Below are positions 1-64,000 of a DNA stretch of 64,000 bases, piece after piece. Location: contig NZ_JACHXK010000003.1 in the NCBI RefSeq assembly GCF_014192105.1, positions 372,001-436,000 on the forward strand, written 5' to 3'. The position numbers and the translations under genes were made by a program. Position 1 is the first letter of the stretch, and every line of letters starts with the position of its first letter. The stretch comes from Paenibacillus phyllosphaerae (lineage in GTDB: Bacteria > Bacillota > Bacilli > Paenibacillales > Paenibacillaceae). The notes under the pieces are model-generated. The model saw nothing but the letters and a program-made list of their open reading frames with translations, was not told the origin of the DNA and searched no databases.

Positions 1-615
1 GGAGCAGTTAGCGAATGTGCCTTGCGCAACGCTCTTGCCGCCAAGGGCGGCGATTCCTTTGGCCGGACCGGTCAGATTGAAGTTGGTGAAGCCGTTGATA
101 CGGCGGGCATGCTTGGACGTGGTATCCATTTTCCACGTGCCTTGCTCGTCACGATACACTTCAATGACGGACATGCCTTGGTAGTATAGGCCGCGTTTGA
201 TTTGTTCGGCTGTCATTTTGTCGTCTACGACGGGGCCGATCTGGAAGATCGTCGTATACTCGTGATTGTTCACGAGCAGGCCGCGCGTATTCGAGCCGTT
301 GATCGGGAAGTATGCGTTATAGTCCGAACCGGAGCCGAATTTCTCGCCAGCTTGGTTAATGATGTCGTCGTAGGCGGCAATGACGTCATATTTGAAATTA
401 GGAGGGAGGATCAACTTGTCTTCCTTGGACGGGTCGATCGGGTTGAAGTAACCGCTCACTTTATTCGTCTTGAATCCGAACAGATGATTCGCCGATCCGG
501 TAGCCGCGGAAGCCTTGCCTTCCAGCGTTCCGAGTCCTGCAGAGGCTACGGCCAATGCGGCAGCGCCCGTTCCCAGATAGGATAGAAATGTTTTGCGATC
601 CATGTTCTTGCTCAA
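1..615 (-). CDS. phoX: PhoX family (DUF839) phosphatase, N-terminal part, cut by window edge
   Basis: The 205 codons present read as the start of a PhoX/DUF839 protein, a family of secreted, metal-dependent alkaline phosphatases. The N-terminus resembles a Tat signal peptide: an R-K-T-F-L motif (lysine replacing the second arginine), an alanine/glycine-rich hydrophobic stretch and an A-S-A type cleavage region near residue 35. The mature part contains the family-typical run with NNHEYT and later GMSVIEVYRD. The TTG start at 615 is preferred because AAGGAG lies 9 nt before it; an in-frame ATG lies at 603. The C-terminus is outside the window. Direct repeats resembling a Pho box lie upstream (670-697). 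The family call is firm; the exact enzyme activity is inferred. Confidence 0.85.
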   Translation of the reverse strand, partial: MSKNMDRKTFLSYLGTGAAALAVASAGLGTLEGKASAATGSANHLFGFKTNKVSGYFNPIDPSKEDKLILPPNFKYDVIAAYDDIINQAGEKFGSGSDYNAYFPINGSNTRGLLVNNHEYTTIFQIGPVVDDKMTAEQIKRGLYYQGMSVIEVYRDEQGTWKMDTTSKHARRINGFTNFNLTGPAKGIAALGGKSVAQGTFANCS

Positions 616-669
616 GTAAGCTCACTCCTTAGCGAATTTGTTTGCCTTGGGACAAGCTTAAGCGCGGCT

Positions 670-697
670 TGTTAAGGTGACGTTATGGGGATGTGGA
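670..697 (-). promoter_or_regulatory. Pho-box-like direct repeats upstream of phoX
   Basis: On the minus strand three hexamers recur every 11 bp: TCCACA, ATAACG, TTAACA. PhoP of Bacillus binds tandem TT(A/T/C)ACA-like hexamers with about 5 bp between them. Only the copy nearest the gene is a perfect match and no clear -10 follows at the expected distance, so this is a tentative site, supported mainly by the phosphatase gene downstream. Confidence 0.35.
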
Positions 698-791
698 AAA
701 ATTGTAAAAGATGGAGTTTTATTTGATGCGTTCTCAACGCGAGCTCCGCTGATTTGTCATATGTTTGTCAACGATAGCGAATGGTTTGCAG

Positions 792-820
792 TTGTTACCC
801 TTTCTCAAAAAGGGCATAAT
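792..820 (+). promoter_or_regulatory. hemE-hemH promoter with palindromic spacer
   Basis: TTGTTA, a 17-bp spacer and CATAAT form a sigma-A type promoter about 38 nt before the hemE start. The spacer itself is an inverted repeat, CCCTTT-N5-AAAGGG, filling exactly the interval between -35 and -10, a position where a repressor could act. Confidence 0.6.
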
Positions 821-857
821 GGAAACGAAGGGAAAACGAGAGAAATGGGGAACACGA

Positions 858-1931
858 ATGAGCTATAACGACCGTTTCATCCGGGCATGCCGGAAGGAAT
901 CCGTCGATCGCTTACCCGTCTGGTATATGCGACAAGCGGGTCGCTACGATCCCGACTACCGAAAAATAAAAGAAAAGTATTCGCTATTGGAAATTTGCCG
1001 TCAACCGGAGCTGGCCGCCGAGGTGACGATGATGCCAATCCGCAAACTAGGCGTCGATGCTGCGATTTTATACTCTGATATTATGAATCCGGTTGCGTCG
1101 ATCGGAATCGATTTCGATATTGTGGCGAACGTCGGCCCGGTCATCGATAATCCGATTCGGAGCGCGGCGGACGTGGAAAAGCTGAAGCCGATCGACGTCG
1201 AAGGCGATCTGTCCCACGTGCTGGAGACGATCCGCATTCTTGACCGTGAGCTGACGGTGCCTCTTATTACATTCGCGGGGGCGCCTTTCACGATTGCTTC
1301 TTACCTGATCGAAGGCCGTCCGTCCAAATCGTACATCCGGACGAAGTCGCTCATGTATGGCGATCCGGACGTCTGGTTCAAATTGATGGACAAGCTGGGC
1401 GATATGGTGATCACCTACTTGCGCGCCCACATGGCGGCAGGTGGCAAGGCCTTCCAACTGTTCGACAGCTGGGTCGGCGCACTATCGCCAGCTGACTTCA
1501 AGAAATTCGTGCTGCCGACGATCGAGCGCATCTTCGCGGAGCTGTCCGATCTGCCGCAGCCGAAAATCTATTTCCCCGGCGTTGCCTCGGGCGAGCTGTT
1601 GCCGACGCTTGGCAATGTGAAGGCGGACGTTATCGGTCTGGACTGGCGCGTGCCGATCGCGGAAGGTCGCCGGCGCCTGGGCGGAGCGTTTGCCGTTCAA
1701 GGCAACCTCGATCCTTATATCCTGACGGCTCCGATGGACGTCGTCCAAGCTTACGCCAAGGACATCATCGATCAAGGCATTCAGGAGCCGGGCTATATTT
1801 TCAACCTCGGACATGGTTTGTTCCCGGAAGCTTCGCTTGAGAAGCTGCAGGAATTGACCGCTTTTATTCACGCTTATTCAGCAGATGCACTCGCATCGCG
1901 TAACGGCAAGGAGGAAGTTAAACATGTCTAA
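858..1931 (+). CDS. hemE: Uroporphyrinogen decarboxylase HemE
   Basis: This enzyme decarboxylates the four acetate side chains of uroporphyrinogen III to give coproporphyrinogen III in the cytoplasm. The 357-residue product has the usual family length. The N-terminal substrate-binding signature PVWYMRQAGRY is near residue 20, followed by YSDIM and a conserved GAPFT segment near residue 140. The ATG at 858 gives the canonical family N-terminus; longer upstream frames lack family similarity. The stop overlaps the start of hemH by 8 nt and the hemH ribosome-binding site lies inside hemE, so translation is probably coupled. A promoter at 792-820 serves the pair. hemY/cgoX does not follow, unlike the hemEHY order of B. 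subtilis. Confidence 0.97.
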   Translation: MSYNDRFIRACRKESVDRLPVWYMRQAGRYDPDYRKIKEKYSLLEICRQPELAAEVTMMPIRKLGVDAAILYSDIMNPVASIGIDFDIVANVGPVIDNPIRSAADVEKLKPIDVEGDLSHVLETIRILDRELTVPLITFAGAPFTIASYLIEGRPSKSYIRTKSLMYGDPDVWFKLMDKLGDMVITYLRAHMAAGGKAFQLFDSWVGALSPADFKKFVLPTIERIFAELSDLPQPKIYFPGVASGELLPTLGNVKADVIGLDWRVPIAEGRRRLGGAFAVQGNLDPYILTAPMDVVQAYAKDIIDQGIQEPGYIFNLGHGLFPEASLEKLQELTAFIHAYSADALASRNGKEEVKHV

Positions 1932-2850
1932 TGAGAGAATCGGCGTACTCGTCATGTCGTACGGAACACCGGAGAGCCTTGACGGCGTCGAGGAATACTA
2001 TACGCATATCCGTCGCGGCAACCCGCCAACGCCAGAACTGCTCGATGAGCTCAAGGGGCGCTATGAAGCCGTAGTCGGCGGCGTATTCCCGCTGCGGGAG
2101 AACACGAACAATCAGGTCGCTGCGCTGCAGAAGACATTGGATGCGGCGGCGCCTGGCCGTTATGTTTGCTACCAGGGGCTCAAGCACGCTCGTCCATATA
2201 TTGAGGACGGCGTAGAAGCGATGGCGAAGGACGGCATAACCAAAGCGATCGGCATCGTGCTTGCGCCGCACTACTCGATGATGAGCGTAGGCGGCTATAT
2301 CAAGCGGGCGAAGGAGAAAGCCGGCGAGCTTGGCGTGGCGATGTCGTTCGTGGAGAGCTACCACCTGCATCCGAAACTGATCGAGGCGCTCGTCGACCGA
2401 GTCGTCGGCAAGCTTGGCGAGTTCGACCGCAGCCAGCCGATCAAGGTGCTGTTCAGTGCGCACAGTCTGCCTGAGCGTATCCGCGAGATGGGCGATCCGT
2501 ACGAGAAGCAGTTGCTCGAGACTTCCGAGGCGGTCGCGAATAAAGCTGGCGTAGCGGACTGGTCGTTCACTTGGCAGAGCGCGGGCCGCACGCACGAACC
2601 TTGGCTCGGTCCGGACATTCTCGATACGCTCAAGGAGCTGGCCGATCAAGGGATGAAGCAGGTGCTGTCTGCCCCGGTCGGCTTCGTCTCTGACCATCTG
2701 GAAGTGCTCTACGACCTCGATATCGAGGCGAAGGCCGTATCGGCGGACTTGGACATTCACTTCGAACGGATCGATATGCTCAATACGGACGCTTTCTATA
2801 TGGAGGCGCTCGCGGAATCCGTCGTGGATAAAGATGAATGGAAGGCTTAA
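1924..2850 (+). CDS. hemH: Coproporphyrin/protoporphyrin ferrochelatase HemH (CpfC)
   Basis: Inserts ferrous iron into the porphyrin macrocycle. In Firmicutes this is normally coproporphyrin III (CpfC) in the coproporphyrin-dependent pathway, an assignment known for the group and inferred here. The 308-residue protein begins with GVLVMSYGTP, carries the APHYS segment with the metal-site histidine near residue 118, and has FSAHSLP near residue 178 and a conserved glutamate-rich stretch near the C-terminus. AAGGAGG precedes the ATG at 1924 by about 7 nt. It overlaps hemE by 8 nt and is followed by a terminator, so hemE-hemH is a two-gene operon. Confidence 0.96.
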   Translation: MSNERIGVLVMSYGTPESLDGVEEYYTHIRRGNPPTPELLDELKGRYEAVVGGVFPLRENTNNQVAALQKTLDAAAPGRYVCYQGLKHARPYIEDGVEAMAKDGITKAIGIVLAPHYSMMSVGGYIKRAKEKAGELGVAMSFVESYHLHPKLIEALVDRVVGKLGEFDRSQPIKVLFSAHSLPERIREMGDPYEKQLLETSEAVANKAGVADWSFTWQSAGRTHEPWLGPDILDTLKELADQGMKQVLSAPVGFVSDHLEVLYDLDIEAKAVSADLDIHFERIDMLNTDAFYMEALAESVVDKDEWKA

Positions 2851-2879
2851 GAGGCCACGAATAATAAGGTAATCGAACA

Positions 2880-2920
2880 AGAGGTTGTCCGTAGCGGTTG
2901 CGACGGGCCGCCTCTTTTTT
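2880..2920 (+). terminator. Terminator after hemH
   Basis: An imperfect stem pairs GAGG with CCTC and GTCCGT with ACGGGC around a loop, followed by six T. It ends the hemE-hemH transcript. Confidence 0.65.
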
Positions 2921-2941
2921 GTTGCGCGGTTCAGTGGATGC

Positions 2942-2985
2942 AAAAAGGAAAAGGCGCCGCAGGAAGCATCCCTGCAGCGCCTTTC
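2942..2985 (-). terminator. Terminator after pgpA (minus strand)
   Basis: A long stem reads GGAAAGGCGCTGCAGG on the minus strand and pairs with CCTGCGGCGCCTTTTCC, followed by a T-rich stretch on the minus strand. It lies between convergent hemH and pgpA. Confidence 0.7.
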
Positions 2986-3050
2986 CGGCTCATAGGCGGT
3001 TATGTATATAATCAATGGGTTGTTCTGCGAACGGTATTCATCATTCATGA

Positions 3051-3590
3051 TTAATCAAGCGGCGGATCGGTGCGTCCTTCGCGCTCGGCCTGCTTGCGAT
3101 GCGCGATCCGGCTGCTGGCCGCGGCGGCAATCGCGCCGACGATATCGTCCAGGAAGGTATGGCACTGAGCGTCATTCTTATCGTTCAGCTTCTTCAGAAT
3201 GCCGGGCTTGAGCTTGTCGACATAACCAAAGTTGGTGAAGCCGATGCTGCCATATACATTCACGATGGACAGGGCGAGAATCTCGTCGCAGCCGTATAAT
3301 CCTTCGTCGTTCTCGATCATTTCCTGAAGCGGAGGCAGCAGCTTGCCTTCTTCGGCAAGCAGGTCCAGCTGAATGCCTGTTAGCACCGCATTCTGCACCT
3401 CGCGCTTGGTTAATACGGCTTCGACGTAGTTCTCACACTCCTCTTGCGTAAGATCAGGATAATAATCCTTCTGGAGGAAGAGGACGAGTTCGGCGATCTG
3501 CGCCTTCGTTACGCCCCGCTGAGCAAGCCATTCCTTCGTTGCGGCTGCGACGCTCTTGCTATTTAAGCTGTAAAGTTTGGACTTGGTCAT
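3051..3590 (-). CDS. pgpA: Phosphatidylglycerophosphatase A-type protein (YutG/PgpA family)
   Basis: Predicted to dephosphorylate phosphatidylglycerol phosphate to phosphatidylglycerol at the membrane, or to be a YutG-like relative. The 179-residue protein carries the family core in its second half: NDEGLYGCDEIL, a VYGSIGFTNFGYVDK segment and an acidic LDDIVGA motif close to the C-terminus, matching the conserved acidic residues of PgpA. The ATG at 3590 has an AGAGGTG ribosome-binding site; an upstream in-frame start lacks one. It is transcribed alone, divergent from gerM. The family is clear; the precise substrate is not established by sequence. Confidence 0.85.
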   Translation of the reverse strand: MTKSKLYSLNSKSVAAATKEWLAQRGVTKAQIAELVLFLQKDYYPDLTQEECENYVEAVLTKREVQNAVLTGIQLDLLAEEGKLLPPLQEMIENDEGLYGCDEILALSIVNVYGSIGFTNFGYVDKLKPGILKKLNDKNDAQCHTFLDDIVGAIAAAASSRIAHRKQAEREGRTDPPLD

Positions 3591-3728
3591 GTGCTGCACC
3601 TCTTGTCTCAAATTAGTGGACAAAACTGGTCTAATCGTAAGGACGGGCTCGTATACATAGTACTACAAAAGGAGACTTGTACCAAATACGCACCCATCTC
3701 AATCGGATGATCAAAAAAGGGAGGAAAC

Positions 3729-4853
3729 ATGAACATGACTCAATACCGTATGATTCGCCGGGTAGCGCTTACTGGAGCGCTTGCGCTGCCGATCCTGACG
3801 ACTGGCTGCGGGATCTTCTCGCAGGAAGCGAGCAAGCAGATTGACCCGCCGCAGAATACATCGCAGAACGCGACGGGCGCAGCGAACGAAACTGCAGCCG
3901 GACAAGCCGGCGCAACCGAACAAACGACTACGCAGCCGACTGGAACAGAAACGGCCGTGCAGGGTGATCAGACGCAGCTCACCGTCTATCTGAAAGATCA
4001 GCATCAGCTCCTTGCTCCCGTGTCGGTGCTAGCATCGCTTGAAGGCAACCAGAAGGCGGGCCAGAAGGCGCTTGAGCTGATGGTGGCGGAAGGTCCTTAT
4101 GCAGCCGAGCTGCCGATCGGATTCGAAGCGGTGCTGCCGAAGGGGACGATCGTGAACGATCTTACCATTGAGGACGATCAGAAGCTGGCTATGGTCGATT
4201 TGTCCAGCTCGTTCGGTAACTATGCGCCTGAAGAAGAGCGCAGAATCGTAGAGGCGGTAACTTGGACGCTGACAAGCCTTCCGGGCGTGAATAAGGTGCA
4301 GCTTTCCGTTGACGGCGTGAAGCTTGGCGAGATGCCGGTAGACCGCTTCCCGCTGGATGAGCCGCTCACGCGCGCGGTAGGCATTAACCTCGAGGTGGAC
4401 GAAGGCGTAGATTACAGCCAATCGACGCCGGTAACGCTGTATTTCTCGTCGGTATCGCCTAGCGACGAAAGCTACTATGTACCGGTAACGCGCCTGATCG
4501 ACCGTACCGATAATAAAGCCAAATCCGCGATTCAAGAGCTGATCGCCGGCCCGCTGGACAGCATTACCGGGAACGGCAGCCTGATTCCAGTATCCACGCC
4601 TGATGTCGTCGTGAAGTCGATCGAGAAAGGCGCCGACGTCGTCTCCATCGCGCTTGAAGACAGCGCTTATGTGGAAGGACAGAAGATGCCGGCTGAACTG
4701 CTCGAAGCGCTCGTTCTTTCGTTAACGGAGAACACGGGTATTGGCAAGGTACAGATCAGCATCAACGGCAGCTCGAATATTATGGATACGAACAATGTGG
4801 ATTACAGCAAGCCGGTCTCCAGACCTGAGGTAGTGAACGCCATTAAGTCCTAA
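3729..4853 (+). CDS. gerM: GerM-like lipoprotein with two GerMN domains
   Basis: GerM is needed for spore formation and germination in Bacillus, where it works with the engulfment machinery at the outer forespore membrane. The 374-residue product has a lipoprotein signal (hydrophobic stretch ending LTTGCG, lipidated Cys near residue 27), a low-complexity Thr/Ala/Gln linker to about residue 80, then two similar GerMN domains at about 80-185 and 230-345. Each contains a LTVYLKDQ- or VTLYFSS-type first strand and an SVDG- or SING-type element. A GGAGG precedes the ATG. In B. subtilis gerM lies directly before rph; here metNPQ lies between them. A strong terminator follows. Confidence 0.9.
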   Translation: MNMTQYRMIRRVALTGALALPILTTGCGIFSQEASKQIDPPQNTSQNATGAANETAAGQAGATEQTTTQPTGTETAVQGDQTQLTVYLKDQHQLLAPVSVLASLEGNQKAGQKALELMVAEGPYAAELPIGFEAVLPKGTIVNDLTIEDDQKLAMVDLSSSFGNYAPEEERRIVEAVTWTLTSLPGVNKVQLSVDGVKLGEMPVDRFPLDEPLTRAVGINLEVDEGVDYSQSTPVTLYFSSVSPSDESYYVPVTRLIDRTDNKAKSAIQELIAGPLDSITGNGSLIPVSTPDVVVKSIEKGADVVSIALEDSAYVEGQKMPAELLEALVLSLTENTGIGKVQISINGSSNIMDTNNVDYSKPVSRPEVVNAIKS

Positions 4854-4870
4854 ATGTGACGATTGCATGA

Positions 4871-4906
4871 AAAAGCCCGAACTTCTTTGTGAAGTCGGGC
4901 TTTTTT
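4871..4906 (+). terminator. Terminator after gerM
   Basis: The stem AGCCCGA-A-CTTC pairs with GAAGTCGGGCT around a TTTGT loop and is followed by six T. Confidence 0.9.
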
Positions 4907-4930
4907 GTATCTTCTGGATTATTTTTGTTA

Positions 4931-4959
4931 TTGACGATATAGTCGGGGGTTGGTAAAAT
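4931..4959 (+). promoter_or_regulatory. Promoter of the metNPQ operon
   Basis: TTGACG, a 17-bp spacer and TAAAAT. The transcript would begin near 4966 and carry a leader of about 185 nt before metN. No S-box or T-box signature is visible in that leader. A 10-bp hairpin lies at 5023-5047 (AAGGCTTCAA against TTGAAGCTTT) and a small one at 5119-5136 ends at the ribosome-binding site. Confidence 0.65.
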
Positions 4960-5149
4960 GCTTCATATCCGTGTAATATGATAGGAATAATGTGGAAAGT
5001 CGAACAAACTGTGATAAGTCAAGGCTTCAATGGGGTTGAAGCTTTACATAGACGTCAGGCAATCAAAAGAGGCACAATAGGGTATTATACGTGGTATCGA
5101 TTGTTAGTGCAATAATAATGCATAATTTATGATGCAGGAGGGTTTAAAA

Positions 5150-6157
5150 CTGATACATTTAGAAAGTATTACCAAAAAGTATCGGGTCGGATCAACCTCC
5201 GTTGATGCGGTCACAGATATTTCTTTGACCGTGCGCAAAGGGGAAATATTCGGAATCATCGGCCATTCCGGCGCAGGGAAGAGCACGCTGCTGCGGTGCA
5301 TCAATCTGCTCGAGCGCCCGTCGTCAGGGACGGTTAACGTAGGCGGCGTGGACTTGACGAAACTGACCGACCGTCAGCTGCAGAAGGAACGTCGCAAGAT
5401 CGGCATGATATTCCAACATTTCAATCTGCTCTCCATGGCTACGGTGCGCGAGAATATCGCTTTCCCGCTCAAACTGGCCAAGCTGTCGGGCACGGAGATC
5501 AAGAACCGCGTCGATGAATTGCTTAAGCTTGTCGGCCTCGAGGGTCATGGCGACAAATATCCTGCGCAGCTGTCGGGCGGACAGAAGCAGCGCGTCGGGA
5601 TTGCACGTGCGCTCGCGAACAACCCGGATGTCCTCTTATGCGATGAAGCGACATCGGCTCTGGATCCGCAGACGACGAACGCGATTTTGTCGCTCATTCT
5701 CGATATTAATCAGAAGCTTGGCATTACCGTTGTGCTCATTACCCATGAGATGCAGGTTATCCGCTCCATATGCGACCGGGTTGCCGTTATCGACGATGGG
5801 CAAATCGTCGAGCTTGGCGATGTAATCGACGTCTTCCTGAAGCCGCAGCATAAGGTAACGCAGGACTTTGTCGATGAAGTATCGGACTCGGCAGGCGATC
5901 TCGGCCAGCTGGTCAAAGCCCGCAGCGGACGTGTATTCCGGGTTCATTTTGTCGGCGAATTAACGTATGAGCCGATCCTTTATAACGCCGTTAAGAAGAC
6001 TTCGGTGCAGTTCGCAATTCTGCAAGGAACGATTTCGCGGATGAAGCAGACCCCTTACGGCGAGCTGATCGTCGAGTTGATCGGGCCTGACGCCGAGATC
6101 GGCGGTATTATTGACCGGCTGAAGCAAGACGGTTTGAATGTGGAGGAATTGACATGA
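5150..6157 (+). CDS. metN: Methionine ABC importer ATP-binding protein MetN, probable CTG start
   Basis: This is the ATPase of the MetNPQ methionine importer. Walker A (GHSGAGKST) is near residue 35, the Q-loop follows, the ABC signature LSGGQ is near residue 140, Walker B is LLCDEATS, and a C-terminal NIL domain occupies about residues 260-330; NIL is the regulatory methionine-sensing domain in this family. The start is unusual. AGGAGGG at 5136-5142 lies 7 nt before CTG at 5150, and reading from this CTG gives the family-like N-terminus (M)IHLESITKKY. The in-frame ATG codons at 5129 and 5132 have no ribosome-binding site and would place the Shine-Dalgarno inside the gene. The stop overlaps the metP start (ATGA). 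Confidence 0.95.
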   Translation: MIHLESITKKYRVGSTSVDAVTDISLTVRKGEIFGIIGHSGAGKSTLLRCINLLERPSSGTVNVGGVDLTKLTDRQLQKERRKIGMIFQHFNLLSMATVRENIAFPLKLAKLSGTEIKNRVDELLKLVGLEGHGDKYPAQLSGGQKQRVGIARALANNPDVLLCDEATSALDPQTTNAILSLILDINQKLGITVVLITHEMQVIRSICDRVAVIDDGQIVELGDVIDVFLKPQHKVTQDFVDEVSDSAGDLGQLVKARSGRVFRVHFVGELTYEPILYNAVKKTSVQFAILQGTISRMKQTPYGELIVELIGPDAEIGGIIDRLKQDGLNVEELT

Positions 6158-6813
6158 GTTTTGAGAATGTGCGTTGGGAGGAGATATGGGAAGCCTCCAA
6201 GGATACGCTTAGCATGACGGTTTGGTCGCTTGCGTTCACGATTGTCATCGGCTTTATATTGGGTCTGATCCTGTTCCTGACCTCACGAAGGCAGCTGCTG
6301 GAGCAGTCGATTGTATATAGCGTGCTCTCGTTCGTCGTCAATATCATTCGTTCGGTTCCGTTCGTCATTCTGATGATTACGATCATGCCGTTCACGAAAC
6401 TGATTACCGGCACAACCTTCGGCGTTGCAGGGACGATTCCGCCGCTTATCGTGGCTGCTGCTCCATTCTTCGCCCGTCTGGTCGAGACGGCGCTCCGTGA
6501 AGTAGACCGAGGGGTTATCGAGGCGGCCGTTGCTATGGGAGCTTCCAAATGGGACATCGTCTCCCGCGTCCTTCTTCGTGAAGCGCGTCCGGGCCTCTTG
6601 GCGGCCGTTACGGTTACCGCGGTTACGCTCGTCTCCTACACGGCGATGTCCGGCGTTATCGGTGGCGGCGGTCTCGGCGACCTGGCGCTTCGTTACGGCT
6701 ATCAACGCTTCCAGACCGACGTTATGCTTGTTACCGTCGTGCTGCTTATCGTATTGGTTCAACTCCTGCAAACGGCCGGCGACCTTCTTGTGCGCCGCTA
6801 CAGCCGTAAGTAA
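6154..6813 (+). CDS. metP: Methionine ABC importer permease MetP (MetI)
   Basis: Membrane permease of the methionine importer. The 219-residue protein has about five hydrophobic helices and the EAA-type coupling loop (EAAVAMGASKWDIVSRVLLREA) near residues 128-149 that contacts the ATPase. The GGGGLGDLA segment near residue 170 is typical of MetI-type permeases. It begins inside the metN stop codon (ATGA overlap), indicating coupled translation, and precedes the binding protein metQ by 50 nt. Confidence 0.95.
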   Translation: MSFENVRWEEIWEASKDTLSMTVWSLAFTIVIGFILGLILFLTSRRQLLEQSIVYSVLSFVVNIIRSVPFVILMITIMPFTKLITGTTFGVAGTIPPLIVAAAPFFARLVETALREVDRGVIEAAVAMGASKWDIVSRVLLREARPGLLAAVTVTAVTLVSYTAMSGVIGGGGLGDLALRYGYQRFQTDVMLVTVVLLIVLVQLLQTAGDLLVRRYSRK

Positions 6814-6863
6814 GGATTCATGAACATAGAGACAAGTCATTATTATTAGGAGGGATTCCCAAG

Positions 6864-7745
6864 ATGAAGAAATTAAGTTTGGTCCTGCTTACGATCGTCC
6901 TTGCGGTGGTTGTGTCCGCTTGCGGCGCGAAGAACAACGAGAATACGGCTAACAATGCAGCGAATAACGCTGCACAAGGCAATGGCGCTACAGAAGGCAA
7001 TGCAGCTACAGGCGAGACGACAGAGGAAGTTACGCTTAAAGTCGGCGCATCGCCAGTACCGCATGCCGAGATCCTGAAGCATATCGCTCCAGCGCTCAAA
7101 GAGCAAGGCGTTAACCTTGAAGTCGTTGAATTCACGGATTACGTTCAACCGAACGTGCAGCTGTATGAAAAAGAAATCGACGCGAACTTCTTCCAACACG
7201 TTCCATACCTGGATCAGTTCAACAAAGATAAAGGCTATGACCTTGTGAGCGTAGCTCCGGTTCACCTCGAGCCATTCGGCGCTTACTCCAAAAAAGTGAA
7301 AACGGCCGACGAGCTGAAAGAAGGCGCTAAAGTCGTGATTCCGAACGATCCGTCCAACGCTGGCCGCGCGCTTGCGCTGATGGCTGCTAACGGCCTCATC
7401 ACGCTGAAAGATGGCGTAGGCGTAGCGGGTACGGTAGCCGATATTACCGAGAATCCGAAGAAACTTGAGATTACGGAAGTTGAAGCAGCTATGCTGCCGC
7501 GTCTTCTGGATGAAGTCGATCTCGCGCTGATCAACACGAACTATGCCCTTGAAGCGGACCTTGTTCCAACGACTGACGCGCTGTTCATTGAAGGCAACGA
7601 CTCGCCTTACGCGAACGTTCTCGTAGCGCGTCCGGACAACAAAGAGTCCGACGCGATTAAGAAACTCGTTGCGGCACTGCAATCGGAAGACGTGAAGAAA
7701 TTCATCGAAGACACATACAAAGGTTCGATCGTTGCGGCATTCTAA
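6864..7745 (+). CDS. metQ: Methionine-binding lipoprotein MetQ (NlpA family)
   Basis: Extracellular lipid-anchored receptor that captures methionine for MetNP. The 293-residue precursor has a signal peptide ending VVSACG (lipidated Cys near residue 20), an Asn/Ala-rich linker to about residue 48, and the NlpA fold beginning VTLKVGASPVPHAEIL, with DYVQPN and NFFQHVPYLD farther on, all typical of MetQ. AGGAGGG precedes the ATG by 9 nt. A terminator follows, so metN-metP-metQ forms a complete importer operon. Confidence 0.95.
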   Translation: MKKLSLVLLTIVLAVVVSACGAKNNENTANNAANNAAQGNGATEGNAATGETTEEVTLKVGASPVPHAEILKHIAPALKEQGVNLEVVEFTDYVQPNVQLYEKEIDANFFQHVPYLDQFNKDKGYDLVSVAPVHLEPFGAYSKKVKTADELKEGAKVVIPNDPSNAGRALALMAANGLITLKDGVGVAGTVADITENPKKLEITEVEAAMLPRLLDEVDLALINTNYALEADLVPTTDALFIEGNDSPYANVLVARPDNKESDAIKKLVAALQSEDVKKFIEDTYKGSIVAAF

Positions 7746-7762
7746 TTGACCTGCACATAGAA

Positions 7763-7803
7763 GAGCGGCGTTCCCTTTCATAAGGGGGCGCCGCTTGTTC
7801 ATT
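7763..7803 (+). terminator. Terminator after metQ
   Basis: The stem AGCGGCG-CCCTT pairs with AAGGG-CGCCGCT around a short loop and leads into TTGTTCATTT. The T-tract is interrupted, so some read-through into rph is possible. Confidence 0.6.
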
Positions 7804-7882
7804 TCCCGGCCAAGATGATTTTCCATTCCGGGTCTGGTAGAATAGGGTGATGAATACGTTTGACGAAAGGATTACGCTTACG

Positions 7883-8629
7883 ATGAGAAATGACGGCAGA
7901 CAATGGAACGAGCTTCGGCCGGTTACCATTACGATGAATCCGAACAAACATGCTGAAGGCTCGGTGCTGATCGAATTCGGCGATACGAAGGTGCTCTGCA
8001 CCGCAACGGTCGAGGAGCGCGTCCCGCCTTTCATGAAGGGCCAGGGCAAAGGCTGGATTAACGCAGAGTATTCAATGCTCCCAAGAGCTACGCAAGTGCG
8101 CAATCAGCGTGAATCGGCGAGGGGCAAATTGACCGGCCGCACCATGGAGATCCAACGGCTCATCGGCAGGGCACTGCGTTCGATAGTAGATCTGCAAGCG
8201 CTCGGCGAGCGTACCATCACATTGGATTGCGACGTTCTGCAAGCGGACGGAGGCACGCGTACAACTTCCATAACAGGTGCGTATGTGGCGCTGGCGCTTG
8301 CTATACATAAGCTGAACAAACAGCACAACTTTACGAAGTATCCGCTGACGGATTTCCTTGCATCGGTAAGCGTCGGCGTCATTCAAGGCAACACGCTGCT
8401 TGATCTGAATTACGAGGAAGACTCGAAGGCGAAGGTCGATATGAATGTCGTCATGACCGGCGGGGGCAAATTCGTCGAGGTGCAAGGGACTGGCGAAGAA
8501 TCGCCGTTCTCGCGCGAGGAACTGGATTCGCTGCTGGCCGCCGCGGAAGGCGGCATCGCCCAGCTGGTCGCCAAACAGAAAGAAGCGCTTGGCGAGAGCG
8601 GCCTGCGGATTGGAACGGCCACGGTATGA
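7883..8629 (+). CDS. rph: Ribonuclease PH
   Basis: Phosphorolytic 3'-to-5' exoribonuclease that trims tRNA 3' ends. The 248-residue product matches the family length. It begins [14 protein letters not shown], has the [14 protein letters not shown] segment near residues 55-70, an arginine-rich [15 protein letters not shown] stretch near 90, and the phosphate-site region [13 protein letters not shown] near residue 117. The ATG at 7883 is chosen because it gives the standard N-terminus; a GTG at 7847 and an ATG at 7850 would add about 11 residues without family support. It overlaps rdgB by 4 nt. Confidence 0.95.
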
Positions 8630-9261
8630 GAAGCGGGGATACGGTAGTCGTCGCTACGAAGAACGCCGGCAAAGTGCGAGAATTCACGCATGCGTTCGGT
8701 AAACTCGGGATGAACGTGGTCAGCATGTTCGACTATCCGAACTTGCCGGAAGTGGATGAAGACGGACGCACATTCGCCGAGAATGCCCGCAAGAAGGCCA
8801 AGCAGGTTGGAGACGCATTGCAGCTTCCGGTATTAGCGGATGATTCTGGGCTGGAGGTCGCGAGGCTCGGCGGTGAGCCGGGCGTGTATTCGGCTCGTTA
8901 TTCCGGCGAAGGGGCGACCGACGCCTCAAACAACGCCAAGCTGCTGGCTGAGCTTGCGAAACTTGGAGATACGCAGGTTGGCATGCTGGAGGACGGAACG
9001 GAATTGCTGAGCGATGCTCGGTTCGTTTGCGCCCTTGCGCTCTATCATCCGAAGGAACAATCCTTCATTGAATCCGAAGGGGAAGTCCGCGGCCAGATTA
9101 TGAACAGCCCGCGCGGTGAAGGCGGTTTTGGTTATGATCCGTTGTTCTGGTTGGATACGCATCGACGTTCGATGGCGGAATTGACCAAAGACGAGAAGCA
9201 GTCGATCAGCCACAGGGGCTCGGCGCTTGTAACATTGTTAGCAAAGCTTGGGGTTGAGTAA
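8626..9261 (+). CDS. rdgB: Non-canonical purine NTP pyrophosphatase RdgB/HAM1 (XTP/dITPase)
   Basis: House-cleaning enzyme that hydrolyses dITP, ITP and XTP to monophosphates. The 211-residue protein starts with [14 protein letters not shown] (nucleotide-binding SxNxxK-like element), has [10 protein letters not shown], the catalytic acidic LADDSGLEV near residue 70, then [11 protein letters not shown] and [11 protein letters not shown] farther on, in the order expected for the family. Its ATG overlaps the rph stop (ATGA), as in B. subtilis rph-ysnA. A strong bidirectional terminator follows. Confidence 0.95.
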
Positions 9262-9311
9262 GAGAAGGGGGCCGTTCCTGATCCAGTATTGGATCGGGGA
9301 CGGCCCCTTCT
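9262..9311. terminator. Bidirectional terminator between rdgB and asnB
   Basis: A long stem (AGAAGGGG-CCGT-GATCC and its complement) separates the convergent genes. T-rich flanks are short but the near-symmetric hairpin could serve both directions. Confidence 0.75.
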
Positions 9312-9330
9312 GTATAGGGGATTGGCTTGG

Positions 9331-11175
9331 TCAGCGAACGGAAACTTGATATTCGCGCAGCCAAATATCGATTTGGATGAGATAAGCGAATAATTGCGGG
9401 CCGCTCATGAGCTGACCGAACCATGGCAGGTTGGAGCTGGCGCTGTCGCTAGCCGCGATCTCGCGGATTTTCTTGACGTTGATGAGCGGCAGAAGCGGCG
9501 AAGTGCCTTCGTCCAGAATCTCCAGCACGCGCGAACGGACGGTATTCAGATAGTTCGGATTGTGCGTCTTCGGATACGGACTCTTCTTGCGGTACAAGAC
9601 ATCATCCGGAAGCACGCCTTCCATCGCTTTGCGCAGGATGCCTTTCTCGCGATCGCCTGCCGTCTTGATTTCCCACGGAATGTTGAAGACATACTCCACA
9701 AGCCGATGGTCGCAGAAAGGAACCCGCACCTCGAGGCCTGCGCCCATGCTCATCCGGTCTTTGCGGTCCAGCAAGGTTGGCATAAACCGCGTTATGTTCA
9801 GATAGGACATAACCCGCATTTTGGCAGCCGCATCATCCTCGCCGTCAAGCTTAGGCACTTCACGGATCGCATCGCTGTAGCGGTCGCCGATATAGTCGAG
9901 CGGCTTAATCCACGCGGCCGCTTCTTCGGACAAGAGTCCGGCACGCATGTTCGAGGCGAGCGACCACGGGAACGTATTGGCGTTAAGCGACTCTTCGCGA
10001 TGGAACCACGGGTAGCCGCCGAAGATTTCGTCTGCCGCTTCGCCCGAGATCGCGACAGTCACTTCCTTCTTGATCGCTTCGCAGAACAGCAGCAGGGAGG
10101 AGTCTACGTCAGCCATTCCCGGCAGGTCACGGGCCAGCAGCGCGGCACGCAGCGCATTGGCGATGTCCGGCGTATCGAACTTCACGTAGTGGTGCTCCGT
10201 GTCCAGATGTTTGGTCATCCGTTCGATCCAAGGGGCATCCGAATTCGGTTGGAACGCATGTGCTTTAAAGTGCTTGTCGTTATCGACGTAATCGACCGAG
10301 AATGTTTTGAATTTGCCTTGGCCGGTTTCTTCGTAGTGGCGGACTGCCAACGTCGTCAGAATGCTGGAGTCAAGCCCGCCGGACAGCAGTGTGCCGAGCG
10401 GAACGTCCGATAGCAGCTGACGTTGAACGGTATCTTGCAGCAGCTCCCTGACAGTGGCGGCCGTTTCGTCGACGTTCTCGGTGTGCGGCTTGCTTTCTAG
10501 TTTCCAATAGTGCCTGATTGAGACGCCGGAACGGCTCACGGTCGCGCATTGGCCTGGCAGCAGCTCGCTGATGTCCTTATACACGCCTTGCCCCGGCGTG
10601 CGTGCCGGCCCTACGATGAAGATCTCGGCGAGACCTTCCGGTCCGATCTCGGGACGGATCGCCGGATGCGCGAGCAGCGCCTTTGGTTCCGAACCGAAGA
10701 TGAATCTTCCGAACTGCTGGGAGATGAATAGCGGTTTGACGCCAAGCCGGTCTCGGGCGAGGAAGAGGTGCTGCTCTTTCGTGTCCCAGATGGCGAACGC
10801 GAAGATGCCGTTGAACTTCTCGACGCACGAACGGCCCCATTCGATATAAGAAACGAGCAGTACTTCCGTATCGCAGGTCGTCGTGAACGTCCGTCCTCTG
10901 CTCTCAAGCTCCCTCTTAAGTTCGGGCGCGTTATATAATTCACCGTTATACGCAATGACATAGGTATCGTCGCCGGAAGTCCGAACCATCGGCTGCGCGC
11001 CGTTCGCCGGGTCCATAACCGATAAGCGGCGATGTCCGAGCGCGACGTTCGGGGAAATCCATGTACCGGAAGCGTCAGGGCCGCGAAGAGCTAGCGTTTC
11101 CGTCATTTTTTCCAATATGGCCGATTGTGTCGTAAGGTCGGCATTCCAGTCGATCCAGCCCGTAAATCCACACAT
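9331..11175 (-). CDS. asnB: Asparagine synthetase (glutamine-hydrolysing), AsnB/AsnO type
   Basis: Makes asparagine from aspartate, ATP and glutamine. The 614-residue protein begins MCGFTGW, with the N-terminal Cys2 nucleophile of class II glutaminases, and has ALRGPDASG and YNGELYN in the glutaminase domain (about 1-210). The synthetase domain carries the PP-loop SGGLDSS near residue 265 and later SGEAADEIFGGY. Size and sequence resemble B. subtilis AsnO (YisO), which is tied to sporulation; that role is only inferred. AGAGGA precedes the ATG. It is a single-gene unit, divergent from the next genes. Confidence 0.95.
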   Translation of the reverse strand: MCGFTGWIDWNADLTTQSAILEKMTETLALRGPDASGTWISPNVALGHRRLSVMDPANGAQPMVRTSGDDTYVIAYNGELYNAPELKRELESRGRTFTTTCDTEVLLVSYIEWGRSCVEKFNGIFAFAIWDTKEQHLFLARDRLGVKPLFISQQFGRFIFGSEPKALLAHPAIRPEIGPEGLAEIFIVGPARTPGQGVYKDISELLPGQCATVSRSGVSIRHYWKLESKPHTENVDETAATVRELLQDTVQRQLLSDVPLGTLLSGGLDSSILTTLAVRHYEETGQGKFKTFSVDYVDNDKHFKAHAFQPNSDAPWIERMTKHLDTEHHYVKFDTPDIANALRAALLARDLPGMADVDSSLLLFCEAIKKEVTVAISGEAADEIFGGYPWFHREESLNANTFPWSLASNMRAGLLSEEAAAWIKPLDYIGDRYSDAIREVPKLDGEDDAAAKMRVMSYLNITRFMPTLLDRKDRMSMGAGLEVRVPFCDHRLVEYVFNIPWEIKTAGDREKGILRKAMEGVLPDDVLYRKKSPYPKTHNPNYLNTVRSRVLEILDEGTSPLLPLINVKKIREIAASDSASSNLPWFGQLMSGPQLFAYLIQIDIWLREYQVSVR

Positions 11176-11334
11176 TATATCTCATTCCTCTCTATGCAGG
11201 GCTCTTGGAGTTCGCAGTAGGCACTTCAAACAGGGTACTAATATGAATATGCGACAAAAAAGGATAAAATGTCTGTCCGCCTGGGGAAGCTATACGGGTC
11301 AGATCATGGAAGGCTAAAGGAGTTGACCGTATAC

Positions 11335-11730
11335 ATGTTTGATCCGCATGAAAATATACAACGGGAAGAAGCAATCCATCCATCAGAGGATGCCGTGTCC
11401 TTGGGCCGCAAAACCTATTATGTATCGGTCCAGGCAGGTTCTGTGCTGGAGGATCCGACTGCTGCTTCATTTGAACTGGAAATCCGCGCGAATGAAGAAG
11501 AAATCGATCAGCTTCAGGAACTTTTTGACGACATCGCCACAGAGGACGAGTCGGAATTCATCCATTTTCACAAACATCCGTACGGATCTAAGGATACCGA
11601 TCACTTAAGCGACGGCGTCGATAATCTGCTCGTGGACGTCTATAAATTGCTGTACGAGCTCGGTACGCCGGAGACGAGGGTACATATTGCCAAAATGGGG
11701 CTGTTCAAGCCGACAGGGTACTTGTCGTGA
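11335..11730 (+). CDS. Conserved-looking protein of unknown function
   Basis: 131-residue acidic, soluble protein; I do not recognise the family. It begins MFDPHENIQREEA and has a mid-region of acidic helices (IDQLQELFDDIATEDE) followed by FIHFHKHPYG, where two His residues lie close together. No signal peptide or membrane segment is visible. The ATG at 11335 has AAAGGAG 12 nt upstream, which is long; an ATG at 11269 with AAGGA only 4 nt upstream would add 22 residues. The next gene starts inside its stop codon (GTGA), so the two are translationally coupled and probably act together. Coding is supported by the overlap and codon pattern. Confidence 0.75.
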   Translation: MFDPHENIQREEAIHPSEDAVSLGRKTYYVSVQAGSVLEDPTAASFELEIRANEEEIDQLQELFDDIATEDESEFIHFHKHPYGSKDTDHLSDGVDNLLVDVYKLLYELGTPETRVHIAKMGLFKPTGYLS

Positions 11731-12077
11731 GCGAAAGCCTGCGCGTTCAGAACGTCCATCTTACACGTGAAACGGAGCGTAACGGTACCCGGTGCGTCGA
11801 GGCGGAAGTGAGTACGGAAGCCTTCGGTCCTCGCGGGCTTCTGGCTTACTTCGCCAATTCGGAGGAGCAAGACTACGAGATGATCGCGGTGCTGCATCGC
11901 GATGCGAGTCTGGATACCGACTGGTACGACAATAGCGCGCATAACGCCTATGCGGACGTCAGTTTCGAGCTGTTCGAGAATGTGGAGATGAAGATCGATT
12001 GGAGCGCACGCGACCTTTTTAAGGAGCAAGTATTGGCATTCCCGGGCGTACGTGATGGAATTGCGCGGCTGTTGTAA
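11727..12077 (+). CDS. Unknown protein coupled to the preceding gene
   Basis: 116-residue acidic soluble protein without recognised domain. GTG start within the stop of the upstream gene (GTGA). It alternates short strands and loops (for example LRVQNVHLTRET, DYEMIAVLHRD, ADVSFELFENVEMKIDWS), suggesting a small beta-rich fold. No signal peptide, membrane helix or cysteine pair is seen. It is followed after 44 nt by a small ORF and then a terminator, so 11335-12317 looks like a three-gene unit of unknown role. Confidence 0.7.
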   Translation: MSESLRVQNVHLTRETERNGTRCVEAEVSTEAFGPRGLLAYFANSEEQDYEMIAVLHRDASLDTDWYDNSAHNAYADVSFELFENVEMKIDWSARDLFKEQVLAFPGVRDGIARLL

Positions 12078-12121
12078 TTCGAACCCCATCCTCGCCAATC
12101 ATTCGAGAGGAGGTGAAGGGA

Positions 12122-12253
12122 ATGTCGGGCAAATCCAAGGATAGAGGGCAAAAGTATGCTGAGAATCAGAACTTTGCTGAGGAAGTTCTGGAGGCAAACG
12201 CCAAGCAGCCTGCTCAAAATGCGCCGAGTGAAAGCGTTAGTCGTTACAAATGA
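12122..12253 (+). CDS. Small hydrophilic protein, 43 residues
   Basis: Short ORF beginning MSGKSKDRGQKYAENQNF, with the very strong ribosome-binding site GAGAGGAGGTGA placed about 5 nt before the ATG. It is rich in Lys, Glu, Gln, Asn and Ala and has no hydrophobic core or cysteine, so it may be disordered. It sits directly before a strong terminator. The strong Shine-Dalgarno argues that it is translated. Composition recalls small spore or stress proteins of bacilli, but I cannot assign a family. Confidence 0.6.
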   Translation: MSGKSKDRGQKYAENQNFAEEVLEANAKQPAQNAPSESVSRYK

Positions 12254-12272
12254 TACTTAATCTTACGTAAGC

Positions 12273-12317
12273 AAGGCGGCAAATGTGCATCAAGCACAAT
12301 TGCCGCCTTCTTTTTTT
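12273..12317 (+). terminator. Terminator after the 11335-12253 unit
   Basis: The stem AAGGCGGCAA-TGTGC pairs with GCACA-TTGCCGCCTT and is followed by TCTTTTTTT. Confidence 0.95.
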
Positions 12318-12349
12318 GGGCTAGGTGCCCAGAAGTTGTGTGAGGATAG

Positions 12350-12378
12350 TTGACGTTATTATTACGTAGGTCTATATT
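12350..12378 (+). promoter_or_regulatory. Promoter of the BMP lipoprotein-Rieske operon
   Basis: TTGACG, a 17-bp spacer and TATATT, 62 nt before the start codon. This is among the best sigma-A type matches in the window. Confidence 0.75.
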
Positions 12379-12440
12379 CTCTCTAAGCTTTTGTGTTACA
12401 TCTTGGGTAAGTATAGATCAGACGAGAGGGGAACGGTCGG

Positions 12441-13589
12441 ATGAAGAGAATGATGATCGTCATGCTGCTTGGCGTGTTCATGGTGCTGAGCGCCTGTTCG
12501 AAGGAGACGAATGCTCCGGCAGCGAATGCGGGAGGGGAAGCTCCGGCCGACAACGGCACTGCCGCGGAATCTGCTGCTGCAGCTGGCGGGGAGGCGAAGA
12601 AGCCGCGCGTCGCGTTTGTTTATTTGGGCGTGCCGGGCGATGGCGGTTGGACGTATGAACATGACCAAGGGCGCCTGATGATGGAGAAGGAACTTGGGAT
12701 TACTGCAACTACGGTCGAGAATGTGCCGGAGGGCGCGGATGCCGAGCGGATTTTCGAAGAGCTGTCGCAGGACCATGACGTCGTCTTCGGCACAAGCTTC
12801 GGCTATATGGACGCGATGGTGAATGTGGCGCAGAAGCATCCGGACGTCAAATTCATGCATGCCAGCGGCTACAAGACGCTGGATAACCTCGGCACTTATC
12901 TGGGCAAGGAATATCAAAGCGCGTATCTGGTCGGTATGGCGGCCGGTAAAATGACCGAAAACAATCATCTCGGCTACGTTGGTGCATTCCCGATTCCGGA
13001 AGTAATCTATACGATCAACGCGTTCGCCTTAGGTGCCCAAAGTGTCAATCCCGATGCGCATGTTTCGGTCGTGTGGAGCAATACGTGGTTCGACCCGACG
13101 ACGGAGCGTCAAGCTGCGACAAGTCTGCTGGATAAAGGCGTCGATGTATTGGCTGCCTATCAAGATTCTCCGGCCAGCATTCAGGCTGCCGCGGAACGAG
13201 GCGTCTGGGGGATCGGCAACGACTCGGATATGAGCAAATACGCCCCGGATACCTATATTACGAATCCGGTGTGGAAATGGGGCCCTTACTATATTGAGGC
13301 CGTTCAATCGGTTATTGACGGAACTTGGAAACCAGAGAGCTACTTCGGCTCGATGAAAGACGGCATTACGGACATTGCGCCTTTCGGCAAGAACGTCCCT
13401 CAGGACGTTCAGGATCTGGTCGAGGCGAAAAAGCAGGAAATTCTAAACGATGCTTTCGACGTGTTCGCTGGGCCGATCAAGGATCAAACCGGAGCGGAGA
13501 AGGTGGCCGCAGGCAGTGCGATGACGGTTGATGAAATCTTGAACATGACTTGGTTCGTGCAAGGGATAGACGGTACGATTCCGCAATAG
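12441..13589 (+). CDS. BMP family ABC-transporter substrate-binding lipoprotein
   Basis: Extracellular receptor of the BMP/PnrA family, which binds purine nucleosides or purine bases. The 382-residue precursor has a lipoprotein signal ending VLSACS (Cys near residue 19), an Ala/Gly/Pro-rich linker to about residue 52, and the fold starting RVAFVYLGVPGDGGWTYEHD. Segments GTSFGYMDAM, HASGYKTLDNLGTY and YVGAFPIPEV follow in the family order. AGAGGGG precedes the ATG. No permease or ATPase gene is nearby; instead a Rieske oxygenase follows 18 nt downstream, so the ligand may be the oxygenase substrate. The ligand is inferred, not shown. Confidence 0.88.
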   Translation: MKRMMIVMLLGVFMVLSACSKETNAPAANAGGEAPADNGTAAESAAAAGGEAKKPRVAFVYLGVPGDGGWTYEHDQGRLMMEKELGITATTVENVPEGADAERIFEELSQDHDVVFGTSFGYMDAMVNVAQKHPDVKFMHASGYKTLDNLGTYLGKEYQSAYLVGMAAGKMTENNHLGYVGAFPIPEVIYTINAFALGAQSVNPDAHVSVVWSNTWFDPTTERQAATSLLDKGVDVLAAYQDSPASIQAAAERGVWGIGNDSDMSKYAPDTYITNPVWKWGPYYIEAVQSVIDGTWKPESYFGSMKDGITDIAPFGKNVPQDVQDLVEAKKQEILNDAFDVFAGPIKDQTGAEKVAAGSAMTVDEILNMTWFVQGIDGTIPQ

Positions 13590-13607
13590 AGAGGAGCTGC
13601 ATCTGCA

Positions 13608-14585
13608 ATGATGATTATGGATCCGGTGCTGCTTCATGAATGGCATCCCGTTGCGCTAGTTTCCGACGTGACGGAAGCGCCCAAACAAATCGTTGTATTA
13701 GGCGAGAAAGTTGTGTTGTTCCGTGGGCCGCAAGGAGTCAACGCGATGCGGGATCTGTGCATTCATCGCGGAGTTCCGTTATCGCTGGGACGCGTAGAGC
13801 AGGGGGAGATCGTCTGCGCTTACCATGGCTGGCGATACGATGGGGACGGACGGTGCGTCTGTATCCCTTCGCTGCCGGCGACGCAAGCTATTCCTCTGAA
13901 GGCGCGAACCACAAGTTACGCCTGCCAGGAGCGGTATGGTTTTGTCTGGGTCTGTCTGGGTGAACCGAAGTGCGATTATCCCGCTCTGGAGGGGCGAATC
14001 GACGACAGCTTGCTTCCGATCTGGATGGGACCGTACCCGGTACAGGCTTCGGCTCCCCGGGTGATCGAGAACTTCCTTGATGTCTCCCATCTCATGTTCG
14101 TCCATGAAGGGCTGCTCGGCGATAGTGCGCATGCCGAGATCGATGACTACAGCGTACATCTGCATGGCGACGAGCTGGTGACCGACGAGATTGTCGTCTA
14201 TCAGCCCGACCCTGACGGGCGGGGGATCGGCGTTCATAACCGGTATATCTATGAAATCTATACGCCCGGAGTCGTTAAGCTGTTGAAGCGAACCGAAGGT
14301 TCGGATGACATCTTCCATTTGTTCCTCCTGGTTCTGCCGGAGACGGACGTAACCTGCACCGCTTTTATGCTGCAGTTGCGCAATTACGCGCCGAATGTGC
14401 CGGATCAGGTGTTCATCGACTTCCAGAATACGCTGCTGGAGCAAGACAAACGGATCGTCGAAGCGCAGAAACCTGAGCTGCTGCCGCTGGACTTGCAAGC
14501 CGAGCTGCACCTCAAGTGCGACCGCGTCAGTATTGCGTATCGGCGCAGATTGAAGGAGCTGGGAGTTACGATCGGTACGGAGTAA
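13608..14585 (+). CDS. Rieske [2Fe-2S] non-haem iron oxygenase, oxygenase component
   Basis: Oxygenase subunit of a Rieske ring-hydroxylating or demethylating system. The Rieske cluster ligands are C51, H53, C70 and H73 (C-x-H and C-x2-H). The mononuclear iron site shows N155-x2-D158-x2-H161-x4-H166, and the EQDKRIVEAQ segment near residue 285 supplies the expected late acidic region. The 325-residue size fits the VanA/Ndm-like branch rather than longer aromatic dioxygenase alpha subunits. A reductase partner is not adjacent. The ATG at 13608 follows GAGGAG by 11 nt; a second ATG lies at 13617. It shares an operon with the BMP receptor, hinting at purine-like or other N-heterocycle chemistry, which is inference. 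Confidence 0.88.
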   Translation: MMIMDPVLLHEWHPVALVSDVTEAPKQIVVLGEKVVLFRGPQGVNAMRDLCIHRGVPLSLGRVEQGEIVCAYHGWRYDGDGRCVCIPSLPATQAIPLKARTTSYACQERYGFVWVCLGEPKCDYPALEGRIDDSLLPIWMGPYPVQASAPRVIENFLDVSHLMFVHEGLLGDSAHAEIDDYSVHLHGDELVTDEIVVYQPDPDGRGIGVHNRYIYEIYTPGVVKLLKRTEGSDDIFHLFLLVLPETDVTCTAFMLQLRNYAPNVPDQVFIDFQNTLLEQDKRIVEAQKPELLPLDLQAELHLKCDRVSIAYRRRLKELGVTIGTE

Positions 14586-14618
14586 CGCGAGCGGTCCGAG
14601 AATAGAGCATCGTACAAA

Positions 14619-14660
14619 GAGAAGCCAGTTCGCATTGGAATGCGGCTGGCTTCTTTTATA
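14619..14660. terminator. Bidirectional terminator between Rieske gene and SDR gene
   Basis: The stem AGAAGCCAG-GCATT pairs with AATGC-CTGGCTTCT; TTTTATA follows on the plus strand and TCTTTG on the minus strand, suiting the convergent arrangement. Confidence 0.8.
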
Positions 14661-14697
14661 ATCAACTACGCTCAAACTTCTTGTTCCGCGTATCTTC

Positions 14698-15606
14698 TTA
14701 GCCGTTCACGACTTCTCCGCCGTTCACATGGAGAACTTGTCCGCTGACATAGGAGGAATCTCCGCTTGCCAGATACACGTAAGCAGGGGCAAGCTCGTCC
14801 GGCTGTCCGACGCGTCCAAGCGGCGTATCGGCACCGAATTGCGCCACCTGCTGCTCGTCGAACGTGGACGGAATGAGCGGCGTCCAGATCGGGCCAGGCG
14901 CTACGGCGTTGACGCGAATGCCTTGAGCGGCTACGTTCTGGGACAATGCGCGCGTGAAGGATACAACCGCGCCTTTCGTTGACGAGTAGTCAAGCAAGGT
15001 AGGGTTGCCTTTGTAAGCGGTGATCGAGGCGGTATTGATGATCGACGCCCCCGCTTGCAGATGCGGCATGGCTGCTTGCGTCAGATAGAACATGCCGAAT
15101 ACATTCGTTTTGAACGTGCGTTCCAATTGCTGCGGCGTAATTTGCTCCAGCTTCTGCTGCGGATGCTGCTCCGCCGCGTTGTTGATCACGATATCAAGCT
15201 TGCCGAACTGCTTGACCGTCTCTTCGACTGCTTGCTTGGCGAATGCGGGATTGCCAATATCCCCCGCGAAGAGGAGGCAGCGTACGCCTTTTTCTTCGAC
15301 GAGCCGCTTGGTTTCTTGAGCATCATTATCTTCGCTTAAGTATACGATGGCCACGTCGGCGCCTTCTTTGGCAAAGGTAACGGCTACGGCTCGTCCAATC
15401 CCGCTGTCTCCGCCGGTGATGATCGCGCTCTTCCCTTTCAGCTTTCCTGCTGCCGCATAAGAAGGGTTATCGAACAGCGGTCGAGGATTCATCTCGCTCT
15501 CGATACCCGGCTGTTGGTTCTGATGTTGGGCGGGCAGCTCTGTAGGGCGCTGAGGGCCATCCTGCGGCTGTGGAACTTTTTTTTGCTGTGCGTTTTGCTC
15601 TGACAT
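14698..15606 (-). CDS. Short-chain dehydrogenase/reductase, YdaD/YhdF stress type
   Basis: NAD(P)-dependent oxidoreductase of unknown substrate. The 302-residue protein has an unusual polar N-terminal tail rich in Gln and Pro (about 1-55), then the SDR fold: TGGDSGIGRAVA cofactor loop near residue 65, NNAAEQ near 145, catalytic Ser (NTASIT) near 195 and Y-x3-K (YSSTKG) near 210. The extended tail with MNPRPLFDNP is typical of B. subtilis YdaD/YhdF/YhxC-like general-stress proteins. AAAGGAG lies 9 nt before the ATG at 15606. It is a single-gene unit. Confidence 0.9.
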   Translation of the reverse strand: MSEQNAQQKKVPQPQDGPQRPTELPAQHQNQQPGIESEMNPRPLFDNPSYAAAGKLKGKSAIITGGDSGIGRAVAVTFAKEGADVAIVYLSEDNDAQETKRLVEEKGVRCLLFAGDIGNPAFAKQAVEETVKQFGKLDIVINNAAEQHPQQKLEQITPQQLERTFKTNVFGMFYLTQAAMPHLQAGASIINTASITAYKGNPTLLDYSSTKGAVVSFTRALSQNVAAQGIRVNAVAPGPIWTPLIPSTFDEQQVAQFGADTPLGRVGQPDELAPAYVYLASGDSSYVSGQVLHVNGGEVVNG

Positions 15607-15793
15607 TAGCAAACACTCCTTTCAATGCCATAGGGTTTCCGAAACGACTGGTGTTTTACACATCGTGTTCAAAGACTTATAACCGCATCGTATGGCAAGT
15701 AACCAACAAGTGGAAACGAAAGGTGGGATTTTAGCAGAAGAAGGCGTTATAATGAAAGGGCATTCATTATATAACTGATCGGAGGAGAAGCTG

Positions 15794-16495
15794 GTGAGAA
15801 TTGTAATTACCGGAGCAAGTCGTGGGCTCGGCTATGAGCTTGCCGTCCAAGCGGCGAGAAAAGGGCATACCGTCTATGCCGCCGTTCGTGATGTTGAAGC
15901 AGCGAGTCATCGGTTCAATTCGTTGGAAGAGAAGTTGGCCTCGCGCATCGAGCTGCTAGAATTGGATGTGGCGGACTTGACGTCCATCCAGCGTTTCGTG
16001 GATCAGCTGGCTTCTCGTACCGAGGCGATCGATGGATTGGTGAACAATGCGGCGATCCTGCTTGAGCGTGAGCAAGGGATCGATACGGTCCAGCTTGGCG
16101 AAATCATTCGTTCATTCGAGACGAACTTGTATGGGCCGATTCAGCTCACCCAGTCGCTGTTGCCGATGCTTCGCAAAGGCAAGGTGCCGTCCATTATGAA
16201 TATTTCGTCGGAAGCGGGCTCCTATGCGGTCGTCTATGGCGGAGATTATCCGTATGGACTGTCCAAGGCGGCGTTGACTTATTTCTCGGAAAAATTGCGT
16301 AAAGAGCTCGAACCTCAAGGCTTCCAGGTACTTGCCATCCATCCCGGCTGGATGAAGACCGATATGGGCGGTGAGGCGGCGCCAGGCGACCCTGTGGAAG
16401 CAGCGAGCCAGTTGGTGCGTCTATTGGAGCGCGTCCGTCCGCTGCCGGTCAAGCATGGTTTTGTCAATCCTGCCGGAGACCAACTGCCGATCTGA
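15794..16495 (+). CDS. Short-chain dehydrogenase/reductase
   Basis: 233-residue classical SDR-fold protein: TGASRGLGYELA cofactor loop at residue 6, LELDVAD near 55, NNAAIL near 87, catalytic Ser (NISSEAGS) near 135 and Y-x3-K (YGLSKAA) near 152. GTG start with GGAGGAG 7 nt upstream. A proton-relay tyrosine and lysine are present, so it should be active with NAD(P)H; the substrate is unknown. The next gene begins 2 nt after its stop, indicating a two-gene unit. Confidence 0.88.
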   Translation: MRIVITGASRGLGYELAVQAARKGHTVYAAVRDVEAASHRFNSLEEKLASRIELLELDVADLTSIQRFVDQLASRTEAIDGLVNNAAILLEREQGIDTVQLGEIIRSFETNLYGPIQLTQSLLPMLRKGKVPSIMNISSEAGSYAVVYGGDYPYGLSKAALTYFSEKLRKELEPQGFQVLAIHPGWMKTDMGGEAAPGDPVEAASQLVRLLERVRPLPVKHGFVNPAGDQLPI

Positions 16496-16497
16496 CG

Positions 16498-16947
16498 ATG
16501 CGGATGCGAATGAAGTCGAAGATGAAGGCGAATCCGGCGGTGCTGTGGGGCTGGCTCGGGGATCCGGCCGTATTCCGCAAAGTAACGGCACCGGTCATGG
16601 AATTTCGCAGCGAACATCCGGAGTCGTTCCCTGATCGCTGGCAGGAAGGGCGGTCTTATCAGATGAATATGTATTTGTTTGGTATTGTGCCGCTTGGCTA
16701 CCACACGATCCATTTCAGAAGCATTGATGACGGGAACAGGCAATTCCAGACGATGGAGTCCGGCCGGTTCATCCGCCATTGGGAACATACGATGCGAGTT
16801 AGGGTCAATGGTCAGGGGGATACTTACTTCGAAGATGAGCTTGTTATACGAAGCGGTGCGCTAACGATATTCATCTACGTCGGTGCATATTTGTTTTTCC
16901 TTTATCGGCATTGGAGAATTCGGAATTTGTTGAGGCGAATCGGTTAG
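16498..16947 (+). CDS. Unknown protein with possible SRPBCC-like domain and C-terminal hydrophobic segment
   Basis: 149-residue protein, not firmly recognised. The first 110 residues show spaced aromatic and charged strands (WGWLGDPAVFRKVTAP, YHTIHFRSIDDGNRQFQTME, HTMRVRVNG) of the kind found in SRPBCC ligand-binding folds. A hydrophobic stretch (IFIYVGAYLFFLYRHW) near residues 120-137 is followed by Arg-rich residues, which may anchor it to the membrane. The ATG at 16498 is 2 nt after the upstream SDR stop and has no strong ribosome-binding site, so translation is likely coupled. Confidence 0.65.
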   Translation: MRMRMKSKMKANPAVLWGWLGDPAVFRKVTAPVMEFRSEHPESFPDRWQEGRSYQMNMYLFGIVPLGYHTIHFRSIDDGNRQFQTMESGRFIRHWEHTMRVRVNGQGDTYFEDELVIRSGALTIFIYVGAYLFFLYRHWRIRNLLRRIG

Positions 16948-16963
16948 AGGCGCTCTGAATGGT

Positions 16964-17010
16964 AACCCCTGGCGAATGAGCGATCATTTGCCGGGGGTTT
17001 CATGTTTTAT
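16964..17010 (+). terminator. Terminator after the SDR pair
   Basis: The stem AACCCCTGGCGAATGA pairs with TCATTTGCCGGGGGTT around GCGA, followed by a T-rich run. Confidence 0.8.
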
Positions 17011-17172
17011 TTCCAACCTTTCGGTACGGTTATCGGTTTGGAATGTGTCTTCTGGTACCAACGTTTGTTCTTTTGAGTCTCAAGCGAATTTTTCAATTGT
17101 TGAATCATAAGCTTGGCTCGGTCTTCGGCTCGATATTTCGCTCATAACTTCATAAGTATTCCCATTGCGCAT
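17007..17172 (-). pseudogene. Possible frameshifted small gene
   Basis: On the minus strand an ATG at 17172, with a GAGGTGGG ribosome-binding site 5 nt upstream, opens a frame reading MRNGNTYEVMSE. Just beyond, a different frame reads KYRAEDRAKLMIQQL and continues through WYQKTHSKPITVPKGWK to a TAA at 17007-17009. Joining them with one frameshift near AGCGAAATAT gives a coherent basic protein of about 55 residues; unshifted, the first frame runs 30 residues and stops. It is AT-rich and lies next to a tRNA gene. I do not recognise it. It could be a decayed gene, a sequencing error or chance. Confidence 0.35.
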
Positions 17173-17177
17173 GAGTA

Positions 17178-17310
17178 CCCACCTCATTTGTCATAAAATG
17201 TCGAAGAGAAGTAAACAATGATACTTAAATCCTATACGAGTGAGTCTAAAGTCTCAAAACTTATCTGGGAGTCTCTTCCTTCATGTCTAAATGGCTATGA
17301 AATACAATAA
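17178..17310. other. AT-rich spacer between small frame and tRNA terminator
   Basis: AT-rich sequence without a recognisable gene. Nothing beyond the tRNA-Arg terminator and the possible pseudogene is supported in the whole 17011-17363 interval. Confidence 0.5.
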
Positions 17311-17347
17311 CAAAAAAGCCCTTTTCATCTGAAGATGCAAAGGGCTT
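17311..17347 (-). terminator. Terminator after tRNA-Arg
   Basis: On the minus strand AGCCCTTT pairs with AAAGGGCT across a loop holding a smaller GCATCT/AGATG-like pairing, then a run of six T follows. Confidence 0.85.
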
Positions 17348-17363
17348 GGGTCTTGTATAAGTA

Positions 17364-17440
17364 TGGCGTCCCGGAAGGGATTCGAACCCCCGACCGTGCG
17401 CTTAGAAGGCGCATGCTCTATCCAACTGAGCTACCGGGAC
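17364..17440 (-). tRNA. tRNA-Arg (anticodon UCU), CCA encoded
   Basis: Cloverleaf folds cleanly: acceptor GTCCCGG with CCGGGAC, D-stem GCTC/GAGC, anticodon stem TGCGC/GCGCA with loop CTTCTAA (anticodon TCT), and T-loop TTCGAAT. Discriminator G is followed by encoded CCA. It reads AGA (and AGG by wobble) arginine codons. It is transcribed alone with its own terminator. Confidence 0.97.
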
Positions 17441-17614
17441 GCGACAAGAAGTATCCTACCACATACGGAAGATGTAACGCAATAGTTTTTGTAAAATTAT
17501 TTTTTGGGTCTTGAAGATTGTGTCTGTTTTAGGAATTGTGCCTGCTTGTTTGAGACATTTTATGAAATATGCCGTAACAAGGGTTGTCGTAGCTATGACT
17601 GACCGTTCGTTTTA

Positions 17615-17643
17615 TTGACATTTGAACAGCAGTCAAATACGAT
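17615..17643 (+). promoter_or_regulatory. swrC promoter
   Basis: TTGACA, a 17-bp spacer and TACGAT. The spacer is fully occupied by the first of two operator-like inverted repeats, so a bound repressor would block RNA polymerase. Confidence 0.75.
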
Positions 17644-17670
17644 TTGATAGGGGTTTGAACACTGTTCAAA
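17621..17670. promoter_or_regulatory. Paired 17-bp operators, probable TetR sites
   Basis: Two similar inverted repeats: TTTGAACAGCAGTCAAA at 17621-17637 (imperfect) and TTTGAACACTGTTCAAA at 17654-17670 (perfect around a central C). Their centres are 33 bp apart, close to three helical turns. One fills the promoter spacer, the other covers the transcription start. The TetR gene that follows swrC is the natural candidate to bind them. Confidence 0.75.
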
Positions 17671-17709
17671 TTCGCTTGCGAAATGAACGAAGAGACAGGG
17701 AGTGGGAAA

Positions 17710-20700
17710 GTGAAAGGAATAATCCGTTTTTCGTTGAACAACAAGTTTGCGATCTGGATTATGACGTTGATCGTTGTTGTCGCAGGTTTGTATTCGGGTC
17801 TTAACATGAAGCAAGAGACGATCCCGAATATCTCCGTGCCGATCTTAACGGTCAACACGGTATATCCAGGCGCTGCGCCGGAAGAGGTGGCGGATCAGGT
17901 CACGATTCCGCTGGAGCAGCGGATTCAGAATCTAAGCGGCGTGACGGCCGTTAACTCGACCTCGAGCGAGAATGTGTCGATTATTACGGTTGAATACAGC
18001 TACGATAAAGACATGAAGGAAGCGGAAGAGGAGCTTGGCGCCGCGATCGATTCTTTCGAGAAGCCATCCGGCGCACAAGATACGCAAATTTCCAAAATCA
18101 GTCTGAATGACTTCCCAGTCGTCTCCTTGAGCGTTTCGTCCAAAGGTCTCGGCCTTGAAGAAGTGACCCAGCTCGTGGAAACCGAGCTGCAGCCGGCGCT
18201 GGAAGGAATTGAAGGAATCGGGACGGTGGCTATCTCCGGCCAGAATATCAAAGAAGTCCATTTGACGTTCGATCAAGCCAAGATGGCGCAATACGGCTTG
18301 ACCCAAGAGACCGTTCAAGGCATTGTGCAAGCATCGGCTTTGAAAGCTCCGCTCGGTATTTTCGAGCTCGACCAATCGGAGAAATCGCTGGTCGTTGACG
18401 GCAACGTAACGACGATTGACCAACTGAAGAACATCGAAGTTCCGGTGACGAACGGGTCCGCGGGACAAGCGGGTCCAGCTGGTCTTCCTACGATCAAATT
18501 GTCTGATGTAGCCACGATCGAGATGATCGACCGAGCTGAATCGATCTCGCGTACGAACGGTGAGCTTTCCATCGGCATCAATGCGACCAAAGCCTCGGAC
18601 GCCAACACGGTTGATGTCGTCAATGCAGTTAAGGATAAGGCCGAGGAATTCGAAGGCGAACATGAAGGCATGAGCACGGTCGTTCTGCTTGACCAAGGCA
18701 AGCCGATCGAAGAGTCGGTCAGCACGATGATCGATAAAGCGCTGTTCGGCGCATTGTTTGCGGTAATCGTCATTCTATTGTTCCTGCGTAACATTCGGAC
18801 AACGATTATTTCGATCGTGTCGATTCCGTTATCCCTGGTTATCGCGCTGCTCATTCTCAAGCAGATGGACATTACGCTTAACATCATGACGCTCGGCGCC
18901 ATGACGGTCGCCATCGGCCGGGTTGTGGACGATTCCATTGTCGTCATTGAGAATAACTATAGACGAATGGCGCTTCGCGGCGAAAGGCTCAGAGGCAAGG
19001 AATTGATAACCGAAGCGACGCGCGAGATGTTTATTCCGATCTTGTCCTCGACGCTGGTTACAATCGCGGTATTCCTGCCGCTGGGGACGGTAAGCGGGCC
19101 AATCGGCGAAATGTTCATGCCTTTCGCGTTAACCATGGTATTCGCTTTGCTCGCTTCCCTGCTTGTTGCGGTTACGGTCGTCCCAATGATGACGCACCAA
19201 ATGTTCCGCAGAGGTTTGAAGGCTAACCAGACGCATGAAGAGAAGCCGGGCGCTTTGGGCAACTCTTATCGTAAAATTTTGAACTGGTCGCTTAACCATA
19301 AACTGATGACGTTCTTAGGCGCTATTGTGCTGCTGGTCGCGAGCTTTTTCCTCGTACCGCTTATCGGTACCAGCTTCCTGCCGGAAGAAGAAGAGAAGTA
19401 TGTTATGGTTACTTATGCACCGGGACCTGGCAAGCTGATCTCCGATGTCGAGAAGACGGCGCTGGAAGCCGAGAAGCTGATCCTGGGCCGCGAAGGCGTA
19501 ACGAATCTGCAATACTCGGTAGGCGGCGAGAGTCCGATGAGTTTCGGTCCTACCAAGAATGCCCTGTTCTATGTGCAGTATGATAACGACACCAAAAGTT
19601 TTGGCGATGTGAAGGATAAGCTTGTGGAGGAACTGACTGCGCTTGAGCCTACCGGCTCTTGGAGCGAGATGGACTTCACCGGCGGCATGGGCGGTTCCAA
19701 GGTTAGCCTCTTCGTCTACGGCAACAGTTTTGATGAAATCAAGCCGGTTGTAGAGAAGATTCAGACGCTGATGGAGCAGAACGAGGAGTTTGAGAAGGTC
19801 GATACGTCTCTCTCCAAGCAATACGAGCAGTATACGCTTGTCGCCGATCAGCAGAAGCTGAGCAAGCTCGGTTTGACTGCCGGCCAAATTGCGATGAAAT
19901 TAAGTCCTGTCCGAGAGACGCCGATTCTGACGACCGTTCAAGAAGACGGCAAGGAATATAATGTCTATGTTCAAGTGGACAAGAAAACCTACCAGACAAT
20001 CGCGGATATCGAGAATGAGACGATCCAGTCGCCGCTCGGGATTTCGGTGCCGCTGAAGGATGTCGTCAAGGTTGAGAAAGGAACGTCCGCGAACTCGGTT
20101 ACGCGCAAAGACGGGAAGCTGTACGTCGAAGTGTCCGCGAACGTAACGAGCAAGGATGTAGGCACCGCTTCAACCGAGCTTCAAGACGAAGTCGAGAAGA
20201 TGGAGAAACCGGAGACAGTTACGGTCGACTTCGGCGGCGTTACGGAGCAAATCAACGAAACGTTCACGCAGCTGGGCCTTGCGATGGCTGCTGCAATCGC
20301 GATCGTCTATCTGCTGCTCGTCATTACGTTCGGCGGTGCGCTGACGCCGTTCGCGATCCTGTTCTCGCTGCCGTTCACGATTATCGGAGCGTTGGTCGGT
20401 CTATTCCTTGCCGGAGAGACCATCAGTGCAACGGCGATGATGGGGATGCTCATGCTGATCGGTATCGTCGTCACGAATGCGATCGTATTGCTAGACCGCG
20501 TCCTACACATGGAGAAGGAAGGCATGTCGACGCGCGATGCGCTGATCGAAGCTGCCGGGACGCGTCTGCGTCCGATCCTGATGACTGCGCTCGCAACTGT
20601 CGGCGCATTGCTCCCGCTTGTATTGGGCTTTGAGGGCGGCAGCGGCGGACTTATTTCCAAAGGCTTAGGCGTTACGGTTATTGGCGGTTTGATTAGTTCG

Positions 20701-20787
20701 ACTCTGCTCACCTTGTTGATCGTGCCGGTCGTATACGAATTCCTGGTACGTTTCAGAAGAAAGCATGACGACGAGGTGAAGGCGTAA
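17710..20787 (+). CDS. swrC: RND-family multidrug/lipopeptide exporter, SwrC (YerP)-like
   Basis: Proton-driven inner-membrane efflux pump of the AcrB/MMPL-related RND family. The 1025-residue product has the two-repeat RND layout: helix 1 (FAIWIMTLIVVVAG) near residue 13, a large extracytoplasmic loop, helices 2-6 from about residue 335, the TM4 acidic pair in GRVVDDSIVVIENN near residue 400, then a second half with the same arrangement from about 530. B. subtilis SwrC exports surfactin and has the same N-terminus and a neighbouring TetR gene (yerO). The GTG at 17710 is chosen because AGGGAG lies 7 nt upstream and it gives the SwrC-like start; an ATG at 17683 is less supported. Confidence 0.93.
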   Translation: MKGIIRFSLNNKFAIWIMTLIVVVAGLYSGLNMKQETIPNISVPILTVNTVYPGAAPEEVADQVTIPLEQRIQNLSGVTAVNSTSSENVSIITVEYSYDKDMKEAEEELGAAIDSFEKPSGAQDTQISKISLNDFPVVSLSVSSKGLGLEEVTQLVETELQPALEGIEGIGTVAISGQNIKEVHLTFDQAKMAQYGLTQETVQGIVQASALKAPLGIFELDQSEKSLVVDGNVTTIDQLKNIEVPVTNGSAGQAGPAGLPTIKLSDVATIEMIDRAESISRTNGELSIGINATKASDANTVDVVNAVKDKAEEFEGEHEGMSTVVLLDQGKPIEESVSTMIDKALFGALFAVIVILLFLRNIRTTIISIVSIPLSLVIALLILKQMDITLNIMTLGAMTVAIGRVVDDSIVVIENNYRRMALRGERLRGKELITEATREMFIPILSSTLVTIAVFLPLGTVSGPIGEMFMPFALTMVFALLASLLVAVTVVPMMTHQMFRRGLKANQTHEEKPGALGNSYRKILNWSLNHKLMTFLGAIVLLVASFFLVPLIGTSFLPEEEEKYVMVTYAPGPGKLISDVEKTALEAEKLILGREGVTNLQYSVGGESPMSFGPTKNALFYVQYDNDTKSFGDVKDKLVEELTALEPTGSWSEMDFTGGMGGSKVSLFVYGNSFDEIKPVVEKIQTLMEQNEEFEKVDTSLSKQYEQYTLVADQQKLSKLGLTAGQIAMKLSPVRETPILTTVQEDGKEYNVYVQVDKKTYQTIADIENETIQSPLGISVPLKDVVKVEKGTSANSVTRKDGKLYVEVSANVTSKDVGTASTELQDEVEKMEKPETVTVDFGGVTEQINETFTQLGLAMAAAIAIVYLLLVITFGGALTPFAILFSLPFTIIGALVGLFLAGETISATAMMGMLMLIGIVVTNAIVLLDRVLHMEKEGMSTRDALIEAAGTRLRPILMTALATVGALLPLVLGFEGGSGGLISKGLGVTVIGGLISSTLLTLLIVPVVYEFLVRFRRKHDDEVKA

Positions 20788-20799
20788 GGCGGTGACACC

Positions 20800-21702
20800 A
20801 TGGTAGAGGGGAATAAAAAACAGCAAATTATCCAGGCGGCTATTCAATGTTTCTCCGAAAAGGGATACAGAGGCACATCCATCCAGGATATTGCGGACGT
20901 GCTCGGTATAGCCAAAGGCTCGCTCTACTTCTATTTCAAGTCGAAGAGCGACCTGCTTCATTCCATCATGAAAGACTACATGGATAACATCGCCGCCGAG
21001 TTCGCCGAATTGCACGCAAGAACGGACCTTACTTCCCGCGATCTTTTGGCTTGCCGGATCGTCATGAGCTACAACCTTTACGAGGAGAACCAAAATTTCT
21101 TTTCGATGCTCTTGAAGGAACGCTTTGAGATCAATGACGAGATTCAAGAGCTGGTCATGGGATTCCGAAGACAGGGGCTGTTCGTGACACATGAACTGAT
21201 ATGCAGTACCTATGGGGAAGCCATTCGTCCGGCCGCGCGTGATTTAACGATTATTTTCGAGGCGATGATCCAGAATTATCTTGGGATGAGAGTCATTGAG
21301 CAGAAGTCGTTCGATACGAGCAAATTATCGGATTACTTGATGAATCGGCTGGATGCGATGGCGGCTGACTTGCTGTCCGAAGGGGCGCCGTATGTTCTGT
21401 CTCCCGAGATGGTGGAAGAATGGAGCGCAAGCAACAAACATGGGCGAGGCAAAAGTCTGAAAGCGGAGCTTCTGCTCGAGGTGAAGGAGATTCGCGAGCA
21501 AGCGGCCTGGTATGTCAAGGAACCGTCCGCGCTTGAGGAAATCCATTCGTCGCTTGAAGTGCTATACGCCGAGTTAGAGAAGCCGCAGCCGCAGCAGGTG
21601 GTCGTTAAGGGGATGCTTGTGCTGCTCAAAAGCATTCAGGCGCCTGAACTGCGCAAGCGGCTTGCGAAGCTCGAAGCCGGCATTAACGAAGTTCAAACCT
21701 AA
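20800..21702 (+). CDS. TetR-family regulator, probable repressor of swrC
   Basis: 300-residue transcription regulator. The N-terminal helix-turn-helix is classical (IQAAIQCFSEKGYRGTS, then IADVLGIAKGSLYFYFKSK, residues about 9-55). The ligand-binding domain follows to about residue 200, and there is an extra C-terminal helical part of about 90 residues, longer than ordinary TetR proteins of about 200. It lies 12 nt after swrC and parallels yerO beside yerP/swrC in B. subtilis. The paired palindromes before swrC are its likely targets, which would also make it autoregulated. A terminator follows. Confidence 0.9.
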   Translation: MVEGNKKQQIIQAAIQCFSEKGYRGTSIQDIADVLGIAKGSLYFYFKSKSDLLHSIMKDYMDNIAAEFAELHARTDLTSRDLLACRIVMSYNLYEENQNFFSMLLKERFEINDEIQELVMGFRRQGLFVTHELICSTYGEAIRPAARDLTIIFEAMIQNYLGMRVIEQKSFDTSKLSDYLMNRLDAMAADLLSEGAPYVLSPEMVEEWSASNKHGRGKSLKAELLLEVKEIREQAAWYVKEPSALEEIHSSLEVLYAELEKPQPQQVVVKGMLVLLKSIQAPELRKRLAKLEAGINEVQT

Positions 21703-21705
21703 CGA

Positions 21706-21748
21706 AAGCCGTCTGCGGCGCGTGTCAGCTGCAGACGGCTGTTTTTTT
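21706..21748 (+). terminator. Terminator after the swrC-tetR operon
   Basis: The stem AGCCGTCTGCGG pairs with CTGCAGACGGCT and is followed by GTTTTTTTC. Confidence 0.9.
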
Positions 21749-21814
21749 CAACCGAATAGGGTGCAAGAAGTAGGGATAAACGGGCAATACTAGCTAAAAC
21801 GGTCCTGCACATAC

Positions 21815-21846
21815 AAAAAAAGACCTTGAATCATTCAAGGTCTCCT
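21815..21846 (-). terminator. Terminator after tRNA-Gly
   Basis: On the minus strand AGACCTTGAA pairs perfectly with TTCAAGGTCT around TGA, followed by seven T. Confidence 0.9.
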
Positions 21847-21866
21847 TGTTTATGTATACATAGGGA

Positions 21867-21937
21867 AGCGGGTGAAGGGAATCGAACCCTCGCCTCAAGC
21901 TTGGGAAGCTGGCGTTCTGCCATTGAACTACACCCGC
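21867..21937 (-). tRNA. tRNA-Gly (anticodon CCC), no encoded CCA
   Basis: Acceptor GCGGGTG/CACCCGC, D-stem GTTC/GAAC, anticodon loop TTCCCAA (anticodon CCC), T-loop TTCGATT. The anticodon stem CCAGC/GCTTG has a C-U mismatch at the second pair. CCA is not encoded. It reads GGG glycine codons. Confidence 0.93.
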
Positions 21938-21971
21938 ATATGAAAGTGAAGTTATGATAGCATAGCTATGC

Positions 21972-23015
21972 ATGGAAATCAAGTTGCCAAGATGCTATAA
22001 TAACGCGAGTATTAAGGGCGAGCCGAGTGAAGTGAAGCGGCAAGGGCGCGAATGCCACAAGGGATGTGAAATCATAGCGACTTCAAAAACACCAGCAGGC
22101 GAACATAAGGATAATGTCTACTTGTTCCCGAAGATGCTGGATCAATATCAGATTCAATTGACGAGAATGCTGGAATCCGAGCGGTATGGCGAAGCAAAGG
22201 AACTGCTGCGTTTCCTGATGCAATGTCAAGGGGAAGACCAGCGGCATTACGAAGAATGGAGCAATCTGCTGTCTTGGCTCGATATGGCTTTCCCCGGAGA
22301 GTCAGGTGCCCGCGAAGGAGAAGGTTACGGGCTAGAAGCCGATGAGGAAGAGAACGAAGAGCAGTTCCGTAAGCAGGCGATCGTTCCGACCCAGCACGAT
22401 TCCGCCTATATCGAGCAGGTGCTTTATATCATGCAGAACCATCCGGTTGTCGATCAGCAGATACTGGCCCTCGAACGGGCGGCGCATCTGAATGACCCGG
22501 TTGTAGACGAGACGATCGTCTCTTGGATCACGAAGGGCGAGCTGCATCCGGCACTCCAATTCAAGGCGCTTCAATGCTTGCGTCGCAGGGGAGTTACCGG
22601 CCGGATTGTGATCGAACGGCTTGGCGAACGTACGGACTTGGAGATCGAACGGACGCCTCTGTCGATGTCGGATTTTCCGGATGTGGTTATAAAGATCGTA
22701 GAACGGGTAGAATCGGTAACAGAAGTCATTGATTCGACGATGCCCCATTTTGCCCGGGAGCTCTGGAAGGAAAGCTTGCAGTGCTTCTACGGCACATCTG
22801 CCTATGATCTGGTCACGATGGACGACGATGAGACGGTGGATTGCTTCGCGGGGGCGCTCCATCAGACGCTGGAGTTGTCGATTTACGGACGAAGCGAAGA
22901 CGAGAGTGTAAGGGATACATACGGCATTACGGACGCGCTCCGGTTCCGGTATGAGCAGGCTTGCCGGATCCTGCGGCAGGCGTCGATGTTCATTGACAAT
23001 CGGGACGGAAGCTAG
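21972..23015 (+). CDS. YsoA-like protein upstream of trigger factor
   Basis: Predicted soluble, helical, acidic protein of up to 347 residues. The body from YLFPKMLDQYQIQLTRML (about residue 50) onward has repeated helix pairs resembling TPR-type repeats (YGEAKELLRFLMQCQG, then YEEWSNLLSWLDMAF). In B. subtilis the TPR-like ysoA lies directly before tig, which supports the assignment by position. The start is uncertain: the ATG at 21972 lacks a ribosome-binding site and gives a Cys/Lys-rich N-terminal 35 residues unlike the rest. A TTG just before the FPKML segment has AAGGAT about 9 nt upstream. The function is unknown. Confidence 0.7.
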   Translation: MEIKLPRCYNNASIKGEPSEVKRQGRECHKGCEIIATSKTPAGEHKDNVYLFPKMLDQYQIQLTRMLESERYGEAKELLRFLMQCQGEDQRHYEEWSNLLSWLDMAFPGESGAREGEGYGLEADEEENEEQFRKQAIVPTQHDSAYIEQVLYIMQNHPVVDQQILALERAAHLNDPVVDETIVSWITKGELHPALQFKALQCLRRRGVTGRIVIERLGERTDLEIERTPLSMSDFPDVVIKIVERVESVTEVIDSTMPHFARELWKESLQCFYGTSAYDLVTMDDDETVDCFAGALHQTLELSIYGRSEDESVRDTYGITDALRFRYEQACRILRQASMFIDNRDGS

Positions 23016-23114
23016 CCTTGAAATTCGTGCGAGATTTGATTATAATGTAATGGTTTATGATCGCGAAACCTGTACGCTTGAAAGCGTGAGTTAATTTGGA
23101 GGGGAAAGCATAAC

Positions 23115-24416
23115 ATGAAAGCAACTTGGGAAAAAATAGACAAGAATCTTGTCGCCATCGACGTAGAAGTTGATGCTGCGCAAGTTACGGAAGCGCTTGA
23201 CAAAGCGTTCAAGAAAGTGGTTCAGAAGGTTAACGTACCAGGCTTCCGTAAAGGTAAAGTGCCTCGTGCAATGTTCGAGAAGCGTTTCGGCGTAGAGAGC
23301 CTCTACCAAGACGCAATCGACATCCTGCTTCCGTCGGTTTACTCCGCGGCGCTGACTGAGACTGGCGTTGAAGCCGTTGATCGTCCTGAGATCGACGTTG
23401 AGCAATTCGGCAAAGGCCAATCGTTCAAATTCAAAGCAAAAGTAACGGTTAAACCTGAAGTTAAGCTTGGCGATTACAAAGGCCTTGAAGTTCCAGCAGC
23501 AGAAGCTGAAGTGACTGAAGAGGAAGTTGCAGAAGAGCTTGAACGTCTGCAACAGCGTCATGCTGAACTCGTCGTAATCGACGAAGGCGCAGCACAGAAC
23601 GGCGATACTGCAGTTATCGATTTCGAAGGTTTCGTGGACGGTGAGGCATTCGAAGGCGGCAAAGGCGAGCGTTACTCCCTTGAACTTGGTTCAGGTTCGT
23701 TCATCCCTGGCTTCGAAGAACAAGTAATCGGTCTGGCTACTGGCGACTTCAAGGATGTTGAAGTAACATTCCCTGAGTCTTACCATGCTGAGAACCTGGC
23801 TGGCAAAGCTGCGGTATTCAAAGTGAAACTGCATGAGATCAAGCGTAAGAACCTGCCTGCACTGGACGACGAGTTCGCCAAAGACGTTAGCGAATTCGAC
23901 ACGCTTGACGAGTTCAAGCAAGATCTGAAAGTGAAGTTGGCTGACCGCAAAGCAAAAGAAAACGAGCAAGCTCGCGAAGTAGCAGTTGTTGAGAAAGCTT
24001 CCGAGACAGCTGAGGTTGAAATCCCGCAAGCTATGATTAATACGGAAGTAGATTACATGCTGCGCGACTTCGAGAACCGTCTGCGTATGCAAGGCATGAA
24101 CCTTGACCTGTACTACCAGTTCTCCGGTCAAGATGAGTCCGTTCTGCGCGCTCAAATGTCTACAGACGCTGAGAAGCGTGTTCGCAACAACCTGGTTCTG
24201 GAGCAAATCTCCAAGAACGAAGGTATCGGCGCTTCCGAAGAAGAGCTGAGCGAAGAACTCGAGAAATTGTCCGGCATGTATAACCGTCCGGTGGACGAGC
24301 TTCGTCAACTGTTCGCAAGCAACGGCAACCTCGAGAACCTTAAAGCGGACATCGTTATTCGCAAAACGATCCAGTTCCTCCTCGACAACAGCAAAGTAGC
24401 TACAGAAGTAGCGTAA
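23115..24416 (+). CDS. tig: Trigger factor
   Basis: Ribosome-bound chaperone and prolyl isomerase that meets nascent chains at the exit tunnel. The 433-residue protein has the ribosome-binding domain with GFRKGKVPR (residues about 42-50), the FKBP-type PPIase domain (about 155-245, with DFEGFVDGEAFEGG), and a C-terminal helical chaperone domain. GGAGGGG precedes the ATG by about 10 nt. It is followed by two hairpins, so it is probably a separate transcript from clpP. Confidence 0.98.
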   Translation: MKATWEKIDKNLVAIDVEVDAAQVTEALDKAFKKVVQKVNVPGFRKGKVPRAMFEKRFGVESLYQDAIDILLPSVYSAALTETGVEAVDRPEIDVEQFGKGQSFKFKAKVTVKPEVKLGDYKGLEVPAAEAEVTEEEVAEELERLQQRHAELVVIDEGAAQNGDTAVIDFEGFVDGEAFEGGKGERYSLELGSGSFIPGFEEQVIGLATGDFKDVEVTFPESYHAENLAGKAAVFKVKLHEIKRKNLPALDDEFAKDVSEFDTLDEFKQDLKVKLADRKAKENEQAREVAVVEKASETAEVEIPQAMINTEVDYMLRDFENRLRMQGMNLDLYYQFSGQDESVLRAQMSTDAEKRVRNNLVLEQISKNEGIGASEEELSEELEKLSGMYNRPVDELRQLFASNGNLENLKADIVIRKTIQFLLDNSKVATEVA

Positions 24417-24460
24417 CAAGACGCAGCCGTCCATCGTGACGGCTCGTTCTACCATTAGGT

Positions 24461-24487
24461 GAGGCACGTGCAAACGTGCCTTCTTTT
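24461..24487 (+). terminator. Terminator after tig
   Basis: AGGCACGT pairs with ACGTGCCT around a GCAA loop and is followed by TCTTTT. A second hairpin (AGCCGTC/GACGGCT) lies just upstream at 24425-24444. Confidence 0.85.
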
Positions 24488-24766
24488 GACTAATGGAATT
24501 ACTGCTTGTGCACGTACATAACGTTTCTTTGGGGCTTGCCCCGTACATATCCATGCACAACAACCGTATACTGTAACAATCGGCTTGTTGAAGCATCCTG
24601 TTTAGCTTGTTGCCGGTCATAATCGCAATAAAAATGACTTTGTGCCCGGAACATGATAGAATAACGAAGATTCCCACAATTACCTTATAAGTTCGCTTCT
24701 GGAACTACGAATAAGGGGGAGCGTTCTCTCATACGAGAGCGCAATAAACTTAAGGAGGTTGGTCGC
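24488..24766. other. Non-coding interval before clpP with inverted repeats
   Basis: No gene is seen. TTGTGCA at 24506-24512 pairs with TGCACAA at 24554-24560, enclosing GGGG-CTTG-CCCC (24531-24542). A TAGAAT that could be a -10 lies near 24657 without a convincing -35. I find no CtsR direct repeat. A small hairpin (GCGTTCTC with GAGAGCGC) lies about 20 nt before the clpP ribosome-binding site. Confidence 0.45.
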
Positions 24767-25357
24767 ATGAATCTCGTACCAGTTGTCGTTGAGCAAACGA
24801 ATCGAGGAGAACGTTCTTACGACATTTACTCCCGTCTTTTGAAAGATCGGATTATTTTCTTGGGAAGTGCGATCGACGATGATGTCGCGAACTCGGTAAT
24901 CGCACAGCTGCTGTTCCTGGCCGCTGACGATCCTGAGAAAGATATCCACTTGTATATTAACTCGCCTGGCGGTTCAGTCACCGCAGGTATGGGTATTTTT
25001 GATACGATGCAATACATCAAGCCCGACGTATCCACCATTTGCATGGGTCTTGCCGCGAGCATGGGTTCGCTGCTGCTCACAGCAGGTGCGAAGGGCAAAC
25101 GGTTCGCGCTTCCGAATGCCGAGGTTATGATTCACCAACCGCTTGGCGGCGTTCGCGGTCAAGCTTCGGACATCAAAATCCATGCAGACTGGATTCTGAA
25201 GACGAAGCAGAAGTTGAACCAAATCTACGTAGATCGTACTGGTCAACCTTACGAGAAGATTGAGCGCGATACGGACCGTGATAACTTCATGAGTGCGGAA
25301 GAGGCGCTTAACTATGGGTTGATCGACAAGATCGTAACCTCGTCGTCCATCCTGTAA
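24767..25357 (+). CDS. clpP: ATP-dependent Clp protease proteolytic subunit
   Basis: Tetradecameric serine peptidase that degrades substrates delivered by ClpX or ClpC. The 196-residue protein shows the catalytic triad Ser98 (GLAASMGS), His123 (AEVMIHQP) and Asp172 (DTDRDNF) at the standard positions. AAGGAGG precedes the ATG by about 7 nt. It sits 24 nt before clpX; in B. subtilis clpP is elsewhere, so here protease and unfoldase are co-expressed. Confidence 0.98.
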
Positions 25358-25381
25358 CCATCGATATGAAGGGGTGATCCC

Positions 25382-26638
25382 ATGTTTAAGTTCAACGACG
25401 AAAAAGGTCAGCTGAAGTGCTCGTTCTGCGGCAAATCGCAGGACCAAGTGCGCAAGCTGGTTGCTGGCCCTGGTGTATATATATGCGATGAGTGCATCGA
25501 GCTTTGCACGGAAATTGTTGAAGAGGAGCTCGGCCACGAAGAAGAGCTCGATCTGAAGGATATCCCGAAACCGAAAGATATCCGCAACATTCTCGACCAA
25601 TATGTCATCGGTCAAGAGCAAGCGAAGAAATCCCTTTCCGTAGCGGTTTATAACCACTACAAACGGGTTAATTCGGGCAGCAAGATCGAAGACGTAGAGT
25701 TGCAGAAGAGTAACATTCTGCTGGTCGGACCGACTGGTTCCGGTAAGACGCTGCTCGCGCAAACAATGGCGAAGATCCTCAATGTGCCTTTCGCAATCGC
25801 GGACGCGACTTCCTTGACGGAAGCCGGCTACGTAGGCGAAGACGTAGAGAACATTTTGCTGAAGCTGATCCAAGCGGCAGACTATGATGTTGAGAAAGCC
25901 GAGCGCGGCATTATCTACATCGACGAGATCGATAAAGTAGCACGCAAGTCCGAGAATCCGTCCATTACGCGCGACGTATCGGGCGAAGGCGTTCAGCAAG
26001 CGCTTCTGAAGATTCTTGAAGGCACTGTTGCTTCCGTTCCACCGCAAGGCGGTCGTAAGCATCCGCATCAAGAATTTATCCAGATCGATACGACGAACAT
26101 CTTGTTCATCTGCGGCGGTGCCTTTGATGGATTGGAGCAGTTCATTAAACGCCGGATCGGCAAGAAGGTTATCGGATTCAACTCGGCCGGAGACGGTCAG
26201 AAGGATCTGAAACCAGGCGAATACCTCAGCATGGTATTGCCAGAGGATTTGCTCAAATTCGGTCTGATCCCAGAGTTCGTCGGCCGTCTGCCGGTTATCT
26301 CGACGCTCGAGCCGCTTGATGAGGCTGCATTGGTACGCATTCTGTCCGAACCGAAGAATGCGCTCGTGAAGCAATATCAGAAGCTGCTGGAGATGGATAA
26401 CGTGAAATTGGACTTCGATCAGCCTGCGCTTGAAGCAATCGCCAAAGAAGCGATCAAGCGCAACACTGGTGCGCGCGGCTTGCGTGCAATCATTGAAGGC
26501 ATTATGCTAGATGTGATGTACGAAGTGCCGTCCCGTGATGACGTACAGACGTGCGTAATCACCGAGAAGGTTGTCCAAGAGAAGATCATGCCAGAGCTTA
26601 CAAGCAAGAAAGGCAAGAAGAAAGAAGAGAGCGCCTAA
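25382..26638 (+). CDS. clpX: ClpX unfoldase, ATP-binding subunit of ClpXP
   Basis: AAA+ unfoldase that feeds tagged proteins into ClpP. The 418-residue protein has an N-terminal zinc-binding domain with two Cys-x2-Cys pairs (CSFC near 12 and CDEC near 36), Walker A GPTGSGKT near residue 117, Walker [10 protein letters not shown] near 178, the conserved GRLPV segment near 303, and sensor-2 GARGLR near 364. GGGGTGA precedes the ATG. It follows clpP after 24 nt. Confidence 0.98.
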
Positions 26639-26654
26639 TATCCGTCTATAAATT

Positions 26655-26706
26655 TCCACCCCCGAATAAGGTGTTTTATGCCCTATTCAGGGGTGGACTT
26701 TGACGT
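26655..26706 (+). terminator. Weak terminator or attenuator between clpX and ispG
   Basis: TCCACCCC-GAATA pairs with TATTC-GGGGTGGA around a loop, but the following sequence CTTTGACGTTTT is only partly T-rich, so read-through into ispG is possible. Confidence 0.5.
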
Positions 26707-26746
26707 TTTGGGATTGGATCTATGCTTCGATGGGAGAGGAAACCTG

Positions 26747-27862
26747 ATGTATTTACGTAAAGATACTGTACCTGTCAAAGTTGGGCCGCTGACGATCGGT
26801 GGCAGCGACGAAGTCATTATTCAAAGCATGTGTACGACCAAGACCGCAGATGTGGAAGCGACGGTCGCAGAAATTCTGCGGCTGGAGGAAGCAGGCTGTC
26901 AAATTGTCCGTGTAACGGTGAACAATAAAGAGGCTGCGGAAGCGATTAAAGAGATCAAAAAACGCATCCACATTCCGCTTGTTGCAGATATTCACTTTGA
27001 TTATCGTCTCGCTCTGCTGGCGATCGAGAACGGCATTGATAAAGTACGTATCAATCCGGGTAATATCGGACGACGAGAGAAGGTCGAAGCGGTTGTCCGG
27101 GCTTGTAAAGAGCGCGGGATTCCGATTCGCATCGGCGTTAATGCGGGATCGTTGGAGAACCACCTGCTGGAGAAGTATGGGTATCCGACGCCGGAAGCCA
27201 TGGTTGAAAGTGCACTATTCCATATCGGTATTCTCGAAGAACTGGATTTCCACGATATTATCGTTTCGCTTAAAGCATCCGATGTTCCGATGGCGATCGC
27301 TGCGTACCGCATGGCTGCGGAGCAGATCAAATATCCGTTGCACCTGGGGATTACAGAAGCGGGTACTCTTCATACGGGTACCATCAAGAGTTCCGCGGGT
27401 ATCGGCGCATTGCTCGCTATGGGCATCGGCAATACGGTACGGATCAGCTTGAGCGCTGACCCGGTCGAAGAAGTGAAAGTGGCCCGCGAGCTGCTGAAGT
27501 GCTTCGGCCTGATTACGAATGCGGCAACGCTCGTATCTTGCCCGACTTGCGGACGGTTGGACATTGATCTGTTCTCTATCGCGAACGAAGTCGAAGAGTA
27601 CATCAGCAAGATTAAGGTGCCGATTAAGGTATCGGTTTTGGGATGTGCGGTCAACGGCCCGGGCGAAGCGCGCGAGGCTGACATTGGCATTGCCGGAGCC
27701 CGCGGAGAAGGTATGTTGTTCCGCTATGGTGAGATGATCCGTAAAGTGCCGGAAGCAGAGTTGTTGAACGAATTGAAGAAGGAAATCGATGAGATTGTCC
27801 GCGTATTCGAAGAAACAGGCGAAATTCCGGGCCGTAAGGCGCATCACCCGGCTGCGCTGTAA
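26747..27862 (+). CDS. ispG: 4-hydroxy-3-methylbut-2-enyl diphosphate synthase (IspG/GcpE)
   Basis: Iron-sulfur enzyme of the methylerythritol phosphate isoprenoid pathway, converting MEcPP to HMBPP. The 371-residue product starts with [10 protein letters not shown], has the TIM-barrel segments [10 protein letters not shown] and [10 protein letters not shown], and the [4Fe-4S] cysteines in SCPTCGR near residue 268 and GCAVNGPGE near residue 303. AGAGGAAA precedes the ATG at 26747. Its position between clpX and lonB is unlike B. subtilis, where clpX and lonB are adjacent. A long nested terminator follows. Confidence 0.97.
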
Positions 27863-27904
27863 GGAACAGGTAATCAAAACTTTAGATGGCTCTTCACGAT
27901 TATT

Positions 27905-27962
27905 ACATCCGGCAAGGGGCAATACTGACAAGTATAGCCCCGGAATTGCCGGATGTTTTTGT
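27905..27962 (+). terminator. Long nested terminator after ispG
   Basis: The outer stem ACATCCGGCAA pairs perfectly with TTGCCGGATGT. Inside it, GGGGC pairs with GCCCC and ATACT with AGTAT, forming a continuous rod. TTTTTG follows. Confidence 0.9.
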
Positions 27963-27983
27963 TTGGAGAGGAGTCGATTCTAT

Positions 27984-29687
27984 ATGAGTCTAAGTTTGGC
28001 TTTAATGCTTATTCAAGTTTTTTTTGCGATTGTGATCGGCTTGTACTTTTGGAACTTACTGCGTAATCAGAAAACGAATCGAACAGCCGTAGATCGAGAG
28101 TCTCGCAAGGAAATGGATAAGCTGCGCAAGCTGCGTTCCATATCGCTGACGAAGCCGCTCGCCGAGAAGACGCGTCCGCAGACGATGAACGATATCGTCG
28201 GTCAACGTGATGGTTTGCGCGCGCTGAAAGCGGCGCTGTGCAGCGCTAATCCGCAGCACGTCATTATTTATGGGCCGCCAGGCGTCGGGAAGACGGCAGC
28301 CGCGCGCGTCGTGCTGGAGGAAGCCAAGAAGAATCCTTCGTCGCCTTTCGGCGGCGACGCGAAGTTCACTGAGATCGATGCGACAACGGCCCGATTCGAC
28401 GAGCGCGGTATTGCCGATCCGCTCATCGGATCGGTGCATGATCCGATTTATCAAGGTGCCGGCGCTATGGGTGTGGCCGGAATTCCGCAGCCGAAGCCTG
28501 GCGCTGTAACGAAGGCGCATGGTGGAATGTTGTTCATTGACGAAATCGGCGAATTGCATCCGATTCAGATGAATAAATTGTTAAAGGTACTTGAAGATCG
28601 TAAGGTGTTTTTGGAGAGCGCATATTACAGTTCGGAAGATACGAATATTCCGATGTATATCCATGACATCTTCCAAAACGGCCTTCCAGCCGATTTCCGG
28701 CTTGTTGGCGCAACGACACGGTCTCCCCAAGAATTACCGCCTGCGCTGCGTTCGCGCTGCATGGAGATCTACTTCCGCCCGCTGCTCGCAGATGAAATCG
28801 CGGAGATCGCGATGAACGCGCTCAAGAAGATCGGTTTGCCGCCTTGCCAAGAGGCCATTGATGTCGTCAAACGTTACGCGACGAATGGGCGTGAAGCAGT
28901 CAACGTCATTCAGCTGGCTGCAGGTCTTGCTTTATCGGAGAAAAGAGAAGCGATTAACGCGGCCGATGTGGAGTGGGTCGTCAACAGCAGCCAAATCCCA
29001 CCTCGCCCGGATCGGAAGGTTCCTGCCGAGCCGCAAATCGGTTTCGTGAACGGTCTTGCTGTATATGGACCGAACATGGGGACCATGTTAGAGATTGAAG
29101 TCAGTGCGATTCCTGCACGGGCCGGTAGAGGCCGCTACACGATCACGGGCGTCGTCGATGAGGAAGAACTTGGCGGCGGAAGCCGGACCTTACGCCGTAA
29201 GAGCATGGCGAAAGGCTCGGTGGAGAACGTGTTTACCGTGCTTCGGCGGAACGGGTTCCAACCTGAGAATTATGATCTGCATATCAATTTCCCCGGAGGT
29301 ACGCCAATTGACGGGCCGTCGGCCGGTATTGCCATGGCAACTGCTATCGCCTCTGCGATCAATGGAGAGCCTGTAGACAACAAGCTCGCCATGACGGGAG
29401 AAGTCGGCATCCACGGCAACGTTAAGCCGGTAGGCGGCGTATTGGCCAAAGTGGAGGCGGCGTTTCAAGCCGGCGCCAATCGGGTTATTATCCCTCGAGA
29501 GAATTGGCAGGCCGTATTCGCTGATTTGCAAGGGCTTCAAGTCATTCCGGTAGATCACATCGAAGAGGTATTCCGTCAAGTGTTCAAAGGGGAAGAAACG
29601 CGTATCGCGATGCCGGCGCAAACCCCGGCAACGGACGTATTTATCGCTTCGAGCCTCCCTTATTTGCAGGCGGATTCCGTAGAGTGA
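27984..29687 (+). CDS. lonB: ATP-dependent protease LonB
   Basis: Forespore-type Lon protease in Bacillus, under sigma-F control there. The 567-residue protein starts with a hydrophobic membrane segment (LALMLIQVFFAIVIGLYF, residues about 4-21), then the AAA+ module with Walker A GPPGVGKT near residue 98 and Walker B MLFIDEIGE near 180, and the C-terminal peptidase with catalytic Ser in DGPSAG and Lys in GGVLAKVEAA. No Lon N-terminal substrate domain is present, as expected for LonB. GAGAGGAG precedes the ATG at 27984. Order clpX, lonB, lonA, engB matches B. subtilis apart from ispG. Confidence 0.96.
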   Translation: MSLSLALMLIQVFFAIVIGLYFWNLLRNQKTNRTAVDRESRKEMDKLRKLRSISLTKPLAEKTRPQTMNDIVGQRDGLRALKAALCSANPQHVIIYGPPGVGKTAAARVVLEEAKKNPSSPFGGDAKFTEIDATTARFDERGIADPLIGSVHDPIYQGAGAMGVAGIPQPKPGAVTKAHGGMLFIDEIGELHPIQMNKLLKVLEDRKVFLESAYYSSEDTNIPMYIHDIFQNGLPADFRLVGATTRSPQELPPALRSRCMEIYFRPLLADEIAEIAMNALKKIGLPPCQEAIDVVKRYATNGREAVNVIQLAAGLALSEKREAINAADVEWVVNSSQIPPRPDRKVPAEPQIGFVNGLAVYGPNMGTMLEIEVSAIPARAGRGRYTITGVVDEEELGGGSRTLRRKSMAKGSVENVFTVLRRNGFQPENYDLHINFPGGTPIDGPSAGIAMATAIASAINGEPVDNKLAMTGEVGIHGNVKPVGGVLAKVEAAFQAGANRVIIPRENWQAVFADLQGLQVIPVDHIEEVFRQVFKGEETRIAMPAQTPATDVFIASSLPYLQADSVE

Positions 29688-29830
29688 TAAAATGGAAAAG
29701 AAACAGGTTGAAAGCGACAGCAGGTTTTCCGCTTTAACAGGTTATTCGATGGAATGCTGATCGACCTTCGGGTCGTTCAAACTAATCCATCTGAGTTGCG
29801 GAAAACTTCAGCGATCATGGAGGTGCTGGT

Positions 29831-32173
29831 ATGGGACCTGCAAAATGGAAAGGTCGTAGGCTGCCCCTGCTTCCGCTTAGGGGGCTTCTTGTATACCCCA
29901 GCATGGTGCTCCACCTCGATGTGGGCAGGGAAAAGTCAGTTCGCGCGTTAGATCGCGCGATGTTGGACGATCACATGATTCTACTGTGTTCACAGTCGGA
30001 AGTGAATATCGAGGAGCCGACGCAGGAGGATATTTACCGGGTAGGTACGGTTGCCCGCGTCAGACAGATGCTCAAACTTCCGAATGGAACGATCCGAGTA
30101 TTGGTTGAAGGGGTTGTGCGGGCAGAGGTCATCGATTATTTGCCGAATGATGACTTCTACGAAGTGTCGGTGAAGGAACTGCCGGAATCCGAATCGACGG
30201 ATCCGGAGATTGATGCGCTGATGCGTACGGTGCTCAATCAATTCGAGCATTACATCAATCTGTCGAAGAAAGTGACGCCAGAGACACATGCGGCCGTCTC
30301 CGACATTGATGAGCCGGGCAGGTTGGCTGACGTCATTACAAGTCACCTCTCTCTGAAGATTAAAGACAAACAAGAGATTCTGGAGACAATTGACGTCAGG
30401 GCCCGTCTGGAGAAACTGCTCGATCTGCTCAATAATGAACGCGAAGTGCTCGAGCTTGAACGCAAGATCAGCCAACGCGTGAAGAAGCAGATGGAGAAGA
30501 CGCAGAAGGAATACTATCTGCGTGAGCAGATGAAAGCCATCCAGAAGGAACTCGGCGAGAAGGAAGGCCGCGCGGGAGAGGTTGAAGAACTCCGCAGCCA
30601 GCTAGCGAATGCGGAACTTCCGGAGAAAGTGCAGGAGAAGGTCGAGAAAGAAATCGACCGTCTGGAGAAAATGCCTTCCACATCTGCGGAAGGCGGCGTC
30701 ATTCGCAATTATATCGATTGGTTGTTATCCCTCCCGTGGAATCACTTGACAGAGGATAAGCTGGACATCAAGCATGCCGAGGATATTCTGAATGAGGATC
30801 ACTACGGCCTTGAGAAGCCGAAGGAACGCGTCCTGGAATATCTGGCCGTGCAGCAGCTCGTCAAGAAGCTGAAGGGGCCGATTCTCTGTCTGGTAGGACC
30901 TCCAGGCGTGGGTAAAACATCGATGGCGCGCTCCATTGCCAAATCGCTGGGCCGAGAGTTCGTGCGGATCTCCTTGGGCGGCGTACGCGACGAAGCGGAA
31001 ATTCGCGGCCATCGCCGTACATACGTCGGCGCAATGCCGGGTCGTGTGATACAAGGGATGAAGACGGCAGGCTCGCTGAATCCCGTCTTCCTGCTGGATG
31101 AGATCGACAAGATGGCGATGGATTTCAGGGGCGATCCGGCGTCCGCGCTGCTGGAAGTATTGGATCCGGAGCAGAACAACACGTTCAGCGACCATTTCGT
31201 CGAGCTGCCGTTCGATCTGTCGAACGTCATGTTCGTAACGACGGCCAATGCCATCCACAATATTCCGAGACCGCTGCTAGACCGGATGGAAGTGCTGTAT
31301 ATTCCGGGCTATACCGAGCTTGAGAAGATGCAAATCGCCGAGCGTTATCTCCTGCCGAAGCAGAAGAAGGAGCACGGCCTGACGCCGGAGCAGCTCAATG
31401 TTAGCGAAAGCGCGCTTATGCTCGTCATCCGCGAGTATACACGTGAATCCGGTGTGCGTAACTTGGAGCAGCAGGTTGCTTCGCTTTGCCGTAAAGCGGC
31501 GAAGACGATCGTATCGGATCCAGAACGGCAAGTGCTGGACGTCGATCCCGACCAAGTGAAAGAATGGCTTGGACCGCCGAAGTTCCGCTATGGCATGGCA
31601 GAGCAAGAAGATCAGATTGGCGCCGTTACCGGCCTTGCCTGGACAGAGGTGGGCGGGGACACGTTGGTCATTGAAGTAACGGCCCTTCCGGGGACCGGTA
31701 AGCTTACTCTGACAGGTAAGCTGGGCGATGTCATGAAAGAATCCGCGCAAGCGGCATTCAGCTATACGCGGTCCAAGGCCGCTGAGCTTGGCATAGCGGC
31801 CGATTTCCACGAGAAGAACGACATCCATATTCATATTCCGGAGGGAGCGATCCCTAAGGACGGTCCATCAGCGGGAATCACGATGGCGACAGCGCTGATC
31901 TCCGCATTGACCGGACGCCGCGTGTCTCGTGAAGTCGCCATGACCGGCGAGATTACGCTCCGGGGACGTGTGCTTCCGATCGGCGGATTGAAAGAAAAGT
32001 CGCTGGCGGCGCATCGCGCGGGAATCCGGACAGTTCTCCTTCCTAAGGACAATGAACGCGATTTGCGTGACATTCCGGATAGCATCCGTAATGACATGAC
32101 GTTTATCCCGGTCGCGCATATGGATGAGGTGTTAACGCACGCATTGGCGCAAGCGCCGGTAGAGGCGCATTGA
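29831..32173 (+). CDS. lon: ATP-dependent protease LonA (endopeptidase La)
   Basis: Cytoplasmic quality-control protease with ATPase and peptidase on one chain. The 780-residue protein has the Lon N-terminal domain (about 10-205, beginning [16 protein letters not shown]), a coiled-coil (about 205-280), the AAA+ domain with GPPGVGKT near 357 and FLLDEIDKM near 420, and the peptidase domain with catalytic Ser in KDGPSAG near 680 and Lys in [10 protein letters not shown] near 723. GGAGGTG precedes the ATG. Its stop is about 57 nt before the engB start, with no terminator between. Confidence 0.98.
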
Positions 32174-32229
32174 GCGTTGGAATCACACATAGTAGCAGTG
32201 AATACAGAAAGCAGGTTAGACGTACCTTT

Positions 32230-32832
32230 ATGAACATTACACAAGCTGAATTCGTCATCAGTGCGGTCCGACCGAATCAATACCCTGAAGACGCCTTGCC
32301 GGAGTTTGCTCTGGCAGGGCGTTCTAATGTCGGCAAATCGTCGCTGATCAATCGAATGATCAATCGGAAGAATCTAGCCCGTACGAGCTCGCAGCCAGGC
32401 AAGACGCAACAGCTCAATTATTACCGGGTGAATCAAATGCTCTACTTGGTCGACTTTCCGGGCTATGGCTACGCAAGGGTGTCCAAGACGCAGCGTGAGC
32501 AGTTCGGGCAGATGATCGAGACCTTCCTCGGTGACCGCGAGCCGCTTAAGATGGTGCTGCTTATTATTGATATTAGGCATCCGCCTTCACAGGATGACTG
32601 TCTCATGTACAATTGGCTGAAGCACTACGGAATTCCCGTAACGATCGTAACGACCAAGGCGGACAAGATTTCGAAGAACCAATGGCAGAAGCATATCAAG
32701 ATCATTAAAGAGAAACTCGAAGCGGATCCGCGCGATAAGGTTGTGCTCTTCTCCTCGGAGACCGGGCTTGGACGCGACGAACTGTGGCAGGTTCTCTTGA
32801 ATCGAATTGAGGAAACGAAAGAATCCGAGTGA
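32230..32832 (+). CDS. ysxC: Ribosome-biogenesis GTPase YsxC/EngB/YihA
   Basis: Essential small GTPase for 50S subunit assembly. The 200-residue protein starts [13 protein letters not shown] and carries G1 GRSNVGKSS near residue 32, G3 [12 protein letters not shown] near 75, G4 TTKADK near 145 and G5 FSSETG near 175. The ATG at 32230 gives the family-typical start; a TTG overlapping the lonA stop would add 20 residues without family support, although the ribosome-binding site of the ATG is weak. It is the last gene of the lonA unit. Confidence 0.96.
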
Positions 32833-32955
32833 GTTTGTGATTGAAAAGTGAGGATAACGGTTAAAAGGCTGTAACAGTTGCGATTTCCTCGGAATTTTTC
32901 AGAAATATGCGAGAATATCACGACCGGCCGGCAGGAATAAAACAATCCGATCGGG

Positions 32956-33000
32956 TATAATATTGTTAAGCAACACAATCGGTTTGAACGATCTTAACAA
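32956..33000 (+). promoter_or_regulatory. Possible promoter -10 and leader hairpin for the 33038 gene
   Basis: TATAAT at 32956-32961 has no good -35. Directly after it, TTGTTAAG (32963-32970) is complementary to CTTAACAA (32993-33000), enclosing a smaller ATCG/CGAT pair. This could be an operator or a 5' leader hairpin. Confidence 0.4.
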
Positions 33001-33037
33001 ATAGGATCGTGCAAGTTAAAGAATTGAGGAGATTTTT

Positions 33038-33628
33038 ATGGCTCAGCGGATAGCCACGGAGTATGTCAAAGCTTCTCTGCAATTAACGGCTGAAGAGATG
33101 ACGGGATTTGTCCGGTTTTTTGAAGAGCAACATGTGAGACAGCAAGTGCGCGTGCTCGATAACGGCAATCACGAGATGGTTCTCGAAGACGACGCAGGGC
33201 GGGAAGAAGTCCGCTTAACTTTTGAGCGTCAGCAGGATCTATATGTATGCATCATGTCCTGTCGCTTGGTACATCCCAAATTGACGAATGCGATGCGTAA
33301 AGCCGTCGCTAAATTCCATGGGGATGCAATTGTTAACCGCATTTATCCAGCTTATACGATGACCTATCATTATGTGCAAGGCGCTGTACGCAAGATCGTC
33401 GAGCAATCCAAAGGCGAAAGCCGCACGGTATTCGAATTCAAGGACACCGTCGGCCAGCTGGAGAAACAGTTCCGGATCAACGACGTTGAACAGACGATTC
33501 AATTGCTGCACAATGCGGTCAATGAGTTGCTGGATCTTCGGAATCAATGCTCGGATGCGGCGCAGATCGCGCTTATTGATGAGAAACTTAAGCAGACAAC
33601 GCACCAACTCTTTGTCCTTGAAGCATAA
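33038..33628 (+). CDS. Conserved-looking cytoplasmic protein of unknown function
   Basis: 196-residue soluble protein, not recognised. The N-terminal half looks alpha/beta (IATEYVKASLQLTAEEM, HEMVLEDDAGREEVRLTFERQ) and the C-terminal half is a long helical region from about residue 135 with heptad-like leucines (FRINDVEQTIQLLHNAVNELLDLRNQ), suggesting a coiled coil. No signal peptide or enzymatic motif is visible. TTGAGGAG precedes the ATG. It is transcribed alone, with its own terminator, between engB and speD. Confidence 0.75.
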   Translation: MAQRIATEYVKASLQLTAEEMTGFVRFFEEQHVRQQVRVLDNGNHEMVLEDDAGREEVRLTFERQQDLYVCIMSCRLVHPKLTNAMRKAVAKFHGDAIVNRIYPAYTMTYHYVQGAVRKIVEQSKGESRTVFEFKDTVGQLEKQFRINDVEQTIQLLHNAVNELLDLRNQCSDAAQIALIDEKLKQTTHQLFVLEA

Positions 33629-33662
33629 CAACGACCTCACTTTTCAACTACATTCCATTCAT

Positions 33663-33692
33663 GAAACCACTGCAGATGCAGTGGTTTTTTTA
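33663..33692 (+). terminator. Terminator after the 33038 gene
   Basis: AAACCACTGCA pairs perfectly with TGCAGTGGTTT around GA and runs into a T-tract. Confidence 0.95.
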
Positions 33693-33799
33693 TTCTCGTA
33701 AAACCGCGTGAAGCCTTCACCGAATGGCGTAATTCCACATACGTTTATAACGGTGAAATATCCCGCAGAGATATTCATACCGGATTGCAAAAAAAGGTG

Positions 33800-33828
33800 T
33801 TGCATTTCTGTGCGATAGATGTTATTTT
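33800..33828 (+). promoter_or_regulatory. speD promoter
   Basis: TTGCAT, a 17-bp spacer and TATTTT. Transcription would start near 33835 and leave a leader of about 150 nt before speD. A hairpin without T-tract (CGGT-AATATC against GATATT-ACCG, 33751-33783) lies just upstream of the -35. Confidence 0.65.
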
Positions 33829-33867
33829 TAGATTCGTTGAAAACAATCAAGTAAATAATAGGAACCA

Positions 33868-33977
33868 GGATTCACTCAGGACATGGTAATGTTGCGAGAG
33901 ATTATTCCCTCGGGCAGTGAATGACGTAGGTCCTAGCGGATGAAATTTTTAAAACATTTTATTCCTAGGAAGGGGGA
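33868..33977 (+). promoter_or_regulatory. Structured speD leader with possible pseudoknot and anti-Shine-Dalgarno helix
   Basis: ATTCACT (33871-33877) pairs with AGTGAAT (33917-33923). Between them AGGAC (33879-33883) can pair with GTCCT (33931-33935) beyond the stem, giving an H-type pseudoknot, and CGAG/CTCG forms an inner hairpin. TCCTAG (33932-33937) is also complementary to CTAGGA (33966-33971), which abuts the speD ribosome-binding site AGGAAGGGGG. The two pairings of 33931-33937 exclude each other, as in a switch. No Rfam family is recognised from memory. Confidence 0.5.
33890..33925 (+). CDS. Possible 11-residue leader peptide upstream of speD
   Basis: The ORF MLREIIPSGSE-stop has AGGA 7 nt before its ATG at 33890; an in-frame ATG at 33884 would add two residues. 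It lies entirely inside the structured leader and ends 60 nt before speD. A ribosome at its stop would cover the sequence that can mask the speD ribosome-binding site. Its small size makes chance plausible. Confidence 0.35.
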
Positions 33978-33985
33978 ACCGAAAG

Positions 33986-34384
33986 ATGGAATACTCAACT
34001 TTCGGAAGACACGTTGCTGTAGATACTTGGGGTGTAGATTTCGAGTTACTCAACAACGCGGAGTTTTTGCAAGCCCAAATGGTGGAGGCCGCTGAAGCGT
34101 GTGGTGCTACCGTACTCTCTGTGCAAGCCAAACAATTCGAGCCACAAGGAGCGACTGTGCTCGTATTACTGTCTGAAAGCCATCTCTCCATTCACACGTA
34201 TCCTGAGAAGGGTTTTGCTGCACTCGATTGCTACACTTGCGGCGAAACAGTGGATCCGCAGTTGGCGATTGACTACATGATTTCCGTCCTTAAGCCGACC
34301 ACGACGCATGCGAAGAAATTGGTACGCGGCATGGGCGAATTGCAAGTCGTAGAACCAGAGATGAAACAAACGCAGTTTGTGTAA
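33986..34384 (+). CDS. speD: S-adenosylmethionine decarboxylase proenzyme
   Basis: Makes decarboxylated S-adenosylmethionine, the aminopropyl donor for spermidine. The 132-residue proenzyme self-cleaves before Ser68 in ESHLSIHTYPE to make the pyruvoyl group; the following His and the Cys of DCYTCG are the conserved processing and catalytic residues. This is the small bacterial class 1b form, like B. subtilis SpeD (126 residues). It begins MEYSTFGRHVAVD, and AGGAAGGGGG precedes the ATG. speE is not adjacent. It has its own promoter, structured leader and terminator. Confidence 0.97.
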   Translation: MEYSTFGRHVAVDTWGVDFELLNNAEFLQAQMVEAAEACGATVLSVQAKQFEPQGATVLVLLSESHLSIHTYPEKGFAALDCYTCGETVDPQLAIDYMISVLKPTTTHAKKLVRGMGELQVVEPEMKQTQFV

Positions 34385-34402
34385 TATAAACAACGGAATG
34401 AG

Positions 34403-34433
34403 CGGTCATGGAGTAATATCCATGACCGTTTTT
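34403..34433 (+). terminator. Terminator after speD
   Basis: CGGTCATGG pairs perfectly with CCATGACCG around an 8-nt loop, followed by five T. Confidence 0.92.
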
Positions 34434-34517
34434 ATATGCCGAAGCTGGTGTAAATAGTAGCGTATGCTTCTTCAAGAATTTTTCATAAATGCAGGCGTAC
34501 AGGTTGTCGAACTGTGC

Positions 34518-34523
34518 TATAAT
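34518..34523 (+). promoter_or_regulatory. Extended -10 promoter of the hem operon
   Basis: TGCTATAAT is an extended -10 element about 40 nt before hemA. No convincing -35 lies 16-18 bp upstream, which is tolerated at extended -10 promoters. Confidence 0.5.
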
Positions 34524-34561
34524 AACTAATGTTAAAAATATTGAGGGGCAGGTGAACGCGC

Positions 34562-35965
34562 ATGCACATCGTCGTTGTCGGGCTGAACTATCGGACAGCT
34601 CCCGTTGAAGTTCGTGAAAGATTTGCTTTCGCCGAACGGGAATTGCCGGAAGCGCTCAAACAACTGAAGCAGACCAAGAGCATCATGGAATGTGTCATTG
34701 TAGCGACCTGCAACCGCACGGAATTGTATGCCGTAGTTGATCGCCACCAGCTGTGTGGACACTATATACGCAACTTTATGGAGCAATGGTTCAAGTTACC
34801 GAGGGATCAGTTCACGAACCATCTTTATATGTATGAAGACGAACAGGCGATTGAGCATCTGTTCCGCGTAACAAGCGGCCTAGACTCGATGGTTATCGGC
34901 GAGACGCAGATCTTAGGCCAAGTTCGCAATGCCTTCCTGCTTGCGCAGGAACAAAAGGCAACGGGGACGCTGTTCAACATGCTGTTCAAGCAAGCCGTCA
35001 CTTTGGCCAAGCGGGCGCATTCCGAGACATCGATCGGAGAATCGGCCGTATCGGTCAGTTATGCAGCCGTGGAACTGGGCAAACGGATCTTCGGTAACTT
35101 CCGCGGGAAGACGGTCATGATCCTTGGCGCCGGCAAGATGAGCGAGCTTACCGCCAAGCATCTGCATGCTAATGGCGTGAAGCAAATTGTTGTCGTGAAC
35201 CGTACTTATGAGCGAGCCGTCGAATTGGCGGAGAAGTTTAACGGTGTTCCATGCTCGATGGATCGTGCGGTAGACCGTTTACATGAGGCGGATATACTGA
35301 TTAGCTCTACTGGCTCTGACGGCTATGTCCTCAGTAGAGAACAGGTAGCGGCAGCGATGCACAAACGGAAGTCCAAAGCGCTGTTCATGATTGACATCGC
35401 GGTTCCCCGAGATCTGGATCCGAAGATCGCATCCGTAGAGAACGTCTTCTTGTATGACATCGATGATCTGGAGGGAATCGTGGAGAGCAATCTGGAACTG
35501 CGCAGACAAGAGGCAGCGAAGATCGAATCCTTCATTGAAGAGGAACTTGAAGCGTTCCGCAGCTGGTATAAGACGCTTGGCGTTGTGCCGCTGATTCGGG
35601 CGTTGCAGGAAAAAGCCGCGTCGATTCATGAAGAGACGATGGCAAGCTTAACGAATAAACTGCCCGATCTGGATGAACGTGAGCTTAAGGTCATTCGCAA
35701 GCTGACCAAGAGCATTGTGAATCAAATGATGCAAGACCCTATCGTTCGCATTAAAGAGATGGCCGGAGAGAAGCGCGGCGATGAAGCGATGGATCTCTTT
35801 GTGAAGTTATTCGCATTAGAGGATACGCTCGCGCAAGGGGATGAACAGCAGAAGCAGGCATCCGGCAAAGAACGGTCAGCGCACGGAGGCAGCTCGAAGC
35901 CGGTTGGCAGAGGAATGCAGCCAGCCGTACAATTGCCGGGCAGAACGGCAGTTGTAACGCCATAA
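34562..35965 (+). CDS. hemA: Glutamyl-tRNA reductase
   Basis: First committed enzyme of haem synthesis: reduces glutamyl-tRNA to glutamate-1-semialdehyde with NADPH. The 467-residue protein has the nucleophile Cys50 in ATCNRTELY, the SVSYAAVELGKRIFG hinge near residue 160, the NADPH loop ILGAGKMSELTAKHL near 183, and the C-terminal dimerisation helix. A polar 30-residue tail follows (about 430-467). It heads the hemA-X-(dehydrogenase)-C-D-B-L operon, the same order as B. subtilis hemAXCDBL with an extra gene. Confidence 0.97.
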   Translation: MHIVVVGLNYRTAPVEVRERFAFAERELPEALKQLKQTKSIMECVIVATCNRTELYAVVDRHQLCGHYIRNFMEQWFKLPRDQFTNHLYMYEDEQAIEHLFRVTSGLDSMVIGETQILGQVRNAFLLAQEQKATGTLFNMLFKQAVTLAKRAHSETSIGESAVSVSYAAVELGKRIFGNFRGKTVMILGAGKMSELTAKHLHANGVKQIVVVNRTYERAVELAEKFNGVPCSMDRAVDRLHEADILISSTGSDGYVLSREQVAAAMHKRKSKALFMIDIAVPRDLDPKIASVENVFLYDIDDLEGIVESNLELRRQEAAKIESFIEEELEAFRSWYKTLGVVPLIRALQEKAASIHEETMASLTNKLPDLDERELKVIRKLTKSIVNQMMQDPIVRIKEMAGEKRGDEAMDLFVKLFALEDTLAQGDEQQKQASGKERSAHGGSSKPVGRGMQPAVQLPGRTAVVTP

Positions 35966-35973
35966 TCCGTTGA

Positions 35974-36006
35974 GAGGCAGGCCGTATCCCGTATACGGCC
36001 TGCCTC
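35974..36006 (+). other. Perfect intercistronic hairpin between hemA and hemX
   Basis: GAGGCAGGCCGTAT pairs with ATACGGCCTGCCTC over 14 bp around a CCCGT loop. No T-tract follows, so it is not an ordinary terminator; it may stabilise or process the operon mRNA. Confidence 0.7.
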
Positions 36007-36045
36007 ACTTGCACGGGGCCGATACCGTGAAGCGTGGAGGCGCAT

Positions 36046-36864
36046 ATGGTTACAGAGAACTGGTTATATGATGCAATGCTGTATATATACGCCCTGAGCC
36101 TGCTGTTTTACTTCTCTGATTTTGTAGATCGAAATCGGAGGGCGAAGCAGATGGGCACAGGGCTGCTTGTTTTCGTTTGGGTGCTGCAGACCGTCTATCT
36201 TGTCATGCGGATCGTCGCGCACTTGGACATGTCCTTTTTTACATTGTCAGAATATTTGCTCCTGTTCTCATGGCTGCTCGTTACGATTTCGCTCGTCATG
36301 AGCCGGTTTTTCCGAATCGAATTTATCGTATTCTTCGTCAACGTCATTGGATTTGCGGTGCTCGCTTTGAATCTGTTCGGAATTAGCGAAGGAACTTCGC
36401 TCGAACGCTGGGAAGTCGCCAAGAAGCTGCTGTACGTTCATGTCAGCTTCATGATTTGCGCCTATGCGGCGCTGACGATATCCGCGATCTTCGCGGGCAT
36501 GTATTTGTTCTTACATAATCGGTTGAAAGAAAAAGTGTGGACGCAATCGGTGCGGAGGCTGCCGAGTCTAGCCGTTATCGATGTTTGGATGTATCGAAGC
36601 GCGCTGGTGGGTACGCCGCTGCTCGCCCTATCGCTCGCCGTGGCGGTGACATCGATTTTGACGGAGGGCAGATATTCGTTGCTGCTTGATCCCAAAGTGG
36701 TGGCGTCCTTCATCGCATTAGCTTTATTCATCTGGACGGTGCTTAAGCGCAAGGTGCTTGACGTGCCCAGTTGGAAGACGGCGAGGATGATACTGCTCAG
36801 TTATGCGCTGCTGCTGCTTAATGTTCTGATGAATCAGGCTTCGTCGTTCCATAGCTGGTCATAG
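36046..36864 (+). CDS. hemX: HemX-like cytochrome c assembly (CcsA-type) membrane protein
   Basis: Polytopic membrane protein of the CcsA/CcmC-related HemX family, which in B. subtilis lowers HemA levels. The 272-residue product has about eight hydrophobic helices; the conserved HVSFMICAYAALTISAIFAG region near residue 135 and W/P-containing loops match the family. The ATG at 36046 has GGAGG 6 nt upstream; a GTG at 36034 lacks one. It sits second in the hem operon, as in B. subtilis. Confidence 0.92.
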   Translation: MVTENWLYDAMLYIYALSLLFYFSDFVDRNRRAKQMGTGLLVFVWVLQTVYLVMRIVAHLDMSFFTLSEYLLLFSWLLVTISLVMSRFFRIEFIVFFVNVIGFAVLALNLFGISEGTSLERWEVAKKLLYVHVSFMICAYAALTISAIFAGMYLFLHNRLKEKVWTQSVRRLPSLAVIDVWMYRSALVGTPLLALSLAVAVTSILTEGRYSLLLDPKVVASFIALALFIWTVLKRKVLDVPSWKTARMILLSYALLLLNVLMNQASSFHSWS

Positions 36865-36911
36865 GTAGGTGTCAGCATGTATTCATCTGATGAAAGGAGC
36901 ATAGTTCCGGT

Positions 36912-37580
36912 ATGGGAGCAATGTTTCCGATAATGGTCGATCTTCGCGGTAAGCGGTGTGTCGTAATCGGCGGGGGCAGAATTGCGGAGCGGAAGATTCG
37001 CAGTTTGCTTGAAGCTGGCGGCGATCAGTTGGTCGTCGTAAGCCTGCAGCATACGACGGAATTGGAGCGTTTGGCGGCAATTGGGTCTATCCGCATCCGC
37101 CGTAGGGAATATATAGAAGAGGATCTTTTGGATGCGCGATTTGTTTTTGCCGCGACGGACAATCCGTCCGTGAATGCTCGGGTACTGAATGACTGCAAGA
37201 AGCGGGGCATCTTGGTCAATATGGCCGAACACGCGGATCAGGGGGACTTTGCCGTCCCTGCCGTGGTCAGACGCGGTGACTTGGTGTTATCCGTCTCGAC
37301 GTCCGGGAGTAGTCCTGCCATGGCGATTCAGATTCGGAAGGAACTGGAACGACGTTATGGCGAGGCGTATGCGGAAGGAATCGCAAGACTAGGAGCACTA
37401 AGAGCGCATGTACAAGAAGTAGAGCCGGATCCCGAGTCGAGGAAAAGGCTGCTTAGGGAGGCCTCCTTGGAGATGGAGGAACGGATGCTTCATTCGCAAT
37501 ATGATTTTATTCCGGAAGAGGATCCAGCAGAGTGGCTGAACCGGATACGAATAGCAGCAAGCAGGAGGCATGAGGAGTAA
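36912..37580 (+). CDS. Precorrin-2 dehydrogenase / sirohydrochlorin ferrochelatase-like (Met8/SirC/CysG-N)
   Basis: NAD-dependent oxidation of precorrin-2 to sirohydrochlorin on the sirohaem branch. The 222-residue protein starts [25 protein letters not shown] with the Rossmann loop GGGRIAERK near residue 20, has [11 protein letters not shown] near 80 and the [10 protein letters not shown] motif near 130, all typical of the Met8 and CysG N-terminal domain. The ATG lies 12 nt after AAAGGAG. Its stop overlaps the hemC start (TAATG). B. subtilis keeps this activity (YlnF) outside the hem operon. Confidence 0.93.
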
Positions 37581-38542
37581 TGGAGACGATTCGCAGCGAG
37601 AGACGAACAATTGTAGTTGGAACGAGACAAAGCCAACTGGCGCTTACGCAAACCGGACAAGTTATTGACCAGTTAAAGGCCATTAGCGAGAAGCATGGTC
37701 TTCCTTATGAATTCGAAGTTCGCAAGATCGTAACCAAAGGCGATCGAATTCTTGACGTCACGCTATCCAAAGTGGGCGGCAAGGGACTGTTCGTGAAAGA
37801 AATCGAAGAAGCGCTGCTAAACGGCGACATCGATCTGGCTGTACATAGTATGAAAGATATGCCTTACGAGCTGCCGGAGGGACTGACGAATGGCGCAATC
37901 CCGCGCAGGGTAGACCCGCGTGACGCACTGGTCACGAAGCATGGTTGGTCGCTCGAACAGCTGCCGCAAGGCGCCAAAGTAGGAACCAGCAGCCTTCGCC
38001 GTTCGAGTCAGCTGAAGAATGCGCGTCCGGACCTTCGATTGGAGTCAATTCGCGGCAATATCGATACACGCATCGGCAAGCTGGACTCGGAAGGTTTCGA
38101 TGCGGTCGTGTTAGCGGCAGCAGGTCTGCACCGTATGGGATGGGAAAGCAAAATTTCCTCGTACATCACGGAAGACGTATGCGTACCGGCGGTTGGACAA
38201 GGAGCGCTTGGCATCGAATGCCGAGAGAACGACCCGGTCATTCTCGAGTTGCTGGCGCTGCTTAACGATAAGGAAACGGAGCTGACCGTTCGGGCTGAGC
38301 GCAGTTTCCTGGGTGCACTGAATGGCGGCTGCCAGATTCCGATCGGCGCATATGCGACGCTCGCAGAAGGACAGTGCGACGCGCCTATGCTGACATTGAC
38401 CGGTATCGTGGGCACGCCGGACGGCACGGTCTTGCTGAAAGAAATGCGTCAAGGCACGGATCCGGAAGCGCTCGGTCTTGAGGTTGCAGCGCTGCTGAAA
38501 GATAAAGGGGCAGACCGTATTTTGGCCGAGCTTGGAGGCTAG
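37580..38542 (+). CDS. hemC: Hydroxymethylbilane synthase (porphobilinogen deaminase)
   Basis: Polymerises four porphobilinogen units into hydroxymethylbilane. The 320-residue protein begins with [16 protein letters not shown], has the catalytic Asp region VHSMKDMP near residue 90, SSLRRSSQL near 137, and the cofactor-binding Cys in the [11 protein letters not shown] motif near 250, to which the dipyrromethane attaches. GAGGAG precedes the ATG. It overlaps the upstream dehydrogenase by 1 nt and is 4 nt from cobA-hemD. Confidence 0.97.
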
Positions 38543-38546
38543 AGAG

Positions 38547-40121
38547 ATGGATCGCGGGAGAGGGAAAGTCTATCTGGTTGGCGCAGGACCGGGCAATCCG
38601 AAGCTGATCACGGTTCGCGGACTGGAATGTATCCGGGAATGTGACGTAGTCGTCTACGATCGCCTTGCAAGCCCCAGGCTGCTTGGCGAACTGAAGCCTG
38701 GCGCTGAGAAGGTGTACGTAGGCAAGCTGCCGGACCGCCATACGATGAAGCAGGAAGAGATCAATCAGCTGCTCGTTGACCTGGCGTTGCAAGGGAAAGT
38801 AGTTACCCGGTTGAAAGGCGGGGATCCGACGATCTTCGGCCGTGTTGCGGAAGAGGCGGAATTGCTAGGCGAGAATGGGGTCGAGTTCGAGATCGTTCCG
38901 GGCATCACGTCTGCAATCGCAGTCCCCGCCTATGCCGGCATTCCTGTGACGCACCGGGATTTAGCCTCATCATTGTCGATCATTACCGGCCACGAGAGCC
39001 CGGATAAGCTTGAACGGTCGATCCAATGGGACAAGGTCACGCATGCGACGGGGACGCTTGTTTTTCTGATGGGCGTCGCCAAGATCGGCTATATTGCTCA
39101 GCAGCTCATAAAGCACGGTAAGCCAGCAGATACGCCGGTTGCCCTGATTCGATGGGGAACGAGAGTCGAGCAGCAGACGATTACCGGTACGCTGAGCACC
39201 ATCGAGTCGATCGTGCAAGAAGCCAACTTCCAACCGCCTGCCGTTATCGTGGTCGGCGAAGTTGTGAAGCAGCGGGAGAAGCTGCAATGGGTGGAGAAGA
39301 AGCCGTTGTTCGGTACGCGTGTCCTGATTACGAGAGCGCGTGCACAGAGCAGTGATCTGGCTGCCCGCATTGAGGAACTTGGCGGGGAACCATGCGAGTT
39401 CCCTGTGATAGAGACGAGAGTGCCGGATGAGGAACAGGCGATCGGTGAATTGAAGGACGCGATGGCCGAAGCGGAAACGTACGACTGGATCATGTTTACG
39501 AGCGTGAACGGCGTCGATTACTTCTTTGCTTGGCTCAAGCGCTTTAACATCGATATTCGCCGCTTCCATCGTGCCCGGATTGCTGCAGTCGGACCGAAGA
39601 CCGCCGAGGCACTGGAACAGCGGGGGTTGATCGTCGATGTGCTGCCCGCGAAATTCCAGGCCGAAGGCTTGCTTGACCGGCTGGGAGAAGAGTTGCTTCC
39701 AGGCCAGCGCGTACTGCTGCCCCGCGGCGATCTTGCCCGGGAGATTCTGCCGCGGGAATTATCAGCCAGAGGTCTTCATCCGGTCGAGCTGGATGTGTAT
39801 GAGACGGTCATTGCCGAGGAACAGGATCCGGAGATGTTTGAATTGCTGCAGGATGGCAAGGTCGATATCATTACTTTCGCGAGTTCCTCTACCGTTACGA
39901 ACCTGTTAACCCTGCTTAGACGCATGGGGGCGGAAGACCCGGTGAGCATGCTTAGTCAATCGGTGATCGCATGTATCGGTCCGGTAACCGCCAAGACTGC
40001 CGCAGAAGCAGGACTGCATGTACATATACAGCCGGAAGATTCCACGATCGATGCGCTTGTCCGAGAGATCGCGGCATACCGGTTACGATTGAGGCGCGAC
40101 AACAAGAAGGAGGTCCAATAA
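38547..40121 (+). CDS. cobA-hemD: Fused uroporphyrinogen III methyltransferase (CobA) and uroporphyrinogen III synthase (HemD)
   Basis: Bifunctional 524-residue protein. The N-terminal part (about 1-245) is [33 protein letters not shown] near 85, [23 protein letters not shown] near 115, and a methyltransferase core to GEVV. It makes precorrin-2 from uroporphyrinogen III. The C-terminal part (about 260-520) is Hem[22 protein letters not shown], and [13 protein letters not shown]. subtilis has HemD alone, while fusions occur in Clostridia and Paenibacillaceae-type genomes. With the upstream dehydrogenase it supplies the sirohaem branch. GGAGG precedes the ATG at 38547. Confidence 0.94.
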
Positions 40122-40123
40122 TT

Positions 40124-41119
40124 ATGAGCTATCCAATTACGAGACTGCGTCGACTGCGCGGTACATCGGCCCTTCGCCAGATGGTGAAAGAAACCGTGTT
40201 GACCGTGAATGACTTCATTTATCCGATTTTCGTCACCTACGGCGAGAACATTAAATCCGAGATTCCATCGATGCCAGGTGTGTATCACTTGTCGATGGAC
40301 CGACTGAAAACCGAAATCGACGCGGTTGTTGCAAGCGGCGTGAAATCGGTCCTGTTATTCGGCGTGCCGGAGACGAAAGATGAAGTCGGATCTTCCGCTT
40401 ATGATCCGAACGGAATCGTGCAGGAAGCTACGCGGGCGATCAAGTCGTGGGCGCCCGAGCTTGTCGTCGTTGCGGATACCTGTCTATGTGCTTATACCGA
40501 ACACGGCCACTGCGGCGTTATCCACCATCATCCGGTGACGGGCGCTGCTGACGTGAACAACGATGCCTCCCTAGAATTGCTCGTGAAGACGGCTATCTCG
40601 CAGGCAGAAGCAGGCGCGGACATCATTGCACCGTCCAATATGATGGACGGTTTCGTCCATGCGATCCGCGAAGGACTCGATGCTGCAGGTTACGAGAATG
40701 TGCCGATCATGTCCTACTCCGTGAAATATGCCTCTGCCTTCTATGGTCCGTTCCGGGATGCCGCCCATTCTTCGCCGCAATTCGGAGACCGCAAGACCTA
40801 CCAGATGGACCCGGCGAACTTGCGCGAAGCGATGCGTGAAGCCGAGTCTGATGTCGTGGAAGGCGCGGATATGCTGATGGTGAAGCCTGCGCTTGCTTAC
40901 CTGGATGTGCTGCGCATGTTGAAGGAACACTTCGACCTTCCGGTCGTGGCTTACAATGTGAGCGCGGAATATTCGATGGTCAAAGCGGCAGCGGCGAATG
41001 GATGGATCGACGAGCGTGCCGTCGTGCTCGAGACGCTGACAGGCATGAAGCGCGCGGGTGCTGACCTGATCATTACCTATCATGCGCTGGATGCAGCGCG
41101 TTGGCTGCGTGAGCAATAA
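40124..41119 (+). CDS. hemB: Delta-aminolevulinic acid dehydratase (porphobilinogen synthase)
   Basis: Condenses two 5-aminolevulinate molecules into porphobilinogen. The 331-residue TIM-barrel protein has the zinc-binding Cys cluster [15 protein letters not shown] near residue 118, the Schiff-base Lys in [18 protein letters not shown] near 197, and the second Lys in [14 protein letters not shown] near 250. The cysteine-type metal site marks the Zn-dependent class. AGGAGG lies 10 nt before the ATG at 40124. Confidence 0.98.
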
Positions 41120-41177
41120 TTTGCTCGGATAAGAGCAACAGAGCGACGAAATCTTGAAGAATAGGCAGGTGCATACG

Positions 41178-42479
41178 ATGAGCGAGCAAGTTCAGAAGCG
41201 GCAAGACGACCGTTCCAAAGCGGCTTTTGCCAAAGCCAAAGAAGTCATTCCCGGTGGCGTGAACTCCCCGGTCCGGGCATTCCGTTCCGTTGGTCTTACA
41301 CCTGTATATATGGAGCGCGGCGAAGGCTACCGCGTCTTCGACATCGACGGCAACAGCTATATCGATTACGTTGCTTCTTGGGGGCCTTTGATTATGGGTC
41401 ACGCCCATCCGGAAGTCATTGAGGCGATCAAGAAGACGGCGGAGAAAGGGACGAGCTTCGGCGCTCCGACGGAATTGGAGACAATCATGGCGCAGCTGGT
41501 CGTGGACCGTGTCCCATCTGTCGAGAGCGTGCGGATGGTCAACTCGGGCACGGAAGCGACAATGAGCGCGCTTCGTCTGGCGCGCGGATATACGAAACGC
41601 AGCATGATTCTGAAATTCGAAGGCTCCTATCACGGACATGCGGACAGCTTGCTTATTAAAGCAGGCTCTGGCGTAGCGACGCTGGGCCTTCCCGATAGCC
41701 CTGGCGTACCGGAGAGCGTAGCCTCCCATACGCTTACCGTTCCTTACAACGATTTGGAGTCCGTCAAGTTGGCGTTCGAGAAATTCGGCGAGCAGATTGC
41801 CTGCGTAATCGTAGAACCGGTTGCCGGCAACATGGGCGTCGTACCTCCGCTGCCTGGCTTCCTGCAGGGGCTGCGCGATGTGACGACGCAGTACGGAAGC
41901 TTGCTTATCTTCGATGAAGTCATGACGGGTTTCCGCGTTCACTATAACTGTGCTCAAGGATTGTATGGCATTACGCCTGACTTAACGTGCATGGGTAAAG
42001 TCATTGGGGGCGGCCTTCCTGTCGGCGCATATGGCGGCAAACGAGAAATCATGGAGATGATGGCGCCGAGCGGTCCGATTTACCAGGCCGGCACGCTGTC
42101 GGGCAATCCGCTGGCTATGGCAGCCGGGTATACGACGCTGAGCTTGCTGAAGCCGGAGACTTACGAGCATCTGGAGCGTATGGCGGTCCGCCTGCAGCAG
42201 GGCTTCATAGCGAACGCGAACAAGCATGGCGTTCCGAGCACGATCAACCGCGTAGGGTCGATGGTCTGCCCGTTCTTCACCAAGACGCATGTTATTAACT
42301 ATGAGACAGCCAAGACGGCGGATCTTGAACGGTTCAAAGCATATTTTGCCAGCATGCTGGACTTGGGCGTCAGCGTTGCACCTTCGCAGTACGAGGGCAT
42401 GTTCGTCTCGGCTGTGCATGACGAGGCAGCCATTGACGCGACGATTGCCGCTCATGACGAAGCGCTTCGCCGTCTGTAG
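41178..42479 (+). CDS. hemL: Glutamate-1-semialdehyde 2,1-aminomutase
   Basis: PLP enzyme that turns glutamate-1-semialdehyde into 5-aminolevulinate. The 433-residue protein has [11 protein letters not shown] near residue 25, [15 protein letters not shown] near 120, the FDEVMTGFR acid residue near 243, and the Lys of [17 protein letters not shown] near 265 that binds PLP, followed by [13 protein letters not shown]. The ATG at 41178 follows AGGTG by 7 nt; an upstream start at 41154 adds 8 residues and is less likely. It is the last hem gene of the operon. Confidence 0.97.
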
Positions 42480-42503
42480 GCGTGAGATTGGAGCGAATCC
42501 GAT

Positions 42504-43487
42504 ATGAATCTGATCGTTACTCGAGAAGGAGAATGGCTCGTCACTTCGATTGAAGCGCTGAACCGCGAATGTCAAGCGAAGTCGATTGAGCTTCAGGAGC
42601 CGCTTCGGGCCGGCAGCCACCCGCACCTCGTGCGCCAGCGGCTGCTGGCTCTTGCTGTTTTCCCGGACAAATGGATCAACCGCCTGTTCTCGGTGGGCGG
42701 CATCCAGGTGGAGGGAGAAGCGATACGGCTGCATGCTTTTGCACCTGCCAATTTGTTGAAGGACGCAACCTATGCGATGGCTAAACTGCCGGCGTCAGCA
42801 GTCAAGCCGGGAGCGGGGATGCTAGAGCCTGTCGTACTCTATGAGAATGACTGGTGTCTCGTGATGGACAAGCCGTCCGGCATGCCGGTTCATCCGAATG
42901 CGCCGGGCCATCGGGGGACGCTCGATGAGGCTGTTGCACGTTACATGCTGGCCCAAGGCGACCCGCAGCCCGTCAAGCATATCCACCGATTAGATGACGA
43001 TACGGCAGGACCGGTTCTCTATGCGAAGAATGAGCCGGCCCAACTTCTGCTGGATGAGGCGATGCGCCATAAGCAGATTGACCGCCGTTACGAAGCGATC
43101 GTCCACGGCCGTTTGGGGAATCGCGCGGGCACGATCGATGCGCCGATCGGCAAGGACCGGCATCATAAGTCGCGCAGGCGCGTATCGCCATCCGGCGATG
43201 CGGCCAAGACGCATTTTGAGCTGATGGAAAGTTATGCGCATGCTTCTCGTGTACGCTTGACGCTCGAGACCGGGCGGACGCATCAGATCCGTGTTCATAT
43301 GAGCCATATCGGCCATCCCCTCGTCGGCGATACGCTCTATGGCGGGAATGACAAGGATTTGAAGCATCAAGCGCTGCGAGGCGTCAGCTTGAGCTTCACC
43401 CCTCCTTTTGCCCAAGATCCCATTCAAGTGGAAGCGTCTGAACCGTCCTGGTTTGCGCAGCTGCGGGAGAAGTTGTCCCGGAACTAG
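42504..43487 (+). CDS. RluA-family pseudouridine synthase
   Basis: Isomerises uridines in rRNA or tRNA. The 327-residue product has the RluA core: VMDKPSGMPVHP near residue 120, the catalytic Asp in HRLDDDTAGPVLYAK near 155, RRYEAIVHG near 185, and LETGRTHQIRVHM near 250. The N-terminal part (about 1-100) lacks an obvious S4 domain and may be family-specific. The ribosome-binding site is weak. It follows hemL by 24 nt and so is probably read through from the hem operon. The target RNA is unknown. Confidence 0.92.
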   Translation: MNLIVTREGEWLVTSIEALNRECQAKSIELQEPLRAGSHPHLVRQRLLALAVFPDKWINRLFSVGGIQVEGEAIRLHAFAPANLLKDATYAMAKLPASAVKPGAGMLEPVVLYENDWCLVMDKPSGMPVHPNAPGHRGTLDEAVARYMLAQGDPQPVKHIHRLDDDTAGPVLYAKNEPAQLLLDEAMRHKQIDRRYEAIVHGRLGNRAGTIDAPIGKDRHHKSRRRVSPSGDAAKTHFELMESYAHASRVRLTLETGRTHQIRVHMSHIGHPLVGDTLYGGNDKDLKHQALRGVSLSFTPPFAQDPIQVEASEPSWFAQLREKLSRN

Positions 43488-43583
43488 AAAATCTTAGGCA
43501 TGCCCGCCCCCTCCTAACCATATAGTGAATAGGGAAGGTAACTGTATCCAAGCTGTTCTGGAGGGGAAAGGAGGACGACAAGC

Positions 43584-45023
43584 GTGTCAAATCAAACGAA
43601 CGGTTTACGTTTTGATGTGTATGAACGCGTTCATTTGCCTGATGATGTATTGGGGATCGACGAGCTGGAAGAGATTGAGCTTGTCCCCCGTATACAAGTA
43701 TTGCAGCAAGGCGAGCAAGTGCTATTGAAAGGCCATCTGCTCTTGTCTGGTGTCTATCGTGCGCAGAATGAACGTTCAGACGCGCAGTCGCTCGAGCATT
43801 GGATTCCGGTGGAGATTACGCTTCCGCAGAATCGGATCAACCGTCTCGACGATATTTCCGTAGAGATTGATAACTTTGACGTGGATTTGCTATCGGCAAG
43901 AACATTGAACATAACCGGTGTCCTCTCGTTGCTGGGCATTGGCATTGAGCCGTCGCCTCAGCCTGAGAGCTGGGTAGAAGAAGAGCCATTTACGGTTGTC
44001 CATGAACGGCCTGCGCAAGAGGCTGAAGCGGTAGCATCGAACGATTACTATGCGAACTGGATAGCTTCTGCCGAGGGGCAGCGATTCCAGGAAGCGCAGC
44101 GGGCGATCGAGCTGGAGACAGCTGAGCGCCAGCGCCTTGCGGCCGAGCAGCTCGAGCGAGAGGCGCAGCTTCTGCGAGAGCAAGAGGAAGCGCAATGGCG
44201 TCAGCAGGAAGAGGCGCGGCAGGTAGAAGCGCAGCAGGAGGAAGAGGAGCAATGGCGTCAGGCGATTGCTCAGCAAGAGGCGGCAGAAGCTGCTCGGCTT
44301 GAACAGGAAGCGGCCAAGCAGCGCGAGCAGGAAGAACTTGAGCGCCAGGAGCGGGAAGCTGTCTCCCGTGCCATCGAAGCGGCTGCTGAACAAGAGCGGG
44401 CTTCTTGGGAGCAGGAAGCGGCTCCGAGGAATGAATCCGAACCAACGGCTGCTGCCGCAGACGAGCCAATCGGCGCGCAGACGGATGAACCCACTCGCGA
44501 AGCTGTTTTCAGTCCGTATGTAACGGAAGCGGATGTCCCGGAACCTGATGCTCAGGCGATTGAAGCGGAAGAGCCGCAGAGCGCTGCAGGACAACCGGTT
44601 ACAAGCTTTAACGAACAGACGGCAGAAGCTGATGCACCGCGCAAGGAAATGAAAGTAGCCGTCAGCAGCAAGTCCGTTCAAGAGCAGCTGGAGCCTGCCG
44701 CAGCCGGCGGGATCGGCTTCCGTTCCTTGCTGCATTCCAGCCAACGTGAGCAAGAAGCGAGGGCGGCAGCCGAACTGAGTGCGAAGCGAGCGGCGGAAGA
44801 GGCTAAGAAGTCAAACGGGGACGAGATCGAATGGAAGCGGCTGTTCTTGAACAGGCCTGCTGAAGGCAACGAGTTTAAGAAGATGCGGATTGCAATCGTC
44901 CAAAAAGAGGAGACGCTGGACTCCATCGCGGGACGTTACCAGTTGCAGGCACGGGAGATTGCTTTGTATAACCGGCTTGGCGACCAGAACGTGTCGGAAG
45001 GCCAGGTCCTGTACATTCCGTAA
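43584..45023 (+). CDS. spoVID: Spore coat assembly protein SpoVID-like, LysM-containing
   Basis: In Bacillus, SpoVID drives encasement of the spore by coat proteins around the forespore. The 479-residue product has a globular N-terminal beta-rich domain (about 1-140), a long Gln/Glu/Arg-rich low-complexity coiled-coil (about 160-290), acidic linkers, and a C-terminal LysM domain (MRIAIVQKEETLDSIAGRYQL, then YNRLGDQNVSEGQVLYIP). Architecture and position between hemL and valS both match spoVID. GTG start with AAAGGAGGA upstream. The ysxE gene that follows in B. subtilis is absent here. A terminator follows. Confidence 0.88.
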   Translation: MSNQTNGLRFDVYERVHLPDDVLGIDELEEIELVPRIQVLQQGEQVLLKGHLLLSGVYRAQNERSDAQSLEHWIPVEITLPQNRINRLDDISVEIDNFDVDLLSARTLNITGVLSLLGIGIEPSPQPESWVEEEPFTVVHERPAQEAEAVASNDYYANWIASAEGQRFQEAQRAIELETAERQRLAAEQLEREAQLLREQEEAQWRQQEEARQVEAQQEEEEQWRQAIAQQEAAEAARLEQEAAKQREQEELERQEREAVSRAIEAAAEQERASWEQEAAPRNESEPTAAAADEPIGAQTDEPTREAVFSPYVTEADVPEPDAQAIEAEEPQSAAGQPVTSFNEQTAEADAPRKEMKVAVSSKSVQEQLEPAAAGGIGFRSLLHSSQREQEARAAAELSAKRAAEEAKKSNGDEIEWKRLFLNRPAEGNEFKKMRIAIVQKEETLDSIAGRYQLQAREIALYNRLGDQNVSEGQVLYIP

Positions 45024-45048
45024 GACCCTTGCTCATGTTACGCCGAAC

Positions 45049-45087
45049 GCCTGAATTGCCGTCATTGACGAGCGATTCAGGCTTTTT
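45049..45087 (+). terminator. Terminator after spoVID
   Basis: GCCTGAAT pairs with ATTCAGGC across an 18-nt loop, followed by TTTTT. Confidence 0.75.
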
Positions 45088-45131
45088 GCGTGCTTCGTGC
45101 AGCGTTGTTAGCGGTTAGACGGCCGCCCGGG

Positions 45132-45161
45132 TTGACTGCATGAATTAAGAACGTGTATGAT
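45132..45161 (+). promoter_or_regulatory. valS promoter
   Basis: TTGACT, an 18-bp spacer and TATGAT, about 30 nt before the T-box leader structure begins. Confidence 0.65.
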
Positions 45162-45194
45162 AGGGGTTATAAGGTAATACTTTCTTCTAAAGAC

Positions 45195-45456
45195 GTTGAA
45201 GGGGAAGAGTGGCAGCAACACTTTCAGAGAGCGGAACCGTTTGCGCTGTGAGGTTCCGTAGGATGCTTGATGCGACGGGTCGCCCCAGAGTTGCCGTAAT
45301 GAAAGGATCGCAGGATTCTGTAAGTTACGGACGGCTGCGCAGCCGTTATCTGCATCAAGTGTCGTGTGCGGGCGTGTTTATTCGCATGCGAAACAAAGGT
45401 GGTACCGCGGAAGCTAAACCTTTCGTCCTTTGCATAAGGACGAAAGGTTTTTTTAT
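45195..45456 (+). promoter_or_regulatory. T-box leader of valS with terminator
   Basis: The diagnostic T-box sequence AAGGTGGTACCGCGG is at 45396-45410, followed by the intrinsic terminator (AAACCTTTCGTCCTT against AAGGACGAAAGGTTT, 45416-45450, then T-rich). Uncharged tRNA-Val binding would form the antiterminator. Upstream sequence contains the stem I elements including an AGAGAG-type bulge near 45226. A GTC near 45278-45280 is a candidate specifier codon for valine; I place it by position and it needs folding to confirm. Confidence 0.92.
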
Positions 45457-45519
45457 TTTCCCTTTTTCCCTGCTCTTCCCTTGAGCTTGAGGGAATATCT
45501 ACTTGAAGGAGAGAACGCA

Positions 45520-48180
45520 ATGTCTGACAATACGACGACGACATCGATGCCGACGACTTATGATCCGAAGGCAGCCGAGACCAAATGGTATGACTACTGG
45601 ATGAAAGGCAATTTCTTCGAAGCGGGCAAGCGCCCTGACGCGCAGCCGTACACGATCGTTATTCCGCCGCCGAACGTAACCGGCATGCTGCATATCGGGC
45701 ACGCGCTCGATTTTACGCTGCAAGACATTATGGTTCGCACGAAGCGCATGCAGGGGTATGACGCGCTCTGGCTGCCAGGCAGCGACCATGCGGGTATTGC
45801 GACGCAGACGAAGGTGGAGCAGAAGCTGCGCGAGGAAGGCGTTACGCGATATGATCTGGGACGCGAGAAGTTTCTGGAGAAAGTCTGGGAATGGAAGGAT
45901 CTCTATGCCAATACGATTCGCGAGCAGTGGGCGAAGATGGGGTTCTCGCTCGACTATTCCCGTGAACGGTTCACGCTAGACGAAGGGCTGTCCAAGGCGG
46001 TTCGCGAAGTATTCGTGCAGCTATACGACAAAGGCTTGATCTACCGCGGGAAGAAAATCATCAACTGGGATCCGGCTGCCCGCACGGCGCTGTCCGATAT
46101 CGAGGTTGAATATAAAGAAGTGAACGGCAATCTGTACCATCTGCAGTACCCGCTTAAGGACGGCAGCGGCTTTATTACGGTCGCGACTACACGTCCGGAG
46201 ACGATGCTCGGCGATACGGCGGTTGCGGTTCATCCGGAAGACGAGCGCTACAAGCATCTGATCGGCCAGATGCTCGTGCTGCCGATTATCGGCCGTGAAA
46301 TTCCGATTGTAGGCGACGAATACGTTGAGAAAGATTTCGGCTCCGGCGCGGTTAAAATTACGCCTGCTCATGATCCGAACGATTTCGAGGTTGGCCTACG
46401 CCATAACCTGCTGCAGATCGTCGTCATGGACGAGAGCGGCATCATGAACGATGAAGCGGGTCCTTACAAAGGGTTGGACCGTTCGGATTGTCGCAAGAAA
46501 ATCGTTGCTGACCTGCAGGAGCAGGGCGTATGCATCCGCATTGAAGAGCATGTCCATCAAGTCGGGCACAGCGAGCGCAGCGGGGCGGTTGTCGAGCCTT
46601 ACCTGTCGACGCAATGGTTCGTCGCGATGCAGCCGCTTGCCGAACGCGCGATCAACGACCAGAAGTCGGGCAAAGGCGTTAACTTCGTGCCTGATCGTTT
46701 CGACAAAGTGTATCTGCAATGGATCGAGAACGTCCGCGACTGGTGTATTTCCCGTCAGTTGTGGTGGGGTCACCGTATTCCGGCTTGGTATTGCGATTCT
46801 TGCGGCGAGATGCACGTATCCCGTGAAGATCTTACGGCATGTTCGGCTTGCGGCAGCGCTGAGATTCGCCAAGACGATGACGTGCTGGATACTTGGTTCA
46901 GTTCGGGTCTGTGGCCGTTCTCGACGCTCGGCTGGCCGGAAGAGACCGAGGATTTCAAGCGTTACTACCCAACCGATCTGCTCGTAACCGGCTATGACAT
47001 CATCTACTTCTGGGTGGCTCGGATGATCTTCACGGCGCTTGAATTTACGGATCAGATTCCGTTCAAGGATGTGCTCATGCACGGCCTCGTTCGCGATGAG
47101 AACGGACGGAAGATGTCCAAGTCGCTCGGCAACGGCGTCGATCCGCTAGAGGTCATCGACAAGTATGGCGCGGACGCCATGCGCTTCATGATCTCGACAG
47201 GCAGCACGCCGGGTCAAGATTTGCGCTTCCGTTGGGAGAAGGTTGAACAGGCGCGTAATTTCGCGAACAAGATCTGGAATGCGTCCCGTTTCGCGCTCAT
47301 GAACTTAGAAGGCGTTACCGCAGCGGATATCGACATTAATGTGAAGCTCGGCACGGCGGACAAATGGATTCTGCACCGCCTGAACGAAACGACGCGCGAG
47401 ATCACAAGACTGATCGACAGCTACGAGTTCGGCGAGACCGGACGTTTGCTCTATAATTTCATCTGGGATGATCTTTGCGACTGGTACATTGAGTTCGCGA
47501 AGTTGAACCTGTACGGCGCAGACGCGGAAGCCAAACGCGCGACGCAATCGGTGCTTGCTTATGTGCTCGACCGGACGCAGCGCCTCATCCACCCGTTCAT
47601 GCCGTTCATCAGTGAGGAAATTTGGCAGCACCTTCCGCATGAAGGCGAGACGATTACCCTGGCGGCATGGCCGACCTATGACGCGGCTCTGGAAGCGCCG
47701 GAAGCCGTTCGCGAGATGGAGTTGCTCATGGAGCTCATCCGCAGCGTCCGTAACATTCGCGCCGAAGTGAACGTACCGATGAGCAAGAAGATCGAGTTGC
47801 TCATTAAGCCATCGGGCGAAGCGGAAGCGGCCATCCTCAGCCGCAACGAGGAATTCGTCAGCCGTTTCTGCGGCACTTCGAAGCTGACGATCGACCGTGC
47901 CCAGACTGCGCCGGATAAGGCGATGACAGCCGTTGTAACCGGTGCGGAACTCTACTTCCCGCTTGCGGGCTTGATCGATATTGATCAAGAGATCGTGCGT
48001 CTCGAGAAGGAAATCAAGAATTTGACTTCCGAGGTTGAGCGCGTCGAGAAGAAGCTTGGCAACGAAGGTTTCGTGGCCAAGGCGCCTGCGAAGGTGATCG
48101 AAGAAGAAAAAGCGAAGATGGCCGATTATGCGGATAAACGCGCGAAGGTTCAAGCGAGACTGGAAGATCTGCGCGCTTAA
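45520..48180 (+). CDS. valS: Valyl-tRNA synthetase
   Basis: Class I synthetase charging tRNA-Val. The 886-residue protein has the HIGH-type motif in [16 protein letters not shown] near residue 50, the CP1 editing domain (about 190-380), a zinc-ribbon-like [14 protein letters not shown] region near 425-447, the KMSKS motif in [11 protein letters not shown] near 530, and a C-terminal coiled-coil (about 820-886) used in tRNA binding. AAGGAG precedes the ATG at 45520. Expression is set by the T-box leader. Confidence 0.98.
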
Positions 48181-48220
48181 TGGGGTCATTTTTAATGTGA
48201 ATCAGGAAGAAGGATAAGCC

Positions 48221-49597
48221 ATGAGTAATCAGGAGCAGCCGATAACCAGCGGCCAGCTTGCGTCTTATCAAGAAGCCAGAGATTGGATTGAAGGTCTGGT
48301 GCCGTTCGGCATCAGACCGGGCATGGAACGGATTCAGCTGCTGATGGAGAAGTTCGGTCATCCGGAGCGGCGATTAAAGTTCATCCATGTTGCCGGCACG
48401 AACGGAAAAGGCTCGGTCTGTGCCTACTTGACAAGCGTGCTGCTGAAGAGCGGCTATGATGTCGGGACGTTCACGTCCCCCTATATCACGAAGTTTACGA
48501 ACCGGTTCCAGTATAACGGAGCGGATATCCCGGAAGAGACTTTGCTCGCGCTTGCGAACAAGCTGAAGCCGCAGGTTGAAGAGATCGCAGCAACGGAGCT
48601 TGGTTCTCCGTCCATGTTCGAAGTCGCGACTGCGCTGGCCATTCTCTATTACGGAACCGTCTCGTTCCCAGACTTTGTGGTATGGGAGACGGGACTGGGC
48701 GGACGTCTGGACGTGACGAATATCGTTACGCCGATCGTGTCCGTCATTACGAATGTCGGTCATGACCATATGGATATTTTGGGTAATACCCTTGATGAGG
48801 TGGCTAGAGAAAAGGCCGGGATTATTAAATCCGGCGTACCGGTCATCTCGGCTGTGGAGCAGCCTGAAGTCGTTGAAGTGATTCGGGCAACAGCCCAATC
48901 ACGCAACAGCACGCTGTATCTGCTTGGCGAAGCCTTCCGTCAGGAAGCGATCGAAGTCACGGAGAGCGAGCAATCCTTCCGGTTCGAAGGCCCGTTCCGT
49001 CACTTGGAATCGCTCAGCATTACACTTAGCGGGGAGCACCAAAGATTGAATGCGGCTGTAGCGGTCATGACCCTTGAAGTCCTGCGTCAATACTACGCGC
49101 TCATCCTAGACGATGAGGACTTGCAACAAGGATTGAAGCAGGCGAAGTGGCCGGGAAGACTGGAGCTCGTGAGTCAGTCTCCTCGCATTCTGATCGACGG
49201 CGCGCACAATCCGGAAGGGGCGCAGATGCTCGCTGCGGCGCTTAAGAGCACCTACCGGTACGGGAAGCTCCATCTCATGATGGGCATGCTGGCAAATAAG
49301 AATCATCACGACACATTGCGGCATATACTACCTCTAGTGGATACACTTGTCGTGACCGAGCCTGATTTCCGCAAGGCGATGCCGTCGCAGGAGCTGGCCG
49401 AGATCGTCCATCAGTTAAGGGAGCAGCAGGATCGTCCCTTCGAGCTTATCGTGGAACCGGATTGGAAGCAGGCGTTAACGCGGCTTACACAATTAACTGG
49501 TGAGAACGAGCTGGCCGTTGTTACCGGTACGCTTTATTTGATCGCGGACGTTCGCTCCCAATTGCTCTACAATACGGATTCTGAAAAAGGTTGGTGA
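48221..49597 (+). CDS. folC: Folylpolyglutamate / dihydrofolate synthase
   Basis: Adds glutamates to folates and may make dihydrofolate. The 458-residue Mur-ligase-fold protein has the P-loop [10 protein letters not shown] near residue 57, the [13 protein letters not shown] segment near 84, [10 protein letters not shown] near 162, [11 protein letters not shown] near 183 and DGAHNPEGA near 326, the standard FolC order. AAGGATA precedes the ATG. It follows valS as in B. subtilis and is 7 nt from murC. Confidence 0.96.
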
Positions 49598-49604
49598 ACC
49601 GTCT

Positions 49605-51005
49605 TTGAATACGGCAGAACACGTTCATTTCATCGGTATCGGCGGTTACGGCATGAGTGCAATCGCGCGGGTCATGCTGGAAATGGGATACAAGGTTACA
49701 GGCTCTGACGTCGCCCGTCAGGAGCTGACAGAGAAACTGGCGGCTAAAGGTGCCAGTATCTACATCGGTCATGAGGCCGAGCATGTTAAAGGCGCAGACC
49801 TCGTCGTTTATTCTACTGCGCTCTCCAGAGACAATGTGGAGCGCAAGGCTGCAGAAGATCTCAACATCCCGATTCTTCATCGGGCGCAGATGCTGGCGCG
49901 GCTAATGAACAACGGCAAAGGGGTTGCTGTCGCCGGCGCACACGGCAAGACGACGACTTCATCCATGCTTGCGCTGGTGATGGAGACATGCAAGCTTGAT
50001 CCTACGTATATTATCGGCGGTGAAATCGTAAACGTCGGGACGAATGCAAAGGCGGGCAAAGGTGATTATGTCGTGGCAGAGGCGGATGAGAGCGATGGTT
50101 CCTTCCTTCAATATCACCCGTCGGTGGCCATTGTAACGAATATAGAGCCGGATCACTTGGAGAACTACGATGGTGATTTTGGCAAGCTGAAGGCAGCCTA
50201 TGTGCAATTCTTAAGTCAAGTGAAAGAAGACGGCAAGGCGATTGTCTGCTCGGATGACGAGACGATTCAAGAGCTGCTGCCGCAACTGCAGGCGGGTCCG
50301 CTCCGCAATGGCGGTCTGATCACGTACGGCATCGACACCGAAGCGGATTATACAGCATCGAACATCCAGCTTGGAGACCGAAAAGTTTCATTCGAGATGA
50401 GCAAAGGCGGCCAACTGCTCGGCCGGATTCATCTGTCGGTGCCAGGACGCCATAACGTGTACAATTCCATGGCGACCATCATTACCTGTCTGGAGGCAGG
50501 TGTGGCCTTCGATGCGATCGCCGCTGCGATTGTCGATTTCCGAGGCGCCAAACGCCGGTTCCAGGTGCTTGGTGAAGTGAATGACATTCTTGTCATTGAT
50601 GATTACGCTCACCATCCGACGGAGATTCAAGCGACGATCAGCGCAGCCAGAGCGACAGGCAAGCGCATCGTGGCCGTATTCCAGCCGCAGCGCTATACGC
50701 GTACCTATTTCCTTCTGGAACAGTTCAGCCGCGCGTTCTCGGAGGCGGACGAGGTTATTATTACCGACATCTATTCTCCAGCAGGCGAGCAGCAGATCGA
50801 GGGCGTGCATTCCCAGAAGCTGGTGGAGCTGATCATCAAGAACAGCAACGCGAATACGTTCTATATTCCGACGAAGGAAGAAGTACAGAACGTGTTGACA
50901 AGCCGCGTCGCACCGGGTGACCTGGTTATTACGATGGGGGCAGGCGACATCTGGAAGGCCGCTGACGGCCTTGCCAAGTCCCTTCGCGCCAAATATAGCG
51001 TCTAA
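49605..51005 (+). CDS. murC: UDP-N-acetylmuramate-L-alanine ligase MurC
   Basis: Adds the first amino acid of the peptidoglycan stem peptide in the cytoplasm. The 466-residue protein starts [16 protein letters not shown], has the P-loop [12 protein letters not shown] near residue 110, EADESDGSF near 160, [14 protein letters not shown] near 181 and [10 protein letters not shown] near 330. TTG start 7 nt after folC. Its place in this cluster is unlike B. subtilis, where comC follows folC; murC lies elsewhere there. A terminator follows. Confidence 0.96.
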
Positions 51006-51009
51006 TGAG

Positions 51010-51052
51010 ACATCGGTTCCATTCGCATCAGGCGGGTGAACCGATGTTTTCA
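51010..51052 (+). terminator. Terminator after murC
   Basis: ACATCGGTTC pairs perfectly with GAACCGATGT across an 18-nt loop, followed by TTTTCATTT. Confidence 0.85.
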
Positions 51053-51204
51053 TTTGTGCGCCGATCATCTTGACCTCGAATTTGCCAGGATTCAAAACGA
51101 AACGATCCTGGTTCTCGTCATATAAAAAGAAGCGCGGGTCATAGCCGGACTTATCCCGATTAAGCAACACGTAAATTCGGTTCTAAATCTCTCAACTCTA
51201 CCAT
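51040..51204 (-). pseudogene. Possible frameshifted minus-strand gene fragment
   Basis: Between murC and the SPOR gene, the minus strand reads MVELRDLEPNLRVA-stop from 51204, and a second frame beginning GTG at 51170 reads LLNRDKSGYDPRFFLYDEN and on through QDRFVLNPGKFEVKMIG. Joining them with one shift near CGTGTTGCTT makes a coherent acidic-aromatic polypeptide. The second frame then runs through the murC terminator and on antisense to murC, so its real end is unclear. No ribosome-binding site is visible. It may be a remnant or chance. Confidence 0.3.
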
Positions 51205-51241
51205 AATCTTTACTAGAGTATGTGGACAAGGAGAGAGTGAC

Positions 51242-52702
51242 ATGAATACAAAAGCACGCATTACGTACCGCTTCGATAAAGAAAATGGAACGCTTGAGAA
51301 GCGAAAGCAAGAGCAAACAGAACGCGCTCAGTCGCCGAATGTCGTGCCGTTCGTTCGTGAAGAAATGAAATTTACGCAGCAGATCGAGTCGTGGAAGAGT
51401 CCGTTTCAAGACGATGCATACGCCTTGGAGAAGCTGATCCGTGAATCCGATGGCGTTATTGCAGCAGACGCTCGAGCGCTGCCGCTTAATATGGAGCATG
51501 ACGAGATACCGGTTCATCTGGAAGTGCCGTTAGTGGAAAAAGCGAGCCAAACCTTCGTGCAGCCTGAACTGTCTGTACGTGAAGTGCCCCTCGGACCTGA
51601 GCTGGATGACGAAGAGATTCAGCTGGGAGCTAAGGAGCGCGAGCTCATTCCGCTTGGCGACGAGTGGATCGAAACTTCGCCGCAGACGGACGCTTATAAG
51701 CCGACTCTTCCGAACCTATTAGAGTCGGAGCAGACAGGACCGATCATCGATTCTGAGGTATTAGCCAAGGAAACAGCCAAACCAAGAGGCTCTTTCATGA
51801 GCAACACGCCGTCGGTTTATCGCTCCCATCGCGGACCTTCCTGGCTCAAAGTTTTCGCTTCCGTAACGGGGGCAGTGGCGACTGGCGCGTTGTTCGGTTA
51901 CCTGGTTCTGGCCCTCTTCACGAATGGAACCGCAGCCAATGAAAACACGGGTACGCTTCCGGCAGCCGGCAATGGTCAGGCCGTTGTGTCTTCGGATGGG
52001 ACGAGTAGCGTCGATCCCGCACCAGCCACGCAAGACGGAGGGGGGGACACCGGTCAAACGTCCACTAACATACCAACCGGGAACAATGCAGCAACCACCC
52101 AGGTGACCGTCAATGTGCCGGCGATTTCCTATTCCATGCTTCAATACGGCGTATTCAGCAACAAGCAAGGGATGGAGGCGGCTGTAACGGAGCTAAGAGG
52201 CAAAGGGCTTGCAGCATCCTCGTATGCCGCTGGCAGCGATTATCGGGTTTATGCCGGCATCTCGTCAGATCGTGAGGGGGCTGCGGTGATCAAAGCGCTC
52301 GTCCCTGAGATTGAGGTTTATATCAAGCAAGTGGATATTCCGGCGCTTACGAGCGTGGCCTATAAAGGCAAGGCAGAAGAGGCGCAAGTCTTTTTTGACC
52401 AGTCAACGGCACTAATAGGGGCACTGAACGCTTATTCGTCCGGCCAGTTAATCCAGCAGCCGGTCAGTGCGTCTGAATGGCAGTCTATCTACAAAGCATG
52501 GTCGGCCGCAGCAGCAGTTATGGATAAGGGAATGGCAGATGAGGCTGGACAGCAAAGGCTGCAGCAGCTGACATCCGCATTACAGTCTGGCGCGAATTCG
52601 GCAACAGCTTATCAGAAGGAGCCGTCTGCCGCTGAGCTGTGGGCGATTCAATCTTCGATCATGGATTCAGTTTTTGCGCTTCAATCCTGGCCCGGCAGAT
52701 AA
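51242..52702 (+). CDS. SPOR-domain membrane protein
   Basis: 486-residue protein with a long acidic cytoplasmic N-terminal region (about 1-195), a single transmembrane helix (VFASVTGAVATGALFGYLVL, residues about 204-223), a Thr/Gly-rich extracytoplasmic linker, and a SPOR-like domain (about 290-370; SYSMLQYGVFSNKQGMEAAV) that in other proteins binds denuded septal peptidoglycan. A helical C-terminal tail follows to the end. GAGAG precedes the ATG by 6 nt. Position between murC and the maf-radC-mre block suggests a cell-wall or septum role. Confidence 0.82.
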   Translation: MNTKARITYRFDKENGTLEKRKQEQTERAQSPNVVPFVREEMKFTQQIESWKSPFQDDAYALEKLIRESDGVIAADARALPLNMEHDEIPVHLEVPLVEKASQTFVQPELSVREVPLGPELDDEEIQLGAKERELIPLGDEWIETSPQTDAYKPTLPNLLESEQTGPIIDSEVLAKETAKPRGSFMSNTPSVYRSHRGPSWLKVFASVTGAVATGALFGYLVLALFTNGTAANENTGTLPAAGNGQAVVSSDGTSSVDPAPATQDGGGDTGQTSTNIPTGNNAATTQVTVNVPAISYSMLQYGVFSNKQGMEAAVTELRGKGLAASSYAAGSDYRVYAGISSDREGAAVIKALVPEIEVYIKQVDIPALTSVAYKGKAEEAQVFFDQSTALIGALNAYSSGQLIQQPVSASEWQSIYKAWSAAAAVMDKGMADEAGQQRLQQLTSALQSGANSATAYQKEPSAAELWAIQSSIMDSVFALQSWPGR

Positions 52703-52775
52703 CCTTGGATTGTAAAGCAAAGCATTCATCGCTTATAATGATGGAGTGTCAAATTATGGCGAGGGACGTAGGAAG

Positions 52776-53018
52776 ATGAAGAAAAATTTTTGGATGCTGC
52801 TGCTCTTTATCGTACTCGGTTTGCTGACCGGCACGCTCGTCGCGCGCTGGCTGGAGCCTGTTCCTGGGCTTGCGTTTCTGACGCGGACGTCACAGGTAAG
52901 CTGGTCGCCTGCAGCAGACTTACTGGTACTTAGCTATGACCTTACGATCAAGATCGATATCAGCCTCATTAGTATTATCGGACTAATTATCGCAATTTGG
53001 TTATACCGGAAAATGTAG
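52776..53018 (+). CDS. DUF4321 small membrane protein
   Basis: 80-residue protein with two hydrophobic helices (FWMLLLFIVLGLLTGTLVA near residues 4-22 and ISIIGLIIAIWLY near 62-74) separated by a short extracytoplasmic loop. It matches the small DUF4321 family typical of the folC-maf region in Firmicutes; function unknown. The ATG at 52776 follows GAGGGA by 9 nt; an upstream frame adds 10 unsupported residues. It lies 43 nt before maf. Confidence 0.78.
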   Translation: MKKNFWMLLLFIVLGLLTGTLVARWLEPVPGLAFLTRTSQVSWSPAADLLVLSYDLTIKIDISLISIIGLIIAIWLYRKM

Positions 53019-53061
53019 GGAATCCTATCCATTATACAGCTGTTCAAGGAGTGCTTGCACG

Positions 53062-53694
53062 ATGGCCGATCGTCGATTTACGAATACAACAGCCGTACGC
53101 CAGCTCGTACTGGCTTCCTCATCACCGCGCCGGCGGGAACTGGTCGGAATGCTCGGCCTCTCCTTGCCGGTTCTCGTTTTGTCGCCTGACTCGGATGAGT
53201 CCACGCCCGCGGATTGGTCACCGGTCCGGATCGTAGAGCAGCTGGCGCTGCGCAAGGCGAGGGCGGCAAGAACTTTGCTGCCGAATAGTGCGGACCGTGA
53301 ATCGGTGATTGTCGGCGCGGACACGATCGTCGTGCTTCGCGGCGAAGTGATGGGCAAGCCTGTCGATGTTGCCGAGGCGCATCGGATGCTTAGCGGGCTG
53401 CAGGGGACGGAGCATGAAGTGTACACAGGCGTAGCTTGCATCCATGCCCGCGACGAATCTCAGGAATCCGTGTCGCACCGGCTCACGCGAGTGACCATGA
53501 AGACGCTGGACGACGCAGCCATTCATCGTTATATCGCAACAGGCGAGCCGATGGACAAAGCCGGCAGTTATGGCATTCAAGGCCGCGGCGGCGTGCTGGT
53601 CGAGCGTATTGACGGCTGTTATTTTAATGTTGTTGGTTTGCCGGTGTCTCTGTTGTCGGACATGCTGGCCGAATTCGGCGTAGACGTTCTCTAG
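53062..53694 (+). CDS. maf: Maf-family nucleotide pyrophosphatase
   Basis: Hydrolyses non-canonical nucleotides such as dTTP/UTP analogues; in B. subtilis overexpression blocks septation. The 210-residue protein has LVLASSSPRRRELV near residue 15, the catalytic Asp in VIVGADTIVV near 85, GKPVDVAEAHRMLSGL and AGSYGIQGRGG near 168. The start is consistent with spacing from the DUF4321 gene. It precedes radC, as in B. subtilis. Confidence 0.94.
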   Translation: MADRRFTNTTAVRQLVLASSSPRRRELVGMLGLSLPVLVLSPDSDESTPADWSPVRIVEQLALRKARAARTLLPNSADRESVIVGADTIVVLRGEVMGKPVDVAEAHRMLSGLQGTEHEVYTGVACIHARDESQESVSHRLTRVTMKTLDDAAIHRYIATGEPMDKAGSYGIQGRGGVLVERIDGCYFNVVGLPVSLLSDMLAEFGVDVL

Positions 53695-53725
53695 GCTGGC
53701 ATTACAGTTGAAGGTGGGAGAGGGC

Positions 53726-54415
53726 ATGGAAGCGCATAGCCATGTGATGCGCGATATCCCGAGCGAAGACAGACCAAGAGAGCGCATGATGACTGCCGGG
53801 GCACAAGCATTGAGCCATGCAGAACTGCTGGCCATCCTGCTTCGTACAGGGACGAAGCGGGAGTCGGCCGTCCTGTTGGCTTCACGTATACTGAAGGAAT
53901 GCGGCAGCCTGCGAGGGCTTGTCGATATGAGCGTGGAAGAGCTCACCAATATTCACGGCATTGGTCCGGCTAAAGCGATCCAGCTGTTGGCCAGCATTGA
54001 GCTGGGCCGACGACTGGCGCAGAGCCGGCAGGGCGAAGTCTATACGATTCGTAAGCCCCAAGATGCCGCGGATTATATGATGGAGGAGCTTCGTTACTTG
54101 AAGAAGGAGCATTTTGTCTGTTTGTTCCTCAATACGAAGAATCATGTGATTGGCAAAGAAACGTTGTCGATCGGTACGCTGAACGCGTCGCTTGTTCATC
54201 CAAGAGAGGTGTTTCGCGCCGCAATCAAGTGCAGCAGCGCCTCCATCATCTGTCTGCATAACCACCCTAGCGGCGACCCTTCGCCGAGTCCGGAAGATAT
54301 CGCCCTTACCCGCAGGCTTCAAGAAGCTGGCGAGTTGATGGGAATCGATATTCTGGATCATGTCGTTATTGGAGATAACCGCTTCGTCAGTTTGAAGGAG
54401 CAAGGTTTGATGTAA
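53726..54415 (+). CDS. radC: RadC/YsxA JAB-domain protein
   Basis: Member of the RadC family; despite its name a DNA-repair role is not established. The 229-residue protein has an N-terminal helix-hairpin-helix-like segment (INGIGPAKA-type, here IHGIGPAKAIQLLAS near residue 75) and a C-terminal JAB/MPN domain whose metal motif is HNHPSGDPSPSPED near residue 180. The ATG at 53726 gives the usual start; an upstream TTG adds six residues. It precedes mreB. Confidence 0.93.
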   Translation: MEAHSHVMRDIPSEDRPRERMMTAGAQALSHAELLAILLRTGTKRESAVLLASRILKECGSLRGLVDMSVEELTNIHGIGPAKAIQLLASIELGRRLAQSRQGEVYTIRKPQDAADYMMEELRYLKKEHFVCLFLNTKNHVIGKETLSIGTLNASLVHPREVFRAAIKCSSASIICLHNHPSGDPSPSPEDIALTRRLQEAGELMGIDILDHVVIGDNRFVSLKEQGLM

Positions 54416-54459
54416 TATAATAAGTAAGATTGCCTGTCAATAGAAAGGAAGAGTTGAAT

Positions 54460-55491
54460 ATGTTTGGTGGCTCCAAAGATCTCGGGATCGACCTGGGAAC
54501 AGCGAATACGTTAGTTTATGTAAGAGGAAAAGGCATCGTCGTCAGAGAGCCCTCTGTCGTCGCCTTGCGTACAGATACCAAAACCATCGAGGCCGTCGGC
54601 GAATCTGCCAAGAAAATGATCGGCCGGACGCCAGGCAACATTCGTGCTGTTCGTCCGATGAAGGACGGCGTTATTGCCGATTTTGAAACAACGGCAACGA
54701 TGATCAAATATTTCATTCGCCAAGCGCAAAAGGCCCGTTCGGTATTCCCGCGACATCCGAACGTTATGGTGTGCGTACCGTCGGGGATTACCGCGGTTGA
54801 ACAACGTGCGGTTAAGGATGCAACCGAGCAGGCTGGCGCGAAGGAAGCTTTCACGATCGAGGAGCCGTTCGCAGCTGCCATCGGCGCGGATTTGCCGGTA
54901 TGGGAGCCGACCGGCAGCATGGTCGTCGATATTGGCGGAGGCACCACTGAAGTTGCGGTCATCTCGCTCGGCGGGATTGTAACGAGCCGTTCCATTCGCG
55001 TTGCAGGCGATGAGATGGATGAAGCGATCATCCAATACATCAAGCGGATGTACAATCTCATGATTGGTGAGCGTACGGCTGAACAGCTCAAGATGGAGAT
55101 CGGATCGGCACTGGCAATGGAGAAACCGCAGACGATCGAGATTCGCGGACGCGACCTCGTAACCGGCCTGCCGAAGACGCTGCCGATTTCGTCTGAAGAG
55201 ATTGCCGAAGCACTTGCCGATACGGTCAATTCCATCGTCGATGCTGTGAAGGTAACATTGGAGAAATGTCCGCCTGAGCTGTCGGCCGATATCATGGACC
55301 GCGGCATCGTATTGACGGGCGGCGGAGCGCTGCTGAAGAATCTGGATAAACTGCTCTCCCGCGAGACAGGGATGCCGGTTATTGTTGCCGAGAATCCGTT
55401 GGACTGCGTTGCAATCGGTACTGGGCGCGCATTGGACAACATCGATCTGTTCAAGACACGCGGAGGTCCGGTTTCCCGTTCCAAACGTTAA
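54460..55491 (+). CDS. mreB: Rod-shape-determining actin-like protein MreB
   Basis: Membrane-associated actin homologue that directs lateral wall synthesis with RodA and MreCD. The 343-residue protein starts [18 protein letters not shown] (phosphate-1 motif), has the phosphate-2 [11 protein letters not shown] near residue 162 and the adenosine motif [14 protein letters not shown] near 288. AAAGGA precedes the ATG at 54460. It is first in the mreBCD-minCD-rodA run. Confidence 0.98.
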
Positions 55492-55510
55492 ACATCCGAT
55501 ATTGGCGCTA

Positions 55511-55557
55511 TCAGCTTGTGTTTCCCCTCCCTCGCGGTGAGGGGGAACACAAGCTGA
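55511..55557 (+). other. Long intercistronic hairpin between mreB and mreC
   Basis: TCAGCTTGTGTTTCCCCTC (55511-55529) pairs over 19 bp, with one T-G wobble, with 55539-55557, leaving a 9-nt loop. No T-tract follows, so full termination is unlikely. It could be an mRNA processing or stability element separating mreB from mreCD. Confidence 0.8.
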
Positions 55558-55610
55558 CAGCCTTGGGGAAACGGTTGATGGAAACGAAAAGTGGGCGGGT
55601 GAACGAATAA

Positions 55611-56486
55611 TTGTTTAATTGGATGCGCAACAGACGAATCATTGTGCTGATGATCGTAGTCGTCTTGTTCGTTGCTGTGATGGGGTTCTCGATTAGTGAC
55701 CGGAAGAAGTTGACGTGGCCGGAGAACTTCATCCTAGACGCATCCGGTGTTGTGCAGCACTGGTTCTACAAGCCCGCTGGTTACATAGCGGGCTTCTTTG
55801 AAGATATCGCCAATCTGCGTCATCTCTATCAAGAGAACGAGGAGCTGCGCAAGACGGCTGCGGCCTATGCGCGAGACAAGAACAAATATAATTTTATTGA
55901 GCAGGAGAACCAACGCCTGCAAGCAGCGCTTGGGTTTACGGAGCGGCAGAAGAATATGTATGACTATCGTTATTTGATCGCGCAAGTCATCGCGGTGGAT
56001 AATAGCCCGATCAATCAGACGATTCGCATTAATCTCGGCTCTAAGGACGGAATCACGACGGATATGGTCGTGGTGTCGATCGATGGTCTTGTCGGCATCG
56101 TGAGCAAAGTCGATCCATTCTATTCGAATGTCATGCCGATTACGCAGCTCGACGAGAAGTCGTCGGTCTCCAAGTCCATAGCGGCAACGGTCAAAGGCAA
56201 AGAACTCTTGTCCTTCGGCATGGTAGACAATTACGACCAAGAGACCGGGATGTTGTCGATGTCCCGTATCGCAGAGACCGATCCGCTTGCAGAGGGCGAC
56301 ACGATCATCACATCCGGCCTAGGCGAAGTATTCCCTAAGGGGATGGTCATCGGTACGGTCAAATCGCGCCAAGTCGGAGACTATGGCTTGACTCATACTG
56401 CATTAATTGATCCTGCGGCAGACTTCGAGCACTTGACCGAAGTATTCGTCGTGGAAGTGCCGAACGCGAAGGAGAGCGCACAATGA
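55611..56486 (+). CDS. mreC: Rod-shape protein MreC
   Basis: Bitopic scaffold linking MreB to periplasmic wall enzymes. The 291-residue protein has an N-terminal transmembrane helix (IIVLMIVVVLFVAVMGFSI, residues about 9-27), a coiled-coil (about 70-110, QENEELRKTA and QENQRLQAA) and two beta-barrel domains with LGSKDGI and ITSGLGEVFPKG. Start is TTG at 55611, with GGGTGA about 10 nt upstream; ATG at 55623 is the alternative. Its stop overlaps mreD (ATGA). Confidence 0.95.
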   Translation: MFNWMRNRRIIVLMIVVVLFVAVMGFSISDRKKLTWPENFILDASGVVQHWFYKPAGYIAGFFEDIANLRHLYQENEELRKTAAAYARDKNKYNFIEQENQRLQAALGFTERQKNMYDYRYLIAQVIAVDNSPINQTIRINLGSKDGITTDMVVVSIDGLVGIVSKVDPFYSNVMPITQLDEKSSVSKSIAATVKGKELLSFGMVDNYDQETGMLSMSRIAETDPLAEGDTIITSGLGEVFPKGMVIGTVKSRQVGDYGLTHTALIDPAADFEHLTEVFVVEVPNAKESAQ

Positions 56487-57007
56487 GTCTAACGAGGATT
56501 GTTCTCATTATGCTGCTCTTCTTCTATGCGGAAGGCACTATTTTCTATTGGCTAGTGCCTGACATATGGACCAACCGCCTTGTTCCGCACTTTGCCCTTG
56601 CGTTCGTACTTTTCGCAGCGCTGTATAGAGGACGGCATACGTCGCTTTTTCTTGGATTTGCGTTCGGCTTTCTTCAAGACATCGTATTCTATGATAAAAT
56701 CTTAGGCGCGCATGCTTTTGCCGGAGCGCTAGTCGGTTATTTGACCGGTCTCTTAATGGAACGCCGGAGAAGCACCATGCTGATGGCCTTGACGATGATC
56801 AGCCTATCGACTTTTGTTTATGACAATGTCGTCTTCTTTATCTATCAGGTCTTTCGGTTGAACCATCTGGATTACGATTGGGCGCTGGTCAGCTTTATGC
56901 TGCCAAGCGTATTTCTTCAATTGGGGTTTTCTTTGCTTATCTATGTGCCGGCCAGACGCTGGTTCGAGAATATCGGCGTAAAGAAATCGGAAGAGAAAGA
57001 AGAATAG
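56483..57007 (+). CDS. mreD: Rod-shape protein MreD
   Basis: Polytopic membrane component of the elongation machinery. The 174-residue product has about five hydrophobic helices, starting at residue 3, with the conserved family segment FGFAFGFLQDIVF-type (LGFAFGFLQDIVFYDKILGAH) near residues 55-75. It starts within the mreC stop (ATGA), and a RodA gene follows later in the block. Confidence 0.93.
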   Translation: MSLTRIVLIMLLFFYAEGTIFYWLVPDIWTNRLVPHFALAFVLFAALYRGRHTSLFLGFAFGFLQDIVFYDKILGAHAFAGALVGYLTGLLMERRRSTMLMALTMISLSTFVYDNVVFFIYQVFRLNHLDYDWALVSFMLPSVFLQLGFSLLIYVPARRWFENIGVKKSEEKEE

Positions 57008-57076
57008 CTGTTCAGCAAGCAGGAATCGGCGCGTCTTGGCAAGAATCGTATACTAGAGAAAGAGGGAGGGACGGGC

Positions 57077-57736
57077 GTGACCGAAAAGCAGCATATTACG
57101 ATCAAAGGCGTAAAGGAAGGACTCGTGTTTCTTCTCGACGACGCCTGCGATTTTTCCGCATTACTGGCTGAACTTCAATACAAACTGGAAAAGTCGCATC
57201 AACAGCTGCTGACAGGTCCGATCGTTCATGTCCAAGTCAAGCTAGGCGCACGTGTTGTCACCGAAGAGGAGAAGGAACGAATCAGGGCGATCATACGCGC
57301 ACGCGGCAATCTGCTAGTGCAGTCGATTGAAGGGGAAGCACCGCCGGTTCCTGTGGTGGATTCAAGAGAGAATCTGAAGATTCTTACCGGCATAATCCGC
57401 TCGGGTCAAACGGTTGAGCACGATGGCAATTTACTGCTCATGGGAGATTTGAACCCAGGCGGAACGATCCATTGCACAGGAGATATCTATGTGCTCGGCG
57501 CGCTCCGCGGGCTAGCTCATGCAGGCAAAGACGGGCGAGAGGACGTTGTCATTGCAGCTTCGTTAATGCGTCCTACCCAGCTTAGGATCGGTGAGGTCAT
57601 CAGCAGACCCCCGGACGAGTGGATGACGGGGGATGCGATGATGGAATTTGCGTATTTGAATGAAGGCGTGATGCAGATCGAGAAGATGACTCATTTGAAC
57701 CGTCTGCGCAAAGAGCCGTTACTATTTCGGGTATAG
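57077..57736 (+). CDS. minC: Septum-site inhibitor MinC
   Basis: Inhibits FtsZ assembly away from mid-cell, acting with MinD. The 219-residue protein has an N-terminal FtsZ-interacting domain (about 5-95) and a C-terminal right-handed beta-helix (about 115-215) with the typical LLLMGDLNPGGTIHCTGDIYVLGALRGLAHAG repeat region. GTG start with GGGAGGG upstream. minD follows after 64 nt. Confidence 0.95.
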   Translation: MTEKQHITIKGVKEGLVFLLDDACDFSALLAELQYKLEKSHQQLLTGPIVHVQVKLGARVVTEEEKERIRAIIRARGNLLVQSIEGEAPPVPVVDSRENLKILTGIIRSGQTVEHDGNLLLMGDLNPGGTIHCTGDIYVLGALRGLAHAGKDGREDVVIAASLMRPTQLRIGEVISRPPDEWMTGDAMMEFAYLNEGVMQIEKMTHLNRLRKEPLLFRV

Positions 57737-57800
57737 CTTCAAGCCGGGCAAGAAGGCTGCAGCTGTGAGGATTACGAATTTGCAGTAAGGAGTGTCTGCC

Positions 57801-58592
57801 ATGGGAGAGGCGATAGTAGTTACATCGGGCAAGGGCGGCGTCGGCAAAACGACGACTTCGGCCAATTTGGGTACAGCATTGGCATTGCTCGGTAAAAAGG
57901 TGTGCATGGTGGATACGGATATTGGCCTGCGCAACCTCGATGTCGTCATGGGTCTGGAGAACCGGATCATCTATGACCTGATCGATGTCGCCGAAGGACG
58001 CTGCCGATTAGGGCAAGCGCTTGTGAAGGATAAGCGCTTCGACGAGCTGTACATGCTTCCGGCAGCTCAGACGAAGGATAAACACGCCATCACGCCGGAG
58101 CAGGTGCGGGATATTATTCTTGAATTGAAGAAGGACTATGATTTCGTCATTATCGATTGCCCGGCGGGGATCGAGCAGGGCTTCCGTAATGCGATTGCGG
58201 GCGCGGACAAGGCGATCATCGTGACGACGCCCGAGAACGCTGCCGTCCGCGACGCTGACCGCGTCATCGGTCTGCTGGAACAGGCAGGCATGCCTGCACG
58301 GCTTATTATTAACCGGATTCGTGCAACGATGGTACGCTCGGGCGAGATGCTGGATATCGATGAGATTTGCCAAGTGTTGGCCATTGATCTGCTCGGCATC
58401 GTACCAGACGACGAGCGGGTTATCAAAGCGGCTAATTCTGGCGAACCGACTGTCATGGATCCGTCTTCGCGAGCGGCGATCGCCTATCGGAATATCGCGC
58501 GCCGAATTCTGGGGGACATGGTCCCGCTTATGCCGCTTGAGGATAAAACAGGCGTCATGAAACGATTCCGGAAGTTTCTTGGAATAGGATGA
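57801..58592 (+). CDS. minD: Septum-site ATPase MinD
   Basis: Deviant Walker ATPase that recruits MinC to the membrane. The 263-residue protein has the deviant P-loop TSGKGGVGKTTT near residue 8, MVDTDIGLRNLD near 38, IIDCPAGIEQGF near 118 and the C-terminal amphipathic membrane-targeting helix MKRFRKFLG. AAGGAG precedes the ATG at 57801. Confidence 0.97.
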   Translation: MGEAIVVTSGKGGVGKTTTSANLGTALALLGKKVCMVDTDIGLRNLDVVMGLENRIIYDLIDVAEGRCRLGQALVKDKRFDELYMLPAAQTKDKHAITPEQVRDIILELKKDYDFVIIDCPAGIEQGFRNAIAGADKAIIVTTPENAAVRDADRVIGLLEQAGMPARLIINRIRATMVRSGEMLDIDEICQVLAIDLLGIVPDDERVIKAANSGEPTVMDPSSRAAIAYRNIARRILGDMVPLMPLEDKTGVMKRFRKFLGIG

Positions 58593-58599
58593 TTCAGCA

Positions 58600-59772
58600 G
58601 TGCTCTTAAAACTTAAAAAAATCGACTGGGGCATCATCGTCATTCTGATGCTGCTGATGGTGGTCAGCACCTTGCTCGTACGCAGCGCCACCTTCGGCAA
58701 CCCGGGTTACAGCAGTTACGATACGAAGACGCTTATCTTCTATGGCATTGGATTTGTGGCAGCCGCTGCCGTTACGTTGTTCGATTACCGGCTCTTGCTC
58801 AAAGGCTGGTACTACTTGTATGGATTCGGCATTGTCATGCTGGTCGTCGTTTATTTCACTGCGGAAGAAATTAACGGAGCCCGCAGCTGGTTTCAGCTGC
58901 CAGGGGGCCTGCAATTCCAGCCGGCAGAGATGGTTAAGATCATCCTGATCATCACCATTGCGTATTTAATGGGCCGAAGGCAAGGCGATCCGCTGCGCGT
59001 GCGTTCGGATTTGCTGATCGTAGCGGCCTTCTCGTTCGTCCCGTTCGCGTTGGTCATGATCCAGCCGGATCTAGGGAACGCGATCATCTACTTGATCATC
59101 GTATTGGGCATGCTCTGGATCGGGAATGTCAGATATACGCACGTAATGATCGGTTTAACGATCGTCGTCGGCGGACTTATGCTGTTCGTCTTCTTGTTTA
59201 ACCAGTACAACCAGCAGATTCACGATTTTCTGCAAGAGAAAGAGAAGATTCACTGGTATGAGCGGATTAATGGGTTCATCAACCCGGAATCAGCCTCCGA
59301 CAAGGAAGTGTATCAAGCGAACAAGGCGAAGATCGCCATTGGTTCCGGCGGTTTGACCGGAGACGGCTACATGAAAGGCGATTCCAAGAATCGTCGGTTC
59401 ATTCCTTACCCGTATTCGGACGCCATCTTCGTCGTCATCGGCGAGGAGTTCGGCTTCCAGGGAGCAGCCGTGGTCTTGCTTCTGTACTTCTTGCTGATCT
59501 ATCGGATGATCATTATCGCCTTCCACTGTTACGACATACGTGGATCGTTCATCATTATAGGGATCGTATCGATGTATGTCTTCCAGATTTTCCAGAATAT
59601 CGGCATGATGATCGGATTGATGCCGATCACCGGGATCACGCTGCCGTTCATTAGTTATGGCGGTACTTCGCTACTGCTCAATATGCTGTGTATTGGGCTC
59701 GTATTCTCCGTAAGAGCCCACCAAGAGAAGTATGAGCTTGATCATGTAGCCGTTCAGCGGAATGCCCGCTGA
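58600..59772 (+). CDS. rodA: Peptidoglycan glycosyltransferase RodA (SEDS family)
   Basis: Integral-membrane glycan polymerase of the elongasome. The 390-residue protein has about ten transmembrane helices and the SEDS signatures NGARSWFQLPGGLQFQPAE near residue 87, the region with the catalytic-type Asp (PYPYSDAIFVVIGEEFGF) near 270 and the C-terminal MPITGITLPFISYGGTS near 345. GTG start; AGGATGA lies about 10 nt upstream. It follows minD by 7 nt, in contrast to B. subtilis, where rodA is not in the min block. A terminator overlaps the last codons. Confidence 0.92.
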   Translation: MLLKLKKIDWGIIVILMLLMVVSTLLVRSATFGNPGYSSYDTKTLIFYGIGFVAAAAVTLFDYRLLLKGWYYLYGFGIVMLVVVYFTAEEINGARSWFQLPGGLQFQPAEMVKIILIITIAYLMGRRQGDPLRVRSDLLIVAAFSFVPFALVMIQPDLGNAIIYLIIVLGMLWIGNVRYTHVMIGLTIVVGGLMLFVFLFNQYNQQIHDFLQEKEKIHWYERINGFINPESASDKEVYQANKAKIAIGSGGLTGDGYMKGDSKNRRFIPYPYSDAIFVVIGEEFGFQGAAVVLLLYFLLIYRMIIIAFHCYDIRGSFIIIGIVSMYVFQIFQNIGMMIGLMPITGITLPFISYGGTSLLLNMLCIGLVFSVRAHQEKYELDHVAVQRNAR

Positions 59773-59782
59773 GCGGTTTTTT
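59750..59782 (+). terminator. Terminator after rodA
   Basis: CCG-TTCAGCGG pairs with CCGCTGA-CGG around a short loop, followed by six T; its 5' arm overlaps the last rodA codons. Confidence 0.85.
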
Positions 59783-59957
59783 GCATTCAGTTACAACCTT
59801 CCGCTCATCTGCGCGCCAAACATAAACAAGCCTCTCCTTTCATATACATGAAGCGAACAAGCTGATGCCTGCTCCGCGGCGAGGACCACGAGTCCGGGAC
59901 AAGTCTGCGGGCATAGGCAAGCACTACATTTGACGCTAAGGTATGGAGGGATAATCA

Positions 59958-60938
59958 ATGGGGGCAACAAACGGTGTCCGGGATCGGCGTCAAGAACGAA
60001 TTCGTCAAATTATGGAGCAGCAGGCCAAGCGGCCCCAGGCGGCCGACGATCCGCCACCTATACATGTTGAGGGGCAGGGGCCAATATCATTAGCGGATTT
60101 GCCGATCATAGATTTGCCTATCGAAGATCAGCCGTTCACGGGGACGAGCCGCAGCAGGACCGGGCATACGATGTATACGGATCCGGAGCGGGCTTGGAAG
60201 GAGCGGCCAAGTCCTTGGGAAGAGACAGTTTCCTGGAGCACGGCTACGAAGCTCAAGGAGGTAGATCGCAAGCGCATCGATCCGGAAGATGGCTCGTACC
60301 CGCCTGATACGAACTCTAGTGCCGTGCTCAGAGGGTTGTTCATTCAGACCGTCATCGCCGTTGCATTATTCGCGATGGTGTATGGGGCCTTTAAGGTGGA
60401 TCATCCGCTTGCGAAGCGTGGGCAAGAGGTCGTCACGACCGCATTGACCGATACGATTGATTTTGCGTCAGCGGCGGATTGGTACCGGCAAACTTTTGCA
60501 GGCGCGCCGTCCTTTATCCCGCTTTTTAACCAAGGTGGATCGAAGGATTCCGTTTATACCGAAGGCGAAATTGAACTGCCGGTATTGGCGCCTGTATCGG
60601 GAGGTTCGATCGTACGTTCCTTTGCGGAGACGCTCTCGGGTGTCGAGATCGCCGTCAAGCCCGGCGAGGCTGTTCAAGCAGCGGAGACAGGGCGTGTAAC
60701 GCTCGTGACCGAAGATCCGCAGTCAGGTACTACGGTTGTCATTCAACATGCGAATGAACGGGTAACAATGTATGGGCATCTGAAGTCGTCTAGCGTTGCT
60801 GCCAACGATTGGGTGGAAGCGGGCCAGCAGGTCGGGAATTTGCAGGATGCGGCGGACAACGGGACGAGCCTATTGTTCTTTGCTGTCAAAGAGAAAGGAA
60901 AGTACGTCGATCCTGCCGGCGTCGTTCCGCTTGATTAA
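59958..60938 (+). CDS. spoIVFA: Stage IV sporulation protein SpoIVFA
   Basis: Forespore-membrane partner that anchors and inhibits SpoIVFB, the pro-sigma-K protease. The 326-residue protein has an acidic/polar cytoplasmic N-terminus, one transmembrane helix (GLFIQTVIAVALFAMVYGAF, residues about 126-145), and a degenerate M23/LytM-like domain (about 195-320). In active M23 peptidases the second metal motif is H-x-H; here FFAVKEKGKYVDP replaces it, as expected for a non-catalytic SpoIVFA. GGAGGG precedes the ATG. It overlaps spoIVFB. Confidence 0.9.
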   Translation: MGATNGVRDRRQERIRQIMEQQAKRPQAADDPPPIHVEGQGPISLADLPIIDLPIEDQPFTGTSRSRTGHTMYTDPERAWKERPSPWEETVSWSTATKLKEVDRKRIDPEDGSYPPDTNSSAVLRGLFIQTVIAVALFAMVYGAFKVDHPLAKRGQEVVTTALTDTIDFASAADWYRQTFAGAPSFIPLFNQGGSKDSVYTEGEIELPVLAPVSGGSIVRSFAETLSGVEIAVKPGEAVQAAETGRVTLVTEDPQSGTTVVIQHANERVTMYGHLKSSSVAANDWVEAGQQVGNLQDAADNGTSLLFFAVKEKGKYVDPAGVVPLD

Positions 60939-61815
60939 GTGGAAGGGGATTCGGTTTTCTGTCCATCCGTTGTTCGTACTTATTATGCTCGCTTCCGTCG
61001 CTACCGGGTATTTTACAGAGCTGATGACCCTCTTCTGTATTGTGCTAGTCCACGAGATGGGGCATGTCATCGTAGCCCATGGATTCGGTTGGACGATTCG
61101 GGAAGTGAAGCTGCTGCCGTTCGGCGGCGTGGCGGAGGTCGAAGACAGCGGCAGCGTTCCTGCTCGGGAGGAGGCGCTCGTCGCGATTGCCGGTCCGCTG
61201 CAGAATGTCTGGATGGCTTTAGCTGCGTGGGGGCTCGGACAGTTAGGGATCTGGCACGCGGAATGGACCGCTTACGTGATCTCGGCGAACGCGATTATCG
61301 CGTTGTTCAATTTGCTTCCGATTCTGCCGCTGGACGGAGGCAAGCTGATGCATGCGATGCTCAGCCGCTCGATGACCTATCACCGGACGCTGCGCTGGGG
61401 AGCGAGGATTAGCCTGGTGCTGAGCGGGTGCATGGTGCTGTATGCCGTTATTCCGTGGCTGCATGCCGGCGAGTCGGGCATTCAGCTGAATTTGCTGGTC
61501 GTCGGACTGTTCTTGTTTCTGACCAACTGGACCTATAACCGTCATATTCCATTCTTGTTCCTGCGTTTCCTGACCACCCGATCTGCTGCCTCCGGCCGAC
61601 ATTTGGTGAGAGGCGCATGGGCGCTTCCGATCATTGTGTCCAAGCGCCATACGGTTTCGTCCGCGCTGCGGATGTTCAAGCGGGACAGTTACCATCTGAT
61701 CGTCGTGATGGAAGATCAGGGGCGGGTTCTCGCGGTTCTGCCGGAGCAGCAGCTAGTTAACGGGTATTTGGAGGACGGCAAGCCTGATCGTGCAGTTTAC
61801 GACCTTTTCATGTAA
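60931..61815 (+). CDS. spoIVFB: Pro-sigma-K intramembrane metalloprotease SpoIVFB
   Basis: Site-2-protease-type membrane metallopeptidase that cleaves pro-sigma-K. The 294-residue protein begins LIKWKGIRFSVHPLFV, has the zinc motif HEMGH near residue 44, the third ligand region NLLPILPLDGGK near 129, several transmembrane helices, and a C-terminal CBS-like domain (about 225-290). The TTG at 60931 gives the family start and overlaps the spoIVFA stop by 8 nt; longer frames run into spoIVFA. Confidence 0.94.
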   Translation: MIKWKGIRFSVHPLFVLIMLASVATGYFTELMTLFCIVLVHEMGHVIVAHGFGWTIREVKLLPFGGVAEVEDSGSVPAREEALVAIAGPLQNVWMALAAWGLGQLGIWHAEWTAYVISANAIIALFNLLPILPLDGGKLMHAMLSRSMTYHRTLRWGARISLVLSGCMVLYAVIPWLHAGESGIQLNLLVVGLFLFLTNWTYNRHIPFLFLRFLTTRSAASGRHLVRGAWALPIIVSKRHTVSSALRMFKRDSYHLIVVMEDQGRVLAVLPEQQLVNGYLEDGKPDRAVYDLFM

Positions 61816-61862
61816 AATAGTTCCTGTATGATAGAATGGGCAAGACAGGTGGTTGAGCTGCA

Positions 61863-63110
61863 ATGAGACAAATGCTGGTGCACAGCGGGCGCGACTCGCT
61901 GCAAACTGCAATTCTGCAAGACGGTCGGCTTATGGAGTTCGACATGGAGAAGTTTGAAGCTGCCGGCAGACTGGTCGGCAGTATTTATAAAGGCAAAGTG
62001 ATGAACGTGCTGCCGGGCATGCAGGCTGCCTTCGTGGACATCGGCCTGGCGAAGAATGCTTTTCTCTATATTGATGACGTTCTTCATCCGCATCTTGAAC
62101 GGCAGCCGAAGGAGAAACCTCCGATTACGGATCTGTTGACGCGGGGGCAGGAGTTGATCGTTCAGGTCGTCAAGGAGCCGCTTGGCGGCAAAGGGGCACG
62201 CGTGACGACCCATTACTCGTTGCCGGGACGATTCCTTGTCTATATGCCTCATGCGGACTACATCGGCGTATCCAAGAAGGTGAACGGAGAGGCGGAGCGG
62301 GGAAGGTTGCGCGGTACGGCTGAAGCCATTCGGCAAGCCGGGGAAGGCATCATTATGCGCACGGCAGCAGGCGGGGAAGCGGTCGAAGCCTTGGAAGCGG
62401 ATGTGGCTTTTCTCCGCCAGAGATGGCACAGCATCGAGCAGCAAGCAGTACATCACACGGCTCCGAGCGAGTTGCATCGCGAAGCGGGGCTGTCTCTGCG
62501 CATCGTGCGCGACTATCTGACTGCTGAAACCGACGAAATCTGGGTGGATGACCGGAATCATTATGCGGAGATGGAATTAATGGTGAAACAGATGGCACCG
62601 TCGCTTGCGCCGAGGCTGAAGCTGCATCGCCAGAACGGATCCGTATTCGATTATTACCGGGTGCGAGATCAGCTGCACGAAGCATTCGACCGTCGCATTC
62701 GACTTATCAGCGGGGGCGATCTGGTCTGGGATACGACGGAGGCGCTGACGGTCATTGACGTCAATACGGGCAAATACGTTGGGACAAGCCATCTGGAGGA
62801 TACCGTCTTCCGGACGAATATGGAAGCAGCCGAGCAGATCGCAAGACTGCTGCGCCTGCGCGATACTGGCGGCATTATCATCGTCGATTTTATCGATATG
62901 GAGCTCGAAGGCCATCGCGAGGAGGTGCTTCGGCGACTGGAATCGCTCGTGAGGCTCGACCGAACGAAGTGTCAAATCGTCGGCTGGACGCGCCTCGGTT
63001 TGCTGGAGCTCACTCGAAAAAAAGTACGCGAACATGCGAGTTCGCACCGGTTGGAGACATGTCCGATTTGCAAAGGCAAAGGAAAAGTGCAAAGTTCGCC
63101 GCAAATCTAG
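61863..63110 (+). CDS. rng: Ribonuclease E/G (Rng) family endoribonuclease
   Basis: Single-strand-specific endoribonuclease acting on mRNA and rRNA. The 415-residue protein has an S1-type region (about 35-100; YKGKVMNVLPGMQAAFVDIG), the catalytic core with VIDVNTGK near 298 and IIIVDFIDM near 338 supplying the metal-binding aspartates, and the zinc-link motif CPICKGKG at the C-terminus. AGGTGG precedes the ATG. Its place between spoIVFB and rplU differs from B. subtilis, which lacks RNase E/G. Confidence 0.95.
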   Translation: MRQMLVHSGRDSLQTAILQDGRLMEFDMEKFEAAGRLVGSIYKGKVMNVLPGMQAAFVDIGLAKNAFLYIDDVLHPHLERQPKEKPPITDLLTRGQELIVQVVKEPLGGKGARVTTHYSLPGRFLVYMPHADYIGVSKKVNGEAERGRLRGTAEAIRQAGEGIIMRTAAGGEAVEALEADVAFLRQRWHSIEQQAVHHTAPSELHREAGLSLRIVRDYLTAETDEIWVDDRNHYAEMELMVKQMAPSLAPRLKLHRQNGSVFDYYRVRDQLHEAFDRRIRLISGGDLVWDTTEALTVIDVNTGKYVGTSHLEDTVFRTNMEAAEQIARLLRLRDTGGIIIVDFIDMELEGHREEVLRRLESLVRLDRTKCQIVGWTRLGLLELTRKKVREHASSHRLETCPICKGKGKVQSSPQI

Positions 63111-63152
63111 TCATAATTCGGGCTATAATGGTCGATATTAGTAGAATAGCTG

Positions 63153-63182
63153 TTGCTAATGGGTTCTAAACTGTGTTACAAT
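63153..63182 (+). promoter_or_regulatory. rplU promoter
   Basis: TTGCTA, an 18-bp spacer and TACAAT with TG-type context, giving a leader of about 120 nt before rplU. Confidence 0.6.
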
Positions 63183-63189
63183 GCTCGAG

Positions 63190-63311
63190 TGCCTATGAAA
63201 GGTTCCTTTCTAGCACACATACCGCACAGAACAGGTATCAAGATCGATTTGCGTTATTCGCAAGCGGCACCTGTATCAGGCGAGTCTTCGAAACAAGGAG
63301 GTGCACCCACA
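63190..63311 (+). promoter_or_regulatory. Probable L21-type autoregulatory leader of rplU
   Basis: GCACCT at 63267-63272 is complementary to AGGTGC at 63298-63303, which contains part of the rplU ribosome-binding site AAGGAGGTG. The pairing could mask translation initiation. An L21 leader is known upstream of rplU in Bacillus; match to that family is inferred, not computed. Confidence 0.5.
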
Positions 63312-63623
63312 ATGTACGCAATTATCGAAACTGGTGGCAAGCAATACAAAGTTCAAGAAGGCGATGTTCTTTTCATCGAGAAATTGGACGCTCCAGAGAG
63401 CGGCACTTACACGTTTGATCGTGTACTGGCTGTTTCTAGCGAGAACGGTCTGGTAACAGGTACTCCGGTCGTATCCGGCGCAACTGTAACAGCAACTGTC
63501 GAGAAGCACGGTAAAGGCAAGAAAATTATCGTCTTCAAATATAAGGCGAAGAAAAACTACCGCCGTAAGCAAGGTCATCGTCAACCGTATACAAAAGTAA
63601 CAATCGGCAAAATCCAAGCTTAA
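63312..63623 (+). CDS. rplU: Ribosomal protein L21
   Basis: 50S subunit protein. The 103-residue sequence starts [20 protein letters not shown] and ends with the basic [18 protein letters not shown] segment, both diagnostic. AAGGAGG lies before the ATG at 63312. It is followed by prp and, beyond the window, presumably rpmA, the usual L21-Prp-L27 order of Firmicutes. Confidence 0.98.
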
Positions 63624-63641
63624 TCGCAAGGATGATGCGAG

Positions 63642-63980
63642 ATGATTACAGTTACGATTGTACGATCGGCGGATGACAACCGAATTACATCTTTTGCGAT
63701 TACGGGACATGCTAACTTTGCGAAACGCGGCCAAGACATTGTCTGCGCCGGCGTATCGACGGTTTCGGTAGGAACGGTGAACGCGATTGAGGAGTTGACC
63801 GGCGTAGCCCTTCCGGCTTCCATGAAGAGCGGCTGGCTGCAGTCGGACATTCCGCTTCAAGCGGATGATTCGGTGAATGAACGAATACAACTTTTACTGG
63901 AATCGATGCGAGTTATGCTCCAATCGATTGCAGTTTCCTATCGGAAATATGTTGAGGTTCGTGAACAATCTCAATCTTAG
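63642..63980 (+). CDS. prp: Ribosomal-processing cysteine protease Prp (YsxB)
   Basis: Removes the N-terminal extension of ribosomal protein L27 in Firmicutes. The 112-residue protein has the catalytic pair His23 (TGHANFAKRG) and Cys35 (QDIVCAGVS) in the expected spacing. It lies between rplU and the expected rpmA. A ribosome-binding site AAAGGAGGG ends the window at 63987-63995, consistent with rpmA starting just past 64000. Confidence 0.96.
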   Translation: MITVTIVRSADDNRITSFAITGHANFAKRGQDIVCAGVSTVSVGTVNAIEELTGVALPASMKSGWLQSDIPLQADDSVNERIQLLLESMRVMLQSIAVSYRKYVEVREQSQS

Positions 63981-63985
63981 GAATA

Positions 63986-64000
63986 AAGGAGGGAAAAACC
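63986..64000 (+). promoter_or_regulatory. Ribosome-binding site of the next gene (probably rpmA)
   Basis: AAAGGAGGG followed by AAAAACC at the window edge. By synteny the gene beyond should encode L27; its start codon is not in the window. Confidence 0.6.

Follow-up and report, generated by a model that had tools for sequence, protein, structure and literature searches.

The window, by which we mean the whole 64,000-nucleotide stretch of Paenibacillus phyllosphaerae DNA analysed here, carries speD, the gene for S-adenosylmethionine decarboxylase, with hemA downstream of it and a structured leader that runs up to and into its first codons (Table 1). Upstream of the leader lies an intrinsic terminator (33663-33688, + strand) belonging to the ORF at 33038-33628, and a weak OmrA-B match at 33640-33692 was discarded as being the terminator hairpin of that upstream gene. 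A scan for a consensus promoter for the leader found none. Likewise, a terminator scan of the + strand found no intrinsic terminator between leader and speD, and as nothing of this kind separates leader from gene, transcription attenuation of speD was ruled out and control is probably translational.

Table 1. Features of the speD leader and gene, in window coordinates.
Feature	Position	Strand	Basis or remark
speD, S-adenosylmethionine decarboxylase	33986..34384	+	TIGR03330 SAM_DCase_Bsu, 140 bits (cut-off 75.65)
speD leader, Paenibacillus	33859-34005	+	
P1 5' strand UAGGAACC	33859..33866	+	partner 33929-33935 in 94/100 relatives
P2 5' strand AUUCACU	33870..33876	+	both-side changes at all 7 pairs; covariation, 39-sequence core set
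P3 hairpin GACAU/AUGUU, Paenibacillus form, lineage-specific	33880..33893	+	predicted fold
P4 hairpin CGAG/CUCG, Paenibacillus form, lineage-specific	33895..33912	+	predicted fold
C-run UUCCCUC, SD-complementary, proposed pseudoknot arm	33905..33911	+	C-rich run here in 99/100 relatives
P2 3' strand AGUGAAU	33916..33922	+	same basis as P2 5' strand
Joint GACGUA, conserved, unpaired, between P2 and P1	33923..33928	+	sequence conservation
P1 3' strand GGUCCUA; UCCUA shared with P5 (switch strand)	33929..33935	+	pairs with both partners
P5 hairpin UCCUAG-C-GGAUGAAAU ... AUUUUAUUC-CUAGGA, adjoins SD	33931..33970	+	outer pairs 99% kept, double changes
Shine-Dalgarno (SD) AAGGGGG (33970-33976), plus AA extending the C-run complement	33970..33978	+	9 nt before ATG 33986
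P6 hairpin CCGAAAG (33979-33985)/CUUUCGG (33999-34005), start codon in loop	33979..34005	+	97% of cells paired

Folded as a single sequence the leader is unremarkable (z = -0.50), and its structure was therefore settled by comparison with relatives. Among 80 Paenibacillus genomes the stretch from UAGGAACC to the first speD codons is near-identical except for the inner region and two loops, and within the Paenibacillales alone P2 is nearly invariant, and the set, with 0 double changes, is too uniform for a test of most pairs; wider genomes were therefore searched. An earlier note on this DNA had proposed an H-type pseudoknot in which ATTCACT pairs with AGTGAAT (now the two strands of P2) and AGGAC (33878-33882) with GTCCT (33930-33934), together with a switch in which TCCTAG (33931-33936) pairs instead with CTAGGA (33965-33970) next to the speD ribosome-binding site, and all six strings are present. 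The first of these helices is well borne out, with double changes at 7/7 pairs among 100 wider relatives. In 39 inner-core sequences P2 and P3 together gave 70 double-changed cells, mostly in P2, compared with 22.9 after shuffling, and a covariation score of 0.296 compared with 0.115; 0/500 shuffles reached the score or the cell count, and slid controls gave 4-17 double-changed cells, with kinship among the sequences remaining in the statistics of this and the other shuffle tests on the leader helices. P3 differs in sequence and length among relatives, and the P4 pairs have 81-96% of cells paired in 52 leaders, with other families lacking P4. The AGGAC/GTCCT pairing was abandoned: AGGAC stands at that place in only 20/100 relatives, and 4 of its 5 pairs are broken in 2, 4, 4 and 7 of 52 Paenibacillales, with zero double changes.

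The TCCTAG/CTAGGA pairing held, with 99% of cells paired and double changes, including U-A to C-G in the outer pairs, which are 99% kept. In the window this pairing extends to a hairpin of ~15 bp, P5, and on strand swapping 0/2000 permutations matched the own-strand pairing energy in either its outer or its inner part. The mutually exclusive switch drawn in the earlier note survives through the support for P1 and P5, but the partner strand given there was wrong and is now UAGGAACC, the 5' strand of P1. P1 (UAGGA/UCCUA) is retained in 94/100 relatives. Three sequences carry a double change from A-U to G-C, 22 have P1 as a second type, GGAUC/GAUCC, and the P1 strand swap gave 18/2000. In three leaders (L232, L238 and L240) UGGGA, UCCCG and CUGGGA replace UAGGA (P1 5'), UCCUA (the shared strand) and CUAGGA (P5 3'), respectively. 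This change in the shared strand, matched in both of its partners, is the best evidence that P1 and P5 would both matter and exclude each other, and because the three leaders are related the co-change is probably a single evolutionary event. Mutually exclusive P1/P5 pairings that reach the ribosome-binding site were found in Paenibacillus-like forms only. At the level of sequence comparison, these data demonstrate a conserved RNA in which P2, P1 and P5 pair and P1 excludes P5; there is strong support for a leader that is structured and has mutually exclusive pairings next to the speD ribosome-binding site, and compensatory changes are present in the relatives. Leaders L225, L226, L236 and L272-L278 have a short hairpin in place of P5, whose conserved loop, after GGUCCCG, resembles CUUGRGAGG, and one speD leader without the P1-P2 domain (L131, from genome G043) still has P6 and, next to the SD, a P5 hairpin re-paired as GAAAUCC/GGAUUUC.

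Letters beyond the helices are conserved though unpaired, and the GACGUA joint in particular is near-invariant in 52 Paenibacillales leaders and reads GACGYA in most other P1-bearing families. Conservation of the leader also extends into the gene, with normalised codon entropy in speD codons 2-12 being 0.28 vs 0.76 elsewhere (Mann-Whitney p = 3e-5), which fits a P6 hairpin with the start codon in its loop; few double changes were seen in P6 beside its paired cells.

Within P2, just 5' of its 3' strand, 99/100 relatives have a C-rich run reading CCCUC, CCCCC or UCUCCUC, and in those relatives the run is complementary to the downstream SD. In the window, UUCCCUC and GGGGGAA (33972-33978) make a 7-bp duplex of -9.0 kcal/mol. 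Strand swapping of SD and C-run gave 455/2000, which is not significant; this test lacks covariation support because the SD hardly varies (it reads AAGGAGG in L133-L136), and the pseudoknot contact is thus one that we infer. P2 and the C-run/SD pairing would together form an H-type pseudoknot hiding the SD, and of the pseudoknot first proposed the type of fold is kept but not its strands, which are likely to be CCCUC in P2 and GGGGG of the SD.

A covariance model built on the Paenibacillales leader matched 130/399 Bacilli genomes and also family f118, from another class of Bacillota, and a model restricted to the P1-P2 domain matched 257/399 Bacilli genomes and 109/146 genera; the covariance-model E-values are rough, many of the weaker matches span the P2 core only, and two of the models (R1 and R2) contain the first speD codons, which biases them toward speD loci, while R3 is without such codons. 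Using a SpeD family search of 200 Bacilli genomes, we found 155 to be positive, 144 by strong match, and the RNA was present in 138 of these 144 and in 0 of the genomes in this sample without speD. In the 24 matches measured, the RNA lies 55-96 nt upstream of the SpeD family match. In G152, a genome whose two speD paralogues belong to different subfamilies, each paralogue is preceded by its own copy of the RNA; the home genome has a single copy, neither the full nor the P1-P2 model finding a second. The comparison places a domain that is both structured and conserved immediately before a pathway gene, with linkage exclusively to speD. Extra speD paralogues at L209, L138 and L140 have upstream regions without the leader, and the same genomes carry it before another speD.

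The leaders of B. subtilis-type speD (METMGRHVISELWGC), a label assigned by protein family and sequence, combine P2 and the C-run with an inner hairpin, UUAAAGGGUUAGGACCUCnnnGGACUAACUUU, and an SD reading GGGGG, mostly without P1, P5 and P6, whereas Paenibacillus leaders have P1, P2, P5 and P6 and lack the inner hairpin AAAGGGUURGGACCUC, so that there is no one conserved pocket that all leaders share. Both modules are complete in 26/100 sequences of the wide alignment. A tentative reading, to which we lend limited credence, is that Bacilli, those with B. subtilis-type speD included, widely carry a polyamine-sensing class of riboswitch. Its SD-sequestering pseudoknot would bear two conserved modules that can be separated, P1/P5 as an outer switch and AAAGGGUURGGACCUC...GGACU as an inner hairpin, of which lineages may keep one or both, as if two inputs or aptamers had been joined on one platform. 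The inner hairpin's variable tip carries a ~50-nt insertion in L278 (G080), where the core is otherwise intact, a sign that changes at the tip may be tolerated.

With Rfam 15, neither the window leader nor the leaders of 15 relatives matched any known RNA family at the gathering threshold, and when scanned permissively the window, L297 and L183 yielded chance-level matches only, far below threshold. Among 5.39 million open-access papers the one mention of a speD leader found was a B. subtilis Hfq pull-down study, in which a 79-nt RNA of the speD-gapB interval is listed as 'unknown or speD leader region' (PMC3574147). This entry is a sequencing peak, given in that passage without structure, homologues or function, and is probably the same element. 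The conserved strings of the leader are printed in no open-access paper found, and in three papers on discovery in GC-rich intergenic regions speD is absent, potE and odc1 being the only polyamine terms. Our best reading is that the speD leader represents a new class within a known kind, leader RNAs that work like translational riboswitches, and belongs to no existing Rfam family, with an earlier description possible.

speD is the source of the aminopropyl donor for spermidine. We give about an even chance to the leader being a cis-acting regulatory RNA of an orphan, translational riboswitch-like class that exerts feedback on polyamine synthesis, with spermidine as the preferred putative ligand. 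The earlier note's word 'riboswitch', and its choice of spermidine or SAM as signal, are likewise what we infer, and spermidine is preferred because the RNA is linked to a key step in making spermidine and because of the precedent of the spermidine riboswitch (PMC10853860). The common core would be the P2 hairpin with a C-run able to pair with the speD SD, and in the Paenibacillus form P2 would lie inside P1, whose 3' strand UCCUA doubles as the 5' strand of P5. The P1-P2 domain would be the first to fold during transcription; binding of a pathway product, with spermidine or a close polyamine the likeliest candidate, would then hold P1-P2, so that the C-run hides the SD and speD is off, while in the absence of ligand UCCUA would be captured by P5, P1 would open, the pseudoknot would be lost and speD would be translated. 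Prefix folding of the window leader gave P1 and P2 in prefixes of 80-110 nt, with P5 in place by 120 nt, which is the order that a co-transcriptional switch needs. The nested minimum-energy fold containing P5, however, also pairs UUCCCUC with the SD, and this makes the sign of the switch uncertain. The leader probably shuts off speD translation when polyamine is sufficient, acting through a putative ligand and the proposed pseudoknot, with the direction of response predicted likewise.

Several riboswitch classes sense SAM through pseudoknots that hide the SD, and speD, which always follows the RNA, uses SAM; the same RNA switch could thus respond to SAM, decarboxylated SAM or MTA and not to a polyamine. 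We consider this less than likely, as at the inspected loci the RNA stands only before speD and never before SAM synthesis or methionine genes, and the Rfam SAM classes give no match. Repression of translation by a protein, either SpeD itself or another RNA-binding protein, which would stabilise the P1-P2/pseudoknot form, we regard as unlikely. The extreme sequence conservation is compatible with a protein site, and the B. subtilis RNA described above, from between speD and gapB, was pulled down with Hfq (PMC3574147); however, recovery with Hfq is not function, the core is common to two SpeD subfamilies, and RNA switches typically show conserved alternative pairings and deep covariation. It is quite improbable that the leader is a static structure which responds to no specific signal and serves only to reduce or buffer translation of speD or to protect the mRNA: P5 and P6 could by themselves throttle initiation, and polyamines and Mg2+ generally stabilise RNA folds (PMC10853860), but the conservation of GACGUA, CCAGG and AAAGGGUURGGACCUC, together with the alternative pairings, exceeds the needs of a static hairpin. 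Least credible of all is a ribosome-dependent leader peptide, MLREIIPSGSE, encoded by AUGUUGCGAGAG...UGA, whose translation would melt P2, since although the ORF stops at the UGA of GUGAAUGACG in 73/95 distinct Paenibacillales leaders, the frame is lost in the other 22/95, several families are without such an ORF and the AUG lies within a hairpin where its letters are held by pairing; a uORF attenuator was rejected because start codon and frame are not kept across members.

The preferred reading, feedback by a polyamine, has its nearest parallel in the spermidine riboswitch, a SAM-I variant with a four-stem fold that acts through transcription termination (Salvail et al. 2023; PMC10853860). 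It is the one such riboswitch with good support, reported from 13 examples, and its authors expect further polyamine classes. Both elements stand before Gram-positive polyamine synthesis genes, where a feedback off-switch is the expected logic. However, the speD leader has a P1/P2 pseudoknot-type fold with other helices, no SAM-I match in Rfam and no intrinsic terminator, and in contrast to the 13 examples it was found in 257/399 sampled Bacilli genomes. As in the SAM-II, SAM-V and preQ1 riboswitches, a hairpin-loop strand is proposed to pair with the downstream SD and block the ribosome, but Rfam gives no match to these either, and the speD leader has an outer P1 that competes with an SD-adjacent P5. 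The odc1 motif of alpha-proteobacteria (PMC8632094) is likewise a structured polyamine-gene leader that contains a pseudoknot and sequesters the ribosome-binding site, although it occurs in other bacteria, before an ornithine decarboxylase gene, and is built around a conserved uORF of 11 residues that starts with UUG and was not found in the speD leader. As the leader is common to most speD-bearing Bacilli sampled (138/144), absent from Rfam and testable in B. subtilis, feedback control of polyamine synthesis in Gram-positive bacteria becomes directly testable.

Elsewhere in the window we also identified a T-box leader (RF00230, 45187-45433, + strand, 109.6 bits), an ordinary one, which immediately precedes an ORF that starts near 45430 and resembles valyl-tRNA synthetase.
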